Shown in pieces: positions 1 through 48,354 of a DNA stretch of 48,354 nucleotides. The notes under the pieces were generated by a model. The model saw only the letters and a list, made by a program, of their open reading frames with translations, was not told the origin of the DNA and made no database searches. The translations under genes were made by a program, and so were the position numbers. Within the stretch, counting starts at the first letter, position 1, and every line of letters starts with the position of its first letter. Source of the stretch: Bacteroidota bacterium. GTDB taxonomy: Bacteria > Bacteroidota > Rhodothermia > Rhodothermales > UBA10348. The DNA lies in contig JAJCYQ010000004.1 of assembly GCA_029262835.1 (NCBI GenBank), forward strand, positions 1-48,354, given 5' to 3'.

Positions 1-155
1 GCGTGTTGAAAAACCATCGCACACCCTACTGCGGCGGCGAAACGCCATCTGCTGCGTTGTCCCTCCTTCGAATAGCGTTGCTATTCGGCGTCGGGACGCC
101 TGGCATCTGGCATTCCGGCGCTCGCATCTTGGCGCACGCTGATTCTTCAACACGC
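1..155. repeat. Palindromic MITE-like repeat, complete copy
   Basis: The element starts GCGTGTTGAA (1-10) and ends TTCAACACGC (146-155), a perfect 10-bp terminal inverted repeat that extends to 12 of 13 positions. Inside are two tight hairpins: an 8-bp stem with a 3-nt loop at 69-87 and a 6-bp stem with a 2-nt loop at 87-100. There is no coding capacity. The first 139 bases recur exactly at 48216-48354. The element abuts a coding sequence that has lost its 5' part, so it looks inserted. It resembles the short palindromic non-coding repeats scattered in many bacterial genomes; the family is not identified. Confidence 0.75.
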
Positions 156-156
156 T

Positions 157-867
157 TTTGAAATCCAGGCGCAGAAGCAGGATGATTTCGCGCGCCGGAT
201 GTTCGAGTATCATGCCCGGATATTCGGCAAGCATATGAGGCCTGTCGTGAGTTTGGCTGTCCTGGCAGACTCGGACATGGAGTGGCGCCCGTCTGAATAC
301 GAATTTCGGTTCGGAGGCTGCCGCGTTCGGCTGGACAATCCGGTCGCGAAGCTGCTCGACTTTCAAGGTCGAGACGACGACCTGCTGGCGAGTTCCAACC
401 GCTTCGCGATCGTGGTATTCGCTTATTTGAAAGCACGGGAATCCGAAGGTGACGACGCATTGATGTTCGACTGGAAACTTGAGCTGATGAAACGGCTAAG
501 TACAAAGACCGCGGCGGAACAGAGCGGCCTGGTCCAGTTCTTCGACGCCATTTTTCCGACGTACGGTGATCTTGATGAACATTTCTGGCACACATTCAGC
601 ACATCTGAGGAGGGTAAATCAATGGCATATGTAACCGGTCTGGAGCGGATAAGCATCAAGAAGGGCATGGAGAAGGGCCGCCTGGAGAATGCCCAGGAGA
701 GCATTCTGGAGGCCCTGGAAGTGCGTTTTGGCCCGGTGTCGCAGGAACTGCGGTCGAGGATACATAGTGTTACGGACATTGAGGAGTGCAAAAAGCTGCA
801 CAGGCGCGCCGTGTCGGCGGCGACGCTCGAGGATTTCGGCGAAGGGACAGGTCCGCGGACAGGCTGA
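157..867 (+). pseudogene. Rpn-family recombination-promoting nuclease / YdaD-like putative transposase, 5'-truncated
   Basis: The frame is open from just inside the palindromic repeat. Recognisable family sequence begins immediately after it with FEIQAQKQDDFARRMFEYHA, the conserved block holding the E-x-Q half of the PD-(D/E)XK nuclease core. The following FAYLKARE and W(K)LELMKRLS segments and the charged C-terminal helix (MEKGRLENAQ) also match the Rpn/YdaD family. The usual N-terminal ~60-100 residues, carrying the first catalytic Asp, are absent and replaced by the repeat. An ATG at 199 would give 222 residues but would leave out the FEIQAQ block, so that product is unlikely to be an active nuclease. 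I read it as a disrupted gene. Family members are DNA endonucleases that stimulate RecA-independent recombination in E. coli; that role is family knowledge, not shown here. Confidence 0.75.
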
Positions 868-932
868 GCCGGTCTGTTGTCAGCACTGACGCATCAAATA
901 CGTTATTATGGCATCTGCATCGGTCTGCAGAC

Positions 933-950
933 TGGCCGGTTTTCCGGCCA
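933..950. terminator. Hairpin downstream of the Rpn fragment
   Basis: A perfect 7-bp GC-rich stem (TGGCCGG / CCGGCCA) with a TTTT loop lies 66 bases after the Rpn stop. No T-tract follows, so a terminator role is a weak inference. The rest of 868-1153 shows no gene. Confidence 0.3.
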
Positions 951-1153
951 ATAATGGCTCAGCGAGCGCCGCCGCCAATGGGCGAGCGATGGTTCTCAAA
1001 CTCGCTTCTATGCCTGTTATTGCTGGCGGCGTCTGCGGAACGTATGGGAATTTCCCCTACAGACGGATTCGGGACACACAGCACGCAAGGCTGCGGTGCA
1101 ATGGGGATACTACAGGTACGTGACTGTTCCCATCACTTGCGAAGGTAACCACC

Positions 1154-1828
1154 ATGCGCCGTATGCACGACATTGGCTTTTTTACGATGTTTTCCGCCGC
1201 TTTGGCGCTTTTCGCCGGGTGCGGTGCCAATCCGGAACCGGCCACTTATCTGCCTGAGCAGGGCGCCCGCGTAGTCGTTGTCCATGAAGTAGCTGATTTT
1301 GATGAATGGCATGCCCGGTTCACGGATCAGGCCGCATCGCGCCTCGACATGGGAATTGAAGAGGAACTCGTAATGCAGGGCGAGGCCATGCCCAATCTTG
1401 TTTTCCTGCTCATGACGGCGCGTGACTCAGCGGCCGCTGCTTCCTGGCTGGAAGCACCCGAAACGGCGCGGAGCATGGAGTTTGCGGGCGTTCAGGGCGA
1501 ACTGATTACCGACATCCTGGCACCTGGCATTTTGTATCCAGACACTGAAGAGTTTGTGGCGCGCCTTGTTGTGCGTCATCCGGTGAGTGATTTTGACCGG
1601 TGGTACAGCACGTTTCGCGGACACGAACGGGAGCGCCTTGACGTGGGTGTGCACACCATGCTCGTTACGCATCCATTGGGCGACCGAAACGACGTCTACA
1701 TGATGTTCGGTGTCTCCGATCCGGAACGCGTGGCCGAATACATGGCGTCCGATCTGCTGGGTCTCGCCATGCGGCTCGCCGGAGTCACCGAGCAACCCGA
1801 AGCCTTCTTCGTGAACGTGGTGGAGTAG
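1154..1828 (+). CDS. Lipoprotein with two tandem alpha/beta-barrel-like repeats, function unknown
   Basis: A 224-residue protein with a lipoprotein signal: hydrophobic residues 8-21 followed by a lipobox ending in FAGC, so it should be lipidated and envelope-anchored. The mature part holds two copies of a similar unit. Each starts with a V-x-H-x-V-x-DFD-x-W motif (VVVHEVADFDEWHARF and LVVRHPVSDFDRWYSTF) followed by an R-L-D-x-G segment. Such duplicated DFDxW units resemble dimeric alpha/beta-barrel domains of the antibiotic-biosynthesis-monooxygenase or stress-responsive barrel type, which would make this a single-chain pseudo-dimer. That fold is inference. An alternative start at 1163 is possible. 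The gene stands alone and converges on the permease gene downstream. Confidence 0.6.
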   Translation: MRRMHDIGFFTMFSAALALFAGCGANPEPATYLPEQGARVVVVHEVADFDEWHARFTDQAASRLDMGIEEELVMQGEAMPNLVFLLMTARDSAAAASWLEAPETARSMEFAGVQGELITDILAPGILYPDTEEFVARLVVRHPVSDFDRWYSTFRGHERERLDVGVHTMLVTHPLGDRNDVYMMFGVSDPERVAEYMASDLLGLAMRLAGVTEQPEAFFVNVVE

Positions 1829-1853
1829 CTGCAGCCGAGATCAGCGCGATAAA

Positions 1854-1880
1854 GGACCTGCTAAAATGTCTAACAGGACC
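1854..1880. terminator. Imperfect bidirectional terminator hairpin
   Basis: Between converging genes, GGACCTGCTA and TAACAGGACC form an imperfect stem around a 7-nt loop, overlapping the last codons of the minus-strand permease gene. Its position fits a shared terminator; strength is uncertain because of two mismatches. Confidence 0.4.
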
Positions 1881-4221
1881 GAAGTGCCGTTACAGGGTTT
1901 GTCCGTCCAGCCCGGATGGATTCCGACAGGATGGCCATGAGCGCTGACAGGATCAGTATCATCGCGGCCAGGAGGGGAATGCCAGGACCCAGGCTTGCAT
2001 GGTAGGCGAATGAATCCAGCCAATACCTGGCGGCCCACACGGCAACGGGCAGGCCCACAGCGAGAGCAATGAGCAACAGCATGGCATACTCGCGGAGTAC
2101 CAGCAACGTGACATCTCCTGTCGTCGCACCGAGCGTTTTTCGGATACCCATCTCGCGCCGCCTTTGTGACGTGCCGACGGCGGCCATGCCGAACAGTCCC
2201 AGGCAGGCAACCAGGACGCCCAGAACGGAAAATGCTCCCAAGGTTTGGGCCAACTGCGCTTCGCGTACGTAGAGGCGACCAAGCTCGTCGTCGACGAATC
2301 GTGGATGGATGGGATAATTACCCTCGTACGGCTTCCATGCATCGATCAGAAAACGACGCAGTCCCGACACATCGTTTGTTGCGAATCGGACGAGCACCGT
2401 TCGGTAGTTCCAGTGCACGGGCATGAGAACCATTGGCGCAATGTCGGTCCGGAGCGATTCCTGGTGGAAGTCCGCCACGACACCCAGTACGGTAACCTTC
2501 CTTCCATCCAGGGTCATGGATTGGGAAACGGCTTCCTCTGGAGCGGAAAATCCAAGCGCGCGTACGGCCGTTTCATTGAGTACCACACCGGACTCCATGT
2601 CTGACGCCCGGTCTGCCGCGTACATGCGGCCCGCTTTGAGCAGGAGGCCCATCGTCTCGGCGTACGAGGCGTCGGCGAAAAACGGGTACAACGTGGCCTT
2701 GCCGTCTGGCACGGCCGCTTCTGATGTAAAGAGCAGAGATGATCCGGGCGGTCGCCAGGCGTGCGAAACCGAGACAATATCCTTGTTCTGGAGCAGGCGC
2801 TGTCTGAATCCGTCGAAATCATTGGCCAGTTCCCGGATGCCAGGCATGGCAACGAGCCCCTCCGTCCGGTAACCCAGATCGGCAGATGCCATGAAGTCCA
2901 TCTGGTGGCGGACAACGAGTGCCGCAACAATCACAACCAGGGCGAGTGCGAACTGGAGGACAACGAGCGCCTGCGTTGACCGGCGCCGAGCTGCACCCGC
3001 GACGCGTCCCCGGAAGGCGGCATCGGGGTGGATGCGCGCGAGGCGCAGGGCTGGAACGAAGCCGGACACGGTGCCGAGCGCGGCCCCCACCACGATTCCA
3101 GTGAGGAACAGGTGGGTCAGGGAAGTTGCTACCGCCGAGACATCCTGCCCCGCCCAGGCGGCGACGCGGGGTAGCAGGCTCCATGCGACCGAGGCTGCCA
3201 ATGCGGAGGCCAGTACCGCAATCGATACGGCTTCCAACCAATATTGCAGGACAAGCTGTCCGGGAGTGGCCCCCATGGCCTTGCGCAGCCCGACCTCGCG
3301 CGTGCGCCGTGTCATCAGGGCGGTGGACAGGTTGACGTGGTTCGAACCAGCAATGAAAAGGATGAGCGCGGCGATCGCGCCGAGCAGCCAGAGCACGGTG
3401 ACAGATCCACCCGGTTCGAGTTCGCCGATGGCCGTCGAATGAAGATGGATATCTGGCACGGCCTGGGCGGCGAGCGTCACGCGCTCCTGGTCCTGCGGGG
3501 CGTTCCGCCGCATGAAGTCGGAAATTGCGCTGCTGAATTCAGCCGGTGTGACGCCGCGTGGGAGGCGCACGTAGGTAGCGTAGTTGGGGCTGTCCCAGAT
3601 CGAGGCGAGGTTCCGGCCGAACCAGGACTCAAGCAGTGCCACTGACGCCAGTGCATCGAAATGTATGTGGCTCCGGGCCGGGGTATCGTAGAAAACGCCG
3701 GCGATACGCATGGTTTCGGACTCATTCAGGAGTATCGTTTCATCGACGACGTCCGTGTGGCCGAACAGGCGACGGGCCGTGGTAGCGCTGATCACGATAT
3801 GGGCGGGATCGGTCAGGTCGCCACTGCCATGCATCCATCGGAATCCGAAAAGGGACAGCGCGGCGGGGTCGGCCCAGAACGCGCGCTGTGGAACGATATG
3901 TACGTCGCCACTACTGAGCAGGGGGTCGACGGGCGTGAGGCGCGCCATTTCCACGACATCTCCTCGCGTGGAGGCGAGCGCTGGTCCAATGGCGGGTGAA
4001 ATCAGCGCCGACGCGGCTTCGGCGCCCGGATTCGTCGTCGTTATGCGCACGAGCCGGTCGGCGTCAGGATGGTGGTTATCGTAACCCAGTTCGCTGCGAA
4101 TGAGCTGCAGCAGGATGAGCGTGGCGGCCAGGCCGACAACCAGTCCGAAAAGATTGATGAGCGTATAGAGTCGCCCAGCTCGAATGGAGCGGGCAGCGGA
4201 CGTCAGGTAGTGGAGCAGCAT
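1870..4221 (-). CDS. FtsX/MacB-type ABC transporter permease (copy 1)
   Basis: A 783-residue inner-membrane permease with the layout common in Bacteroidota: an N-terminal membrane span (about residues 20-42), a large periplasmic MacB-type core domain, a first FtsX unit of three spans bearing TRRTREVGLRKAMGAT, a further span with a second periplasmic domain, and a C-terminal FtsX unit with QRRREMGIRKTLGAT. The R-E-x-G-x-R-K-x-(L/M)-GA motif is the FtsX cytoplasmic coupling loop, seen twice. The start at 4221 (MLLHYLTSAARS) was chosen because it begins directly before the conserved R-(S/N)-x-R-x-G and first span; an in-frame ATG 60 bases upstream would add 20 unconserved residues. No ABC ATPase gene lies nearby. 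Family members work as mechanotransmitters for lipoprotein or peptide export; the substrate is unknown. Confidence 0.9.
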   Translation of the reverse strand: MLLHYLTSAARSIRAGRLYTLINLFGLVVGLAATLILLQLIRSELGYDNHHPDADRLVRITTTNPGAEAASALISPAIGPALASTRGDVVEMARLTPVDPLLSSGDVHIVPQRAFWADPAALSLFGFRWMHGSGDLTDPAHIVISATTARRLFGHTDVVDETILLNESETMRIAGVFYDTPARSHIHFDALASVALLESWFGRNLASIWDSPNYATYVRLPRGVTPAEFSSAISDFMRRNAPQDQERVTLAAQAVPDIHLHSTAIGELEPGGSVTVLWLLGAIAALILFIAGSNHVNLSTALMTRRTREVGLRKAMGATPGQLVLQYWLEAVSIAVLASALAASVAWSLLPRVAAWAGQDVSAVATSLTHLFLTGIVVGAALGTVSGFVPALRLARIHPDAAFRGRVAGAARRRSTQALVVLQFALALVVIVAALVVRHQMDFMASADLGYRTEGLVAMPGIRELANDFDGFRQRLLQNKDIVSVSHAWRPPGSSLLFTSEAAVPDGKATLYPFFADASYAETMGLLLKAGRMYAADRASDMESGVVLNETAVRALGFSAPEEAVSQSMTLDGRKVTVLGVVADFHQESLRTDIAPMVLMPVHWNYRTVLVRFATNDVSGLRRFLIDAWKPYEGNYPIHPRFVDDELGRLYVREAQLAQTLGAFSVLGVLVACLGLFGMAAVGTSQRRREMGIRKTLGATTGDVTLLVLREYAMLLLIALAVGLPVAVWAARYWLDSFAYHASLGPGIPLLAAMILILSALMAILSESIRAGRTNPVTALRSC

Positions 4222-4348
4222 GGATCGTACCGGATGGTGGCCGTACGCTCCCAGTGGTCTGGCGGTCCTGGGTGGACACATGGACGGACGGGTCTACGGG
4301 GCGAACCCGCGCAAAGATGCAATTCGGCTCGGGGGAGGGACCAGTGCG

Positions 4349-5014
4349 TTATGGCACGAGCCACGTTCCGCGGCTGCCCGCCATGGACTGGAGGGTCGTG
4401 TCAATAAAGAGGATGACGCCCAACATTTCCATGCCTTCTTCGACGAGCACGGTGATTTCGTAGGTCAGCGTGTCGGCATCCATTGGCGCGCCGATGATCT
4501 CAACTCCGAGCGCGCCACCAACGAAAATGGCGCCGGAGAGCACGTAAAGTATCATGGTGCGCCGGGGAAGGCGGCGCAGGAGCGGTACGAAATAGATGCC
4601 GCACACGGCCACGAGCAGGGCGGCCGGCCAGACCCAGAGCGTATCGATGGCCGAATGGAACGATTCGTGGAGGCCTGCCACCTCGTCAATGGCGAGGACG
4701 AGAAAGCCAGCCGCGAGTACGCTCCAGAAACGTGTTTCTTTCCGGTCCTGGGACGCGCTTCCGGTATCGCCGCCCGTTCGGACCGTGGCCCGTTTTACGA
4801 GGAGCACCATCGAGGCCGCGAGCAGCAGGAAACTCGAATACCACGTGGGGATGTTGTTTTCCTCATCCAGCGCAACGAGTTGCCGCACCAGCCACGGCAC
4901 TTCGCTCACCCAGTAGTGGTACATCATGACAAGCAGATGCGCCGACAGTAGCAGGAGCGCTGCAGGAAGCAGCCAGCGGCGCGCCGCATTCCGGGGCAGG
5001 GTGAGTTCGGTCAT
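4349..5014 (-). CDS. Multi-span membrane protein with DEVAGLHE motif
   Basis: About 221 residues and mostly hydrophobic, with some six predicted membrane segments. Two acidic/His clusters stand out: AIDEVAGLHESF mid-protein and VEEGMEMLGVILF near the C-terminus, both at the edge of membrane segments. Similar D-E-x-x-x-L-H-E and E-E-(G/x)-x-E-(M/L)-L-G pairs occur in a widespread uncharacterised family of bacterial membrane proteins. The pattern could bind metal or act catalytically, but this is inference. The start at 5014 is a choice; an upstream ATG at 5098 would add 28 residues including a hydrophobic stretch. It is divergent from the VPS10-like gene and on the same strand as, and upstream of, the FtsX permease, 127 bases apart. 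Function not recognised. Confidence 0.65.
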   Translation of the reverse strand: MTELTLPRNAARRWLLPAALLLLSAHLLVMMYHYWVSEVPWLVRQLVALDEENNIPTWYSSFLLLAASMVLLVKRATVRTGGDTGSASQDRKETRFWSVLAAGFLVLAIDEVAGLHESFHSAIDTLWVWPAALLVAVCGIYFVPLLRRLPRRTMILYVLSGAIFVGGALGVEIIGAPMDADTLTYEITVLVEEGMEMLGVILFIDTTLQSMAGSRGTWLVP

Positions 5015-5105
5015 GACGTAGGCGGCGAAAGCGAACAGGTGGAACAGCCATACAATACACGATCCAATTCTATGGTGCAAGATCCCAGCGAGATGCATAA
5101 GTTAA

Positions 5106-5121
5106 GGCCTGTTTGCAGGCC
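5106..5121. promoter_or_regulatory. Short inverted repeat between divergent genes
   Basis: GGCCTG-TTTG-CAGGCC forms a perfect 6-bp stem in the region between the divergent membrane-protein and VPS10-like genes. It may be an operator or a leader hairpin; nothing decides between these. Confidence 0.25.
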
Positions 5122-5164
5122 CTCCTCGTTCCCGTCCCGATCCACCAGTCTGTTCGTGTACCCC

Positions 5165-8100
5165 ATGTCTCGCTTCATCGACGCGTCCCGTTACATCCTT
5201 TTCCTGCTGGCCGCCATTCTCACGCTGCCGGCTGCGCCGTCTGCGGCCCAGACGGCCGACCCCGCGCTCCTGGAGGGCCTTGAATACCGGTTCGTAGGCC
5301 CCAATCGCGGTGGCCGTAGCGCCGCCGTGACGGGCGTTCCCGGCAAACCCGACCTCTATTATATGGGCGCGACCGGTGGCGGCGTGTTCCGGACTACCGA
5401 CGGAGGGGAGTCCTGGCAGCCGATCTCGGACGGCTATTTTGGCGGATCGATCGGCGCCGTGGCGGTTTCCGAGTGGGACAATAACGTAATCTACGTAGGC
5501 GGCGGTGAGAAGACGCTCCGCGGCAATGTATCGCACGGATACGGCATGTGGAAATCGGTCGACGCCGGCAAGTCGTGGCGTCAGATCGGGCTCGAAGATT
5601 CCCGGCACATCGCGCGCGTGCGCATCCATCCGAAAAATCCGGACCTGGTCTATGCGGCGGCCATGGGCCACCTGTTTGGGCCCAACAACGAGCGCGGTGT
5701 GTACCGCTCGAAAGATGGGGGCGCGACGTGGGAGCGGGTCCTGTTTGTGAGCGACAAGGCGGGCGCGGTCGATCTCATCATGGATCCGACGAACCCGCGC
5801 GTGCTCTACGCCTCAATGTGGGAGGTGTACCGCTCGCCCTACGAGTTGTCCTCGGGCGGCGAGGACTCGGGACTCTGGAAGTCAACGGACGGCGGCGACA
5901 CGTGGACGGAGCTCACCAACCAGGACAACGGGCTGCCAGGGGGGGTGCTTGGCATCATCGGGGTTACGGTATCGCCCGTGAATCCGGATCGGGTCTGGGC
6001 CATTGTCGAGCACGATGAAGGCGGCGTGTTTCGCAGCGAGAACGGCGGTGAGACGTGGCGGCGCATCAATGAGGACCGGAATCTGCGCCAGCGCGCCTGG
6101 TATTACACGCGCATGTATGCCGGGACCCAGGATGAGGACGACGTGTGGGTGCTGAACGTGGGCCTGTGGCACTCGAAGGACGGCGGAGAGAATTACGAGC
6201 GCGTCCGGACGCCGCACGGCGACCATCACGATTTCTGGATTGCGCCGGAAAACGCCGATCGGATCATAGTGGGCGACGACGGTGGCGCGCAGGTGACCTA
6301 TAACGGCGGCGAGACGTGGAGCACCTACCACAACCAGCCGACGGCGCAGTTCTATCGGGTTGCCACAGACAATCATTTTCCCTACCGGATCTACGGCGGG
6401 CAGCAGGACAACTCGACCGTACGCATCCTGCACACGTCAACCGGGAGCGAGAACGACTGGGAGTCGACAGCGGGCGGCGAGAGCGCCTGGCTCGCCCCGA
6501 ACCCGGATAACCCCGACATCGTGTTCGGCGGATCGTACGGCGGATACCTGCAGCGGCTTGACCATGACACGCGCCAGTCGCGCAATGTGAACGTGTGGCC
6601 GGATAATCCGATGGGACACGGCGCTGAAGACTACAAATTCCGCTTCCAGTGGAATTTCCCCATCCGCTACTCGCGCCACGTACCCGGTCGCGTGCTCACG
6701 GGCGCGAACGTACTCTTCAAGACGGACAACGAGGGGCAGTCCTGGGAAGCCATTTCGCCGGATTTGACTCGCGCCGACCCGAGTACGCTCGGCCCGTCGG
6801 GAGGTCCGATCACGAAGGACAACACGGCCGTTGAATACTACGCGACCATTTTCACGTTCATTGAGGGCGAAGAGGAGGGTGTGATCTGGACGGGTTCGGA
6901 CGACGGACTCATCCACATAACCCGCGATGGGGGCGCCTCGTGGACGGACGTCACGCCGCCTGCCTCCATGTTTCCCGAATGGATGCAGGTCAACGACATG
7001 GTGCTCGATCCCTTCAATGCCGGCGGCCTGTACGTGGCCGGCACGCGCTACAAGTCGGATGACTTCGCCCCGTACCTCTACAAAACGGACGATTACGGCG
7101 CATCATGGACCAAAATCACGCGCGGTATAGATCCGCTCCACTTCACGCGGGCCATTGAGGCCGATCGCGAAATCCGGGGCCTCCTCTACGCGGGCACCGA
7201 GAGCGGCATGTATGTTTCGTTCGACGACGGCGCCAACTGGCAGACCTTCCAGATGAACCTGCCCATCGTGCCCATTACGGACCTCGAGTGGCGCGACAAT
7301 GACCTCGTCATCGGCACCCAGGGCCGGTCCTACTGGATCATCGACGACCTCTCGCCGGTGCAGGCGGTGGCAGGCCTCCATGCCGGCTCGGGAGCGTCGG
7401 GGCCAGGCTCCGGCCTGGACTCGGATGGCAGCTACTTCTTCCCCGAGCCGCACCCCGTGACGCTCGGTGCCGAGCGGACCGTGCGCTTGCGCTACTGGCT
7501 GTCAGAGGGCGCGGCCACGGAGCAGGACGAAAAGCTGACGCTCCGCATCCTGGAAACAGATGGCACGGTGATCAATACCTTTGAAGGGGACGACGTGCCG
7601 TCCGAAGCCGGCTTCAACCAGTTCGACTGGAACATGCGCTACGAGGACGCCGAGTCCTTCCCCGGCCTCATCATGTGGGCCGGCTCGGTCCGCGGCCCAC
7701 AGGCCGTACCGGACACGTACCATGCGCGCCTCATTGTCGGCGAGGACTCGACCGACATTCCGTTTGCCATTCAGCCCGATCCGCGCTCGGAGTCGACCAT
7801 GGCCGACTACCAGGAGCAGTTCGATTTTCTCATCGACGTGCGGGACAAGCTGACGTTGGTGCACAAGGCCATCAAGAACATCCGCACCATGCGTACGCAG
7901 ATGAAGGATCTCGTGGGCCGGATTCCTGTGGATGCGGCGGAGCGCGACGACATCAAGGCCATGGCGGACAGTATTTCGGCCGATATGACGGCCGTGGAGG
8001 AGGCGCTCTACCAGACGAAGAACCGCTCCGGGCAGGATCCGCTTAACTTTCCCATTCGCCTGAACAACAAGCTGGCGGCTGTGGGCGGCGTGGTGGCGAG

Positions 8101-8266
8101 CGGCAACTACCGCCCGACCGACCAGTCCTACGCCGTCCGCGATGAACTCGTGGCGCAGATAGACGACGAACTCGGCCGGCTCGCGACCATCATGGACATC
8201 CGCATTCCCGAGTTCGAGTCCCGGATTGCCGCGCTGAACCTGCCGGTCCTGGAGCGGCCGGAGTAG
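5165..8266 (+). CDS. Secreted BNR/VPS10 (sortilin-like) beta-propeller protein (copy 1)
   Basis: A 1,033-residue exported protein. The start at 5165 opens a clean signal peptide (MSRFIDASRYILFLLAAILT... cleaved near SAAQ); the frame is open 42 codons further upstream but that part is not secretory. The mature protein begins with the family hallmark FVGPNRGGRSAAVTGVPG and then runs through many Asp-box/BNR repeats of the S/T-x-D-x-G-x-T/S-W type (for example TTDGGESW, SVDAGKSW, SKDGGATW, STDGGDTW, TRDGGASW, KTDDYGASW). These form the ten-bladed VPS10/sortilin-like propeller. A helical C-terminal domain (about residues 880-1033) follows. Family members are often misannotated as glycosyl hydrolases; no catalytic residues are evident. 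A paralogue lies at 40108-43248. A Gly/Ser-rich insert (HAGSGASGPGSG) sits in a loop before the C-terminal region. Binding partner unknown. Confidence 0.88.
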   Translation: MSRFIDASRYILFLLAAILTLPAAPSAAQTADPALLEGLEYRFVGPNRGGRSAAVTGVPGKPDLYYMGATGGGVFRTTDGGESWQPISDGYFGGSIGAVAVSEWDNNVIYVGGGEKTLRGNVSHGYGMWKSVDAGKSWRQIGLEDSRHIARVRIHPKNPDLVYAAAMGHLFGPNNERGVYRSKDGGATWERVLFVSDKAGAVDLIMDPTNPRVLYASMWEVYRSPYELSSGGEDSGLWKSTDGGDTWTELTNQDNGLPGGVLGIIGVTVSPVNPDRVWAIVEHDEGGVFRSENGGETWRRINEDRNLRQRAWYYTRMYAGTQDEDDVWVLNVGLWHSKDGGENYERVRTPHGDHHDFWIAPENADRIIVGDDGGAQVTYNGGETWSTYHNQPTAQFYRVATDNHFPYRIYGGQQDNSTVRILHTSTGSENDWESTAGGESAWLAPNPDNPDIVFGGSYGGYLQRLDHDTRQSRNVNVWPDNPMGHGAEDYKFRFQWNFPIRYSRHVPGRVLTGANVLFKTDNEGQSWEAISPDLTRADPSTLGPSGGPITKDNTAVEYYATIFTFIEGEEEGVIWTGSDDGLIHITRDGGASWTDVTPPASMFPEWMQVNDMVLDPFNAGGLYVAGTRYKSDDFAPYLYKTDDYGASWTKITRGIDPLHFTRAIEADREIRGLLYAGTESGMYVSFDDGANWQTFQMNLPIVPITDLEWRDNDLVIGTQGRSYWIIDDLSPVQAVAGLHAGSGASGPGSGLDSDGSYFFPEPHPVTLGAERTVRLRYWLSEGAATEQDEKLTLRILETDGTVINTFEGDDVPSEAGFNQFDWNMRYEDAESFPGLIMWAGSVRGPQAVPDTYHARLIVGEDSTDIPFAIQPDPRSESTMADYQEQFDFLIDVRDKLTLVHKAIKNIRTMRTQMKDLVGRIPVDAAERDDIKAMADSISADMTAVEEALYQTKNRSGQDPLNFPIRLNNKLAAVGGVVASGNYRPTDQSYAVRDELVAQIDDELGRLATIMDIRIPEFESRIAALNLPVLERPE

Positions 8267-8308
8267 CGCAGCGTCGCCGAGGGCCGCTCCAGGACCGGCA
8301 GGTTCAGC
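8233..8308. terminator. 27-bp perfect inverted repeat shared by converging genes
   Basis: Arms 8233-8259 and 8282-8308 are perfectly complementary over 27 bp with a 22-nt loop. The left arm encodes the last residues of the VPS10-like protein (LNLPVLERP) and its TAG stop is in the loop. The right arm covers the last codons of the minus-strand YceI lipoprotein. It can act in both directions; there is no T-tract. Confidence 0.75.
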
Positions 8309-9368
8309 TGGAGTCCCTGGCGTAGCGCTCCAGCGCGAGGAGCAGCGGGTGGGCCGGCGCCGAAGACCGGGCCGCACGAAGGTGCGGCCCGGGATCGGCG
8401 CCGGCCCGTATGGCATTCTGTGCCGCCACGAGGTGGAAATCGGCCTGGAGCGCCGGATCGAGAGCGGGCTCAGCGGCCAGCAGCTCAACAGACAATGATG
8501 CCGCCTCGCGGGCATCGGCATGGCGTCCCTGCTGCATGAACGCAGTTGAAATACGCTTCAGATCGCCGAGCGATACGCGCACTGGACTGTCCGGATCGTC
8601 GTTGAATTCAAACACGGCCGCGCGCACGGCATCCCATCCATCAGAGTCTACATGGTCGCGGATGAACGTGCTGACCTGGCTGTCGCGCCAGGGAAACACG
8701 TCGTTCAGCGCATTGTATTCTGAAAACCCGATGCTGAGATCGATGTCAATCCGGTCGCTGACAATGCCATTCCAGAAATCGTTGTCTGCGTAGACGACAC
8801 CAAAATCATTTCGGTCAATAGTCAGGCGGCTTTCGAGGACCATGCGTTGGTTTTCCCACTGGTCCAGCGCGTGCAGGGAAACCACGTCGAAATCGAGCGT
8901 TACGTCGCGCGTCACGTCTTTTATGGTGAGGCGGCCGTGCATGCGTCCTGAATTTCCATCGAGGTCGATCTCCGTACTCGAAAAACGGATGAGAGGATAG
9001 GCGGCCGCATCGAAAAACTGTTTCTGGAGCAGGTCATCACGACCGGAATTCTGGGTATCGATGGACCCGACCTGGATGGTCACCTCGACGTAGGCGTCGT
9101 CCAGGCGCCCACGTGGCAGGATGGCTGCAGCATTCCAGTTGTTGAACGTCCCCCGAACGCGGCCAAACCCGATATGCCGCGCCGTAAAATCGAGAAGCGA
9201 ATGCTGCGTGTCAACTTCATAGAATGTATCTCCCAACGCGGTATTCGTGGCCACGGGGTCTCCTTGTGGCGTAGTAGTCTGACCGGCCGGATCGGTGCCT
9301 GGTTCAGTCTGACAGGCAGACAACAGTAAGAGAAGGATTGTCAGTACAGCATATGGGCGCAGATACAT
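8304..9368 (-). CDS. YceI-like domain lipoprotein with C-terminal helical region
   Basis: A 354-residue envelope lipoprotein: hydrophobic leader with lipobox LLSAC, then a Thr/Gly/Pro-rich linker. Residues ~50-215 form a YceI-like lipocalin-type beta-barrel, recognised by YEVDTQHSLLDFTARHIGFGRVRGTF, the SIDTQNSGRDDLL segment, IRFSSTEI and the LTIKDVTRDVTLDF strand pair. YceI domains bind long isoprenoid or fatty-acyl lipids in the periplasm. A further ~130 residues (from about 220) are rich in Ala and helical, TPR-like in appearance, beyond the normal YceI length of ~180-190, so this is an extended form. Its 3' end shares a long inverted repeat with the converging VPS10-like gene. Confidence 0.85.
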   Translation of the reverse strand: MYLRPYAVLTILLLLLSACQTEPGTDPAGQTTTPQGDPVATNTALGDTFYEVDTQHSLLDFTARHIGFGRVRGTFNNWNAAAILPRGRLDDAYVEVTIQVGSIDTQNSGRDDLLQKQFFDAAAYPLIRFSSTEIDLDGNSGRMHGRLTIKDVTRDVTLDFDVVSLHALDQWENQRMVLESRLTIDRNDFGVVYADNDFWNGIVSDRIDIDLSIGFSEYNALNDVFPWRDSQVSTFIRDHVDSDGWDAVRAAVFEFNDDPDSPVRVSLGDLKRISTAFMQQGRHADAREAASLSVELLAAEPALDPALQADFHLVAAQNAIRAGADPGPHLRAARSSAPAHPLLLALERYARDSS

Positions 9369-9595
9369 GGCAGAAACAGGTTGGATGCGTGGTCTACAGG
9401 GGCGCAGCGACGCCCAATCGTGTCGGTCAACGGCCGAGTGGCACGCGGTTCATTCGACAGGGACGGGCGTTACGGTGGGTGTGACAAGCCGCCTTGTCCT
9501 CCTGGTGGATGACGACGTGATACGCGTCTGCACGTGGAGAACGACTTTGCGGCTGGGGAATTGAAGGCCGTCCGAAATGCCAACAGGAATTTGAC

Positions 9596-10525
9596 GTGAA
9601 CATCATGAGATCCGTACACATGCCCGTTCGGGCACAGCAGGTGGATATGGGCGGCTTTGTGGTCAAGCAGCCGCTGCCGCATGCCCGGCTGCAACATGTC
9701 GATCCGTTTCTACTATTGCACCACGCAGGTCCGGTCGCTTTCCCGGGCGGCGCGCGGCAGCGGGATGAGGGCGTGCCGCCGCATCCACACCGCGGCTTCG
9801 AGCCGGTCACGTTCGTATTCAAAGGCGGCGTTCATCATCGCGATTCGCGCGGGAACGACCACGTCGTGGAGGCGGGCGGTGTGCAGTGGATGACAGCTGG
9901 CATGGGGATCGTCCACAGCGAGCGGCCGAGCCGAAGCCTGGTTGAGGAGGGCGGCGAATGGGAACTCATCCAGCTCTGGATCAACCTGCCCGCGAACCGC
10001 AAAATGATTCAGCCGCGCTACCAGGGGCTCGCTGCCGACGAAATTCCGGTTGTGGAGCAGGGTGGTTTCCGGATCCAGGTCGTGGCGGGCACCTTCCAAG
10101 GCATCGTGGGCCCGGACGCTGGCGCGGTCGTAGGCGCGGACAGGCCCGCGGGCGTCGTTGGCCCCGCTGAGACCCAGACACCCATCACGGCGCTCGTGCT
10201 GGAGGGCACGCCGGGCGGCGACGCCGTACTCGAGCTTCCTTCCGGGCAGCGCGGGTTCCTCTATGTTCTGAGCGGAACAGTGACCGTCAACGGCGCTGCG
10301 CCGCTTCCCGCGCACCATCTGATTGAGCTCGATGACGAGGGGCCGCTGGGTCTCGCATCGCCCGAGGCGACGCGCGCTCTCCTCATGCTCGGCGAGCCGA
10401 TTGGGGAACCTGTCGTTTCGAGCGGCCCGTTTGTGATGAACACCCATACACAGATCATGGAGGCCATGAGAGATGCCCAGATGGGCAAAATGGGCGTTCT
10501 GATCGAAGAATGGGGTGCTGAATAA
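9596..10525 (+). CDS. Pirin family protein (bicupin)
   Basis: A 309-residue two-cupin protein. The N-terminal pirin cupin shows the metal-binding signature PHPHRGFEPVTFVFKGGVHH with His63 and His65, followed by QWMTAGMGIVHSE, typical of pirins; the C-terminal cupin (GTVTVNG...) is degenerate, also typical. Pirins are Fe(II)-binding cytoplasmic proteins; some have quercetin 2,3-dioxygenase activity and others modulate transcription or metabolism, so the exact role is open. GTG at 9596 is preferred over ATG at 9605 because an AGGA sequence lies about 7 bases ahead of it. An AT-rich 12-bp inverted repeat overlaps the stop codon. Confidence 0.88.
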   Translation: MNIMRSVHMPVRAQQVDMGGFVVKQPLPHARLQHVDPFLLLHHAGPVAFPGGARQRDEGVPPHPHRGFEPVTFVFKGGVHHRDSRGNDHVVEAGGVQWMTAGMGIVHSERPSRSLVEEGGEWELIQLWINLPANRKMIQPRYQGLAADEIPVVEQGGFRIQVVAGTFQGIVGPDAGAVVGADRPAGVVGPAETQTPITALVLEGTPGGDAVLELPSGQRGFLYVLSGTVTVNGAAPLPAHHLIELDDEGPLGLASPEATRALLMLGEPIGEPVVSSGPFVMNTHTQIMEAMRDAQMGKMGVLIEEWGAE

Positions 10526-10551
10526 ATGTAACTTTCATTGTTACATTTATT
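10521..10551. terminator. AT-rich 12-bp perfect inverted repeat at the pirin stop
   Basis: AATAAATGTAAC (10521-10532) and GTTACATTTATT (10540-10551) pair perfectly around a 7-nt loop, and the TAA stop of pirin lies in the left arm. It may terminate the pirin transcript. Because it is AT-rich and 68 bases ahead of the next gene, it could equally be an operator for a dimeric repressor. Confidence 0.5.
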
Positions 10552-10618
10552 TTCCGGTGCATGGTGCAAACTTTTTGGCGCCTCTCCGTATCGAAGCGGT
10601 GAATTATACTCCGTACCC

Positions 10619-12985
10619 ATGCTTCGAAATTTCTGGACCATTGCCCGCCGCAATCTGCTGCGTAACCGCGGATACGAATCGCTGAACATGCTGGGCCTGG
10701 CCATTGGACTGGCCTGTGCCTTCTTCATTTCCATCTGGATTCATCATGAGCTGAACATGGATCGCTTCCATGAGGAGGCGGACCGGACGTACGCCGTGAT
10801 GCGGCATTCCACGTTCGGCGGCGAGCGGGGCACGACGCGGTCCATGCCGAAGCCGCTGGCCGATGCGCTCGAGGCTGACTACGCCGAAGTCGAGCACGCT
10901 GTGCTCGTGAGCTGGGACAACACGCTACTTTTGTCCATGGGCGACAGGGCGTTTCGCGAAGATGGCCGCTGGGCAGGGAGCGCGTTTTTCGAGGTGTTTT
11001 CGTACCCGCTCCTGAGGGGCGAGGCGGAGAATGCACTCATGACGCCTGAATCCATCACCCTCTCGCGCACGCTGGCCGAGCGCTTCTTCGGCGCCGACTG
11101 GGAGCGCCGCGATGATATTCTGGGCCAGACCATCCGGCTTGACAACCGGGTGGACCTGACGGTGACGGGTGTCTTTGAAAACGTGCCGTCCACGTCATCC
11201 ATGCAATTCGATTTCATTGTTCCCATCGAAGAATACACGCGGCGCAACGACTGGGTGGAGTCGTGGAGCAACAACGGGCTGCGCCTGTTCGCGCAGCTCC
11301 GCGCCGGCGCCGACCTCGGGGCATTCAACGCGCGGATCAAGGATGTGATCGATGCGCACCACGACTTCTATGAATCGGACGTCTTCCTCTACCCCATGAA
11401 CGACCTCTGGCTGCGGTCCGAGTTCGAGGACGGGGTAAACGTAGGTGGGCGCATTGACTACGTATACATTTTCGGGCTCATTGCCCTCTTCATCCTGGTC
11501 ATTGCCGGCATCAACTTCACCAACCTGGCGACGGCGCGCAGCGCCCGGCGAGCCCGGGAAATCGGCGTGAGAAAGACGATGGGCGCCGAGCGGTCATCGC
11601 TCGTTGTTCAGTTCCTTGGGGAAAGCCTCATCAAGGCAGGGATCGCGTGCCTTGTTGCATTCATCCTGGTGCTTGCTCTATTGCCGATGTTTGCCGATCT
11701 GACCGAGATTCGCCTCGGTGTAGGTGACATGCCGTCTGGCCTGTGGCTCTTCTTCGGGAGCGTTGCGCTCATCACAGGACTCGCAGCCGGTGCCTGGCCA
11801 GCGCTCTACGTGTCGTCTTTCCCGCCCATTGGAACGCTCGGCGGTAGCCGCCTGGCATCGGGACGCGGCGGGTGGTTGCAGAACGGTCTCGTTGTGCTGC
11901 AGTTCGGCCTGTCCATTGTGCTCATCGTGGGAACGGTGACGGTGTACAGGCAGCTCGATTACATCCGGACGGCGGACCTCGGCGTGGACCGCGAGCACAT
12001 GGCCATGGTACGGCTCGAGGGCGGCATCCATCAGAATTATGACACGTTTCAGGCGGAGGCCAGTCGGATTCCGGGGGTTGTAGGCATGACGACGTCGAAC
12101 AACAACCCGCTGCGGATTGGAAATGACACGATGGGCGTCGAGTGGGAAGGGAAGGATCCGGAGAACAATACGCTGTTCTGGAATGCGTCGGTGAACTATG
12201 ATTTTGTTCAGACGATGGGGATGGAGCTGCTGGATGGGCGGGATTTCTCGCGCGATTTCGGGGCCGATTCCACGAACTACGTGATCAATGAGGAGGCGGC
12301 GAAAGCGATGGGTATGGACGACCCGGTTGGCCAGCAGATCACGTTCTGGGATGCGCCCGGGACCATTGTGGGGCTGCTGAAGGATTTTCACATGCAGAGC
12401 ATGTACAATGAAATCCGACCGGTCATTTTCCGGCTTCGGCCAGACGACCAGGGCGTACTTTTCGTTCGATTCGATGCCGCCAATCTGGGGAGCGCCGTGG
12501 AGGCGTTCAGCGGGCTGTATGCACGGTTCAATCCGGAGTATCCGCTGGAAATGCGGTTCATGGATGAGGCCTACGAGGAGAGTTACCAGGCGGAGGCTGC
12601 CATGGGAACGCTTACGAATGTGTTTGCAGGTGTCGCCATCTTCATCGCGTGTCTCGGGCTCTTCGGGCTCGCATCCTATGCGGCCGAGCGGCGGCGGCGC
12701 GAGATTGGAATACGCAAGGTGCTTGGAGCGGGCGAGGGGTCGGTCGTGTTGCTCATGTCGCGAGATTTTCTGCTGCTCGTCGCGGCGGCCTTCATCGTGG
12801 CGGGGCCCCTCTCCTGGATGGCGGCGAATGCGTGGCTCGAGAATTTCGCCTATCGAATTGAGGCGGGTGCCGGTACGGTCGTCATGGTGGGCGCGGCGAC
12901 GGCGGTCATTGCGTTACTGACGGTGGGCACACAGGCCGTGCGCTCGGCGCGGACGAATCCGGTCGAGGCGCTCCGGTCGGAGTAG
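10619..12985 (+). CDS. FtsX/MacB-type ABC transporter permease (copy 2)
   Basis: A 788-residue inner-membrane permease with the same two-unit architecture as the copies at 1870-4221 and 43265-45751. The N-terminus MLRNFWTIARRNLLRNRGY precedes the first span, then a periplasmic MacB-type domain, a first FtsX unit with SARRAREIGVRKTMGAE, a second periplasmic domain and a C-terminal unit with ERRRREIGIRKVLGAG. It ends in RTNPVEALRSE, the usual N-P-x-x-A-L-(R/K)-x-E terminus. ATG 10619 was chosen because it directly precedes the conserved N-terminus; the frame is open upstream to 10538 without family sequence. No ATPase partner is adjacent. The sequence ends within a terminator hairpin that includes its last codons. 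Confidence 0.9.
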   Translation: MLRNFWTIARRNLLRNRGYESLNMLGLAIGLACAFFISIWIHHELNMDRFHEEADRTYAVMRHSTFGGERGTTRSMPKPLADALEADYAEVEHAVLVSWDNTLLLSMGDRAFREDGRWAGSAFFEVFSYPLLRGEAENALMTPESITLSRTLAERFFGADWERRDDILGQTIRLDNRVDLTVTGVFENVPSTSSMQFDFIVPIEEYTRRNDWVESWSNNGLRLFAQLRAGADLGAFNARIKDVIDAHHDFYESDVFLYPMNDLWLRSEFEDGVNVGGRIDYVYIFGLIALFILVIAGINFTNLATARSARRAREIGVRKTMGAERSSLVVQFLGESLIKAGIACLVAFILVLALLPMFADLTEIRLGVGDMPSGLWLFFGSVALITGLAAGAWPALYVSSFPPIGTLGGSRLASGRGGWLQNGLVVLQFGLSIVLIVGTVTVYRQLDYIRTADLGVDREHMAMVRLEGGIHQNYDTFQAEASRIPGVVGMTTSNNNPLRIGNDTMGVEWEGKDPENNTLFWNASVNYDFVQTMGMELLDGRDFSRDFGADSTNYVINEEAAKAMGMDDPVGQQITFWDAPGTIVGLLKDFHMQSMYNEIRPVIFRLRPDDQGVLFVRFDAANLGSAVEAFSGLYARFNPEYPLEMRFMDEAYEESYQAEAAMGTLTNVFAGVAIFIACLGLFGLASYAAERRRREIGIRKVLGAGEGSVVLLMSRDFLLLVAAAFIVAGPLSWMAANAWLENFAYRIEAGAGTVVMVGAATAVIALLTVGTQAVRSARTNPVEALRSE

Positions 12986-13004
12986 AACACTCCGACCGGA
13001 GCGC
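12968..13004. terminator. 16-bp perfect hairpin with the stop codon at its apex
   Basis: Arms 12968-12983 and 12989-13004 are perfectly complementary over 16 bp with a 5-nt loop. The left arm encodes the last residues of the permease (ALRSE), and the TAG stop straddles the arm end and loop. It lies between converging genes. No T-tract follows. Confidence 0.75.
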
Positions 13005-13020
13005 GGTCAACCAGAATTGA

Positions 13021-13758
13021 TCAGTCGAGCAGGGAGACCTGGCCCGAGGTGACGTCGTACATGGCGCCAACCACTTTCACTTCACCCTTATCCACCAGAT
13101 CGGCGATAACCGGGCTGCGGTCAAGGATGTTCTGCACGGTCATTTCCACGTTCGTGTGGGCGACCGCATTCACGAACTCTGCGTTGGATGAGTTGCGGGG
13201 CCCGTCGACATCGACGGCGTAGACGGCCGGCGCAAGGTTACTCAGCGTGTGCGTCAGGTTACCCAGCTCAACGTGGTCACAGGCGCCTTTGACCGCGCCG
13301 CACTCCGTATGGCCGAGCACCACGATAAGCGATGCGCCGGCCACAGCCGTTGCGAACTCCATGCTGCCCAAGATGTCGGTGTTGATGAAGTTGCCGGCAA
13401 TACGCGCCGAGAAAATATCACCAAGGCCCTGGTCAAAAGCGATTTCCGGGGGGACTCGGGAGTCCACGCATCCAAGCACGATCGCGTAAGGAAACTGTCC
13501 GGATGCCGTATCGTCTACCTGGTCCGGAAAGTCACGGGCAGCAAGCCCGTTGGCCCTGAAGCGCTCATTGCCTTCCATGAGGCGGGTGAGGGCCTGATCG
13601 GGCGTCATGGCCGCCTGCGATTCGGCGGTCTGCACGCTCGTGACAGATACGGACTGGGCAGAAAGCTGCGCCGGAAGAAAAAGGAGCGCAGTCGTGAGGG
13701 CAAACACAGCGGCCAACCACGTCCGGGGACGGGCGAGGGTCAAGGTCGTCGTATTCAT
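13021..13758 (-). CDS. Periplasmic beta-class carbonic anhydrase
   Basis: A 245-residue enzyme, reversible hydration of CO2 to bicarbonate. Residues 1-35 form a signal peptide (cleaved near LSAQ), so it is exported. Zinc ligands are visible: Cys97 with Asp99-Arg101 dyad in VLGCVDSRVPPE, and His150 and Cys153 in VVLGHTECGAVKGA. The length is normal for bacterial beta enzymes plus the leader. Exported beta-carbonic anhydrases may serve pH or carbon supply at the envelope; that role is inferred. The gene is divergent from serA. The intergenic region holds a CCGCGG-AAA-CCGCGG hairpin at 13792-13806 in its 5' leader region. Confidence 0.92.
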   Translation of the reverse strand: MNTTTLTLARPRTWLAAVFALTTALLFLPAQLSAQSVSVTSVQTAESQAAMTPDQALTRLMEGNERFRANGLAARDFPDQVDDTASGQFPYAIVLGCVDSRVPPEIAFDQGLGDIFSARIAGNFINTDILGSMEFATAVAGASLIVVLGHTECGAVKGACDHVELGNLTHTLSNLAPAVYAVDVDGPRNSSNAEFVNAVAHTNVEMTVQNILDRSPVIADLVDKGEVKVVGAMYDVTSGQVSLLD

Positions 13759-13791
13759 GGTGATACGGTTTGTAATTTATGGGTTGTGAAC

Positions 13792-13806
13792 CCGCGGAAA
13801 CCGCGG
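13792..13806. promoter_or_regulatory. CCGCGG-AAA-CCGCGG hairpin in a divergent intergenic region
   Basis: Two 6-bp palindromic blocks with a 3-nt loop lie 34 bases upstream of the carbonic anhydrase start, between it and serA. It could be an operator or leader hairpin; no regulator can be assigned. Confidence 0.25.
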
Positions 13807-13902
13807 TAGTATCTGACCCGGATCTGAATGCCCCGTTCCCCCTGTGAAGTCGATTTCAAGCCGGATCAGGCGGTGATCGATTTGCACCATACCAAACGAC
13901 CA

Positions 13903-15138
13903 ATGAGCGTTATGAGTCTTTCCCTTCCCAAGGACAAAATCCGGATTCTGCTGCTTGAAGGGATTGATGGCTCGGCGGTCGGGCAGTTTGAAGAGGCCGG
14001 CTACACGAACGTGGAAACGGCTCCGGGAACGCTGCCAGACGATGAGCTCGCGCGCCGTCTGGAAGACGTCCATTTCGTGGGTATCCGTTCGCGGACGAAG
14101 CTGACGGAACAAGTGCTCGGCGCAGCGCGGAAGCTGGCCGCCGTGGGATGCTTCTGCATTGGCACGGACCAGGTGGCGACCACGGCGGCCAGGCGGCTCG
14201 GCATTCCGGTATTCAACGCCCCGTATGGCAACACGCGGTCGGTGGCTGAACTCGTGCTCGCCGAAATCATCCTGCTCATGCGGGGCGTTCCGGCGCGTAA
14301 TGCGGCGGCGCACCGAGGCGAGTGGCTCAAAAGCAGCGAAGGGTCGCACGAGGTGCGCGGCAAAACGCTCGGTATTGTCGGCTACGGCCATATTGGCATG
14401 CAGCTCGGTGTGCTTGCTGAAGGTCTCGGCATGCAGGTGGTTTTTTTCGATACGGCGCCAAGGCTGCCTCTGGGTAATGCGCGGGCCGCGGCGAGTCTGG
14501 ATGAGGTGCTCGGGGCCGCCGACGTTCTGACGCTCCATGTACCCGATACGGATGCAACGCGGGGCATGATCGGCGAGCGGGAGCTTGGGCGCATGCGGCC
14601 CGGAAGCCACGTCATCAACGCATCGCGCGGCGGCGTGGTGGATATTTCGGCGCTGGCTGCGGCCATCCGGAGTGGGCATCTCGGGGGCGCGGCGGTGGAT
14701 GTCTTCCCGCAGGAGCCCGCATCGACCCGGGAACCCTTCGCGAGCGAACTGCAGGGACTGGACAACGTGCTGCTCACGCCCCACATTGGCGGCAGCACGC
14801 ACGAGGCGCAGCAGAATATTGCCATTGACGTGGCGACGAAGCTCATCCAGTACTCGGACAATGGATCGACCGTGGGAGCGGTGAATTTTCCCGAGGTCAG
14901 CCTGCCCGATCATGTCTCGGCGCGGCGCATTCTGCATATTCACCGCAACGAGCCGGGCGTGCTCACGGCGGTCAACCGGGTGCTCGCCGCAAACCAGGTC
15001 AACATTGCTGGCCAGTACCTGCAGACACTGCCCGACGTCGGCTACGTTGTCATGGACGTCGAAACGGACGACGTCGCCCCGCTCCTTGACGGACTCGCCG
15101 CGCTCGACGCGACCATCCGGACGAGGTGGCTGAGGTGA
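13903..15138 (+). CDS. serA: D-3-phosphoglycerate dehydrogenase
   Basis: A 411-residue cytoplasmic enzyme oxidising 3-phosphoglycerate with NAD+, the first step of serine synthesis. It matches the E. coli type closely in length (410) and motifs: FIGIRSRT-like VGIRSRTKLT, CFCIGTDQV, NAPYGNTRSVAEL, the Rossmann GYGHIGMQLG, NASRGGVVD (catalytic Arg), DVFPQEPAS (Glu), LLTPHIGGSTHEAQ (His), and a C-terminal ACT domain beginning at RRILHIHRNEPGVLTAVNR, the site of serine feedback inhibition in this type. ATG 13903 and ATG 13912 are both possible; the latter aligns best with E. coli. The end overlaps the next gene by 13 bases, suggesting translational coupling. Confidence 0.95.
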   Translation: MSVMSLSLPKDKIRILLLEGIDGSAVGQFEEAGYTNVETAPGTLPDDELARRLEDVHFVGIRSRTKLTEQVLGAARKLAAVGCFCIGTDQVATTAARRLGIPVFNAPYGNTRSVAELVLAEIILLMRGVPARNAAAHRGEWLKSSEGSHEVRGKTLGIVGYGHIGMQLGVLAEGLGMQVVFFDTAPRLPLGNARAAASLDEVLGAADVLTLHVPDTDATRGMIGERELGRMRPGSHVINASRGGVVDISALAAAIRSGHLGGAAVDVFPQEPASTREPFASELQGLDNVLLTPHIGGSTHEAQQNIAIDVATKLIQYSDNGSTVGAVNFPEVSLPDHVSARRILHIHRNEPGVLTAVNRVLAANQVNIAGQYLQTLPDVGYVVMDVETDDVAPLLDGLAALDATIRTRWLR

Positions 15139-15689
15139 CGGGGTCGTCTGAACCGCGCTGCAGCGTTTACATTGCAGCGAGCGTCGATGGGTTCATTGCC
15201 CGCGCCGACGGGGATATCTCGTGGCTGCACCGGGAAGAGTACGCCAAAGGCGGCGTGCCGGGGCTTGGCTGGGAGGAGTACATATCCAACGTCGATGCCC
15301 TCGTGATGGGGCGGCAGACGTTTGATAAAGTACGTACGTTTGGCACGTGGCCGTATGAGGGAACGCCCGTTGTAGTCCTGTCGCGGCGCGGAGTGGACAT
15401 CCCGCCAGAGCTGAAGGGTTCTGTTTCTGTGGATGCGGGAGAACCGCGGCAGATTGTGGAGCGGCAGCACGCGCTGGGAAGGCATCATCTCTACATTGAC
15501 GGCGGCGCCACCATACAGGCGTTTTTGGCGGACGGATGCCTCGATGAGCTGATCATCACCCGCATTCCGGTACTTCTTGGTGGCGGGATTCCGCTTTTCG
15601 GACCACTGGATCAGGATATTCATCTGCAACTCACTGGAATTGACGCCGCACCCAACGGGTTCGTACAGGAACGATACAGGGTGGGATGA
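15126..15689 (+). CDS. Dihydrofolate reductase-like / RibD C-terminal domain protein
   Basis: A 187-residue cytoplasmic protein. YIAASVDGFIARADGDISWL is the typical N-terminal strand and nicotinamide-contact segment of RibD-C/YyaP-type reductases. ALVMGRQTFDKV and LYIDGGATIQAFL complete the NADPH-binding signature, and ITRIPVLLGGGIPLF is the family C-terminal strand. The substrate is unknown; these proteins are neither classical folate reductases nor riboflavin enzymes. The start is a GTG inside the end of serA (13-base overlap); a second GTG at 15135 is possible. Confidence 0.85.
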   Translation: MAEVTGSSEPRCSVYIAASVDGFIARADGDISWLHREEYAKGGVPGLGWEEYISNVDALVMGRQTFDKVRTFGTWPYEGTPVVVLSRRGVDIPPELKGSVSVDAGEPRQIVERQHALGRHHLYIDGGATIQAFLADGCLDELIITRIPVLLGGGIPLFGPLDQDIHLQLTGIDAAPNGFVQERYRVG

Positions 15690-15740
15690 CTTCCACGAAC
15701 AGTCTGGCCATGTCAATCCACCATTTCCTCGTTCTGCCGC

Positions 15741-16997
15741 ATGACATCAAAATATTCAATCTGCCTCGTGCTGATCCTGGTCGCCACGGTGGTAGACGCA
15801 GGCAGCTTTGCCCATGCACAGGACATTTATTGGATTGGGGGTGCCCATGTGGAGGACACGCGAGGTAATACGATATTCCGATTTGCGTTGGGTGGCAGCG
15901 TGGTGGACACCCTGGTGCAGGTCAGGGACGTAGAGCCGGACTCGGGACTTCCGCGGTCCTTTAACTCCGTAACCGTCGACACCCTTAACAGGCACATCTA
16001 CTGGACAGATTCGGGTGGAACGAATCCGGACGGATCAATACATATTGGAGCGATTATGCATGCCTCGCTCGACGGTGCGGACCCAGATGTTCTTGTGAGC
16101 CCCGTTGCCTGCGGAATCGGTGGACCAAACGATATTGAGTTTGATGCCACCGGGCAGACCATATACTGGGGCGAAGGATCAGACTGTCCCGATGTTGGGC
16201 TGAACGCACTCGCCTTGGGACAACCAGAGGTCGGACAATGGTATCGTCTTCCCATGAGCGCCAATTATGCCGTATCGGCTATAGAGGTCGATGCATCCAA
16301 CGAAAAATTGTATTGGGTGAACCGGGATTTCTTTGCCGTGGAACCTGATGGCATTCTTCGTGCGCCCATGGCCGATACTGAATCTGATGAATATATCTTC
16401 GTTGGTAGCGTCTGCGATATCGCCCTCGCCCACGGGGTGGCGAAAATATATTGGACGCCGTGTGGAAGTGGTGTCCTGCGCCGGTCAAACCTTGACGGGA
16501 GCGGTGCGGAAGACGTGCTCGTAAGCGCGGCTGAAATAAACAAGCTCGCTGTCGACGGTCAGGCCGGGAAAATTTACTGGACCGAGACGGCGGCGGGCAA
16601 CATCAGGCGGGCCAATCTGGACGGTACGGGTGTGGAGAATGTGCTGTCGGGGCTCACTGTGCCGGGAAGCATAGCGCTCTCGTCGGCGGGAGAGGTCCAT
16701 ACCAGCATTGATCCTGCGTATGTGCTGCCGGACGAATCGGGATTTGAGGTAAACGTCTACCCCAATCCTGTACGGGATCGTGCAACTGTTGAGTTCGCTT
16801 TCACCGCCATCTCCCACGCGACACTGACGCTTTATGACGTGCTGGGTCGGCAGGTAGTGTTGTCCGCGTCACGCGCGTATCCCGCAGGACAGCACAGCGT
16901 GGAGTGGGATCTGATCCATCTGCCGGGCGGCGTTTACTTTTTCCACCTGACGACAGAAAAGAAAACGCAGACCATTCCGCTCGTCGTCAACAGGTAG
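15741..16997 (+). CDS. T9SS-secreted YWTD-type beta-propeller protein
   Basis: A 418-residue secreted protein: signal peptide (residues 1-26, ending SFAHA-QD), then a propeller built from LDL-receptor class B-like repeats, seen as I-Y-W-T/G-(D/E) motifs (IYWIGG, IYWTDSGG, IYWGEGSD, LYWVNRD, IYWTPCG, IYWTETAAG) each followed by an LDG segment. Residues ~335-418 form a T9SS type A sorting domain: VNVYPNPVRDRATVEF, LTLYDVLGRQV and LPGGVYFFHLTTEKKT. It is thus routed through the outer membrane by the type IX system and attached or released. The gene follows the serA/reductase pair by 51 bases on the same strand, though the functional link is unclear. Confidence 0.88.
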   Translation: MTSKYSICLVLILVATVVDAGSFAHAQDIYWIGGAHVEDTRGNTIFRFALGGSVVDTLVQVRDVEPDSGLPRSFNSVTVDTLNRHIYWTDSGGTNPDGSIHIGAIMHASLDGADPDVLVSPVACGIGGPNDIEFDATGQTIYWGEGSDCPDVGLNALALGQPEVGQWYRLPMSANYAVSAIEVDASNEKLYWVNRDFFAVEPDGILRAPMADTESDEYIFVGSVCDIALAHGVAKIYWTPCGSGVLRRSNLDGSGAEDVLVSAAEINKLAVDGQAGKIYWTETAAGNIRRANLDGTGVENVLSGLTVPGSIALSSAGEVHTSIDPAYVLPDESGFEVNVYPNPVRDRATVEFAFTAISHATLTLYDVLGRQVVLSASRAYPAGQHSVEWDLIHLPGGVYFFHLTTEKKTQTIPLVVNR

Positions 16998-17014
16998 TGG
17001 TGGCAGGATGTGGT

Positions 17015-18553
17015 TCAACGCGATTTTCCGTGGGCTTCCGCGTAGATCGACTCGATCTCAGAAATTTCCTCCGGTGTCAGGCGTGAGAATTCGCGGCTGC
17101 GTGCGCGCGCCGACAACTGGCCGCCGTTCTGGTGCAGGAAGTTGTGAAGCAGGTGCACGGTGTCGCGCGGCATGTCAATGATTTGCTGCACGGCATCTGA
17201 AAATGCATCGAAGGCTTCGAGGAAGGCAACTTCCTCGACAAGATCCTGCTCAACGGTCTCGCGGACGCATGCGTAGAGAAACTCCGCGTGGGCCGTGGCA
17301 TCGAAGTAGCGGTAGAAGTGCGCGGTGTCGCCGACTACCTGGATATTTTTCTGTTCGGTAGGCATCCAGTCTATACAGGCGAGAAGCGGACGCGCCCATG
17401 ATTCCAGGACGCGCCTGTACGCATCCACATTGCGCAGCATGGCGGCGCTGATGGGGAACGGTACACCGGTGGGATGGTAGTCAGCCTTTGCCAGCACATG
17501 ATGGATGAGCCATCGATGCAGGCGGCCATTGCCGTCCGAGAATGGGTGGATGTAGACGAAACCAAACGACACCATGGCCGCCCGGATAACGGGATCGATG
17601 GTGGCCGTGCTCTCGGAAAACCGGATGAGGCCTTCGATGAGAGACGGGAGGTCCTCGGCCCTGGCCGAGATATGCTCTGGAACAGGATCGTTCGTGAAGC
17701 GGTCCCGGTGGCCGACAAAGCCACCATCGCGGCGAAGGCCGAGCTGCACGAGGCGGTCATCGCCAATGACCATCTTTTGAAGTCGCTCCAGGGCCGGGAT
17801 ATCAAGATCCGCATCGCCAGCTTCGGCAATGGCGCGGCCCCATCGCCTGGCCCTGTCGGGCGACGGCCGTTCTCCCTCGATTTCGAAAGAGGACCGGCTG
17901 TCGCTCAGAAGCAGGAAAGCGGCCGCTCGGGACAGTATGTCCGGACGCACCCGGCCCAAGGCTTCGCGTGCGCGCTCATCCCACCGGGCGTGGACGGCGT
18001 GGCGAAGCGCGTCGGTCCACCTGACTGTGGGACAGAACAGTGGTGTTCCAGGCAGGTTGTCCCGCACCCGGTGGCGGGTGGAAAGCATTCCTTCTGGAAG
18101 TCCAACCTGCTGTGACGTGTCCAGGACATCTACCGCGGTCGGGCGTCCATCCAGATCGGGTATATCCAGTTGTTTGCCGGTCAGCCACTCGTAGAGATAC
18201 CAGATGCGGCGCGTATAACGCCCGAGTGGTGCTGACGTGATGTAGTCGATAAGGACATCTACTGGCAGCACCTGGAAGAGCGCGTGCAGTACCGAAAGGT
18301 CAACGCCTTCCTGCTTGATGGCGAACTCGAGGTGGGCACTCACGGTCGAATCTGGAGGACGCTTGCCCGACACGATGAGCCATTCCTGACTGCTGTCAGG
18401 GTGGTTACGGTCGGCGATGAACGCCGGTCTTGCCGGAGGCGGAACGTTCAGGTCGAAATGGTCAATGAGCGCGGCATACCCGGCCGGGCGTCCCGATTCC
18501 GGCAGGGCACGCCCGCGCCACATGCGCGTGGAAGGTGTTTCCTTCAGTTGCAT
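17015..18553 (-). CDS. Fic-domain AMP-transferase, class II (inhibitory helix before the core)
   Basis: A 512-residue protein with the canonical Fic motif HPFSDGNGRLHR (catalytic His336), which transfers AMP from ATP to hydroxyls of target proteins. An inhibitory (S/T)-x-x-x-E-(G/N) helix, SFEIEG at residues 222-227 with Glu226, lies N-terminal to the Fic core, defining class II auto-inhibition. The long N-terminal domain (1-200) and C-terminal region (about 400-512) match the large soluble Fic proteins widespread in bacteria; the end (LTPEEISEIESIYAEA) is helical. Targets are unknown. No adjacent antitoxin gene was seen, consistent with in-cis inhibition. Three phased TTTGCAA repeats lie directly upstream. 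Confidence 0.9.
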   Translation of the reverse strand: MQLKETPSTRMWRGRALPESGRPAGYAALIDHFDLNVPPPARPAFIADRNHPDSSQEWLIVSGKRPPDSTVSAHLEFAIKQEGVDLSVLHALFQVLPVDVLIDYITSAPLGRYTRRIWYLYEWLTGKQLDIPDLDGRPTAVDVLDTSQQVGLPEGMLSTRHRVRDNLPGTPLFCPTVRWTDALRHAVHARWDERAREALGRVRPDILSRAAAFLLLSDSRSSFEIEGERPSPDRARRWGRAIAEAGDADLDIPALERLQKMVIGDDRLVQLGLRRDGGFVGHRDRFTNDPVPEHISARAEDLPSLIEGLIRFSESTATIDPVIRAAMVSFGFVYIHPFSDGNGRLHRWLIHHVLAKADYHPTGVPFPISAAMLRNVDAYRRVLESWARPLLACIDWMPTEQKNIQVVGDTAHFYRYFDATAHAEFLYACVRETVEQDLVEEVAFLEAFDAFSDAVQQIIDMPRDTVHLLHNFLHQNGGQLSARARSREFSRLTPEEISEIESIYAEAHGKSR

Positions 18554-18574
18554 CCGGGTACTACCTGGTCATTT

Positions 18575-18644
18575 CGTTTGCAATATATACAAAACATTTG
18601 CAAAAGCGTAATAACTGGACATATCATTTGCAAGCTATACAATT
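18575..18644 (-). promoter_or_regulatory. Phased TTTGCAA repeats upstream of the fic gene
   Basis: Two near-identical copies of TTTGCAANNTATACAA lie at 18577-18592 and 18627-18642, with a core-only copy TTTGCAA at 18597-18603. The spacings are 20 and 30 bp, that is whole helical turns. Read on the minus strand, they contain TATATTGC and TAGCTTGC, which resemble a Bacteroidota -7 box (TAnnTTTG). They may be operators, promoter boxes or both. Confidence 0.5.
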
Positions 18645-18667
18645 ACCCTATGCGCTGTCCAGAGGCC

Positions 18668-19033
18668 TCACACGATCGAGTGCAGCCCCACGCGGTTGCC
18701 TTCGCTGTCCTCGAAGTGGCCGACGAAGCCGTACTCGCCGATACTCATTTTCTCCGTGATGACTTTGCCACCAGCCGCGCGCGCGCGGTCGAGCGCCGTT
18801 GCCACGTCATCAACACTCAGATAGACCATGGAGCCGTCGTATGACGGGACGTAGGATTCCTGCTGAATGAGTGCGCCTGTGGCGCCACCGGCGTCCGGCA
18901 CAAATGGAAACCAGACCATCGGAAAGCCCCCGACGTCCTGTCGGCGGAGTTCCTGGCCCAGCAGAGCTTCGTAAAACGTTTTGGCGCGGTCAATGTCCGC
19001 GGCCGGTATTTCAAACCAGTTGACAGGGTTCAT
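18668..19033 (-). CDS. VOC superfamily (glyoxalase-like) protein
   Basis: A 121-residue single-module pair of beta-alpha-beta-beta-beta units. Motifs are VNWFEIPAADIDRAKTFYEA at the N-terminus, MVWFPF, VYLSVDDVATALDRARAAGG and VGHFEDSEGNRVGLHS at the end, as in small VOC proteins related to glyoxalase/bleomycin resistance. Metal ligands are not clear, so the enzymatic role is undecided. The start at 19033 (MNPVNWFEIP) matches the family; the frame is open upstream to 19135 but that part has no family sequence. A 30-base stretch of this gene (18832-18861) has a diverged echo at 23556-23583, beyond the adjacent island. Confidence 0.85.
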   Translation of the reverse strand: MNPVNWFEIPAADIDRAKTFYEALLGQELRRQDVGGFPMVWFPFVPDAGGATGALIQQESYVPSYDGSMVYLSVDDVATALDRARAAGGKVITEKMSIGEYGFVGHFEDSEGNRVGLHSIV

Positions 19034-19178
19034 GGGTTCTGTGGGTTGGTGTTTGGTGACTGACACTGAAAGGGCCTTAATCAATTTGACGTCTGCTCTC
19101 TCGGCGGACGGGGAAAGGCGCCTTGGATGACTCAACGGTTTTCCTTTTGTGAATATATGATTAAGTTATAAGAGTGTC

Positions 19179-19208
19179 TTGATATTTAATTTAGGGGGGG
19201 GGTAACGT
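19179..19208 (+). promoter_or_regulatory. Candidate promoter with a nine-G tract in the spacer
   Basis: TTGATA (19179-19184), an 18-bp spacer ending in an uninterrupted run of nine G (19194-19202), then TAACGT (19203-19208). The gene starts 20 bases later. If the boxes are real, gain or loss of a G would change spacing and promoter strength. The box assignment is inference; the G tract is directly visible. Confidence 0.45.
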
Positions 19209-19228
19209 TTGCGTAGTAAAATCGGTAC

Positions 19229-19786
19229 ATGATCATGGGAAGAGCCTTGTTCAGGATAGGCATATTTCTTGCACTGGTTATATCAGCATGGAATGTCATC
19301 GTAATCATGGAAAGACAGGCTCATCTTCGAGAGGTTGTCTCTAGCGTATTGGAGGATGGAAGGGCTGATCCACAGCTGTATGAGGAACTCCGTCGCAGCA
19401 TCGAAACGGGACAACCTGGTAGTGGAGGTGAGGACGAAAGAGCTGTGCTATACATAGCCAATGCTGGTTTATGTGCCACCTATTATGATGACATTGAGGC
19501 TTATTCTACGTACCTGACTCAGCGTGGTGTATCGTCCCATACGCTATTTTTATGGCACACCGATGCGCGCATCTCCGAACGAATGAAGTATCTGGCCTCT
19601 AAGAGATTGAATATCGACGTAATCGCCTTGTCAAACTCTGACTTGGAGCACCTATCCAGACAGCTTCCCGATAGAGCTATAGCGCTTCTGCCAAGTCGGT
19701 CGGGAGAGTCGATACATCAAATACGACTTCAATCGAGAAGAGTAGAGAACTGGCTGAGAGAGGCTACATTAGGCGATCTGCTATAA
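19229..19786 (+). CDS. Membrane-anchored thioredoxin-fold-like protein with a degenerate active site
   Basis: A 185-residue protein, not matching a named family I can recall. An N-terminal membrane anchor (about residues 6-26) is followed by a charged helix (VSSVLEDGRADPQLYEELRR) and a domain from residue ~68 with an alternating strand/helix order: AVLYIANAGLC, helix, HTLFLWHTD, helix, IDVIALSNSD, then AIALLPSRSGESIHQIRL. This order and the Cys at the end of the first strand suggest a thioredoxin fold in the periplasm, but only one Cys is present (CATY instead of CxxC). It could act as a binding or regulatory domain. It heads a cassette with the small Cys-rich peptide and the split propeller gene. 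Base composition is AT-richer than in neighbouring genes, a sign of transfer. An alternative start is 19235. Confidence 0.55.
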   Translation: MIMGRALFRIGIFLALVISAWNVIVIMERQAHLREVVSSVLEDGRADPQLYEELRRSIETGQPGSGGEDERAVLYIANAGLCATYYDDIEAYSTYLTQRGVSSHTLFLWHTDARISERMKYLASKRLNIDVIALSNSDLEHLSRQLPDRAIALLPSRSGESIHQIRLQSRRVENWLREATLGDLL

Positions 19787-19830
19787 CGAGTAATTATAAA
19801 CGCGAATCAAACAATCAACAAAGAGAGAAA

Positions 19831-20079
19831 ATGAACTTTCCATTCAGTGCAGAATACAATATGCGAAAAATGGCCCTGGCGATATTCGTTTTTGGAGCAT
19901 TGTTCGTAACGTCGGCATTCAGAGTTACACTCCCAGTAGTGCCAGAACCAACATGCACATCATGTGGCTCCGTTGATGATTGTATTTATGGCGTTTCCAG
20001 ATCGAATGGGTACCCAGAGTGTTTTATCGGATGGGATGTTAATTCGGAAACATTAACATGCAGTGTTTCGGGGGAGTAA
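19831..20079 (+). CDS. Small secreted Cys-rich peptide
   Basis: An 82-residue protein whose N-terminal ~33 residues are a signal peptide (KMALAIFVFGALFVTSAF), leaving a mature peptide of about 50 residues with five Cys: a CTSC pair, then single Cys at irregular spacing, the last six residues from the end. AAAGAGAGA precedes the ATG; starts at 19861 or 19870 would still leave a leader. It sits 44 bases after the thioredoxin-fold gene and one base before the propeller gene, clearly one operon. It recalls the short NVEALA-type exported peptides that neighbour six-bladed propeller proteins in Bacteroidota, but lacks that literal motif. Role unknown; odd Cys number leaves one free or suggests dimer formation. 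Confidence 0.6.
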   Translation: MNFPFSAEYNMRKMALAIFVFGALFVTSAFRVTLPVVPEPTCTSCGSVDDCIYGVSRSNGYPECFIGWDVNSETLTCSVSGE

Positions 20080-20080
20080 G

Positions 20081-20459
20081 GTGCGTGTTCGCCAACTTAA
20101 GGAATTCTGTGATCTGCTGCTACGTCTGTCCGTACTATGGGCCACGTTCGTCGGTGTGAATTCTGCCTTTGGGCAGGTCAGGTATACTGTTCCACATAAC
20201 GTACAGTATACGATTGGGGATGATGTAGGCCCAGACGGAGAATATGCATTTGCCCAGATCCGGCATCTATTGAGCGATGGGGTTTATTTTTACGTAATTG
20301 ACGGAAAGTCGCCGTCCGTACGATTCTATGAGTTGGAGTCTGGACAGTATCGTGGCTCCTTCGGACGGCAGGGAGACGGTCCCAGGGAGTTTCAGGATAT
20401 CTATAGCGGGTACGTACACAAAGACAGTACGCTCTGGCTCTTTGACCGGTCGTTGCAGA
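20081..20459 (+). pseudogene. Six-bladed beta-propeller protein, 5' part (split by IS66)
   Basis: GTG 20081 is preceded by a strong GGGGGAG at 20070-20076. It opens a signal peptide (LLLRLSVLWATFVGVNSAFG) and the first propeller blades, with FYELESGQYRGSFGRQGDGPREF, a segment typical of NHL/6-bladed propeller proteins of Bacteroidota. The frame runs into IS66 after residue 126. Removing the IS and one copy of the 8-bp duplication joins base 20459 to 22742 perfectly in frame (Gln-Lys-Met), restoring a 397-residue protein. As it stands, the reading frame continues into IS DNA and ends at 20626. Confidence 0.8.
20452..20459. repeat. IS66 target-site duplication, left copy
   Basis: GTTGCAGA directly precedes the left end of the IS and recurs directly after its right end (22734-22741). 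Eight bases is the characteristic IS66-family duplication length. Confidence 0.92.
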
Positions 20460-20525
20460 GTAACCGCCCGGTGAAGTACACATTGCGCAGGTCGCTGTCC
20501 GTCCCCATTTTTCTGGCAAAAAGGG

Positions 20526-20822
20526 ATGGGGATGCCAGGACAACGAAAAATAGAGGATATGCGGCCGCTCGTGGAGGCCTTCGAAGCGGGTTCGGAGCGA
20601 CGCGAGGACTTTGCAGCGCGGCATGACATCAAGGTCGGAACGCTTGACTACTGGCGGCGCCGGTGCCGGGAAGAGGGCGCGGAGGCCTTTATAGAAGTCC
20701 GGCCTGATATTCACGAGCGCCGGTCAGTGGTCGACCTTGAGTTCGCAAACGGCGCGAGGCTCTCGTACAGCGGACCTCTCGACGCGGCGCTTCTTCTCAT
20801 GCTTGTCGATCGCGCCCGATGA
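20526..20822 (+). CDS. tnpA: IS66-family accessory protein TnpA
   Basis: A 98-residue protein with an N-terminal helix-turn-helix-like segment (RPLVEAFEAGSERREDFAARHDI...TLDYWRRRCREEG), the usual form of the small IS66 orf1 product. The exact role is unclear but it is needed for efficient IS66 transposition. Its end overlaps tnpB by four bases (ATGA), indicating coupled translation. ATG 20532 is an alternative start. Confidence 0.88.
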   Translation: MGMPGQRKIEDMRPLVEAFEAGSERREDFAARHDIKVGTLDYWRRRCREEGAEAFIEVRPDIHERRSVVDLEFANGARLSYSGPLDAALLLMLVDRAR

Positions 20823-21172
20823 CGCCGTTTACGCCTAATCAACGGTTCTTCTTCTACCGGGAGCCCACCGACATGAGGAAGTCTTTCAACGGCCTCAGCG
20901 GCATCGTGACGAACAGCCTCAGGCGTAGCCCTGTCTCTGGCGACGTGTTCGTTTTTCTGAACCGCCGCCGCACGCATGTCAAGCTGCTTTCGTGGGACCG
21001 AAATGGGTTCGTACTCTACTACAAAAGGCTCGAAGAAGGCACGTTCGAGGTGCCCATCCTCTCGCCAGACGGGGTGCTCACGTGGCCCAAACTGATGCTC
21101 ATGCTGGAAGGCGTGTCCCTCAGTACAGCTCGCTTCAGAAAACGGTACGTTTTGCCCGATAAAGTGGCCTGA
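20819..21172 (+). CDS. tnpB: IS66-family accessory protein TnpB (IS66 Orf2-like)
   Basis: A 117-residue protein with the family core: REPTDMRKSFNGLSGIV, DVFVFLNRRRTHVKLLSWD, GFVLYYKRLEEGTFEVP. These are the signature of the IS66 Orf2-like domain. It is full length for the family and lies between tnpA (4-base overlap) and tnpC. Confidence 0.95.
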   Translation: MTPFTPNQRFFFYREPTDMRKSFNGLSGIVTNSLRRSPVSGDVFVFLNRRRTHVKLLSWDRNGFVLYYKRLEEGTFEVPILSPDGVLTWPKLMLMLEGVSLSTARFRKRYVLPDKVA

Positions 21173-21232
21173 ATGTATAAATAATGGCACTCTGTCCTGG
21201 GATGAGAGGGTTCGTTTTTGTATCTTTCTGGT

Positions 21233-22717
21233 ATGGAAATGGATGCTCAAACAGCTACCTACAAGGCGCTTCAAACCGAAGTTGTCATGCTGCGCGAGCA
21301 CAAGTCTTCCCTCGAGGAGGAGCTGGCGAATCTGCGCTTCCAGTTCGAGCAGCTGAGGCGTCTTGTCTTCGGCGCGAAGAGCGAGCGCTTCGAACCGGAA
21401 TTGCCCGACCAGCTGGGACTTTTTGGACAGGAAGCGCCGGGAGGCCCCGTCGCCGCGCCCGTGTCCGAGTCTACAACGACGACAAGTGAGCGCGCGGAGA
21501 CCAAGAGGCACCCGGTTCGAGTCGTCTTTCCGTCCCACCTTCCGCGGCAGACCACCGTCATTGAGCCGGACATTGATACGACCGGCCTCAGGAAGATCGG
21601 CCAGGAGGTCACCGAGACGCTCGACTTTGTGCCCGCAAAACTGATTGTCGTCCGGCGCGAGCGGCCCAAGTATGAAACGCCGGACGGCCAGGTCGCGATA
21701 GCCGAGCTTCCGGCGCGGCCGATCGACAAAGGTATTGCCGAGCCCCGCCTCCTGGCGCACGTCGTGGCAGCGAAATACCTGGACCACATGCCGCTCTACC
21801 GGCAGGCGCAGCAAATGGCGAGGCAGGGCATTACGATTGCCACATCGACGCTTGGCGGCTGGGTCAGTCAGACGGCAGACCTTCTCACGCCGCTCTATGA
21901 CGAGTTGACGCGCAAGGCGCGGGAATCGGGCTACGTTCAGGCCGATGAAACGCCGATCCGCGTGCAGGACAGTAAAAAGAAGGGCGAGACGCATAGAGGC
22001 TGGTACTGGGTGTATCATGCTCCGGAAAAAGGCATCGTGATCATGGATTACCATGCGAGCCGCGGGCGGGCGGGTCCCGCCGCGTGGCTTGGCCCGGACT
22101 ACGACGGGCTGCTTCAATCGGATGGCTACGCGGTCTATAACCAGTTTGCAAACGCAACGCATGCCGTCTGCTGGGCGCATGCCCGGCGCTACTTCCACGA
22201 CGCGCAGGAGTCGACCGCCGAGCGGGCCGAGTATGTGCTGGCTGAGATCCAGAAGCTGTATGCCATTGAGCGGCAGCTTCGAGAGGAAGACGCAGCGCCC
22301 ACTGAGCGCACCCGCGTGCGGCAGGAGAAGGCCACGCCCATCCTTGAGGGCCTCAAAACCTACATCGAAAACAACCCGGGGCTCCCGAAATCGCCCTGGG
22401 GCAAGGCGTCCTCCTACGCGCTCACGCGGTGGGACAAGCTGACGCGTTACGTCCTCGAGGGACGGCTTGAAATAGACAACAACCTGACCGAGAACACCAT
22501 CCGCCCCATAGCATTGGGTCGAAAAAACTGGCTCTTCAGCGGAAGTCACGACGCGGCGCAGCGGGCAGCCGTCATCTACTCGCTCGTGGCCACGTGCAAA
22601 AAGCACGGTGTGAATCCTGAAACGTGGATGGCCGACGTCCTGGCCCGCATTCCAACCCATCCGGCGAAGCGGATTGAAGAGCTCCTACCAATGGACTGGG
22701 AGAAAAGAAAGGTGTAG
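21233..22717 (+). CDS. tnpC: IS66-family transposase TnpC
   Basis: A 494-residue DDE transposase. Domain order: an N-terminal leucine-zipper-like coiled coil (about 8-45), a region that in other IS66 transposases holds a C4 zinc finger but here lacks those Cys (TGLRKIGQEVTETLDFVPAK), and the DDE core with Asp in YVQADETPI, Asp in LLQSDGYAVY and Glu in DNNLTENTIRP. The ending GVNPETWMADVLARIPTHP is the usual C-terminal domain. ATG 21233 was chosen; a TTG at 21218 would add five residues. The stop lies in the right terminal repeat of the element. Confidence 0.95.
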   Translation: MEMDAQTATYKALQTEVVMLREHKSSLEEELANLRFQFEQLRRLVFGAKSERFEPELPDQLGLFGQEAPGGPVAAPVSESTTTTSERAETKRHPVRVVFPSHLPRQTTVIEPDIDTTGLRKIGQEVTETLDFVPAKLIVVRRERPKYETPDGQVAIAELPARPIDKGIAEPRLLAHVVAAKYLDHMPLYRQAQQMARQGITIATSTLGGWVSQTADLLTPLYDELTRKARESGYVQADETPIRVQDSKKKGETHRGWYWVYHAPEKGIVIMDYHASRGRAGPAAWLGPDYDGLLQSDGYAVYNQFANATHAVCWAHARRYFHDAQESTAERAEYVLAEIQKLYAIERQLREEDAAPTERTRVRQEKATPILEGLKTYIENNPGLPKSPWGKASSYALTRWDKLTRYVLEGRLEIDNNLTENTIRPIALGRKNWLFSGSHDAAQRAAVIYSLVATCKKHGVNPETWMADVLARIPTHPAKRIEELLPMDWEKRKV

Positions 22718-22733
22718 TCCACCGGACGGTTAC
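22711..22733 (-). repeat. IS66 right terminal inverted repeat
   Basis: Read inward from 22733, it matches the left end (20460-20482) except for three substitutions in the first 21 positions. It contains the tnpC stop codon. Confidence 0.9.
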
Positions 22734-22741
22734 GTTGCAGA
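22734..22741. repeat. IS66 target-site duplication, right copy
   Basis: GTTGCAGA, identical to 20452-20459; together they define the insertion point in the propeller gene. Confidence 0.92.
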
Positions 22742-23556
22742 AAATGGAAACCTACCGGCAGGGCGTTCATGTAGAGACGCTGCGGATTTCAGACGATGAG
22801 TTCATGGCTCCGCAGGTGTTCTTTCTTGAATCCGACTCACTGGTCGTCGCGCACTCAACGCTGAATTCCGATGGGGCCGTGGAGTGCATCGACCTGAAAA
22901 GCCGAAGCAAAGTCTGCTCGTGGCTTGATCTTCGGCCCGTTTTTGGATCGGAAAGGTATCCGCTCGAAAATGATCGGACCCTTGCAGACTGGATACGGAT
23001 CGCTCATGCAGGCCGCAACACGGCATATTTCGTAAGGGACCTCTACGATGGAACCGTATGGAAGGCAAGGTTTGACGGCAACTCAGAGACGGTGACTGCG
23101 CTTAGCAGCTCAGGATATGCCACGGGTACCGGGTATTTCGCGAGTGCGGGCCGTGTCTATAAAGCGCTGAATTACTTTGACTACTATGGGCGTGATGGCG
23201 GTGTTCGGGAACGCTACCCGTACCACTATTCCATATATTCAGTCTTCAATGGAGGGCAGCGACACCCGAGGATGTATCACATGTTTTCATCCACGCTGAA
23301 CATGTGGATGGATCCGTCTGGAGAAGAGGTATATATCGCGTATGTCCTGCATCGGGAAGACAGGGGATCGGACATGTTTGTGGACGCAGTCAGCATTGAG
23401 ACCGATTCTGTGCGTACGGTACAGGTTGCCACCTGGACAAGCGGACCCAACACCGTCCGAGATATGCTTCAGATCGGCAGGAATGAATTCCTCGTAGAGG
23501 GCATTTTGGACGGCATCCCTGTTATCTCCAGGATGACGCTTGAACTTGGTGAGTGA
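22742..23556 (+). pseudogene. Six-bladed beta-propeller protein, 3' part (split by IS66)
   Basis: This continues the frame broken at 20459 and supplies about 271 residues: METYRQGVHVETLRISDDEF, further blade strands (VFFLESDSLVVAHST, AYFVRDLYDGTVWKARF, MWMDPSGEEVYIAYVLH) and a normal end (VISRMTLELGE). A TTG at 22735, within the duplication, or the ATG at 22744 could start a partial product, but without the signal peptide it would not be exported. Together with the 5' part it makes a 397-residue six-bladed propeller, probably a surface or periplasmic binding protein. Confidence 0.8.
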
Positions 23557-23583
23557 GCCGTCATGCGACGGCACGTAGGATTC
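23556..23583. repeat. Diverged echo of the VOC gene plus a hairpin
   Basis: This stretch matches 18834-18861 inside the VOC gene at about 24 of 28 positions; on the minus strand both encode ESYVPS(Y/H)DG. It also forms a GCCGTC-ATGC-GACGGC hairpin (23557-23572) directly after the propeller stop codon, which may serve as a terminator. It could be the remnant of a second VOC gene or a recombination scar at the island edge. Confidence 0.5.
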
Positions 23584-23587
23584 CGGC

Positions 23588-26500
23588 CTATTCCACCTCC
23601 GCTCGCGCGCCGCGTGGGAGGGCCGTGGCGTCCAGGAGGCGGCCGCCCAGCATGACGTGCGTTATGTTTTCGGCGTCGCGGAGGCGCGCGAGCGGGTCGC
23701 CGTCAACAATCAACAGGTCGGCAAGCTTACCCACTTCGAGCGATCCGATGTCGCTGTCCATGCCGAGGTAGCGCGCGCCGTGGAGCGTGGCCGAGCGGAG
23801 CACTTCGTGCGGAGTGAGGCCACCCTGTTCCAGGAGGCGCATTTCCCAGTGGAACGCCAGGCCCTGCATTTGACCGTGGGCTCCGATCTGGACCAGATTC
23901 CCCTGCCGGATGAGCGCGGCGGCAGCAGCGGCCACCTCGTCGTGGAAATACTCATCGGATGCCGCTTTCTGGCGGCGGCGCGAGAGGGGGTCGACGACAG
24001 AGCGCGGTACGTAGCGCAGGAGACGCTCGTTTTCCCAGACATTGTCCTCTTCATACGCCCAGCGCTCGCCGCTCGGACCGCCGTAGAGCACGACGAGTGT
24101 CGGCGTGTACCCCGTGCCGCTGCGGCGCCAGAGTTCACGCACATCCCGGTAGAGGGGCGCAACCGGGAGGTTGTGCTCAATACCCGTGTGCCCATCCACA
24201 ATCATGGTCAGGTTGTGGTTCAGCGTCGATCCGCCCTCGGGGACCACATTCAGGCCGAGCTCCCGCGCCGCCTGCATGATTTGCTGCCGCTGGTTACGGC
24301 GCGGCTGGTTGTAGCTCTTCACGCTCACGGCGCCGACGGCTTTCATGCGGCGCAGGTGGGAGCGGGCATCGTCCAGAGAATTCACGATGGCACGGAAATC
24401 CCCGTCGGCGCCGTAGAGGATGGTTCCGGTCGAGAAAATGCGCGGACCGAGCATGCGCCCCGAGCGCACCATCTCGGAGAGGGTGAAGACCGTCTCGGTG
24501 TTCGCCGACGGATCGTGCAGCGTGGTGACGCCGAAAGCCAGGTTCGCCGAGTAGACCCAGTGCTCTTCGGGCACCGGACCGCTGAAGAAGTGACTGGCGT
24601 GCGCGTGCGCATCCACAAAACCCGGCAGGACCGTCCTGCCAGCAGCGTCGACGACGCGTGCGCCCGCCGGAACGCTTACCGCTCCGCGCTCACCAATGGC
24701 GCGGATCCGGTCGCCTTCGACCACGATCACGCCGTCCTCAATGACCTCGTCCCCCTTCATGGTCACGATGCGCGCGCCCGTGATGGCGGTAACCCCACCC
24801 GGCCGATCACTTTCCAGCGTCAACCCGATGTGCACGACCGACGAGTCCGAGCCGTCCACGCGCCGCGTGTAATATTCCTCGCCGACCATCCAGTGGATGG
24901 CCGATCCATCGGCCGAAAAGTGCACGTCCGTCCCAATGTCCCGCGTCAGGCGCTCGACCGGAATGGCCTTCGTGTCTTTGTTGAGATCCACCGGACTGCC
25001 CGTCTTCGGGAGCGGCGCCAGATACGCGTTGAAGAGCTCGTTGAACGCCACGCGCTCAAAATCCGGACTCGGAACGACGACGTTCGCGTATTTGAGTTCG
25101 AAGTGGGTGCGCTCGTCGCCGCCGTGCGCATCGACCGACATGTACTTCTTCGAGAGGCCGCCGCCCGACAGGAAATAAATGCGCTCGCCGCGCGGCCCAA
25201 AGCGCGCATCCGACCCCGAGCGCGCAACGAGAACAGGGTGCTGGCCGTCCGCATCCATCCGGTAAATGCCCGTATCCATGCCGTGGAGCGTGCCGCGCAT
25301 GCTGCTGCCGCCCGTGCGCCGGTACACGATCTGCGTGCCATCCGGCGAAAAACGGGGCTCGGCGTAGTGCCCGGGGCGCGTGGTAAGCGTGCGCCCCTCA
25401 CCGCCCTGCGCCGGGACCCGGCGGATGGTCGCGTACGCCTCGTCATCCCACGTCGTGTATACAATATGCCGCCCGTCGGGGCTGAAATCCGGGTCGTATT
25501 CCCAGTGATCGGTCTGCGTAGTGAGGCGGCGCGGCGTGCCGCCCGGGAGCGATTTCGTGTACAGATACCCGGCCGCGTGGAAAACAATACGCTGGCCATC
25601 CGGCGCCGTGGCGACGTCCCGAATCATGCGCGCCGTAAAGCGATCGGGATGCACATCAACCGGCACGCGGAGCGCTTCGTGGATGGTGCGCTCTACGTCG
25701 ACTTCGAAGGGAATGGCAGCCGCGTGGCCCGTCTCGGCATCCACCCGGTACAGCCCTCCTTTTTTCCAGAATATGATAGATGCGCCGTCCGGCGTCCACG
25801 CCATGCGTGGGTAAACGCCGAAAATGGCCCAGGCTTCCTGTTGGTCGCGGTCCAGGTCATCGTGCAGCCGGCGGATACCTCCCGTTTCGGTGTCAAGCAG
25901 GTAAATGGCGCTCTTTTCGCGGGCGCGCCGCACAAAGGCGATGGTCCGTCCGTCGGGCGAGGGTGTGGCGCGCGCCGAGCCGCCGGCGCCCGTGATGTAG
26001 CTCTCCGTGCGGCCGGTTTCGCGGTCCAGACGGCGAATGACGTAGATCTGCGTATTCGGGTCCTTGTTGTACTCGAACGTCGAGCCGCCCGACATGTCCT
26101 CGCTATAGTAGACGTAGCGGCCGTCCGGGCTGACAGCAATTTCGTTGCCCTGGTCCTGCTGGTCGTTCTTGCGCTTTGTGAGCTGCAGCCCGGCGGAGGC
26201 CGTGCCGCTCGCGTGGTACATCCAGACTTCGCCCGCGCCGAGCGAGCGGCCCGACGTGAAGTGCTTGCGGGCCAGCAGGTACTCCCCATCGGGCGTCCAG
26301 GCGGGACCGTTCAGCAGGCGGAACTCTTCCTTCGTGATCTGCACGGGGTCCGCGCCGTCGGACGCCATGGTCCAGATATTGTCGCCGCCCGCGCGGTCGC
26401 TAGTAAAGGCAATCCGCGAGCCGTCGGGGCTGTAGGTGGGCTGCACGTCCCACGCGGGGCCATTCGTTAAGGGCGTGGCCTTGCCGCCCGTGATGGGGAG

Positions 26501-26746
26501 CGAGTAAATGTCGCCAAGGAGATCGAAAACAATGGTCCTGCCGTCCGGCGACACGTCGACGCTCATCCACGTGCCTTCCGTGGTCGAGAACGACACGGTT
26601 TCCGCCGGGCCGAACGGCTCGGCCACGTCCCAGGTGGCTTTCTTTTCCGCGGGTTCGCTGTCGGCGGTTGTGTCCTGCGCCGCGAGGGGCGCCGTAAACG
26701 CAAGGAGTGCGAAGAGCGTGATCAGGGTGCGAACAGTGTGGCGCAT
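23588..26746 (-). CDS. Secreted TolB/WD40-like propeller fused to an amidohydrolase
   Basis: A 1,052-residue exported protein: signal peptide (residues 1-23, ending PLAAQ), then a propeller of TolB/PD40-type repeats (VDVSPDGRTIVFD, PTYSPDGSRIAFTSDR, AVSPDGRYVYYSE, DFSPDGRHIVYTTWDD), and from about residue 660 an amidohydrolase. Metal ligands appear as His714-Ala-His716 in VDAHAH, a Lys in VSVKSYNQ and His in MIVDGHTGIEHN. The expected late Asp motif is replaced by GAHGQMQGL, so the metal set may be atypical. The end (GSLEVGKLADLLIVDGDPL) is the normal amidohydrolase C-terminus. Such fusions are thought to hydrolyse exported peptides or amides; the substrate is unknown. Confidence 0.88.
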   Translation of the reverse strand: MRHTVRTLITLFALLAFTAPLAAQDTTADSEPAEKKATWDVAEPFGPAETVSFSTTEGTWMSVDVSPDGRTIVFDLLGDIYSLPITGGKATPLTNGPAWDVQPTYSPDGSRIAFTSDRAGGDNIWTMASDGADPVQITKEEFRLLNGPAWTPDGEYLLARKHFTSGRSLGAGEVWMYHASGTASAGLQLTKRKNDQQDQGNEIAVSPDGRYVYYSEDMSGGSTFEYNKDPNTQIYVIRRLDRETGRTESYITGAGGSARATPSPDGRTIAFVRRAREKSAIYLLDTETGGIRRLHDDLDRDQQEAWAIFGVYPRMAWTPDGASIIFWKKGGLYRVDAETGHAAAIPFEVDVERTIHEALRVPVDVHPDRFTARMIRDVATAPDGQRIVFHAAGYLYTKSLPGGTPRRLTTQTDHWEYDPDFSPDGRHIVYTTWDDEAYATIRRVPAQGGEGRTLTTRPGHYAEPRFSPDGTQIVYRRTGGSSMRGTLHGMDTGIYRMDADGQHPVLVARSGSDARFGPRGERIYFLSGGGLSKKYMSVDAHGGDERTHFELKYANVVVPSPDFERVAFNELFNAYLAPLPKTGSPVDLNKDTKAIPVERLTRDIGTDVHFSADGSAIHWMVGEEYYTRRVDGSDSSVVHIGLTLESDRPGGVTAITGARIVTMKGDEVIEDGVIVVEGDRIRAIGERGAVSVPAGARVVDAAGRTVLPGFVDAHAHASHFFSGPVPEEHWVYSANLAFGVTTLHDPSANTETVFTLSEMVRSGRMLGPRIFSTGTILYGADGDFRAIVNSLDDARSHLRRMKAVGAVSVKSYNQPRRNQRQQIMQAARELGLNVVPEGGSTLNHNLTMIVDGHTGIEHNLPVAPLYRDVRELWRRSGTGYTPTLVVLYGGPSGERWAYEEDNVWENERLLRYVPRSVVDPLSRRRQKAASDEYFHDEVAAAAAALIRQGNLVQIGAHGQMQGLAFHWEMRLLEQGGLTPHEVLRSATLHGARYLGMDSDIGSLEVGKLADLLIVDGDPLARLRDAENITHVMLGGRLLDATALPRGARAEVE

Positions 26747-26812
26747 GGCGGTAAACGTGGAAGCAAGGGACGGTATCTGCCGGAATATACAGAAACCGTC
26801 GGTTTGCGCACC

Positions 26813-27475
26813 TTACACTTCTGCCGCTGACGGTCGTGGACATTTGCTGTCCAGTCCATCAATATGTTCCATCAGTCCCGGTTGTATATGCCCCCACATG
26901 GGGTCCAGTACAAAATCGATTCCTTCGCGCCGCGCCAGTTTTGCTGCAGGCACAAAATCGGAATCACCGGAAACGAGAACGATCTTGCTGACCAATCCTT
27001 TTAATGCGAGCGACGTGATGTCAACTCCAATTTTGATATCCACGCCCTTCTGACGCAAAGAATAAAAGAGGTCTGAATCTCCAAGCTCCTCGAATACTCG
27101 CTTTCCGGAAAGAATCTGTTTGGTGACACGCGGACGAAACAGCCAGCCATCGTCATCATTGAGATGTCCCAGTCGCAGCGCCACCTTGCGTTTTCGCTTC
27201 AGGCACTCGTGCAGTTCCAGCCGAAACCGTGCTTCACCGGTTGTCGAGAAATCAATACTTCTCTTCGATATGGGTAAATGCGCCTTTTTGAGGAGTGGTG
27301 GGCAATTGTAATAGAGGATGCGGTATAGCGTGTCGCCGCTCCTTCTGTCCAAGTGAGCACGCGCCATGACATGCAGCTTGTCCGCGACCACCGCCGCATC
27401 GGCTTCCAGACCGAACGTATGGGGATACCGTTTCAGGAAGAAGCCCCCGTCTATCAGAATCGCAGCCTTTGCCAT
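26813..27475 (-). CDS. NYN-domain (LabA/DUF88-like) putative ribonuclease
   Basis: A 220-residue PIN-like-fold protein. Acidic residues of the NYN active site are visible: AAILIDGGFF at the N-terminus, KGVDIKIGVDITSLAL in the middle, and VLVSGDSDFVPAAKLAR near the C-terminal third. The family includes metal-dependent RNases; the RNA target is unknown. The start at 27475 (MAKAAILIDGG) matches the family. There is no Shine-Dalgarno sequence; instead a terminator-like hairpin with a seven-U tract ends four bases before the ATG. The gene lies upstream of the amidohydrolase gene on the same strand and is divergent from a FitA-like antitoxin gene. Confidence 0.85.
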   Translation of the reverse strand: MAKAAILIDGGFFLKRYPHTFGLEADAAVVADKLHVMARAHLDRRSGDTLYRILYYNCPPLLKKAHLPISKRSIDFSTTGEARFRLELHECLKRKRKVALRLGHLNDDDGWLFRPRVTKQILSGKRVFEELGDSDLFYSLRQKGVDIKIGVDITSLALKGLVSKIVLVSGDSDFVPAAKLARREGIDFVLDPMWGHIQPGLMEHIDGLDSKCPRPSAAEV

Positions 27476-27479
27476 GAAC

Positions 27480-27540
27480 AAAAAAAGCCCCCAGGCTCGG
27501 CTCCGAGACTATTGGATGTCTGGAGCTTACTGCTGGGGGC
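27480..27540 (-). ncRNA. Terminator-like leader hairpin immediately upstream of the NYN gene
   Basis: On the minus strand, GCCCCCAG (27540-27533) pairs with CTGGGGGC (27494-27487). Inside, GCTCC pairs with GGAGC and AGAC with GTCT, giving a long hairpin with internal loops and an 8-nt apical loop. Seven U (27486-27480) follow, then GUUC and the NYN start codon. This is the form of a strong intrinsic terminator, placed where a ribosome binding site is expected. It may be an attenuator, a self-cleavage target of the NYN protein, or the end of a small RNA transcribed from upstream. Confidence 0.6.
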
Positions 27541-27695
27541 GTAATAATGTCTGTAGTGCCCCTTCGCGACGATAGGACACATTCGGGAGAAAAACATAAC
27601 TACGGTTCGTCATCTTCAGTTCCACGCCGCGGGTCGAAACACTCCGTCCCCGGTAACATTTGAGTCAAAACGCAACCAAAATGGGACCTATTGAA

Positions 27696-27962
27696 ATGCC
27701 GTCACTGACGTTGAAAGGTATTCCGACGGAAGTTCTCGACAAATTGCGCGCATTAGCGGACAGTGAGCGTCGCATTCTGAATCAACAGGCCATTCTTCTT
27801 CTGGAGCGCGCGGTCTCGCCTCCTGGAGTGGGTTTTGCTGCGGCCTACGAGGCAGTTACGCGTGAGAACGGGCCCTCGCCGTTGGCGGATGAAGATGTGA
27901 CCGGACTCAGGGAGCGCGCGGGTGAGATTCGCAACCTGCCGTTCGAGGAGGATGCGTCGTAA
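27696..27962 (+). CDS. FitA-like ribbon-helix-helix antitoxin, apparently orphan
   Basis: About 88 residues. MPSLTLKGIPTEVLDKLRALADSERRILNQQAILLLERAV is not written in full in the family but follows the FitA/Arc pattern: short N-terminal strand, then two helices with the R-(S/I)-L-N-x-(E/Q) turn. The rest is a flexible acidic tail of the type that binds a PIN toxin. FitA-type proteins bind DNA and neutralise a VapC/FitB PIN nuclease encoded just downstream, but here no PIN gene follows; 28053 begins an unrelated secreted protein. The only PIN-like gene nearby is the divergent NYN gene. Starts at 27681 and 27660 are also open. Confidence 0.65.
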   Translation: MPSLTLKGIPTEVLDKLRALADSERRILNQQAILLLERAVSPPGVGFAAAYEAVTRENGPSPLADEDVTGLRERAGEIRNLPFEEDAS

Positions 27963-28005
27963 TTCGGGTACGCATTTTTACCCTTTACTGGACGGGTCAA
28001 CGATA

Positions 28006-28013
28006 TATATTGC
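28006..28013 (+). promoter_or_regulatory. Candidate Bacteroidota -7 box
   Basis: TATATTGC (consensus TAnnTTTG) lies 40 bases upstream of the T9SS protein start. The same octamer occurs upstream of the DUF6526 gene and, on the minus strand, the fic gene. No clear -33 TTG was found. Confidence 0.35.
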
Positions 28014-28052
28014 ATTCCCCCTCGCATTTTGTCTCCTCGTGCCACCCTCCTG

Positions 28053-30980
28053 ATGAGGTATCTCATGCGAAATCTTGCCGTTCATGCTCTTGGCGTCCTG
28101 GGAATCGTAGCGATATTCTCGTGGTCTGCGAATACTGCGAGGGCGCAGGACCGGCCACTCGATCACTGTGAGGAAACGACCGCGAGTGCGTTTCTCGATG
28201 TAAACAACGTTCGGGCGAGAGTCGTGAACAGCGGCAAGTTGTTCTGGGACGATGATCGTCCAGTGGTCCATGAGTTTCCGCGGGGCGGCGGGCAGAACAC
28301 GGTGCAGATGATCAGTCTATGGCTCGCGGCGAAGGTCGGTGGTGAGGCGCGGACGGCGATGACGTACAGCAATATTGATCCGTTTCGCGCTGGTCCACAC
28401 GACGCGATTGCTTCCGGCCAGCCGTGCAATCCCTACGACCGAATTTTCAGCGTGGGCGGGCGTGATATGCATGCACTCGATAACGGAACGGAGCCAGCGG
28501 CCGATGTGGTTGACTGGCCGTGGCAGCTCGGCGCGCCCGTTGTAGACGGCGACGGCGTGCCGGGCAACTACAACTTGGCCGGCGGCGACAGGCCGCTCCT
28601 GTTGGGAGACGAAACGCACTGGTGGATCATGACAGACCAGGGCGGAGGCTATCTGCCGCACGCCGGTTTCCAGCCCATTGGTCTCGAAGTGCACGGAATG
28701 GCATTCGCATCGGCCGCCGTCGGCTTCGAAAACACCACCTTCTATCAGTTCCGTGTAATCAACAAGTCGAGTGATGTGCTTGACAGCCTGTTCATCGGGC
28801 TCCAACAGGACTTCGGTATCGGGCCAAACGCGCGTGACAATTTCATTGGGGTCGATACGACCCTTTCGCTGGCGTTCGGCTACAATGCGGACAATGATGA
28901 CGTTGGAGGGTTCGGGATGAACCCGCCCGCTGTCGGCGTCCAGTATCTGAACAGCAAAATGGCAGCACACAGTACGCTGGTCACGGATTTCAGTGAGCAG
29001 GGGCTTCCCTTCCGTGCCGAAATGGCGTGGCTGCGTATGCAGGGGCGGTGGCGGGACGGGCAGCCGATGACCGAAGGCGGACGTGGTCTGGCCAGCTCCG
29101 AGAAAATCACCCGGTTTTTATACCCGGGCGATCCCGTCACGCGGTCTTTCTGGTCACAACTCAATGCAGACGGGGAAGGTGGTGTGGACGATTCCACGCA
29201 TTTTGCGTCTTCGTTATCGGCGACGGTTGCGGATCGACTCGCGCCCGGAGAGGAGACGACCCTGTTTTTCGCCGTTATCAACGGCCAGGGTTCCGATCAC
29301 CTGAACAGCATCAGCGTGCTTCGAGATGCAGCGCGAACGCTCGAGGGAGTTCGCCCCGAGGACGTGCCGACATCCGGCGCCCCGCTGCTGGGGCCGGTGC
29401 CCGTCGCATCTCCCCACATAACGGGTATTGCGGACGGAGCGCGCCGGCAGCCACGGGATCTGAAACTCCGTTGGGACTGGCCATCGGGGGGCGCTCCGGG
29501 GCTGGCTCCCGATTCACCGGACCTCGAGTTCGAGCTGCAACTCAGACACGACCGCGTGCAGCGGTGGGTGACATCGAGGCAGGAGCAACCCCTGGACCTG
29601 GAACCCGGTACGACCTACCAGGCGCGCGTTCGCGCCATGACGCAGGCCGGTTATGGTCCATGGTCGGAGGAAGTAACCTTTTCGACGGGCGGAACCGTGC
29701 TGTCTGAGACCTCGGTTTTTGCCGACATGGCCGTTGTGGCCAATGCGGCCGGGCCGCTGGATCCGCCGGATGGAGCGGTGGCCGATTTCCTGGGTTTTCC
29801 AGGCCGTCCTCCAACCGACAGGCAGCAGGCGGGCAGTGCCCGGTGGATTATTCACTCGAGGGCCTACGACCCGACAGATACGTTTGATGAATTCCTGTCC
29901 AGCGTAGTGCTCCCTGGTAGACAGGATTTTCGACCGGCACTGCTGCCGTACGACTACGAAATCCGGTTCACGGAAGAGGGTAGCGTCATTTTTGACAACT
30001 TCACGCGAGACATCGGGCGCGTTCCGTTCGAGCTATGGCGCACAGGAATTGGCACCCCAGATGATTCCTCAGATGACGTCAGGCTCGTTCCTGGCCTGTA
30101 CAACACACGGCCGGGATTTGGCATCGAGTGCCGCAGTAATACAGCGAATCGGCGCCACATCACCGACGGCTTCTCGTGGTTCTTTCCGCGCGATATGACA
30201 CCGGGTCGATCCGGCTACGACGCGTGGGAGGCCGAACTGCGGGCCGAAGGAACGGCTGCACGTCAGACGTTGGGCTCGAGACTCATGTCGGGTATGGTGC
30301 TCGTCAACCTCGACGGTACCGGCGACCCGTGCTCGCCAGATCAGCCGCTGCCCGAGGAGGGGACCATTTTCAGGCTGACGACAGCGCGGCCGCCCGCAGC
30401 CATACCGGGCGCTCCGGCCGACGAAGCCGTGCTGCCAGCGGGATCGGTCTCATTCCACTGGAGCGAGGGGCTCATTCCGGCGCGCCGACTCGAAGTCGCG
30501 CGGGATGCGGGTTTCACCAATCTGCTCCTTGCGCTGGATCACGCCGAGTCCGGGCGGGCACAGATGTTCGCGAGCGAGCCGGGCACGTACTGGTGGCGGG
30601 TGATCGACCTTGCCGGGACGCCGTCAGAGCCCATACGCTTTTTTGTAGGGACAGCCGTCGACACGGACGACGTGCTCGGCAGCGCGCTGCCGGACCGGTT
30701 CGCGCTCGGCGCGGCGTATCCGAACCCGTTTACGCAGGGCATCACGATTCCCTACGACCTGCCACAGGCGAGCCGCGTGCGCCTTCGCCTCTTCGACGCG
30801 CTCGGCCGTGAGGTCACGACACTTGTGGATGCGGAGCTCCCCGCCGGTCGCCACACGGCCCGGTTCACTGTGGGCGCGGGATCGGGCGGCGCGTCGGGGC
30901 GGCTGTCGGGCGGCACGTACTTCTACGTGCTCGAAGCCGGCGGCTTTCGCGACACGGGGCAGGTGGTGTATCTCAGATAA
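28053..30980 (+). CDS. Large T9SS-secreted protein with fibronectin type III-like domain
   Basis: A ~975-residue secreted protein. A signal peptide (ending SANTARAQ) follows starts at 28053 or 28065; an upstream TTG at 28029 is less likely. Residues ~40-430 are of the type found in Rhodothermota proteins that begin with NNVRARVVNSGKLFWD and continue with variable beta-rich repeats; no enzyme motif was seen. A fibronectin III-like domain spans about 455-560 (DLKLRWDWPSG...TTYQARVRAMTQAGYGPWS). The C-terminus is a T9SS type A sorting domain: GAAYPNPFTQGITIPYDL, VRLRLFDALGREVTTL and SGGTYFYVLEAG. Probably surface-anchored or released. Its 3' end overlaps the converging DinB-like gene by eight bases. 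Confidence 0.82.
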   Translation: MRYLMRNLAVHALGVLGIVAIFSWSANTARAQDRPLDHCEETTASAFLDVNNVRARVVNSGKLFWDDDRPVVHEFPRGGGQNTVQMISLWLAAKVGGEARTAMTYSNIDPFRAGPHDAIASGQPCNPYDRIFSVGGRDMHALDNGTEPAADVVDWPWQLGAPVVDGDGVPGNYNLAGGDRPLLLGDETHWWIMTDQGGGYLPHAGFQPIGLEVHGMAFASAAVGFENTTFYQFRVINKSSDVLDSLFIGLQQDFGIGPNARDNFIGVDTTLSLAFGYNADNDDVGGFGMNPPAVGVQYLNSKMAAHSTLVTDFSEQGLPFRAEMAWLRMQGRWRDGQPMTEGGRGLASSEKITRFLYPGDPVTRSFWSQLNADGEGGVDDSTHFASSLSATVADRLAPGEETTLFFAVINGQGSDHLNSISVLRDAARTLEGVRPEDVPTSGAPLLGPVPVASPHITGIADGARRQPRDLKLRWDWPSGGAPGLAPDSPDLEFELQLRHDRVQRWVTSRQEQPLDLEPGTTYQARVRAMTQAGYGPWSEEVTFSTGGTVLSETSVFADMAVVANAAGPLDPPDGAVADFLGFPGRPPTDRQQAGSARWIIHSRAYDPTDTFDEFLSSVVLPGRQDFRPALLPYDYEIRFTEEGSVIFDNFTRDIGRVPFELWRTGIGTPDDSSDDVRLVPGLYNTRPGFGIECRSNTANRRHITDGFSWFFPRDMTPGRSGYDAWEAELRAEGTAARQTLGSRLMSGMVLVNLDGTGDPCSPDQPLPEEGTIFRLTTARPPAAIPGAPADEAVLPAGSVSFHWSEGLIPARRLEVARDAGFTNLLLALDHAESGRAQMFASEPGTYWWRVIDLAGTPSEPIRFFVGTAVDTDDVLGSALPDRFALGAAYPNPFTQGITIPYDLPQASRVRLRLFDALGREVTTLVDAELPAGRHTARFTVGAGSGGASGRLSGGTYFYVLEAGGFRDTGQVVYLR

Positions 30981-31512
30981 GGAACGTAGAAATCCGCTCC
31001 ATCTGCCGGCGGTGCACGAGGTCGTGGCCGGCGTAGAGGCGTATCATGTGGCGGACCGACTCCTCGCCGCGCTCCACGTGCACTCCGACCCGGTCCAGAT
31101 CACTGTCTGACGCGCTGTTGAGGAGGCGTAGATTGGCCCCGCGAAGCGCGGTAAACATCTCGAGGGCCTTGTCAGCGTCAGCATTCTCGTAGCCCAGACT
31201 GTCGGCCCAGGCATCCTGGTCGTAGCCCGTCAGCTCCGGACGTTCCTCCGCCAGCACCTTGCGAAGACGGTATCCCCAGACGAGTTCAGAGTCGGCGAAG
31301 TGCTGCATGACGCCAGCAATGCTCCATTTGCCTGGAGCTTCAGGCGTCGTGAGCTGTCTCGTGGTGAGATCGCGCATGCACGCGGCGCACCAGGCAGCGG
31401 TCGACTTGAGAACGTTGATCGGATCCCGGTCACCAATCAGCTCAAGGACTGCTGTGATATAGGCCGCTGCGCTGTTATTTGCGCCGTGGGCTGGATTTGA
31501 GTAGACGGACAT
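30973..31512 (-). CDS. DinB-like four-helix-bundle protein
   Basis: A 179-residue cytoplasmic protein. His ligands in the DinB/YfiT metal-site pattern are visible: MQHFADSE mid-protein and GHDLVHRRQMERI near the end, with the GKWS turn (APGKWSIAGVMQHF) just before the first. Members are often thiol-dependent metalloenzymes or damage-inducible proteins; the reaction is not predictable. The start at 31512 (MSVYSNPAHGA) fits the family opening YSNPA; an upstream start at 31569 would overlap the divergent protease start codon. Its 3' end overlaps the converging T9SS gene. Confidence 0.8.
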   Translation of the reverse strand: MSVYSNPAHGANNSAAAYITAVLELIGDRDPINVLKSTAAWCAACMRDLTTRQLTTPEAPGKWSIAGVMQHFADSELVWGYRLRKVLAEERPELTGYDQDAWADSLGYENADADKALEMFTALRGANLRLLNSASDSDLDRVGVHVERGEESVRHMIRLYAGHDLVHRRQMERISTFLI

Positions 31513-31567
31513 ATCCGGAAATACGTATTGTGTGCCATTCAACGTCACCATTTTTCCATCGGTTGCC

Positions 31568-34500
31568 ATGAACTGTTCTCATATTTTCCATCTTGTGCTG
31601 ACCGGCCTTGCGGTCATTCTTCTCGCCACAACTGTGCAGCCGCTGGCCGCCCAGGTCGCCGGGTATTACAGGCACCCGGACATTCATGGCGACCGCGTCG
31701 TGTTCTCGGCGGAGGGCGATCTGTGGACGGCTCCGGCGGGTGGCGGCACGGCGGTCCGGCTTACGACGCATGCCGGAGAAGAGTCTTTTCCTGTTTTCTC
31801 GCCGGGTGGTACGCAGGTGGCGTTTCGGGCATCGTACGATGGCAGCCCGGATGTGTATGTGATGGCCGTTGCGGGCGGCGCGCCCCGCCGCGTGACGTGG
31901 GACGCACGCGGCGGGGCGCGCCCAGTCGACTGGACGGAGGACGGCCGCCTGCTTGTCCGGGCGTCCTGGCGCGCGGGCCTGCCCGATGCCCGACTGGCCC
32001 TCGTTGACCCCCAGACTGGCGACACCGAAGAAATCCCGCTCTCACAGGCGGCCGAGGGCAGCTTTACCGCCGATGGCATGCTTGTTTTCGCGCGACTGCC
32101 CCGCCAGGGCAGCAATAGTCGTTGGTACAAAGGGGGGACGGCCCAGAAACTCTGGCGTTTTGACTATGAATCGGCAGCGGGCACCGGAGCCGGAACCGGA
32201 GCGGGCGCGGCCGAAGCCGTGCCGCTCACCACCGATTACCCTGGCACGTCGCGCCAGCCGAATGTGCTCGCCGATGGACGCGTCTACTTCCTGACGGACC
32301 GGGAGGGTGCCATGAACATCTGGTCCATGGGAACCGATGGCTCGGACCTCGTGCGCCACACGGAGTACGAGGATTTTGACATCCAGGAGCTGGCCTCCGA
32401 CGGGGAGCGGCTCGTGTTCCGGATGGGCGCCGACCTGTACGTGCTGACGCCGGGTGCCCGGGCGGGGCAAGCCGGTGCGGGCCGAGCGGGCGCGGCGGGC
32501 CCCGAAAAAATCGATATCCAGTTGCAGACGGACCTGCCGCAGGCGCTCACCGACTGGGAAACGAAGCCGTTTGACCGCATATCGGACGCCGCTATTTCGC
32601 ACGACGGCCGCACAGTCGCCGTCGTTTCGCGCGGCGAGCTGTTCACGGCGCCAGTTGGAACGGGCCGCTGGGTGCACGTATCGCGCGACTCGGGCGTGCG
32701 GTACCGGAACGCCACCTTCACGACAGACAGCCTGCATGTATATGCGCTTTCGGACAGGAGCGGCGAGTTGGAGTGGTGGCGGGTACGCACAGACGCTGCC
32801 GAGCCGCCCTCGCAGGTCACGCGCGGCCCCGCCATGCTGCGGCTCGGCGCTACGGCCTCGCCCGACGGTCGCTACCTGGCGCACCTTGACTATGATGACC
32901 AGTTGTGGCTGGTCGATGTGGAATCGGGGACATCGACCATGATCGCGGGGGCGCCGACGGGCTCGGCCGTCGCCTGGACGCCGGACTCGACCGTTCTCCT
33001 CTACAGCCGATCGGACGGCAACATGATGAACGTGCTCTGGGCGCACGATGTGGCATCGGGCGATGCGCAGCAGATTACATCGAATCGGTTCAGCGACACG
33101 AATCCCATGGTCTCACCCGATGGCCACTGGCTGTACTTCGTATCGACCCGGACATGGAATTCGACCGTTGGCAGCCCGTGGGGAGAGCGCGCCCCCATGC
33201 CGCACTTTGACGACACCGCGAAAATCTACGCTATTCCACTCGTTGAGAACGCGTCGTATCCATTCGCGGAGCCGACCGAGCTGAAGCCGAACGGCGAACG
33301 CGGCGCGCCCTACCGCTGGGACCTCGCAGCCAGCGTGCGCGAGGTGCCGGTGCCAGCCGGATCGTGGGCTCTTGTAGGCGTTACCGACAAGCGTATTCTG
33401 TACCGGGATGCGTCGGAGAATGCCCTAATGGGCATCGACCTGAAACCCGGCGCAGAGCCCGTGAAGATCGTGGAATCCGGCTCCAGCTACCAGCTCTCCG
33501 GCGACTCCAAAAAGGTATTGCTCCGAAAAGGCGATGCCTACCACGTGATCGATGCCCACGCCGCAGAGGGCGTCAAACTCGACAGCGACAATAAAGTGCA
33601 TCTGGATGACTGGGCCTTTGCGGTCGACAAGCGGGCCGAGTGGAATCAGATCTACATGGATATGTGGCGGCTGCACCGGGACTATTTCTGGGATCCGGAT
33701 ATGGGAGGTGTTGACTGGGAGGCCATGCGGGAGAAGTACGCATCCCTTCTGCCGAGGGTCGCCTCGCGCGAGGCGCTGGCCGATCTGCAGGGCATGTTGG
33801 TATCCGAGCTCAGCCTGCTCCATTCGAATGCGGGTGGGGGAGATGCGCGGCGCGGCGAGAACACGGCTGCTCCAGCGGCACTCGGCGGGGATTTTGAGCG
33901 CGACACCGATACCGGCGGCTTTCGGCTCGTTCACCGGCTGCAGCACGACCCGGACCTGCCGGAATTCCGCTCGCCACTTGCCCATCCCGACGCGGATGTC
34001 GAGGTGGGGAGCACCATCCTCTCGGTCAACGGCCAGTCGGCGCAGGACGCACGAGCCCTGGGTGAACTGCTGCTTGAGCAGGCCGGTAAACAGGTTCGCC
34101 TGCGGGTCCGGAATCCACGGGGTGAAGAGCGCGATGTCATTGTGCGCGCCATCTCGGGCCGGGAGGAGTTCAACCTGCGCTACCACGAGTGGGAGTACAC
34201 GCGGCGCCTCGAGGCCGATCGGCTGTCGGACGGGCAGGTGGGCTACGTGCACCTGCGGGCCATGGGCCGCGGCGATGCCGGCCAGTTCACGCGCGAGTTC
34301 TATTCGCAGCTCGACCGGCAGGGTATGATTATCGATGTGCGCCACAACAACGGCGGCAACATCGATTCCTGGATTCTGACGCAGCTGCTTCGCCAGCCCT
34401 GGGCGTGGTTCAAGTCGCGGGCAGACGGCGTAGTGTCTCCGAACATGCAGTACAGTTTCGGCGGCCACCTCGTGATCCTGGTAGATGAGCGCACGGCGTC

Positions 34501-34870
34501 AGATGGCGAGGCCGTCGCCGACGGATTCCGGCGGCTCGGCCTCGGCGCATCGATCGGTGTCAGGACGTGGGGTGGAGAGGTCTGGCTGACCAGTTCCAAC
34601 CGGCAGGTGGATGGCGGCATTACCCGCGCATCCGAGATGGGCGTGTTTGCCGATGGCGAGTGGCTCATCGAGGGCTGGGGGTTCGTGCCCGACGTGGAGG
34701 TGGACAACCTGCCGCATGCCACATGGAACGGGCGCGACGCGCAGCTCGAGGCGGCGGTTCGGCACCTGATGGGCCTCATCGAAGAGGACCCGAGGCTGTG
34801 GCCCGAACCGCCGACTTATCCAGAGCTCATTCCTGGCTCCGGCTTTCCTACGCCGTGGCACCGCCGCTGA
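31568..34870 (+). CDS. Secreted tricorn-like S41 peptidase
   Basis: A 1,100-residue exported protease. Signal peptide about residues 1-29 (ending QPLAAQ); then a TolB-like propeller (DIHGDRVVFSAEGDLWTA, FPVFSPGGTQVAFRASYDG, AISHDGRTVAVVSRGELF, PDGRYLAHLDYDDQLW, MVSPDGHWLYFVSTR); the tricorn core region from about 700 (MDMWRLHRDYFWDPDMGGVDW), a PDZ domain about 810-860 (GSTILSVNGQSAQDA) and an S41 catalytic domain. His752 in SLLHSNAGG and Ser978 in TASDGE are the likely catalytic His and nucleophile. Tricorn-type enzymes degrade short peptides released by other proteases. Gly/Ala-rich inserts (AGTGAGTGAGAAEA; GQAGAGRAGAAG) sit in propeller loops. The start at 31568 is chosen over 31532 because it opens the signal peptide. 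Confidence 0.9.
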   Translation: MNCSHIFHLVLTGLAVILLATTVQPLAAQVAGYYRHPDIHGDRVVFSAEGDLWTAPAGGGTAVRLTTHAGEESFPVFSPGGTQVAFRASYDGSPDVYVMAVAGGAPRRVTWDARGGARPVDWTEDGRLLVRASWRAGLPDARLALVDPQTGDTEEIPLSQAAEGSFTADGMLVFARLPRQGSNSRWYKGGTAQKLWRFDYESAAGTGAGTGAGAAEAVPLTTDYPGTSRQPNVLADGRVYFLTDREGAMNIWSMGTDGSDLVRHTEYEDFDIQELASDGERLVFRMGADLYVLTPGARAGQAGAGRAGAAGPEKIDIQLQTDLPQALTDWETKPFDRISDAAISHDGRTVAVVSRGELFTAPVGTGRWVHVSRDSGVRYRNATFTTDSLHVYALSDRSGELEWWRVRTDAAEPPSQVTRGPAMLRLGATASPDGRYLAHLDYDDQLWLVDVESGTSTMIAGAPTGSAVAWTPDSTVLLYSRSDGNMMNVLWAHDVASGDAQQITSNRFSDTNPMVSPDGHWLYFVSTRTWNSTVGSPWGERAPMPHFDDTAKIYAIPLVENASYPFAEPTELKPNGERGAPYRWDLAASVREVPVPAGSWALVGVTDKRILYRDASENALMGIDLKPGAEPVKIVESGSSYQLSGDSKKVLLRKGDAYHVIDAHAAEGVKLDSDNKVHLDDWAFAVDKRAEWNQIYMDMWRLHRDYFWDPDMGGVDWEAMREKYASLLPRVASREALADLQGMLVSELSLLHSNAGGGDARRGENTAAPAALGGDFERDTDTGGFRLVHRLQHDPDLPEFRSPLAHPDADVEVGSTILSVNGQSAQDARALGELLLEQAGKQVRLRVRNPRGEERDVIVRAISGREEFNLRYHEWEYTRRLEADRLSDGQVGYVHLRAMGRGDAGQFTREFYSQLDRQGMIIDVRHNNGGNIDSWILTQLLRQPWAWFKSRADGVVSPNMQYSFGGHLVILVDERTASDGEAVADGFRRLGLGASIGVRTWGGEVWLTSSNRQVDGGITRASEMGVFADGEWLIEGWGFVPDVEVDNLPHATWNGRDAQLEAAVRHLMGLIEEDPRLWPEPPTYPELIPGSGFPTPWHRR

Positions 34871-34885
34871 CCGGCGATGCCACGG
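34853..34885. terminator. Hairpin with the stop codon in its loop
   Basis: CCGTGGCA / TGCCACGG (8 bp), one mismatch, then CGCCG / CGGCG (5 bp) around the loop CTGAC, which holds the TGA stop of the tricorn-like protease (34868-34870). It lies between converging genes. Confidence 0.7.
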
Positions 34886-34903
34886 GGCCCCGCTGCGGCA
34901 TGG

Positions 34904-37105
<2,202 letters not shown>

Positions 37106-37191
37106 TCAATCTCTGGAAATACTTTGTGGGTTTTGCTTTGTACGTCATGATCGCAATGGGTTCGGCCGAGGGCAAGCGAGAAAGCCAATTA

Positions 37192-37199
37192 TTGCGCAA
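37192..37199. promoter_or_regulatory. TTGCGCAA palindrome between katG and the regulator
   Basis: A perfect 8-bp palindrome lies 23 bases before the regulator start in the divergent intergenic region. It could be a binding site of the winged-helix protein; there is no proof and the length is short. Confidence 0.2.
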
Positions 37200-37222
37200 G
37201 TTTCACGCTTATCTTGGCCCGC

Positions 37223-38296
37223 ATGGATGAAATGGCCGCCACATATGCCTTTGATGACTTCGTGCTCGATGTCCCGGCGCGCGAGCTGCGCCGTGGCGCG
37301 GAGCGCATTCCGCTCAACAGTCGGTATTTCGATGCGCTCGCCCTGCTGGTGCGGGAGCGGGGGCGACTGATAGGAAAGGAGCGCTTCTTTGACGAGGTGT
37401 GGGGCGATGTCGTGGTCAGCGACAGCGCACTCACGCAGTGCATCAAGGATATCCGAAAGGCGCTCGGCGACAGTCCATCCAGTCCGCGCTTCATTGAGAC
37501 GGTGCCGCGCTACGGGTACCGGTTCATTGGTGTGGTAGAGCAGCCCGGCACCGGTGGGTCCGTGGCGGAGCCCGTGTCCGTGGCACGGCCGCCGCGTACG
37601 CAGCGCATGCTCCTGGAAGCCCTCTCCGGCACAGCGGGAAGTGGAATGGCGGGACTCGTCGGGGGCGTGCTGTACGGACTGGCCCTGGCACAGTCCGAGG
37701 GCCCCGGCGCGCTCGGATCGGCATCCATCGTGCTGGTCATGATGGCGCTTGCGTCGCTGCTGGGTATCCTTGGCGGCTTCGGCGTGAGTCTTGGTCTTGC
37801 TACGGCACGTGTACTGGTGCCTTCGAATCGTTTTTGGCAGGTCGGTGGCGCCGCCGTCGGGGGCATGGTGATCGGAACGATGGCCAAACTACTTGGGGTC
37901 GATGCATTCAACCTGCTCCTTGGCCGCACACCGGCTGGTATCACGGGCGGATTGGAGGGCGCGGTGCTCGGCGCGGCCGTTGGATTGGGTTTGCTGTTGG
38001 GCGCACCACCCAAACCCTGGGCACCCGTTCTTGGCGCGGCCCTGTCGGCGGGTGTGGCGGGTGTCGTTATCCCGCTCGCCGGTGGCCGCCTGCTGGGTGG
38101 CAATCTGCAACTCGTGGCCGAGTCTTTCTCCACGTCCCGTCTCGAGCTCGATGCCCTGGGCCGCTTCTTCGGCGAACTGGACTTCGGCCTGGCCACGCAG
38201 GTCGTTCTGGGCGGCGCTGAAGGTCTACTGTTTGGCGCAGGCCTGGCGAGTGCGCTTGTCTGGTACCGCTCGCGATCAGACCCTCACGGAGCCTGA
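37223..38296 (+). CDS. ToxR/CadC-like winged-helix regulator with a Gly-rich multi-span membrane domain
   Basis: A 357-residue protein. Residues ~5-105 form an OmpR/PhoB-type winged helix: YAFDDFVLDVPARELRRG, LNSRYFDALALLVRERGRL, ALTQCIKDIRKALGD, FIETVPRYGYRFIG, the pattern of ToxR/CadC-type membrane-linked regulators. A short linker then leads to about six Gly/Ala-rich membrane spans (SGMAGLVGGVLYGLAL, VLVMMALASLLGILGGF, AVGGMVIGTMAKLLG, GAVLGAAVGLGLLLGA, AALSAGVAGVVIPLAG, VVLGGAEGLLFGAGLAS), unlike the single span of classical CadC. The effector is unknown. Divergence from katG suggests it regulates that gene. Starts at 37214 (TTG) and 37232 are alternatives. Its end overlaps the converging gene by 13 bases. 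Confidence 0.8.
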   Translation: MDEMAATYAFDDFVLDVPARELRRGAERIPLNSRYFDALALLVRERGRLIGKERFFDEVWGDVVVSDSALTQCIKDIRKALGDSPSSPRFIETVPRYGYRFIGVVEQPGTGGSVAEPVSVARPPRTQRMLLEALSGTAGSGMAGLVGGVLYGLALAQSEGPGALGSASIVLVMMALASLLGILGGFGVSLGLATARVLVPSNRFWQVGGAAVGGMVIGTMAKLLGVDAFNLLLGRTPAGITGGLEGAVLGAAVGLGLLLGAPPKPWAPVLGAALSAGVAGVVIPLAGGRLLGGNLQLVAESFSTSRLELDALGRFFGELDFGLATQVVLGGAEGLLFGAGLASALVWYRSRSDPHGA

Positions 38297-38299
38297 TCG
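38273..38299. terminator. Hairpin at the overlap of converging genes
   Basis: CGATCAG / CTGATCG forms a 7-bp stem with a 13-nt loop, where the regulator gene and the converging membrane-protein gene overlap. The regulator stop TGA lies in the right arm. Confidence 0.5.
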
Positions 38300-38853
38300 A
38301 CCACCGCCAACCGGAACAGCCCGCCCGATCCTGCCAGCAGTGTGGCAAGCGCCATGTTCACGGCAATGATCTCCATGGGTTCACTGCCTGGCCGGCCCCA
38401 TTCGACGAAGAGCGCGATGCCCGCGATGAGGACGACGGCGCCGGTCATGGCGAAGAGCGTCAGCATGAGCCCGCGGGCCTGGAATTGAGCGAAAATGGCG
38501 CCCAGGAAACCAATGGCGAGGACGCCAACATAGAGCAGGTTCAGCGTGTTGTCTTCGTCGCCGATCAGGCCAACGGCAAGGTTGGCCCAGACCAAAAGAA
38601 AACCGGTCCCGACAGCCATTGCCGCGCCCGCCTGATAGGCGAGGTTGTCGGAGAGCCGCACGGCCAGCTCCAGCAGTCCGCCGACGCCCAGGAGCATGAC
38701 GGCGAAGAGCACGAAATCGGCGATGCTCCAGTCTACGCCCGCGTCAAATTGCATGGCGACTAGGGGCGTGAGCCACAGAAGGCCCGCTCCGATCCAGAAA
38801 ATCCAACGAAGTCGGCGCGTGAGGCGCGATGTAGAGGTACCTGTTTCCGTCAT
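38284..38853 (-). CDS. Small multi-span membrane protein, function unknown
   Basis: A 189-residue protein with about five or six membrane spans and a short basic N-terminus. Visible features are LLWLTPLVAMQFDAGVDWSI, ADFVLFAVMLLGVGGLLELA and LVWANLAVGLIGDEDN; these repeat in a common family of unnamed bacterial membrane proteins. The start at 38853 overlaps the upstream gene by four bases (ATGA), indicating coupled translation; an upstream ATG at 38892 would overlap more. It forms a two-gene unit with 38850-39086. No biochemical role is recognised. Confidence 0.7.
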   Translation of the reverse strand: MTETGTSTSRLTRRLRWIFWIGAGLLWLTPLVAMQFDAGVDWSIADFVLFAVMLLGVGGLLELAVRLSDNLAYQAGAAMAVGTGFLLVWANLAVGLIGDEDNTLNLLYVGVLAIGFLGAIFAQFQARGLMLTLFAMTGAVVLIAGIALFVEWGRPGSEPMEIIAVNMALATLLAGSGGLFRLAVVDQAP

Positions 38854-39086
38854 GATTGTCCTGCACGTTTTTTGTGTAGAGTGAAGAGCCACCCGCCGCC
38901 AACGAGGACGAGCAGCAGCGGAAGCGCGCCCGGCTCATCTTCAACGACGACCATGTATGACAGGAGCACCAGGCCTATGGCCAGGATGACGCCCGCGAGC
39001 CTCTGCTGCACGCGGCGCGTCAGGCCTGACGCGCCTGGTGTCGAAAGTTCAGGATGGGTACGCTTCGGGTTCAGTCTGCCGGTCAT
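38850..39086 (-). CDS. Small two-span membrane protein, function unknown
   Basis: A 78-residue protein with a charged N-terminus and two membrane segments (LAGVILAIGLVLLSYMVVV and LPLLLVLVGGGWLFTL), ending in a basic tail. It precedes and overlaps by four bases the larger membrane protein, so both are probably made together. The start at 39086 was chosen over 39113. Nothing recognised. Confidence 0.55.
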   Translation of the reverse strand: MTGRLNPKRTHPELSTPGASGLTRRVQQRLAGVILAIGLVLLSYMVVVEDEPGALPLLLVLVGGGWLFTLHKKRAGQS

Positions 39087-39205
39087 GTCTGTCCGCGGTG
39101 ATTGATGGGGCAAACATAGCGCTGCGTGGACGTGACCAGCGTGAGGGCGTTATGAGCACTTCGTGAGGAGTCGGTACGCCGCGATGACCAGAGTGGCCGA
39201 TGGCA

Positions 39206-39340
39206 TCACGGAGCGAACAGCTTCGCCAGCGTCGTCATCGGTGCAACAATTACCGTGCGGATGGCTGCGTTCATTTCGCTCCCGCGGGTTGGATCGAGTT
39301 CGACCAGATAAACGTCGAATCGGTTTTCAGAACGTCTCAC
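39206..39340 (-). pseudogene. MazF/PemK-type toxin remnant with internal deletion
   Basis: A GTG overlapping the hepT stop codon (GTGA) opens a 44-residue frame reading FDVYLVELDPTRGSEMN and then AAIRTVIVAPMTT. In intact MazF proteins these two blocks are separated by about 14 residues that hold the K-T-R-P segment. They are joined here at a shared E-M-N, so the central segment is deleted. The C-terminal half is missing: the frame stops after LAKLFAP. The catalytic core is therefore lost and the gene is dead. It sits directly downstream of the MntA-HepT pair. The rest of 39087-39205 holds no gene. Confidence 0.7.
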
Positions 39341-39690
39341 GACCCTGGGTTGAGTTGCTCAAGGAGTGAACTACATTCGTTTCGGAGTACCACAACGTCG
39401 TGCACTATAATGGCCCATACGAGCGCATCGTCGACGGTTGGGTACTCGTGGGTCAATTGATTCCTGAAGTCGACGATTCTTCGTGCCTTGGTAATTTTAT
39501 CAAAGGCATTTGGCGCCACGCGGCCGAGTGCGGCGACAGCTTCACCGATAATAATGAACTCGCGCTCCACGGAGGAACGAATGAGGCGGTTGTTCTCGTA
39601 TTCCGGCGCGTCCATACCTCGAGTTGCTCTGGATATCGCATCGCAGGAAACGATGATGTCAGCGAGATGAGCGCGCGCGTCACGTGGCAT
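39337..39690 (-). CDS. hepT: HepT-like toxin ribonuclease (DUF86)
   Basis: A 117-residue HEPN-fold RNase, toxin of the MntA-HepT type VII-like toxin-antitoxin system. The active-site R-x(4)-H motif is present as R76-NQLT-H81 with a following Tyr83 (RNQLTHEY), the residue that MntA AMPylates in the characterised system. The length is normal. It overlaps the upstream mntA by 11 bases and its stop overlaps the start of the MazF remnant by three bases. Function follows from family knowledge; all key residues are visible. Confidence 0.9.
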   Translation of the reverse strand: MPRDARAHLADIIVSCDAISRATRGMDAPEYENNRLIRSSVEREFIIIGEAVAALGRVAPNAFDKITKARRIVDFRNQLTHEYPTVDDALVWAIIVHDVVVLRNECSSLLEQLNPGS

Positions 39691-39988
39691 ACAGCACCTG
39701 CTTCGTTCGCTCTATATCACGTGCGATATACGGATTCTTGACGGCTCCAACCATGACGAGGTCAACATTGATACCTGTCAACTTCCTGAGTGCGTCCAAC
39801 ATGCCAAAATAGGCATCAACCCGGTCGTACGGCTCCATCGGCATGAAGTCAACCAGCATGTCAATGTCGCTTATGCCAGGCTTGAAGTCATCACGAACTG
39901 CCGAACCAAACGCGTACAGGCTTTTCACCCTGTGGCGCGCACAAGTGGATGCTATCGCCTCTCGATTCGTTTCAAGAATGCTCAACAT
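39680..39988 (-). CDS. mntA: MntA-like minimal nucleotidyltransferase antitoxin
   Basis: A 102-residue nucleotidyltransferase that neutralises HepT by tri-AMPylation in the known system. The core motif is SLYAFGSAVRDDFKPGISDIDMLVDF: Gly-Ser, then Asp-Ile-Asp metal ligands and a third Asp. The spacing between GS and DxD is 11 residues rather than the usual 10, an unusual but tolerable variation. The start at 39988 (MLSILETNREAIA) matches family length; ATG 40048 would add 20 residues. Order and 11-base overlap with hepT are the classical operon form. Confidence 0.85.
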   Translation of the reverse strand: MLSILETNREAIASTCARHRVKSLYAFGSAVRDDFKPGISDIDMLVDFMPMEPYDRVDAYFGMLDALRKLTGINVDLVMVGAVKNPYIARDIERTKQVLYAT

Positions 39989-40107
39989 AACAAGGGACTC
40001 GCAATTTGCCTGCAGTCGTAACCCATTCGGACTATTTTCGTTCTCCATTGAAATGTAGCACGGGCCCCGTTAATATGGCGGTCACTACTTCACTATCCGG
40101 CTTCGTC

Positions 40108-43100
40108 ATGCACGTTCTGTCTCGTTTCGTATTGCTTCTCGGCCTCTTTTTGTTCGTTTTCGCGCCTTCTGGTGTCCATGCGCAGTCATCTCCCGAAAAA
40201 CTGTTTGTGGATGGCGACTGGCGGTACGTGGGGCCGTCGCGGGGCGGGCGCGTAACGGCCGTGGCCGGACACCGCGCGCATCCACATACCTTCTACATGG
40301 GATCGACGGGCGGCGGCGTGTGGAAGACGACGGACGCCGGTCAGTCGTGGCACAACATTTCGGATGGCTATTTCGAGAGTCCATCCATCGGCAGCATTGA
40401 TGTCGCCGACAGCGACCCGGATATTATTTATTTGGGCACAGGATCGGACGGGCTGCGCAGCAACGTGATCATTGGACGCGGCATATACAAATCGGTAGAT
40501 GCCGGGAAGTCATGGCGGCACGTGGGGCTGACTGAGACCGGACAGATCGGGGCGGTCGTGGTGCACCCAACGAATCCGGATGTGGTATGGGCGGCCGCGC
40601 TCGGCTCGCCTTTCGGGCCAAACCCTGAGCGGGGCGTCTACCGGACCGTGGATGGCGGCGCGTCGTGGGAGCTCGTCTTCCACGTAAGCAGCGAGACGGG
40701 CGCCATCGATCTGGAACTCAATCCGGGGGACCCCGAAGAGGTGTATGCGGCGTTTTGGCACGCTCGGCGCGATCCGTGGACCATTATTTCGGGAGATGAC
40801 GGCTCCGAGAACGGGATCTACGTGACGCGCGATGGGGGGGAGACATGGAGGAAGAGCACAGTGGGGCTCCCAGATGACCTGATCGGCAAGATCGATTTCG
40901 CCGTGACGCCGGCCGATCCGTCGCGCGTGTATGCGCTTGTCGAGGCGCGGCCGGACGTGGAGGGGCTCTACCGCTCGAACGACCATGGGGCGTCGTGGCA
41001 ACTCGTATCGAACGAGGGTTTTCTGATGACGCGGCCGTTCTATTACACGAATGTGGACGCGGATCCGACCGATGCCGACCGGGTCTACGTGAACAACCTC
41101 GGTTTTCACCGCTCGGATGACGGCGGCCACGCGTGGACACGCCTGTCGACGCCGCACGGGGACAACCATGACATGTGGATCAACCCGGACGATCCGGACA
41201 TCTACATCCAGGCGAACGACGGCGGCGTGAATGTGACGCTCAACGGTGGGCGGACCTGGTCGCGGCAGGACAACCAGGCGACGGCCGAGCTCTATTCGGT
41301 CGACGTCGACGACCGCTTTCCGTACTGGCTCTATTCTGGTCAGCAGGATAACTCAACCATCCGCGTGCCATCGAACGTGGCCGGCTCGCGGCAGGGTGGC
41401 TACCAGGCGTACTGGGAGTCTGTGGGGGGATGCGAGACAGGGCCGGTGGTCCCCAAACCGGGCGATCCGGATATGGTCTATGCAAACTGCAAAGGTCGAT
41501 TCGGCGTGTTCAACGCGCGTACGAACCAGGAAAAGCAGTACTATGTGGGGGCCTGGAACCTGTACAGCCGGAATCCGGCCGATCTGCCGTACCGCTTCCA
41601 GCGTGTGGTGCCCATTGAAGTGTCGCCGCACGACCCGAATACGGTCTATCACGGTTCGCAATACGTACACCGGACCACAGATGGCGGCGTCACATGGGAG
41701 CAGATTTCGCCCGATTTGACGGCGTTCCGGCCGGAGCGACAGGTTATTGCGGGCAGTCCCATTACGCGCGATGGGACGGGTGAGGAGCACTATTCGGTGC
41801 TCTATGCCATTGAAGAGTCGCCGCTCGAGCCGGGGGTAATCTGGGCAGGCGCGAACGACGGCCCCGTGCACGTCACACGCGATGGCGGCGAGACGTGGAC
41901 CGACGTGACGCCCGCTGACATGCCGCCCGAGGGCCGTATCAACAGCCTGGAGCCGTCGGCGCATTCGCCGGGCGTGGCGTACCTGGCGGGGTACCGGTAT
42001 TTGCTGAACGATTTTACGCCGTATTTCTACCGGACGACCGATTACGGGGCCTCGTGGGAGCGCATTACGGACGGCATTCCGGATCATCACCCGGCGCGGG
42101 TGCTGCGCGAGGATCCGGCCGTGTCGGGACTCCTGTATGCGGGGACGGATTATGGGGTCTGGGTGTCGGTCGATGCGGGCGCGTCGTGGCATGCGTTCCA
42201 GTTCGATCTGCCGGTTACGCCGATTACGGACCTGCGCGTGGTGCAGGGAGCGGCTGTCGGCGGCGACGGCGCGGGGGCTGACCTGGTGGTATCCACGATG
42301 GGCCGCGGCTTCTGGGTGTACACCGACCTCTCGAGCGTCCGCGAATGGGCCGTCCAGCAGCGCACGAAGCGCTGGCGGGACGGCGCACCTCACTTTTTTG
42401 AGCCAGCGGTCGCCATTCGCGGGCGGTGGGGCGCCCGGGCAGGAGGTCCTGCCGACCCCGAGTACGTCGCCCCGGGCGCCCGCCTGGACTACTTTCTGCC
42501 TGAAGGCTTCGAGGGCAGCGTCCAGCTGACGGTCCGGGACAACCGGCTCCGTGTTGTGCGTGATTTTATTTCCCGCGACGCGGGCGCAGGTGGAGGCGGA
42601 CGCGCTGATGGCGGACGCGCTGATGGCGGACGCGCCGCCGAGGGCGCGGCCGGGAACGACCTGCAGCAGGGCATGCGCGGTCCCGCCCGGCCGCCCGTCC
42701 CCACCGGCGGACTCGATACAACGCCCGGCATTCACCGGTTCGTTTGGGACCTTCGCCATAACGGGCCCGACTACGGAAACAGCCGCACCGGCCGTGGGCC
42801 GCTGGCTCTGCCCGGAACGTACCAGGTCCGACTGCAGGCCGGAGACGTGGACGTGACGCGCGAGCTGCGCATTGACCCGGATCCACGGCTTGAAGGCGTG
42901 TCTCCGGCCGATATGGAGGCTCAGTTGGCCTTCAACGAGGACATGGTGGCGCTTATCACCGACGCATATGCGCTGTTTGGCGAGGTCGAGGGGCAGCTGG
43001 AGGGCCTGGACGCCTCCGCTCGTGGCGAAGGAGCCGAGCGGAGGGATGCGCTTCGTGCCATTCGTGAGGCGCTTGAGACCTTTGATACCGACAGTTATGC

Positions 43101-43248
43101 CCAGCCGAATCTGCTCAACCAACTCGGGTACCTCTACAGCATGACGTCGCGCGCCGACCAGGTGCCGGGCGCAGATGCGTATGCCCGGCGCGGCGAACTG
43201 CGGGCCGAGCTCGAGGTGCTAAGGGCGCGGTTTGACGACATGGAATGA
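40108..43248 (+). CDS. Secreted BNR/VPS10 (sortilin-like) beta-propeller protein (copy 2)
   Basis: A 1,046-residue paralogue of 5165-8266. The start at 40108 opens a signal peptide (MHVLSRFVLLLGLFLFVFAP, cleaved near HAQ); in-frame upstream codons are not secretory. The mature start WRYVGPSRGGRVTAVAGH matches the sister protein. Many Asp-box repeats are visible (KTTDAGQSW, SVDAGKSW, TVDGGASW, TRDGGETW, SDDGGHAW, TTDGGVTW, RTTDYGASW). A helical region ends the protein. A Gly/Asp/Ala-rich insert (GGGGRADGGRADGGRAAEG) encoded by 15-bp tandem repeats lies in the C-terminal part. No catalytic motif was found; a binding or scaffold role for exported proteins is inferred. Confidence 0.88.
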   Translation: MHVLSRFVLLLGLFLFVFAPSGVHAQSSPEKLFVDGDWRYVGPSRGGRVTAVAGHRAHPHTFYMGSTGGGVWKTTDAGQSWHNISDGYFESPSIGSIDVADSDPDIIYLGTGSDGLRSNVIIGRGIYKSVDAGKSWRHVGLTETGQIGAVVVHPTNPDVVWAAALGSPFGPNPERGVYRTVDGGASWELVFHVSSETGAIDLELNPGDPEEVYAAFWHARRDPWTIISGDDGSENGIYVTRDGGETWRKSTVGLPDDLIGKIDFAVTPADPSRVYALVEARPDVEGLYRSNDHGASWQLVSNEGFLMTRPFYYTNVDADPTDADRVYVNNLGFHRSDDGGHAWTRLSTPHGDNHDMWINPDDPDIYIQANDGGVNVTLNGGRTWSRQDNQATAELYSVDVDDRFPYWLYSGQQDNSTIRVPSNVAGSRQGGYQAYWESVGGCETGPVVPKPGDPDMVYANCKGRFGVFNARTNQEKQYYVGAWNLYSRNPADLPYRFQRVVPIEVSPHDPNTVYHGSQYVHRTTDGGVTWEQISPDLTAFRPERQVIAGSPITRDGTGEEHYSVLYAIEESPLEPGVIWAGANDGPVHVTRDGGETWTDVTPADMPPEGRINSLEPSAHSPGVAYLAGYRYLLNDFTPYFYRTTDYGASWERITDGIPDHHPARVLREDPAVSGLLYAGTDYGVWVSVDAGASWHAFQFDLPVTPITDLRVVQGAAVGGDGAGADLVVSTMGRGFWVYTDLSSVREWAVQQRTKRWRDGAPHFFEPAVAIRGRWGARAGGPADPEYVAPGARLDYFLPEGFEGSVQLTVRDNRLRVVRDFISRDAGAGGGGRADGGRADGGRAAEGAAGNDLQQGMRGPARPPVPTGGLDTTPGIHRFVWDLRHNGPDYGNSRTGRGPLALPGTYQVRLQAGDVDVTRELRIDPDPRLEGVSPADMEAQLAFNEDMVALITDAYALFGEVEGQLEGLDASARGEGAERRDALRAIREALETFDTDSYAQPNLLNQLGYLYSMTSRADQVPGADAYARRGELRAELEVLRARFDDME
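42595..42635 (+). repeat. 15-bp tandem repeat, about 2.7 copies, inside a CDS
   Basis: GGCGGACGCGCTGAT repeats at 42595 and 42610 and partly at 42625. It keeps the reading frame and encodes repeating GGRAD residues, a probable slippage product that can vary in copy number. Confidence 0.8.
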
Positions 43249-43264
43249 AGCCGGTCAGCAGGCC

Positions 43265-45751
43265 CTATTCTGTTTTCAGTGAGACGACAGGGCTCATGTG
43301 CGCGGCGCGCCAGCCCTGGTAGCTGACCGTAAGTAGGGCTACGGCGAGCGCGCCTACGCCTGCGGCGAGCAGGAGCCACGGCGACACGGACGTGCGATAG
43401 GCAAAGTCAGCGAGCCATCGATCCATCAGGATCCAGGCGGCCGGAGCAGCCAGTACGAAAGCGAGCGCGACAAGGCGAATGAACTCGCGTGACAGCATGA
43501 ACATGATGTCGCGTGTTCCGGCTCCCAGCACTTTGCGTACGCCAATTTCTTTCGTGCGTCGCCGGGCCGAGAAGGCAGACAGTCCGAACAGGCCGAGGCA
43601 CGACACGAAAATGGCGAGCCCTGCGAAGAACGTGAAGAGGCGCCCCAGTTCCTGTTCGCGCGCGTAGAGTCGGTTGAAGTCATCGTCGAGGAAGCGGAAA
43701 TCGAACGGATACCCGGGCGCAATGTCACTCCACGCCGCCGACAGGATGTTCACGGCCTCTTCGGCGTCGCCGGGAGCAACCCGGAATGCAATCCAACTCG
43801 TCCACGGCTTGACGTTGATGACAACAGGTTCAATGGTGCTGTGGAGCGATGTGAAATGAAAGTCGCGAACCACGCCAATGATTTCGCCCATTTCGCGGTC
43901 CCATGCGCGGAAGGGCTGGCCAATGGCACTTTCCGGGGTGGAGAATCCGATTTCCCGGGCGGCGCTCTCGTTCAGGATGTAGGTGTTCTCAAAATCGGCC
44001 GGGCGATCCCGGGAGAAGTCGCGACCGGCAACCAGTTCCAGGCCGAACGTGTCCAGGTACCCGAAATCGGCCAGAACAGTCTGGAAAGACAGCCCATTTT
44101 CCGTGCCAGCCTCCTGTCCCGGCCAATTGTAGCCGCGCGAGGTCCGCACGCGCCCCGGTACATTCCCGGCGAGGGTCGCTTCTTCAATGCGTGCATTCTG
44201 GAGAACGCGCTGCCGGAGGGCATCGAAGTTTTCACGGACGGGTGTGTTCACCGGAGCGTAGATGACGTGCTCACGATCGAATCCGAGTGCCGATGACTTC
44301 ATGTACTGCAACTGGTTGTACACGCTCACCGTGGCAATGACCAGCACGATGGCGATACCGAACTGTGCCACAATCAATCCCTTTCTGAGGAGCGCGTTGC
44401 CGCCCTTGGCGCCCGATTCACCCTTCAGGACGCGCGACGGCTCGAAGGCCGACAGGAACAGGGAGGGATAGAGTCCGCTGGCGAGCGCCGTGAGCATGCC
44501 GGCGCCGACAAGCGTGGCGGCCCAGATCATGTTTTGTATTCCGACTCCACTATCAGCGCCCGCGGCGCTCGCTGCGCCGACTCCACTGTCAGCGCCCGCA
44601 ACGCCGCCCCCACCCGCGGCCCCGGAGGCACCCGCAGCAAAGAAGGAGATATCCGTTCCGACAATGTCCGAAAACCAGGGCAGGGCCAGAATGCTGATAC
44701 CGAGCCCAATGGTGGATGCCAACAGGCCCGAAACGGCCGCCTCCGTCATGAACTGACTGGCCAGTTGCTGCCGCACAGCGCCAACTGTTTTGCGAACGCC
44801 GACCTCACGTGCCCGCTGTATGGCACGCGCCGTGGCCATGTTGGTGAAGTTCACTCCGGCGATGAACAGGATCAGGATGCCTATAAGGGCGAACATCCAT
44901 ACCGTACGGGGATCTGTGGTTGTATTGGTATCCGCCTGAACTTCTGGCATGAGGTGGATGTCCCGCATGCGCTGCAACTGCAACTCGGCCTGGACGACCC
45001 CATTTTCATCGCCAAAATTATCCACAAGGACCTGCTGGAGGGCTGGTTGGACGGCCTCCGGTGTAGAGCCCGGCGTGAGCAGCGCATAGAGCGTGTAATT
45101 CCAGTTGCTCATATTCGAGAGGGCGTCCTCGCCCATGAAGCGGGTCACGAGTTCGAACGGCACGAGCGCGCTGAACTGAAAGTGGGTGTTCGTGGGTAGA
45201 GGATTCAGAACGCCCGTCACCGTCAGGTCGAGATCTTCTCCCCAGGTCAGGCGCTCGCCGACAACGTCCGTCCGTCCGAACAGGGCGCGGGCCGCACCCG
45301 GTGTGAGCACGATGGAGTTGGGCGCCACGAGCGCCGTACGGCCCATTCCCTCGCGGAGAGGAAATGAGAGCGCACTGAATCCGGCCTGGCTCATGAGTCC
45401 CACGGGCCCTATGCGCTGGCTGTTGCCGCCGACGCGCAGATATGGGGTGCGCTCTTCATACAGGAAGAGGGTCTCGATTCCGGCCGATCCGGCCTCCAAC
45501 ATGGGAACCAGCCCGGCGGCCATGTTCGTCGATGTCTCCCCGGCGTTGTCAGGGGCGGTGGACTCCGTATATATGCGGTACAGTCGGTCGCCCCGTTCGT
45601 GGAAATCGTCATAGGAGCGCTCGTGTCGCACGAAGGCGGCGATCAGGAACGCCGCAGCCAGCGCGAGACTCAGTCCGCCGATTGTGATCGCCGACATGCC
45701 GGCATGGCGCCGCAGTCCGCGGAGCGCGAGGGTCAGGTAACTCTTGAGCAT
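43265..45751 (-). CDS. FtsX/MacB-type ABC transporter permease (copy 3)
   Basis: An 828-residue permease with the same architecture as copies 1 and 2: MLKSYLTLALRGLRRHAGMSA before the first span, a MacB-type periplasmic domain, a first FtsX unit with IQRAREVGVRKTVGAV, a second periplasmic domain, and a C-terminal unit with RRTKEIGVRKVLGAG. It ends SPVVSLKTE. It is about 40 residues longer than the others because of a Gly/Ala insert (GAAGGGGVAGADSGVG, then GAASAAGADSGVG) in the first FtsX unit, encoded by near-duplicate DNA. The start at 45751 directly precedes the conserved N-terminus. No ATPase gene is nearby. Confidence 0.9.
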   Translation of the reverse strand: MLKSYLTLALRGLRRHAGMSAITIGGLSLALAAAFLIAAFVRHERSYDDFHERGDRLYRIYTESTAPDNAGETSTNMAAGLVPMLEAGSAGIETLFLYEERTPYLRVGGNSQRIGPVGLMSQAGFSALSFPLREGMGRTALVAPNSIVLTPGAARALFGRTDVVGERLTWGEDLDLTVTGVLNPLPTNTHFQFSALVPFELVTRFMGEDALSNMSNWNYTLYALLTPGSTPEAVQPALQQVLVDNFGDENGVVQAELQLQRMRDIHLMPEVQADTNTTTDPRTVWMFALIGILILFIAGVNFTNMATARAIQRAREVGVRKTVGAVRQQLASQFMTEAAVSGLLASTIGLGISILALPWFSDIVGTDISFFAAGASGAAGGGGVAGADSGVGAASAAGADSGVGIQNMIWAATLVGAGMLTALASGLYPSLFLSAFEPSRVLKGESGAKGGNALLRKGLIVAQFGIAIVLVIATVSVYNQLQYMKSSALGFDREHVIYAPVNTPVRENFDALRQRVLQNARIEEATLAGNVPGRVRTSRGYNWPGQEAGTENGLSFQTVLADFGYLDTFGLELVAGRDFSRDRPADFENTYILNESAAREIGFSTPESAIGQPFRAWDREMGEIIGVVRDFHFTSLHSTIEPVVINVKPWTSWIAFRVAPGDAEEAVNILSAAWSDIAPGYPFDFRFLDDDFNRLYAREQELGRLFTFFAGLAIFVSCLGLFGLSAFSARRRTKEIGVRKVLGAGTRDIMFMLSREFIRLVALAFVLAAPAAWILMDRWLADFAYRTSVSPWLLLAAGVGALAVALLTVSYQGWRAAHMSPVVSLKTE
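44541..44599 (-). repeat. Near-duplicate 23-bp units inside the permease gene
   Basis: 44541-44563 and 44577-44599 match at 22 of 23 positions and are 36 bases apart. They encode the repeated AGADSGVG of the insert in permease copy 3. Confidence 0.75.
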
Positions 45752-45887
45752 GGGAACGGGTTATTCAGGGCGTGTCAACGCGCCGTTGGTCAACAGTCTA
45801 TTGGATGGATCGCCACCGCGAATGGTTTGCACAGGGATGCACGGTTGCCACAGCCCAGGTGTTACAACCGATACAAGTGTTTCGCGC

Positions 45888-45900
45888 TATATTGCAAACG
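45888..45900 (+). promoter_or_regulatory. TATATTGCAAACG box shared with the fic promoter
   Basis: This 13-mer, 40 bases before the DUF6526 start, also occurs in reverse complement at 18575-18587 upstream of fic. TATATTGC fits a Bacteroidota -7 box; the shared extension AAACG suggests a common site. Confidence 0.4.
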
Positions 45901-45940
45901 GATTGAGTCATTGCCCACCACCAACCCAATCAGAATAATC

Positions 45941-46372
45941 ATGGCTGAACAGTCTTTCGCAAACCACAAGCAGATGGTGCCCGGGTTCCATTACGTGACA
46001 TTCATGGTATGGCTGCTTACGTTCATCGGGGCGGCCATGAATCTGTATCACAGTTGGGGAACGCCCGCCCAGTACAGCGCCAGCCTGATTTTTGTCATTA
46101 TGCTGCTCCTGTTCTCGGCGCTCTGGTACCTGCGCATGTTCGCGCTAGGCGCGCAGGACAGGGCCATCCGAGCAGAGGAACATGTCCGCTACCTCGAACT
46201 CACGGGCAAGCCGCTCCCGGCCAACCTTTCGCTGCCGCAGATCATTGCGCTGCGCTTCGCATCGGATGCCGAGTTTCCAGAGCTCGCCAACCGGTCTGCC
46301 GAAGAAGGCCTCTCGGGAAAGGAGATCAAAGAGGCCATCCGCACCTGGCGGGCCGATAATCATCGGATCTGA
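45941..46372 (+). CDS. DUF6526 family membrane protein
   Basis: A 143-residue protein with a short hydrophilic start (AEQSFANHKQMVPGFHYVTF), two membrane spans (VWLLTFIGAAMNLYHSW, ASLIFVIMLLLFSALWYL) and a cytoplasmic helical tail (RMFALGAQDRAIRAEEHVRYLEL, LPQIIALRFASDAEFPELA, LSGKEIKEAIRTWRAD). This is the standard DUF6526 layout. Function unknown. The start at 45941 matches the family opening; the frame is open far upstream without family sequence. Confidence 0.88.
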   Translation: MAEQSFANHKQMVPGFHYVTFMVWLLTFIGAAMNLYHSWGTPAQYSASLIFVIMLLLFSALWYLRMFALGAQDRAIRAEEHVRYLELTGKPLPANLSLPQIIALRFASDAEFPELANRSAEEGLSGKEIKEAIRTWRADNHRI

Positions 46373-46464
46373 CGGTGAAGGCCACCTGCGGTGACGTCCG
46401 TTCGTAACGCCCGCCGTGTCGGAGCGACATACGTGCCGATACCGTTCAATACCTCAAGCAAACC

Positions 46465-46899
46465 ATGCGTACGACCAGATTCTCCGTGACCACCGTTGTT
46501 CTGGCGCTCGCCGTGATCGGCGGACTCACCACGACCGGCTCCTCCCGGGCCCAGACGGTTGCCCAGGGACAATTCATTGAACGGGAATCGAAAGGTGAAG
46601 GCGTCGTATTCCTTGTCATCAACGAAGAAGGGCGGTGGCTTGAGTTCAACGAGGATTTCAAGACGGGGCGCGCCCCGGATCTGCGCGTCTACCTGTCTCC
46701 GGTTGCAGCCAGTGAGTTGACGGCTGAGACTATTGAAGGAGGTATGTCTGTGTTCCTGGCCGAGCTGGAAAGCCGAAAAGGCAGCCAGCGCTACCAGATA
46801 CCGGAGAATATTGATCTGACTCGATTCCGGTCGGTGGCGGTGCATTGCCTCAAATATTCGAAGCTCTATACGGCGGCCGATCTACAGAAAGGACAATAA
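46465..46899 (+). CDS. Secreted DM13-domain protein
   Basis: A 144-residue exported protein: signal peptide ending SSRAQT, then a single DM13 domain with the hallmarks GQFIERESKGEGVVFLVI, LEFNEDFKTGRAPDLRVYLSP, SRKGSQRYQIPENIDLTRFRSVAVHCLKYS. The conserved Cys in VAVHC is proposed in the family to take part in electron transfer; a redox role is inferred only. It lies 18 bases upstream of the lipoprotein gene on the same strand. Confidence 0.82.
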   Translation: MRTTRFSVTTVVLALAVIGGLTTTGSSRAQTVAQGQFIERESKGEGVVFLVINEEGRWLEFNEDFKTGRAPDLRVYLSPVAASELTAETIEGGMSVFLAELESRKGSQRYQIPENIDLTRFRSVAVHCLKYSKLYTAADLQKGQ

Positions 46900-46917
46900 T
46901 GTCCGATATTGGAGGGC

Positions 46918-47553
46918 ATGACACGCTCTCCAATCGTACACCGGCACACAGCGCGCCGCCTTGCAGCGCTGCTTCTGCTCGTCCTGCTGCCCGCCTGTTC
47001 GGACCTCGATCCGCTCGGGCCCGAGGACGGCGGTCCGGGCGTCCTGCCCTCGGAAGATGTTCGTATGACGCTCGATCTCGTGTCGGCGGCTCCGGTTGAC
47101 AACGCGCCAGACATGGTAGATGCCGGGTTCCTGCTCCCCGAACTGCCCGTAACGGTATCGATCGGGTTTGAAGGCACCGAGGCCCGTACGCACCGCGTGT
47201 TGACGAGTGCGTTCCTGCGCCTCGAAACGGACGACACATGGGTGTTTTCGGCCGTCGCATCGAATTTCCTGATTACCGCCGGCATTGATGAAGGGCCAAG
47301 CGAGGTCTGTACCGTCACGAAGCGCGGCGTGTACGAGCAGGACGACGTTACGATTTCGCTCTTTACGCCAGACCCGGATGGGGGAGGCGTGGTCCGCGAC
47401 AGCACGGGTACCCCCGTAGCCCACACGCTCGTCCGGGACGCCGAGGACCGTTTCCGCATGGCCCAGTTTCCGGTTTCGTGCTCGCGCACCGAGGGCTCGC
47501 GTATCCTGGCGACAAACCTGCTCCTCGGCGGCCTCCAGTTCCGCCGGCGCTGA
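46918..47553 (+). CDS. Lipoprotein, function unknown
   Basis: A 211-residue lipoprotein with a signal peptide (RRLAALLLLVLLPAC) whose lipobox LLPAC gives a lipidated Cys. A Pro/Gly/Asp-rich linker follows and then a beta-rich domain with a pair of Cys (EVCTVTKRG and FPVSCSRTEG) likely to form a disulphide. No family recognised. A short GGAGGG sits almost on the ATG, and the start codon lies in the loop of a small hairpin (ATTGGAG / CTCCAAT, 46908-46934). Codon choice is normal for the window. Confidence 0.65.
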   Translation: MTRSPIVHRHTARRLAALLLLVLLPACSDLDPLGPEDGGPGVLPSEDVRMTLDLVSAAPVDNAPDMVDAGFLLPELPVTVSIGFEGTEARTHRVLTSAFLRLETDDTWVFSAVASNFLITAGIDEGPSEVCTVTKRGVYEQDDVTISLFTPDPDGGGVVRDSTGTPVAHTLVRDAEDRFRMAQFPVSCSRTEGSRILATNLLLGGLQFRRR

Positions 47554-47647
47554 GGTCGTGCTGGCACGCGCTGACCGCCCGTGACGATCTGGTTGTGACC
47601 GGGCCTCCGGACGAAATGTCCTGATTCACAAGCTTTTTACGTATGTC

Positions 47648-48127
47648 ATGGTAGTGTCTACACGCCTTGCCAACGTCAGCGAAGTGACCACGAACAATCT
47701 CACCACCGTACCGCCAGCACGCCCCGCCGTGCAGTTCAGCACGCGTACGCGCTGCTGGACGCTTGTATCGCCCTTCGACATTACGCTTGAAGGCCACCAC
47801 GTGTGTATCCCGCCCGGATTTCAGTTCGATCTGGCCTCCGTTCCGCGATTTCTCTGGTGGTTCATGGCGCCGTTTGAACTCTCCATTGCGGCGCCCCTCA
47901 CGCACGACTGGCTCTACCAGCACGGTGGCTGTGTAACCGACACAAGCGGTGCGCCGTTCTGCGTCTCGCGCCGCGCGGCCGACCGGGTGTTCCGCTGTGT
48001 CATGCAGGACCAGCAGGTGGAAACGTGGCGCATTGTCCTGGCCTGGTGCGCCGTCCGGGCCTTCGGGTGGACCGCCTGGCAGCGCCGGATGGATCCCCAG
48101 ACCACTCCCATCGTTCACGCCCCTTGA
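47648..48127 (+). CDS. DUF1353 family protein
   Basis: A 159-residue soluble protein. PPGFQFDLASVPRFLWWF and APLTHDWLYQHGG are the DUF1353 signatures; the His-Asp pair and Asp of FDLASVP look like a metal or catalytic site. The family is common in phages and in chromosomes and has no assigned function. The stop codon lies directly before the FMN riboswitch, so the two are head to tail on the same strand. Confidence 0.82.
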   Translation: MVVSTRLANVSEVTTNNLTTVPPARPAVQFSTRTRCWTLVSPFDITLEGHHVCIPPGFQFDLASVPRFLWWFMAPFELSIAAPLTHDWLYQHGGCVTDTSGAPFCVSRRAADRVFRCVMQDQQVETWRIVLAWCAVRAFGWTAWQRRMDPQTTPIVHAP

Positions 48128-48215
48128 CATCTTCGGGGCAGGGTGAAATTCCCGACCGACGGTATGGATGCGCCACCGCGCGTGTCCGAGCCCGTGAACC
48201 TGCATAGGCCTGGAA
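48128..48215 (+). promoter_or_regulatory. FMN riboswitch (RFN element), 5' part, interrupted by the repeat
   Basis: ATCTTCGGGGCAGGGTGAAA, continuing TTCCCGACCGACGGTA and, after a variable arm, GAGCCCGTGAACC, matches the RFN consensus closely. These blocks are the 5' strand of P1, P2, P3 and P4 of the aptamer. The 3' blocks (a GGTG.AATTCC arm, GCCGACAGT and the closing P1 strand) are absent; the palindromic repeat begins after CCTGGAA. The controlled riboflavin gene would be beyond the window. As arranged here, the aptamer cannot fold unless its 3' part lies beyond the repeat and refolds with it. Confidence 0.82.
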
Positions 48216-48354
48216 GCGTGTTGAAAAACCATCGCACACCCTACTGCGGCGGCGAAACGCCATCTGCTGCGTTGTCCCTCCTTCGAATAGCGTTGCTATT
48301 CGGCGTCGGGACGCCTGGCATCTGGCATTCCGGCGCTCGCATCTTGGCGCACGC
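48216..48354. repeat. Second copy of the palindromic repeat (cut by the window end)
   Basis: Identical to bases 1-139 at every position. The last 16 bases of the element, including the right inverted terminus, are outside the window. The left flank is FMN riboswitch sequence. Confidence 0.9.

Follow-up and report, generated by a model that had tools for sequence, protein, structure and literature searches.

A gene trio recurs as a unit in genomes of the class; it encodes a thioredoxin-fold-like protein, a short exported peptide rich in Cys, and a protein with a six-bladed propeller. It may represent an exported-peptide module in which the thioredoxin-fold protein pairs the Cys residues of a variable peptide and the propeller binds this peptide, an interpretation given about an even chance of being correct. 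In such a module, the hydrophobic leader would carry the peptide precursor out, and the anchored thioredoxin-fold protein would form or reshuffle the peptide disulfides via its invariant first Cys. The end product would be a small mature peptide with its Cys paired in disulfides, for which the exported or lipid-anchored propeller would represent the binding partner. The following features were assigned within the window, i.e., the whole analyzed stretch of 48,354 nucleotides:

19229..19786, + strand: thioredoxin-fold-like protein, 185 aa (ORF; homologues at the equivalent position; fold of a homologue)
19831..20079, + strand: exported Cys-rich peptide precursor, 82 aa (ORF and profile matches)
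20081..20459, + strand: six-bladed propeller gene, 5' part, signal-peptide-like start (ORF; profile match)
20452..20459, no strand: 8-bp target duplication GTTGCAGA, left copy (repeat flanking the element)
20460..22733, + strand: IS66-family insertion sequence, 2274 bp, within the propeller gene (TnpA/TnpB/TnpC matches, ends, target duplication)
20526..20822, + strand: IS66 TnpA accessory gene (NF047593, 37.4 bits vs. cut-off 28)
20819..21172, + strand: IS66 TnpB accessory gene (PF05717, E 2.6e-32)
21218..22717, + strand: IS66 TnpC transposase (PF03050, E 5.7e-93; NF033517, E 5.7e-127)
22734..22741, no strand: 8-bp target duplication GTTGCAGA, right copy (repeat flanking the element)
22742..23556, + strand: six-bladed propeller gene, 3' part (identity to the unbroken propeller of G001)

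The three adjoining same-strand genes described in the earlier note were recovered at these positions, with 44 bp between the first two ORFs and a GTG start codon of the propeller gene at 20081, one base past the peptide stop; the third, previously taken for a single gene, is split by an IS66 element. The 185-aa protein possesses a hydrophobic N-terminal helix, likely a membrane anchor, and its sole Cys is C82 (context NAGLCATYY), in agreement with the lone active-site Cys noted before. Likewise, the 82-aa precursor carries the five Cys including a CxxC (CTSC) that had been reported, in a layout of a hydrophobic leader followed by CxxCGS...C...C...C. The AT-richness ascribed to the trio was also reproduced, with GC contents of 47.5% for the 185-aa gene, 43.8% for the peptide gene and 50.9% and 53.1% for the propeller parts, as compared to 61.3% for the window.

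By script, the full trio was detected at opened loci from 26 of the 244 class genomes searched, distributed over 14 genera and six families, and in three genomes outside the class. Among 33 thioredoxin-like ORFs with context, 27 were followed downstream by a peptide gene, 31 by a propeller gene and 26 by both; within this count, both partners were present at 13 of the 17 loci recruited with thioredoxin profiles only. Since peptide and propeller neighbours were found for only one of 131 control genes, the trio is a recurring unit, beyond chance, and the anticipated co-occurrence of the three genes was borne out. Three ordinary genes adjoining by chance would suit the patchy distribution of the trio among genomes and the result that neither the 185-aa nor the 82-aa protein has a Pfam or NCBIfam match above cut-off; this explanation is contradicted by the recurrence against the control in so many genera and families, and is hardly credible.

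Doubtful peptide-profile matches in G067, G165, G230, G367 and G428 were left uncounted, and the trio was absent from the loci opened in G230 (L057, at a contig end), G428 (L093) and G367 (L096). A further peptide match (L012) proved spurious, being located within a long transporter-like ORF. G002 was considered as an empty site, where relatives of both flanking genes adjoin without the trio, but in reversed order; this region is rearranged, because the relatives lie in another order, and the candidate was rejected. For the follow-up thioredoxin-profile search, context covers rows with a locus, rows opened earlier, and G128:C9, G050:C19 and G071:C110. No propeller hit was obtained within approximately 1.5 kb on each side of the matches L161-L164, L166 and L169-L174, and no exported Cys-rich peptide was visible by eye in the same flanks; L161, L162 and several further thioredoxin-profile matches presumably resemble ordinary TlpA-type proteins.

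The insertion in the window propeller gene is a complete IS66 element, featuring tnpA, tnpB and tnpC, terminal inverted repeats with 19 of the 22 outermost bases matching, and an 8-bp target duplication, which is typical of IS66 elements. The gene is broken because this transposable element inserted into it; its pieces (20081-20459 and 22742-23556) are mutually in frame and add up to 398 codons including the stop, and the propeller gene of G001, a genome of the same genus, is unbroken and devoid of the insertion. Identity of the 3' part amounts to 83.5% over 273 aa with the G001 propeller and to 44.4% over 270 aa with the other propeller copy of the window genome. Using a profile built without same-genus rows, the 5' part was matched at E 1.4e-10, and the 3' part alone gave no match (E 5.5). 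The split propeller probably leaves the window copy at least partly inactive. All three reading frames are open in the second trio copy of this genome (L042).

The thioredoxin fold postulated for the 185-aa protein found support in a homologue (L069), which models as such a fold with a pLDDT of 81.6 and a pTM of 0.75; the window protein's own model is of low confidence (pLDDT 48.0, pTM 0.39), with strands and helices in the same order as in the homologue. In Foldseek searches, the L069 model matched 55 PDB chains at E <= 0.001, the best being AhpC (2.7e-5), and TM-scores by query length ranged from 0.32 to 0.50 among the 50 matches listed. Its structural neighbours include a Sco protein, redoxins and 6gc1. 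The first Cys of the motif is invariant in all 24 aligned homologues, and the second, completing a CxxC, is present in 19 and absent in five from several lineages. The window protein, reading CATY in place of the CxxC of a dithiol oxidoreductase, represents the minority form with its lone Cys. Redoxin was matched by two of the 12 members of alignment A4 (best E 0.23), and the thioredoxin-like protein of the G538 trio scored above the Pfam Redoxin cut-off (28.4 vs. 26.6 bits). A pairing of 8-Cys peptides with CxxC proteins and of 6-Cys peptides with lone-Cys proteins was ruled out, as 6-Cys peptides accompany CGNC in G167.

Conserved Cys, as expected for the peptide, are a property of the family. 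The number of Cys is even in 40 of the 43 listed peptides, most relatives of the window peptide having six or eight, and a CxxC was detected by script in 39. This count leaves out the middle peptide of L056 (frameshifted), L133 (in-frame stop), L129, L053 (N run), L054 (contig end), the small Cys ORF 2770-2994 of L134, and NVEALA peptides. With its five Cys, the window peptide belongs to the three odd-numbered ones among the 43 and may therefore be a shortened copy. The frequent CxxC, a MauE redox-membrane gene adjoining the thioredoxin-like gene in G538, and the structural similarity to a Sco protein and to redoxins would also suit an envelope relay for electrons or a metal, in which the peptide is the carrier, is reduced or loaded by the thioredoxin-fold protein, and has the propeller as its scaffold. 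This relay is considered quite improbable: even Cys numbers and the fast change between the Cys, observed in one genus, fit disulfides acting as a scaffold more readily than a cofactor site under conservation, and loss of the second thioredoxin Cys in five of 24 homologues likewise speaks against it.

Comparison of G050 and G071 revealed DNA identities of 96.5% for the thioredoxin gene, 98.4% for the leader, 71.2% for the mature peptide and 92.8% for the propeller. In the mature peptide, 23 of 49 residues differ and none of the eight Cys does. In one genus, the mature part is thus fast-changing on a fixed Cys scaffold next to a near-constant leader and thioredoxin-like gene, which points to specificity. 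Within a tandem trio array in G167, thioredoxin-like proteins are 98.5-99% identical, peptides 52-68% and propellers 56-73%, and sliding DNA identity delimits diverged peptide-propeller blocks. For the mature part, six comparisons of four peptides from one genus gave a dN/dS of about 1 (0.82-1.88), with values below 1 excluded by no bootstrap (smallest share 0.084). Recombination is as good a cause of the divergence, because dS is raised as well. In two other pairs (copy B of G000/G003; L048/L052), the mature part changes no faster than the leader. Moreover, strict co-divergence of peptide and propeller is weakened, since the G050 and G071 propellers are 92.8% identical where the mature part varies most.

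This divergence pattern fits a specificity system, e.g., strain-specific signalling or recognition. A bacteriocin with immunity, whose disulfide peptide kills relatives and whose propeller protects the producer, would draw on the same fast change in one genus as well as on tandem copies, patchy distribution and the diverged peptide-propeller blocks. The propeller is broken beside an open peptide frame not only in the window, but also at L137, where a Mutator transposase lies within the propeller region, and in the third trio of L056, where the propeller is in pieces. Broken propellers count against a bacteriocin because a producer that loses immunity should pay for it, except where the peptide is not expressed or protection comes from a further copy, and this alternative is regarded as unlikely.

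For the preferred peptide module, the closest known counterparts are NVEALA (PF14055)/DUF5128 loci of Bacteroidota, whose peptides and propellers are already catalogued families. The likeness proposed earlier holds, since these loci combine a short exported Cys-bearing peptide with six-bladed propellers. The peptide also differs from the NVEALA type as stated: the motif N-[VI]-E-A-L-A following the leader is present in NVEALA rows and in none of the 43 listed peptides, and PF14055 matched none of the 20 members of alignment A3 at E <= 1, nor the window peptide, nor any sequence of G000. In contrast, the thioredoxin-like partner does not set the trio apart, as had been assumed: of the four NVEALA stretches opened in two genomes, two (L206 and L207) carry thioredoxin-like, NVEALA and propeller genes in the window order on one strand. 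This order was not found by script at L204 and not seen at L205. Furthermore, the two thioredoxin-like families align in profile-profile comparison (hhalign E 2.7e-6). Differences lie in the fusion of the L206 and L207 thioredoxin-like proteins to DUF1573, with another NVEALA-propeller pair upstream, in a signal peptidase S26 gene at L204 and L207 (other trios lacking a systematic search), and in the Cys numbers of NVEALA peptides, which are not consistently even (nine peptides with 2, 3, 4 or 6), a point that speaks against the preferred module. PF17170 (DUF5128) matched 12 of the 13 propellers of alignment A5 at E <= 0.1 (best 1e-16), missing the second copy of the window genome; the window propeller stayed below the gathering score in its N part (E 0.24, 11 bits vs. 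22.9) and had no match in its C part.

The thioredoxin-fold partner in recurring order provides a concrete, testable candidate chemistry, namely disulfide pairing; if this is correct, a family of bacterial peptide systems would become accessible to direct testing. A wider proposal remains tentative and rather doubtful: an undescribed, Bacteroidota-wide class of exported peptides that evolve fast and are stapled by disulfides, with NVEALA as one branch, an own thioredoxin-fold maturase (plus a signal peptidase at some NVEALA loci) and a matched propeller reader, serving strain recognition or rivalry. Within the literature covered, which excluded subscription papers and preprints, no paper naming NVEALA was found, and none on such loci appeared among the matches listed for DUF5128/6-bladed propellers and NHLRC2 (titles and abstract starts). 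The iron-response tables of B. thetaiotaomicron, as excerpted, list a gene with DUF1573 and, far from it, one for a 6-bladed propeller, and leave NVEALA unnamed (PMC10434189).

The anchored proteins ResA and DsbE share the thioredoxin fold and, with 19 of the 24 trio homologues, the CxxC; they differ from the trio proteins, which mostly have no Redoxin match, have lost the second Cys in several lineages and are accompanied by peptide and propeller. NHLRC2 and SOQ1 are single fused proteins without a peptide gene, and no conserved neighbours were found in the seven bacterial genomes analyzed in PMC6107167. According to the same paper, the Trx-like domain and six-bladed propeller of NHLRC2 are joined such that they surround a putative ligand cleft. 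Both proteins resemble the trio in placing a Trx-like fold beside a six-bladed NHL propeller, and their Cys motif, located close to the interface, is atypical (PMC6107167). The presence of 6gc1 among the Foldseek matches of the L069 model adds to the likeness with NHLRC2.

The three genes of the window, with gene starts taken throughout as the first possible start, were called as follows:

19229-19786, + strand, 185-aa ORF for the thioredoxin-fold-like protein, first gene of the trio
19831-20079, + strand, 82-aa ORF, gene for the Cys-rich peptide
from 20081, + strand, propeller ORF with a GTG start

Their tight packing as claimed in the earlier note was confirmed, 44 bases separating the first gene from the second and one base the second from the third. 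The higher AT content of the trio was also confirmed, GC values being 47.5% for the 185-aa gene, 43.8% for the peptide gene and 50.9% and 53.1% for the two propeller parts versus 61.3% for the window. A gene for a Fic/DOC family protein is located upstream of the trio (17015-18553, - strand). The propeller, previously described as one secreted protein from a single gene, is in fact split by an IS66-family element encoding TnpA, TnpB and TnpC (20460-22733). At the element's termini, 19 of the 22 outermost bases match (28 of 40), and GTTGCAGA flanks it on either side. The propeller pieces on both sides share one reading frame, and in G001, a genome of the same genus, the gene is uninterrupted at the insertion site; the 5' and 3' pieces of the window are 84.2% and 83.5% identical to it, respectively. 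At other sites, the window genome carries partial pieces of the element and one more full-length copy, which is 75% identical.

Screening against Pfam matched 12 of 13 propeller homologues to DUF5128 (PF17170) at E ≤ 0.1 (best 1e-16), the window pieces falling short of this family. A propeller profile lacking same-genus rows recovered the N-terminal part in the window at 1.4e-10 and did not find the C-terminal part, which was assigned to the propeller through its sequence identity to G001 and to the second trio copy of the window genome. Classified by a crude motif, the propeller N termini correspond to signal peptides or lipoboxes, with several left unassigned. In two genomes, homologous genes of 683 and 673 aa follow the propeller (L128, 1512-3563; L136, 963-2984); their products are 38.9% identical over 661 aa and have no Pfam match at E ≤ 0.001.

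Within the genus, the window genome (G000) harbors the second trio with every frame open (L042), and G001 contains an orthologue of the window trio as well as, at a contig end, a thioredoxin gene paired with a peptide gene. Furthermore, a trio with a diverged eight-Cys peptide occurs in G002 (L090); in the trio of G003, the thioredoxin ORF comprises 131 aa counted from the first usual start. In G002, relatives of both genes flanking the window trio adjoin without a trio; their order is reversed, which rules out a clean empty site.

Used as a single query, the window peptide matched in 9 of 148 relatives. Among the 244 genomes of the class Rhodothermia, the peptide profile recovered 16 at E ≤ 0.01, including three doubtful cases, and the profile of the 185-aa family 27, some via short stretches only, e.g., G087. 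Small ORFs were accepted by criteria set by us (55-130 aa, a hydrophobic stretch and at least four Cys, or two for NVEALA stretches in the trio script). The opened loci contain 33 thioredoxin-like ORFs of at least 100 residues with at least 1.4 kb downstream, some of which came in through the peptide profile; next to them on the downstream side lies a small exported Cys-rich ORF in 27 cases, a propeller in 31 and both in 26. By comparison, only one of 131 other genes at the same loci precedes such a small ORF, namely a family peptide (L050). The proposed co-occurrence of the three genes in other genomes was thus borne out, with the proviso that loci were in part selected via the same profiles they then support and that the genomes are mostly incomplete. 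At the 17 loci recruited by thioredoxin profiles alone (L090, L127-L137, L140-L144), the peptide was present in 14, the propeller in 16 and both in 13. Applied to the opened loci, a script requiring all members of the trio on the same strand and no more than 1.5 kb apart retrieved 29 genomes, counting fragmentary thioredoxin ORFs (44-131 aa in G003, G081, G092, G222 and G493): 26 of the class, spanning 14 genera and six families, plus G493, G538 and G504. G001 is absent from this count because a run of N merges peptide and propeller. Gene order differs at L050, L198 and L200. Among six loci in named MAG records (Rhodothermaceae, Rhodothermales, Bacteroidota), four hold the full trio (L069-L072), and L073 and L074 end at a contig end.

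The expected conservation of Cys positions in the peptide was likewise observed: C42, C45, C51 and C64, together with G46 and G54, are invariant in 20 peptides. An even Cys number after the leader was counted for 40 of 43 listed peptides (six in 21, eight in 17, four and twelve in one each; binomial p 3e-9, relatedness ignored). The window peptide, with five Cys, is among the three odd-numbered ones; it terminates at SVSGE, and the second copy extends to SVSGSQGSC. A CxxC past the leader was scored in 39 of the 43, and two of the four misses (L047, L052) carry it just ahead of the script's cut. In G163, the peptide frame has an in-frame stop beside the first CxxC (L133, 1240-1720), which may represent a pseudogene, an assembly error or recoding.

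Concerning the first gene, structure prediction supported the postulated thioredoxin fold for a homologue of 198 aa (L069; pLDDT 81.6, pTM 0.75), and the model of the window protein itself is poor (pLDDT 48.0, pTM 0.39), its structural elements following one another in the same order. Foldseek matched the homologue's model to 55 PDB chains at E ≤ 0.001, AhpC being the best (2.7e-5); DsbF, DsbE, ResA, peroxiredoxins and NHLRC2 were among the 50 matches listed, at modest TM-scores of 0.32-0.50 (query length). With a profile built outside the genus, the window protein scored weakly (E 0.069) and the second copy encoded in its genome reached 1.5e-4; G167 was found by the genus profile at 0.004. 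In an alignment of 24 homologues, the first Cys is the sole invariant column, and motif position four is occupied by Cys (19), Tyr (2), Ser, Pro or Ile (one each). Additional lone-Cys forms (CLDS, CDAF, CKNS) occur beyond this alignment. Pfam Redoxin matched two of 12 members in the class weakly (best E 0.23), and the member of the G538 trio exceeds the cut-off. In G538, which lies outside the class, a gene for a MauE-family redox membrane protein immediately precedes the thioredoxin-like gene (L197, 5348-5845).

Comparison of G050 and G071, two genomes of one genus, revealed DNA identities of 96.5% for the thioredoxin gene, 98.4% for the leader, 71.2% for the mature part, 92.2% for the spacer and 92.8% for the propeller. 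Over the 49 residues of the mature part that were compared, 23 positions and none of the eight Cys differ (Fisher p 0.0046). Comparing four peptides of this genus pairwise (six comparisons) gave dN/dS values of 0.82 to 1.88 for the mature part, with bootstraps excluding values below 1 in none, and of 0.29 to 0.37 for the leader. Since mature dS is raised as well, recombinational exchange is as good a cause of the rapid change as selection. For copy B of G000/G003 and for L048/L052, the mature part is not faster than the leader. In the tandem array of three trios in G167 (L056), which includes a frameshift in the middle peptide and a fragmented third propeller, the thioredoxin-like proteins are 98.5-99% identical, the peptides 52-68% and the propellers 56-73%. 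From the upstream region across most of the thioredoxin gene, DNA identity amounts to 94-100% (81% in one pair's first sliding window); it drops inside the leader and then, over mature peptide and propeller, lies at about 55-86% for one pair and 43-76% for the other.

A trio of G167 contains a Mutator-family transposase (PF00872; two ORFs) within the propeller region (L137, G167:C6:615000-625500, 5877-8220), a second instance of a propeller gene hit by a mobile element. An open peptide frame stands beside a broken propeller in the window, in L137 and in the third trio of the array. These cases speak against the propeller being a vital immunity protein and favor an accessory trait subject to frequent loss. 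At L202 (2351-3514) and L203 (5446-6597), the propeller ORF start resembles a peptide leader (MTDKSKRLFG/MTDKSKRLCG) and runs directly into the propeller lipobox; no peptide was found adjoining these ORFs, apparent deletion fusions.

The anatomy of the trio fits a putative exported, disulfide-paired and propeller-bound peptide, whose precursor would be exported, whose Cys would be paired into disulfides by the dedicated thioredoxin-fold protein and which the propeller would bind. NHLRC2, in which a six-bladed propeller and a Trx-like domain frame a putative ligand cleft that surrounds an atypical Cys motif (PMC6107167), shows that both folds can sit together, the Trx-like domain being reported as inactive in an insulin assay.

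NVEALA peptides (PF14055) exceeded the cut-off in two of 360 genomes only, G423 and G504 (11 places), and four such stretches were opened (L204-L207). The resemblance to NVEALA-propeller loci noted earlier holds for gene order: at L206 and L207, a CTSC thioredoxin-like protein fused to DUF1573 is followed first by an NVEALA peptide, then by a DUF5128 propeller, as in the window trio. The thioredoxin-like partner, however, is not distinctive, being present at both loci, which differ from the window in an extra NVEALA-propeller pair immediately upstream of the thioredoxin gene. Profile alignment related the class thioredoxin-like family to that of the NVEALA loci (probability 88.5, E 2.7e-6, 108 columns). 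At L204, the script found neither peptide nor propeller within 1.5 kb of the thioredoxin-like gene, and L205 is without a thioredoxin-like match. None of 20 tested trio peptides matched PF14055, and they are therefore kept apart from NVEALA. Signal peptidase S26 genes lie inside two NVEALA stretches (L204, 13835-14725; L207, 2293-3180), and the ALA ending the NVEALA motif may be a cleavage site.
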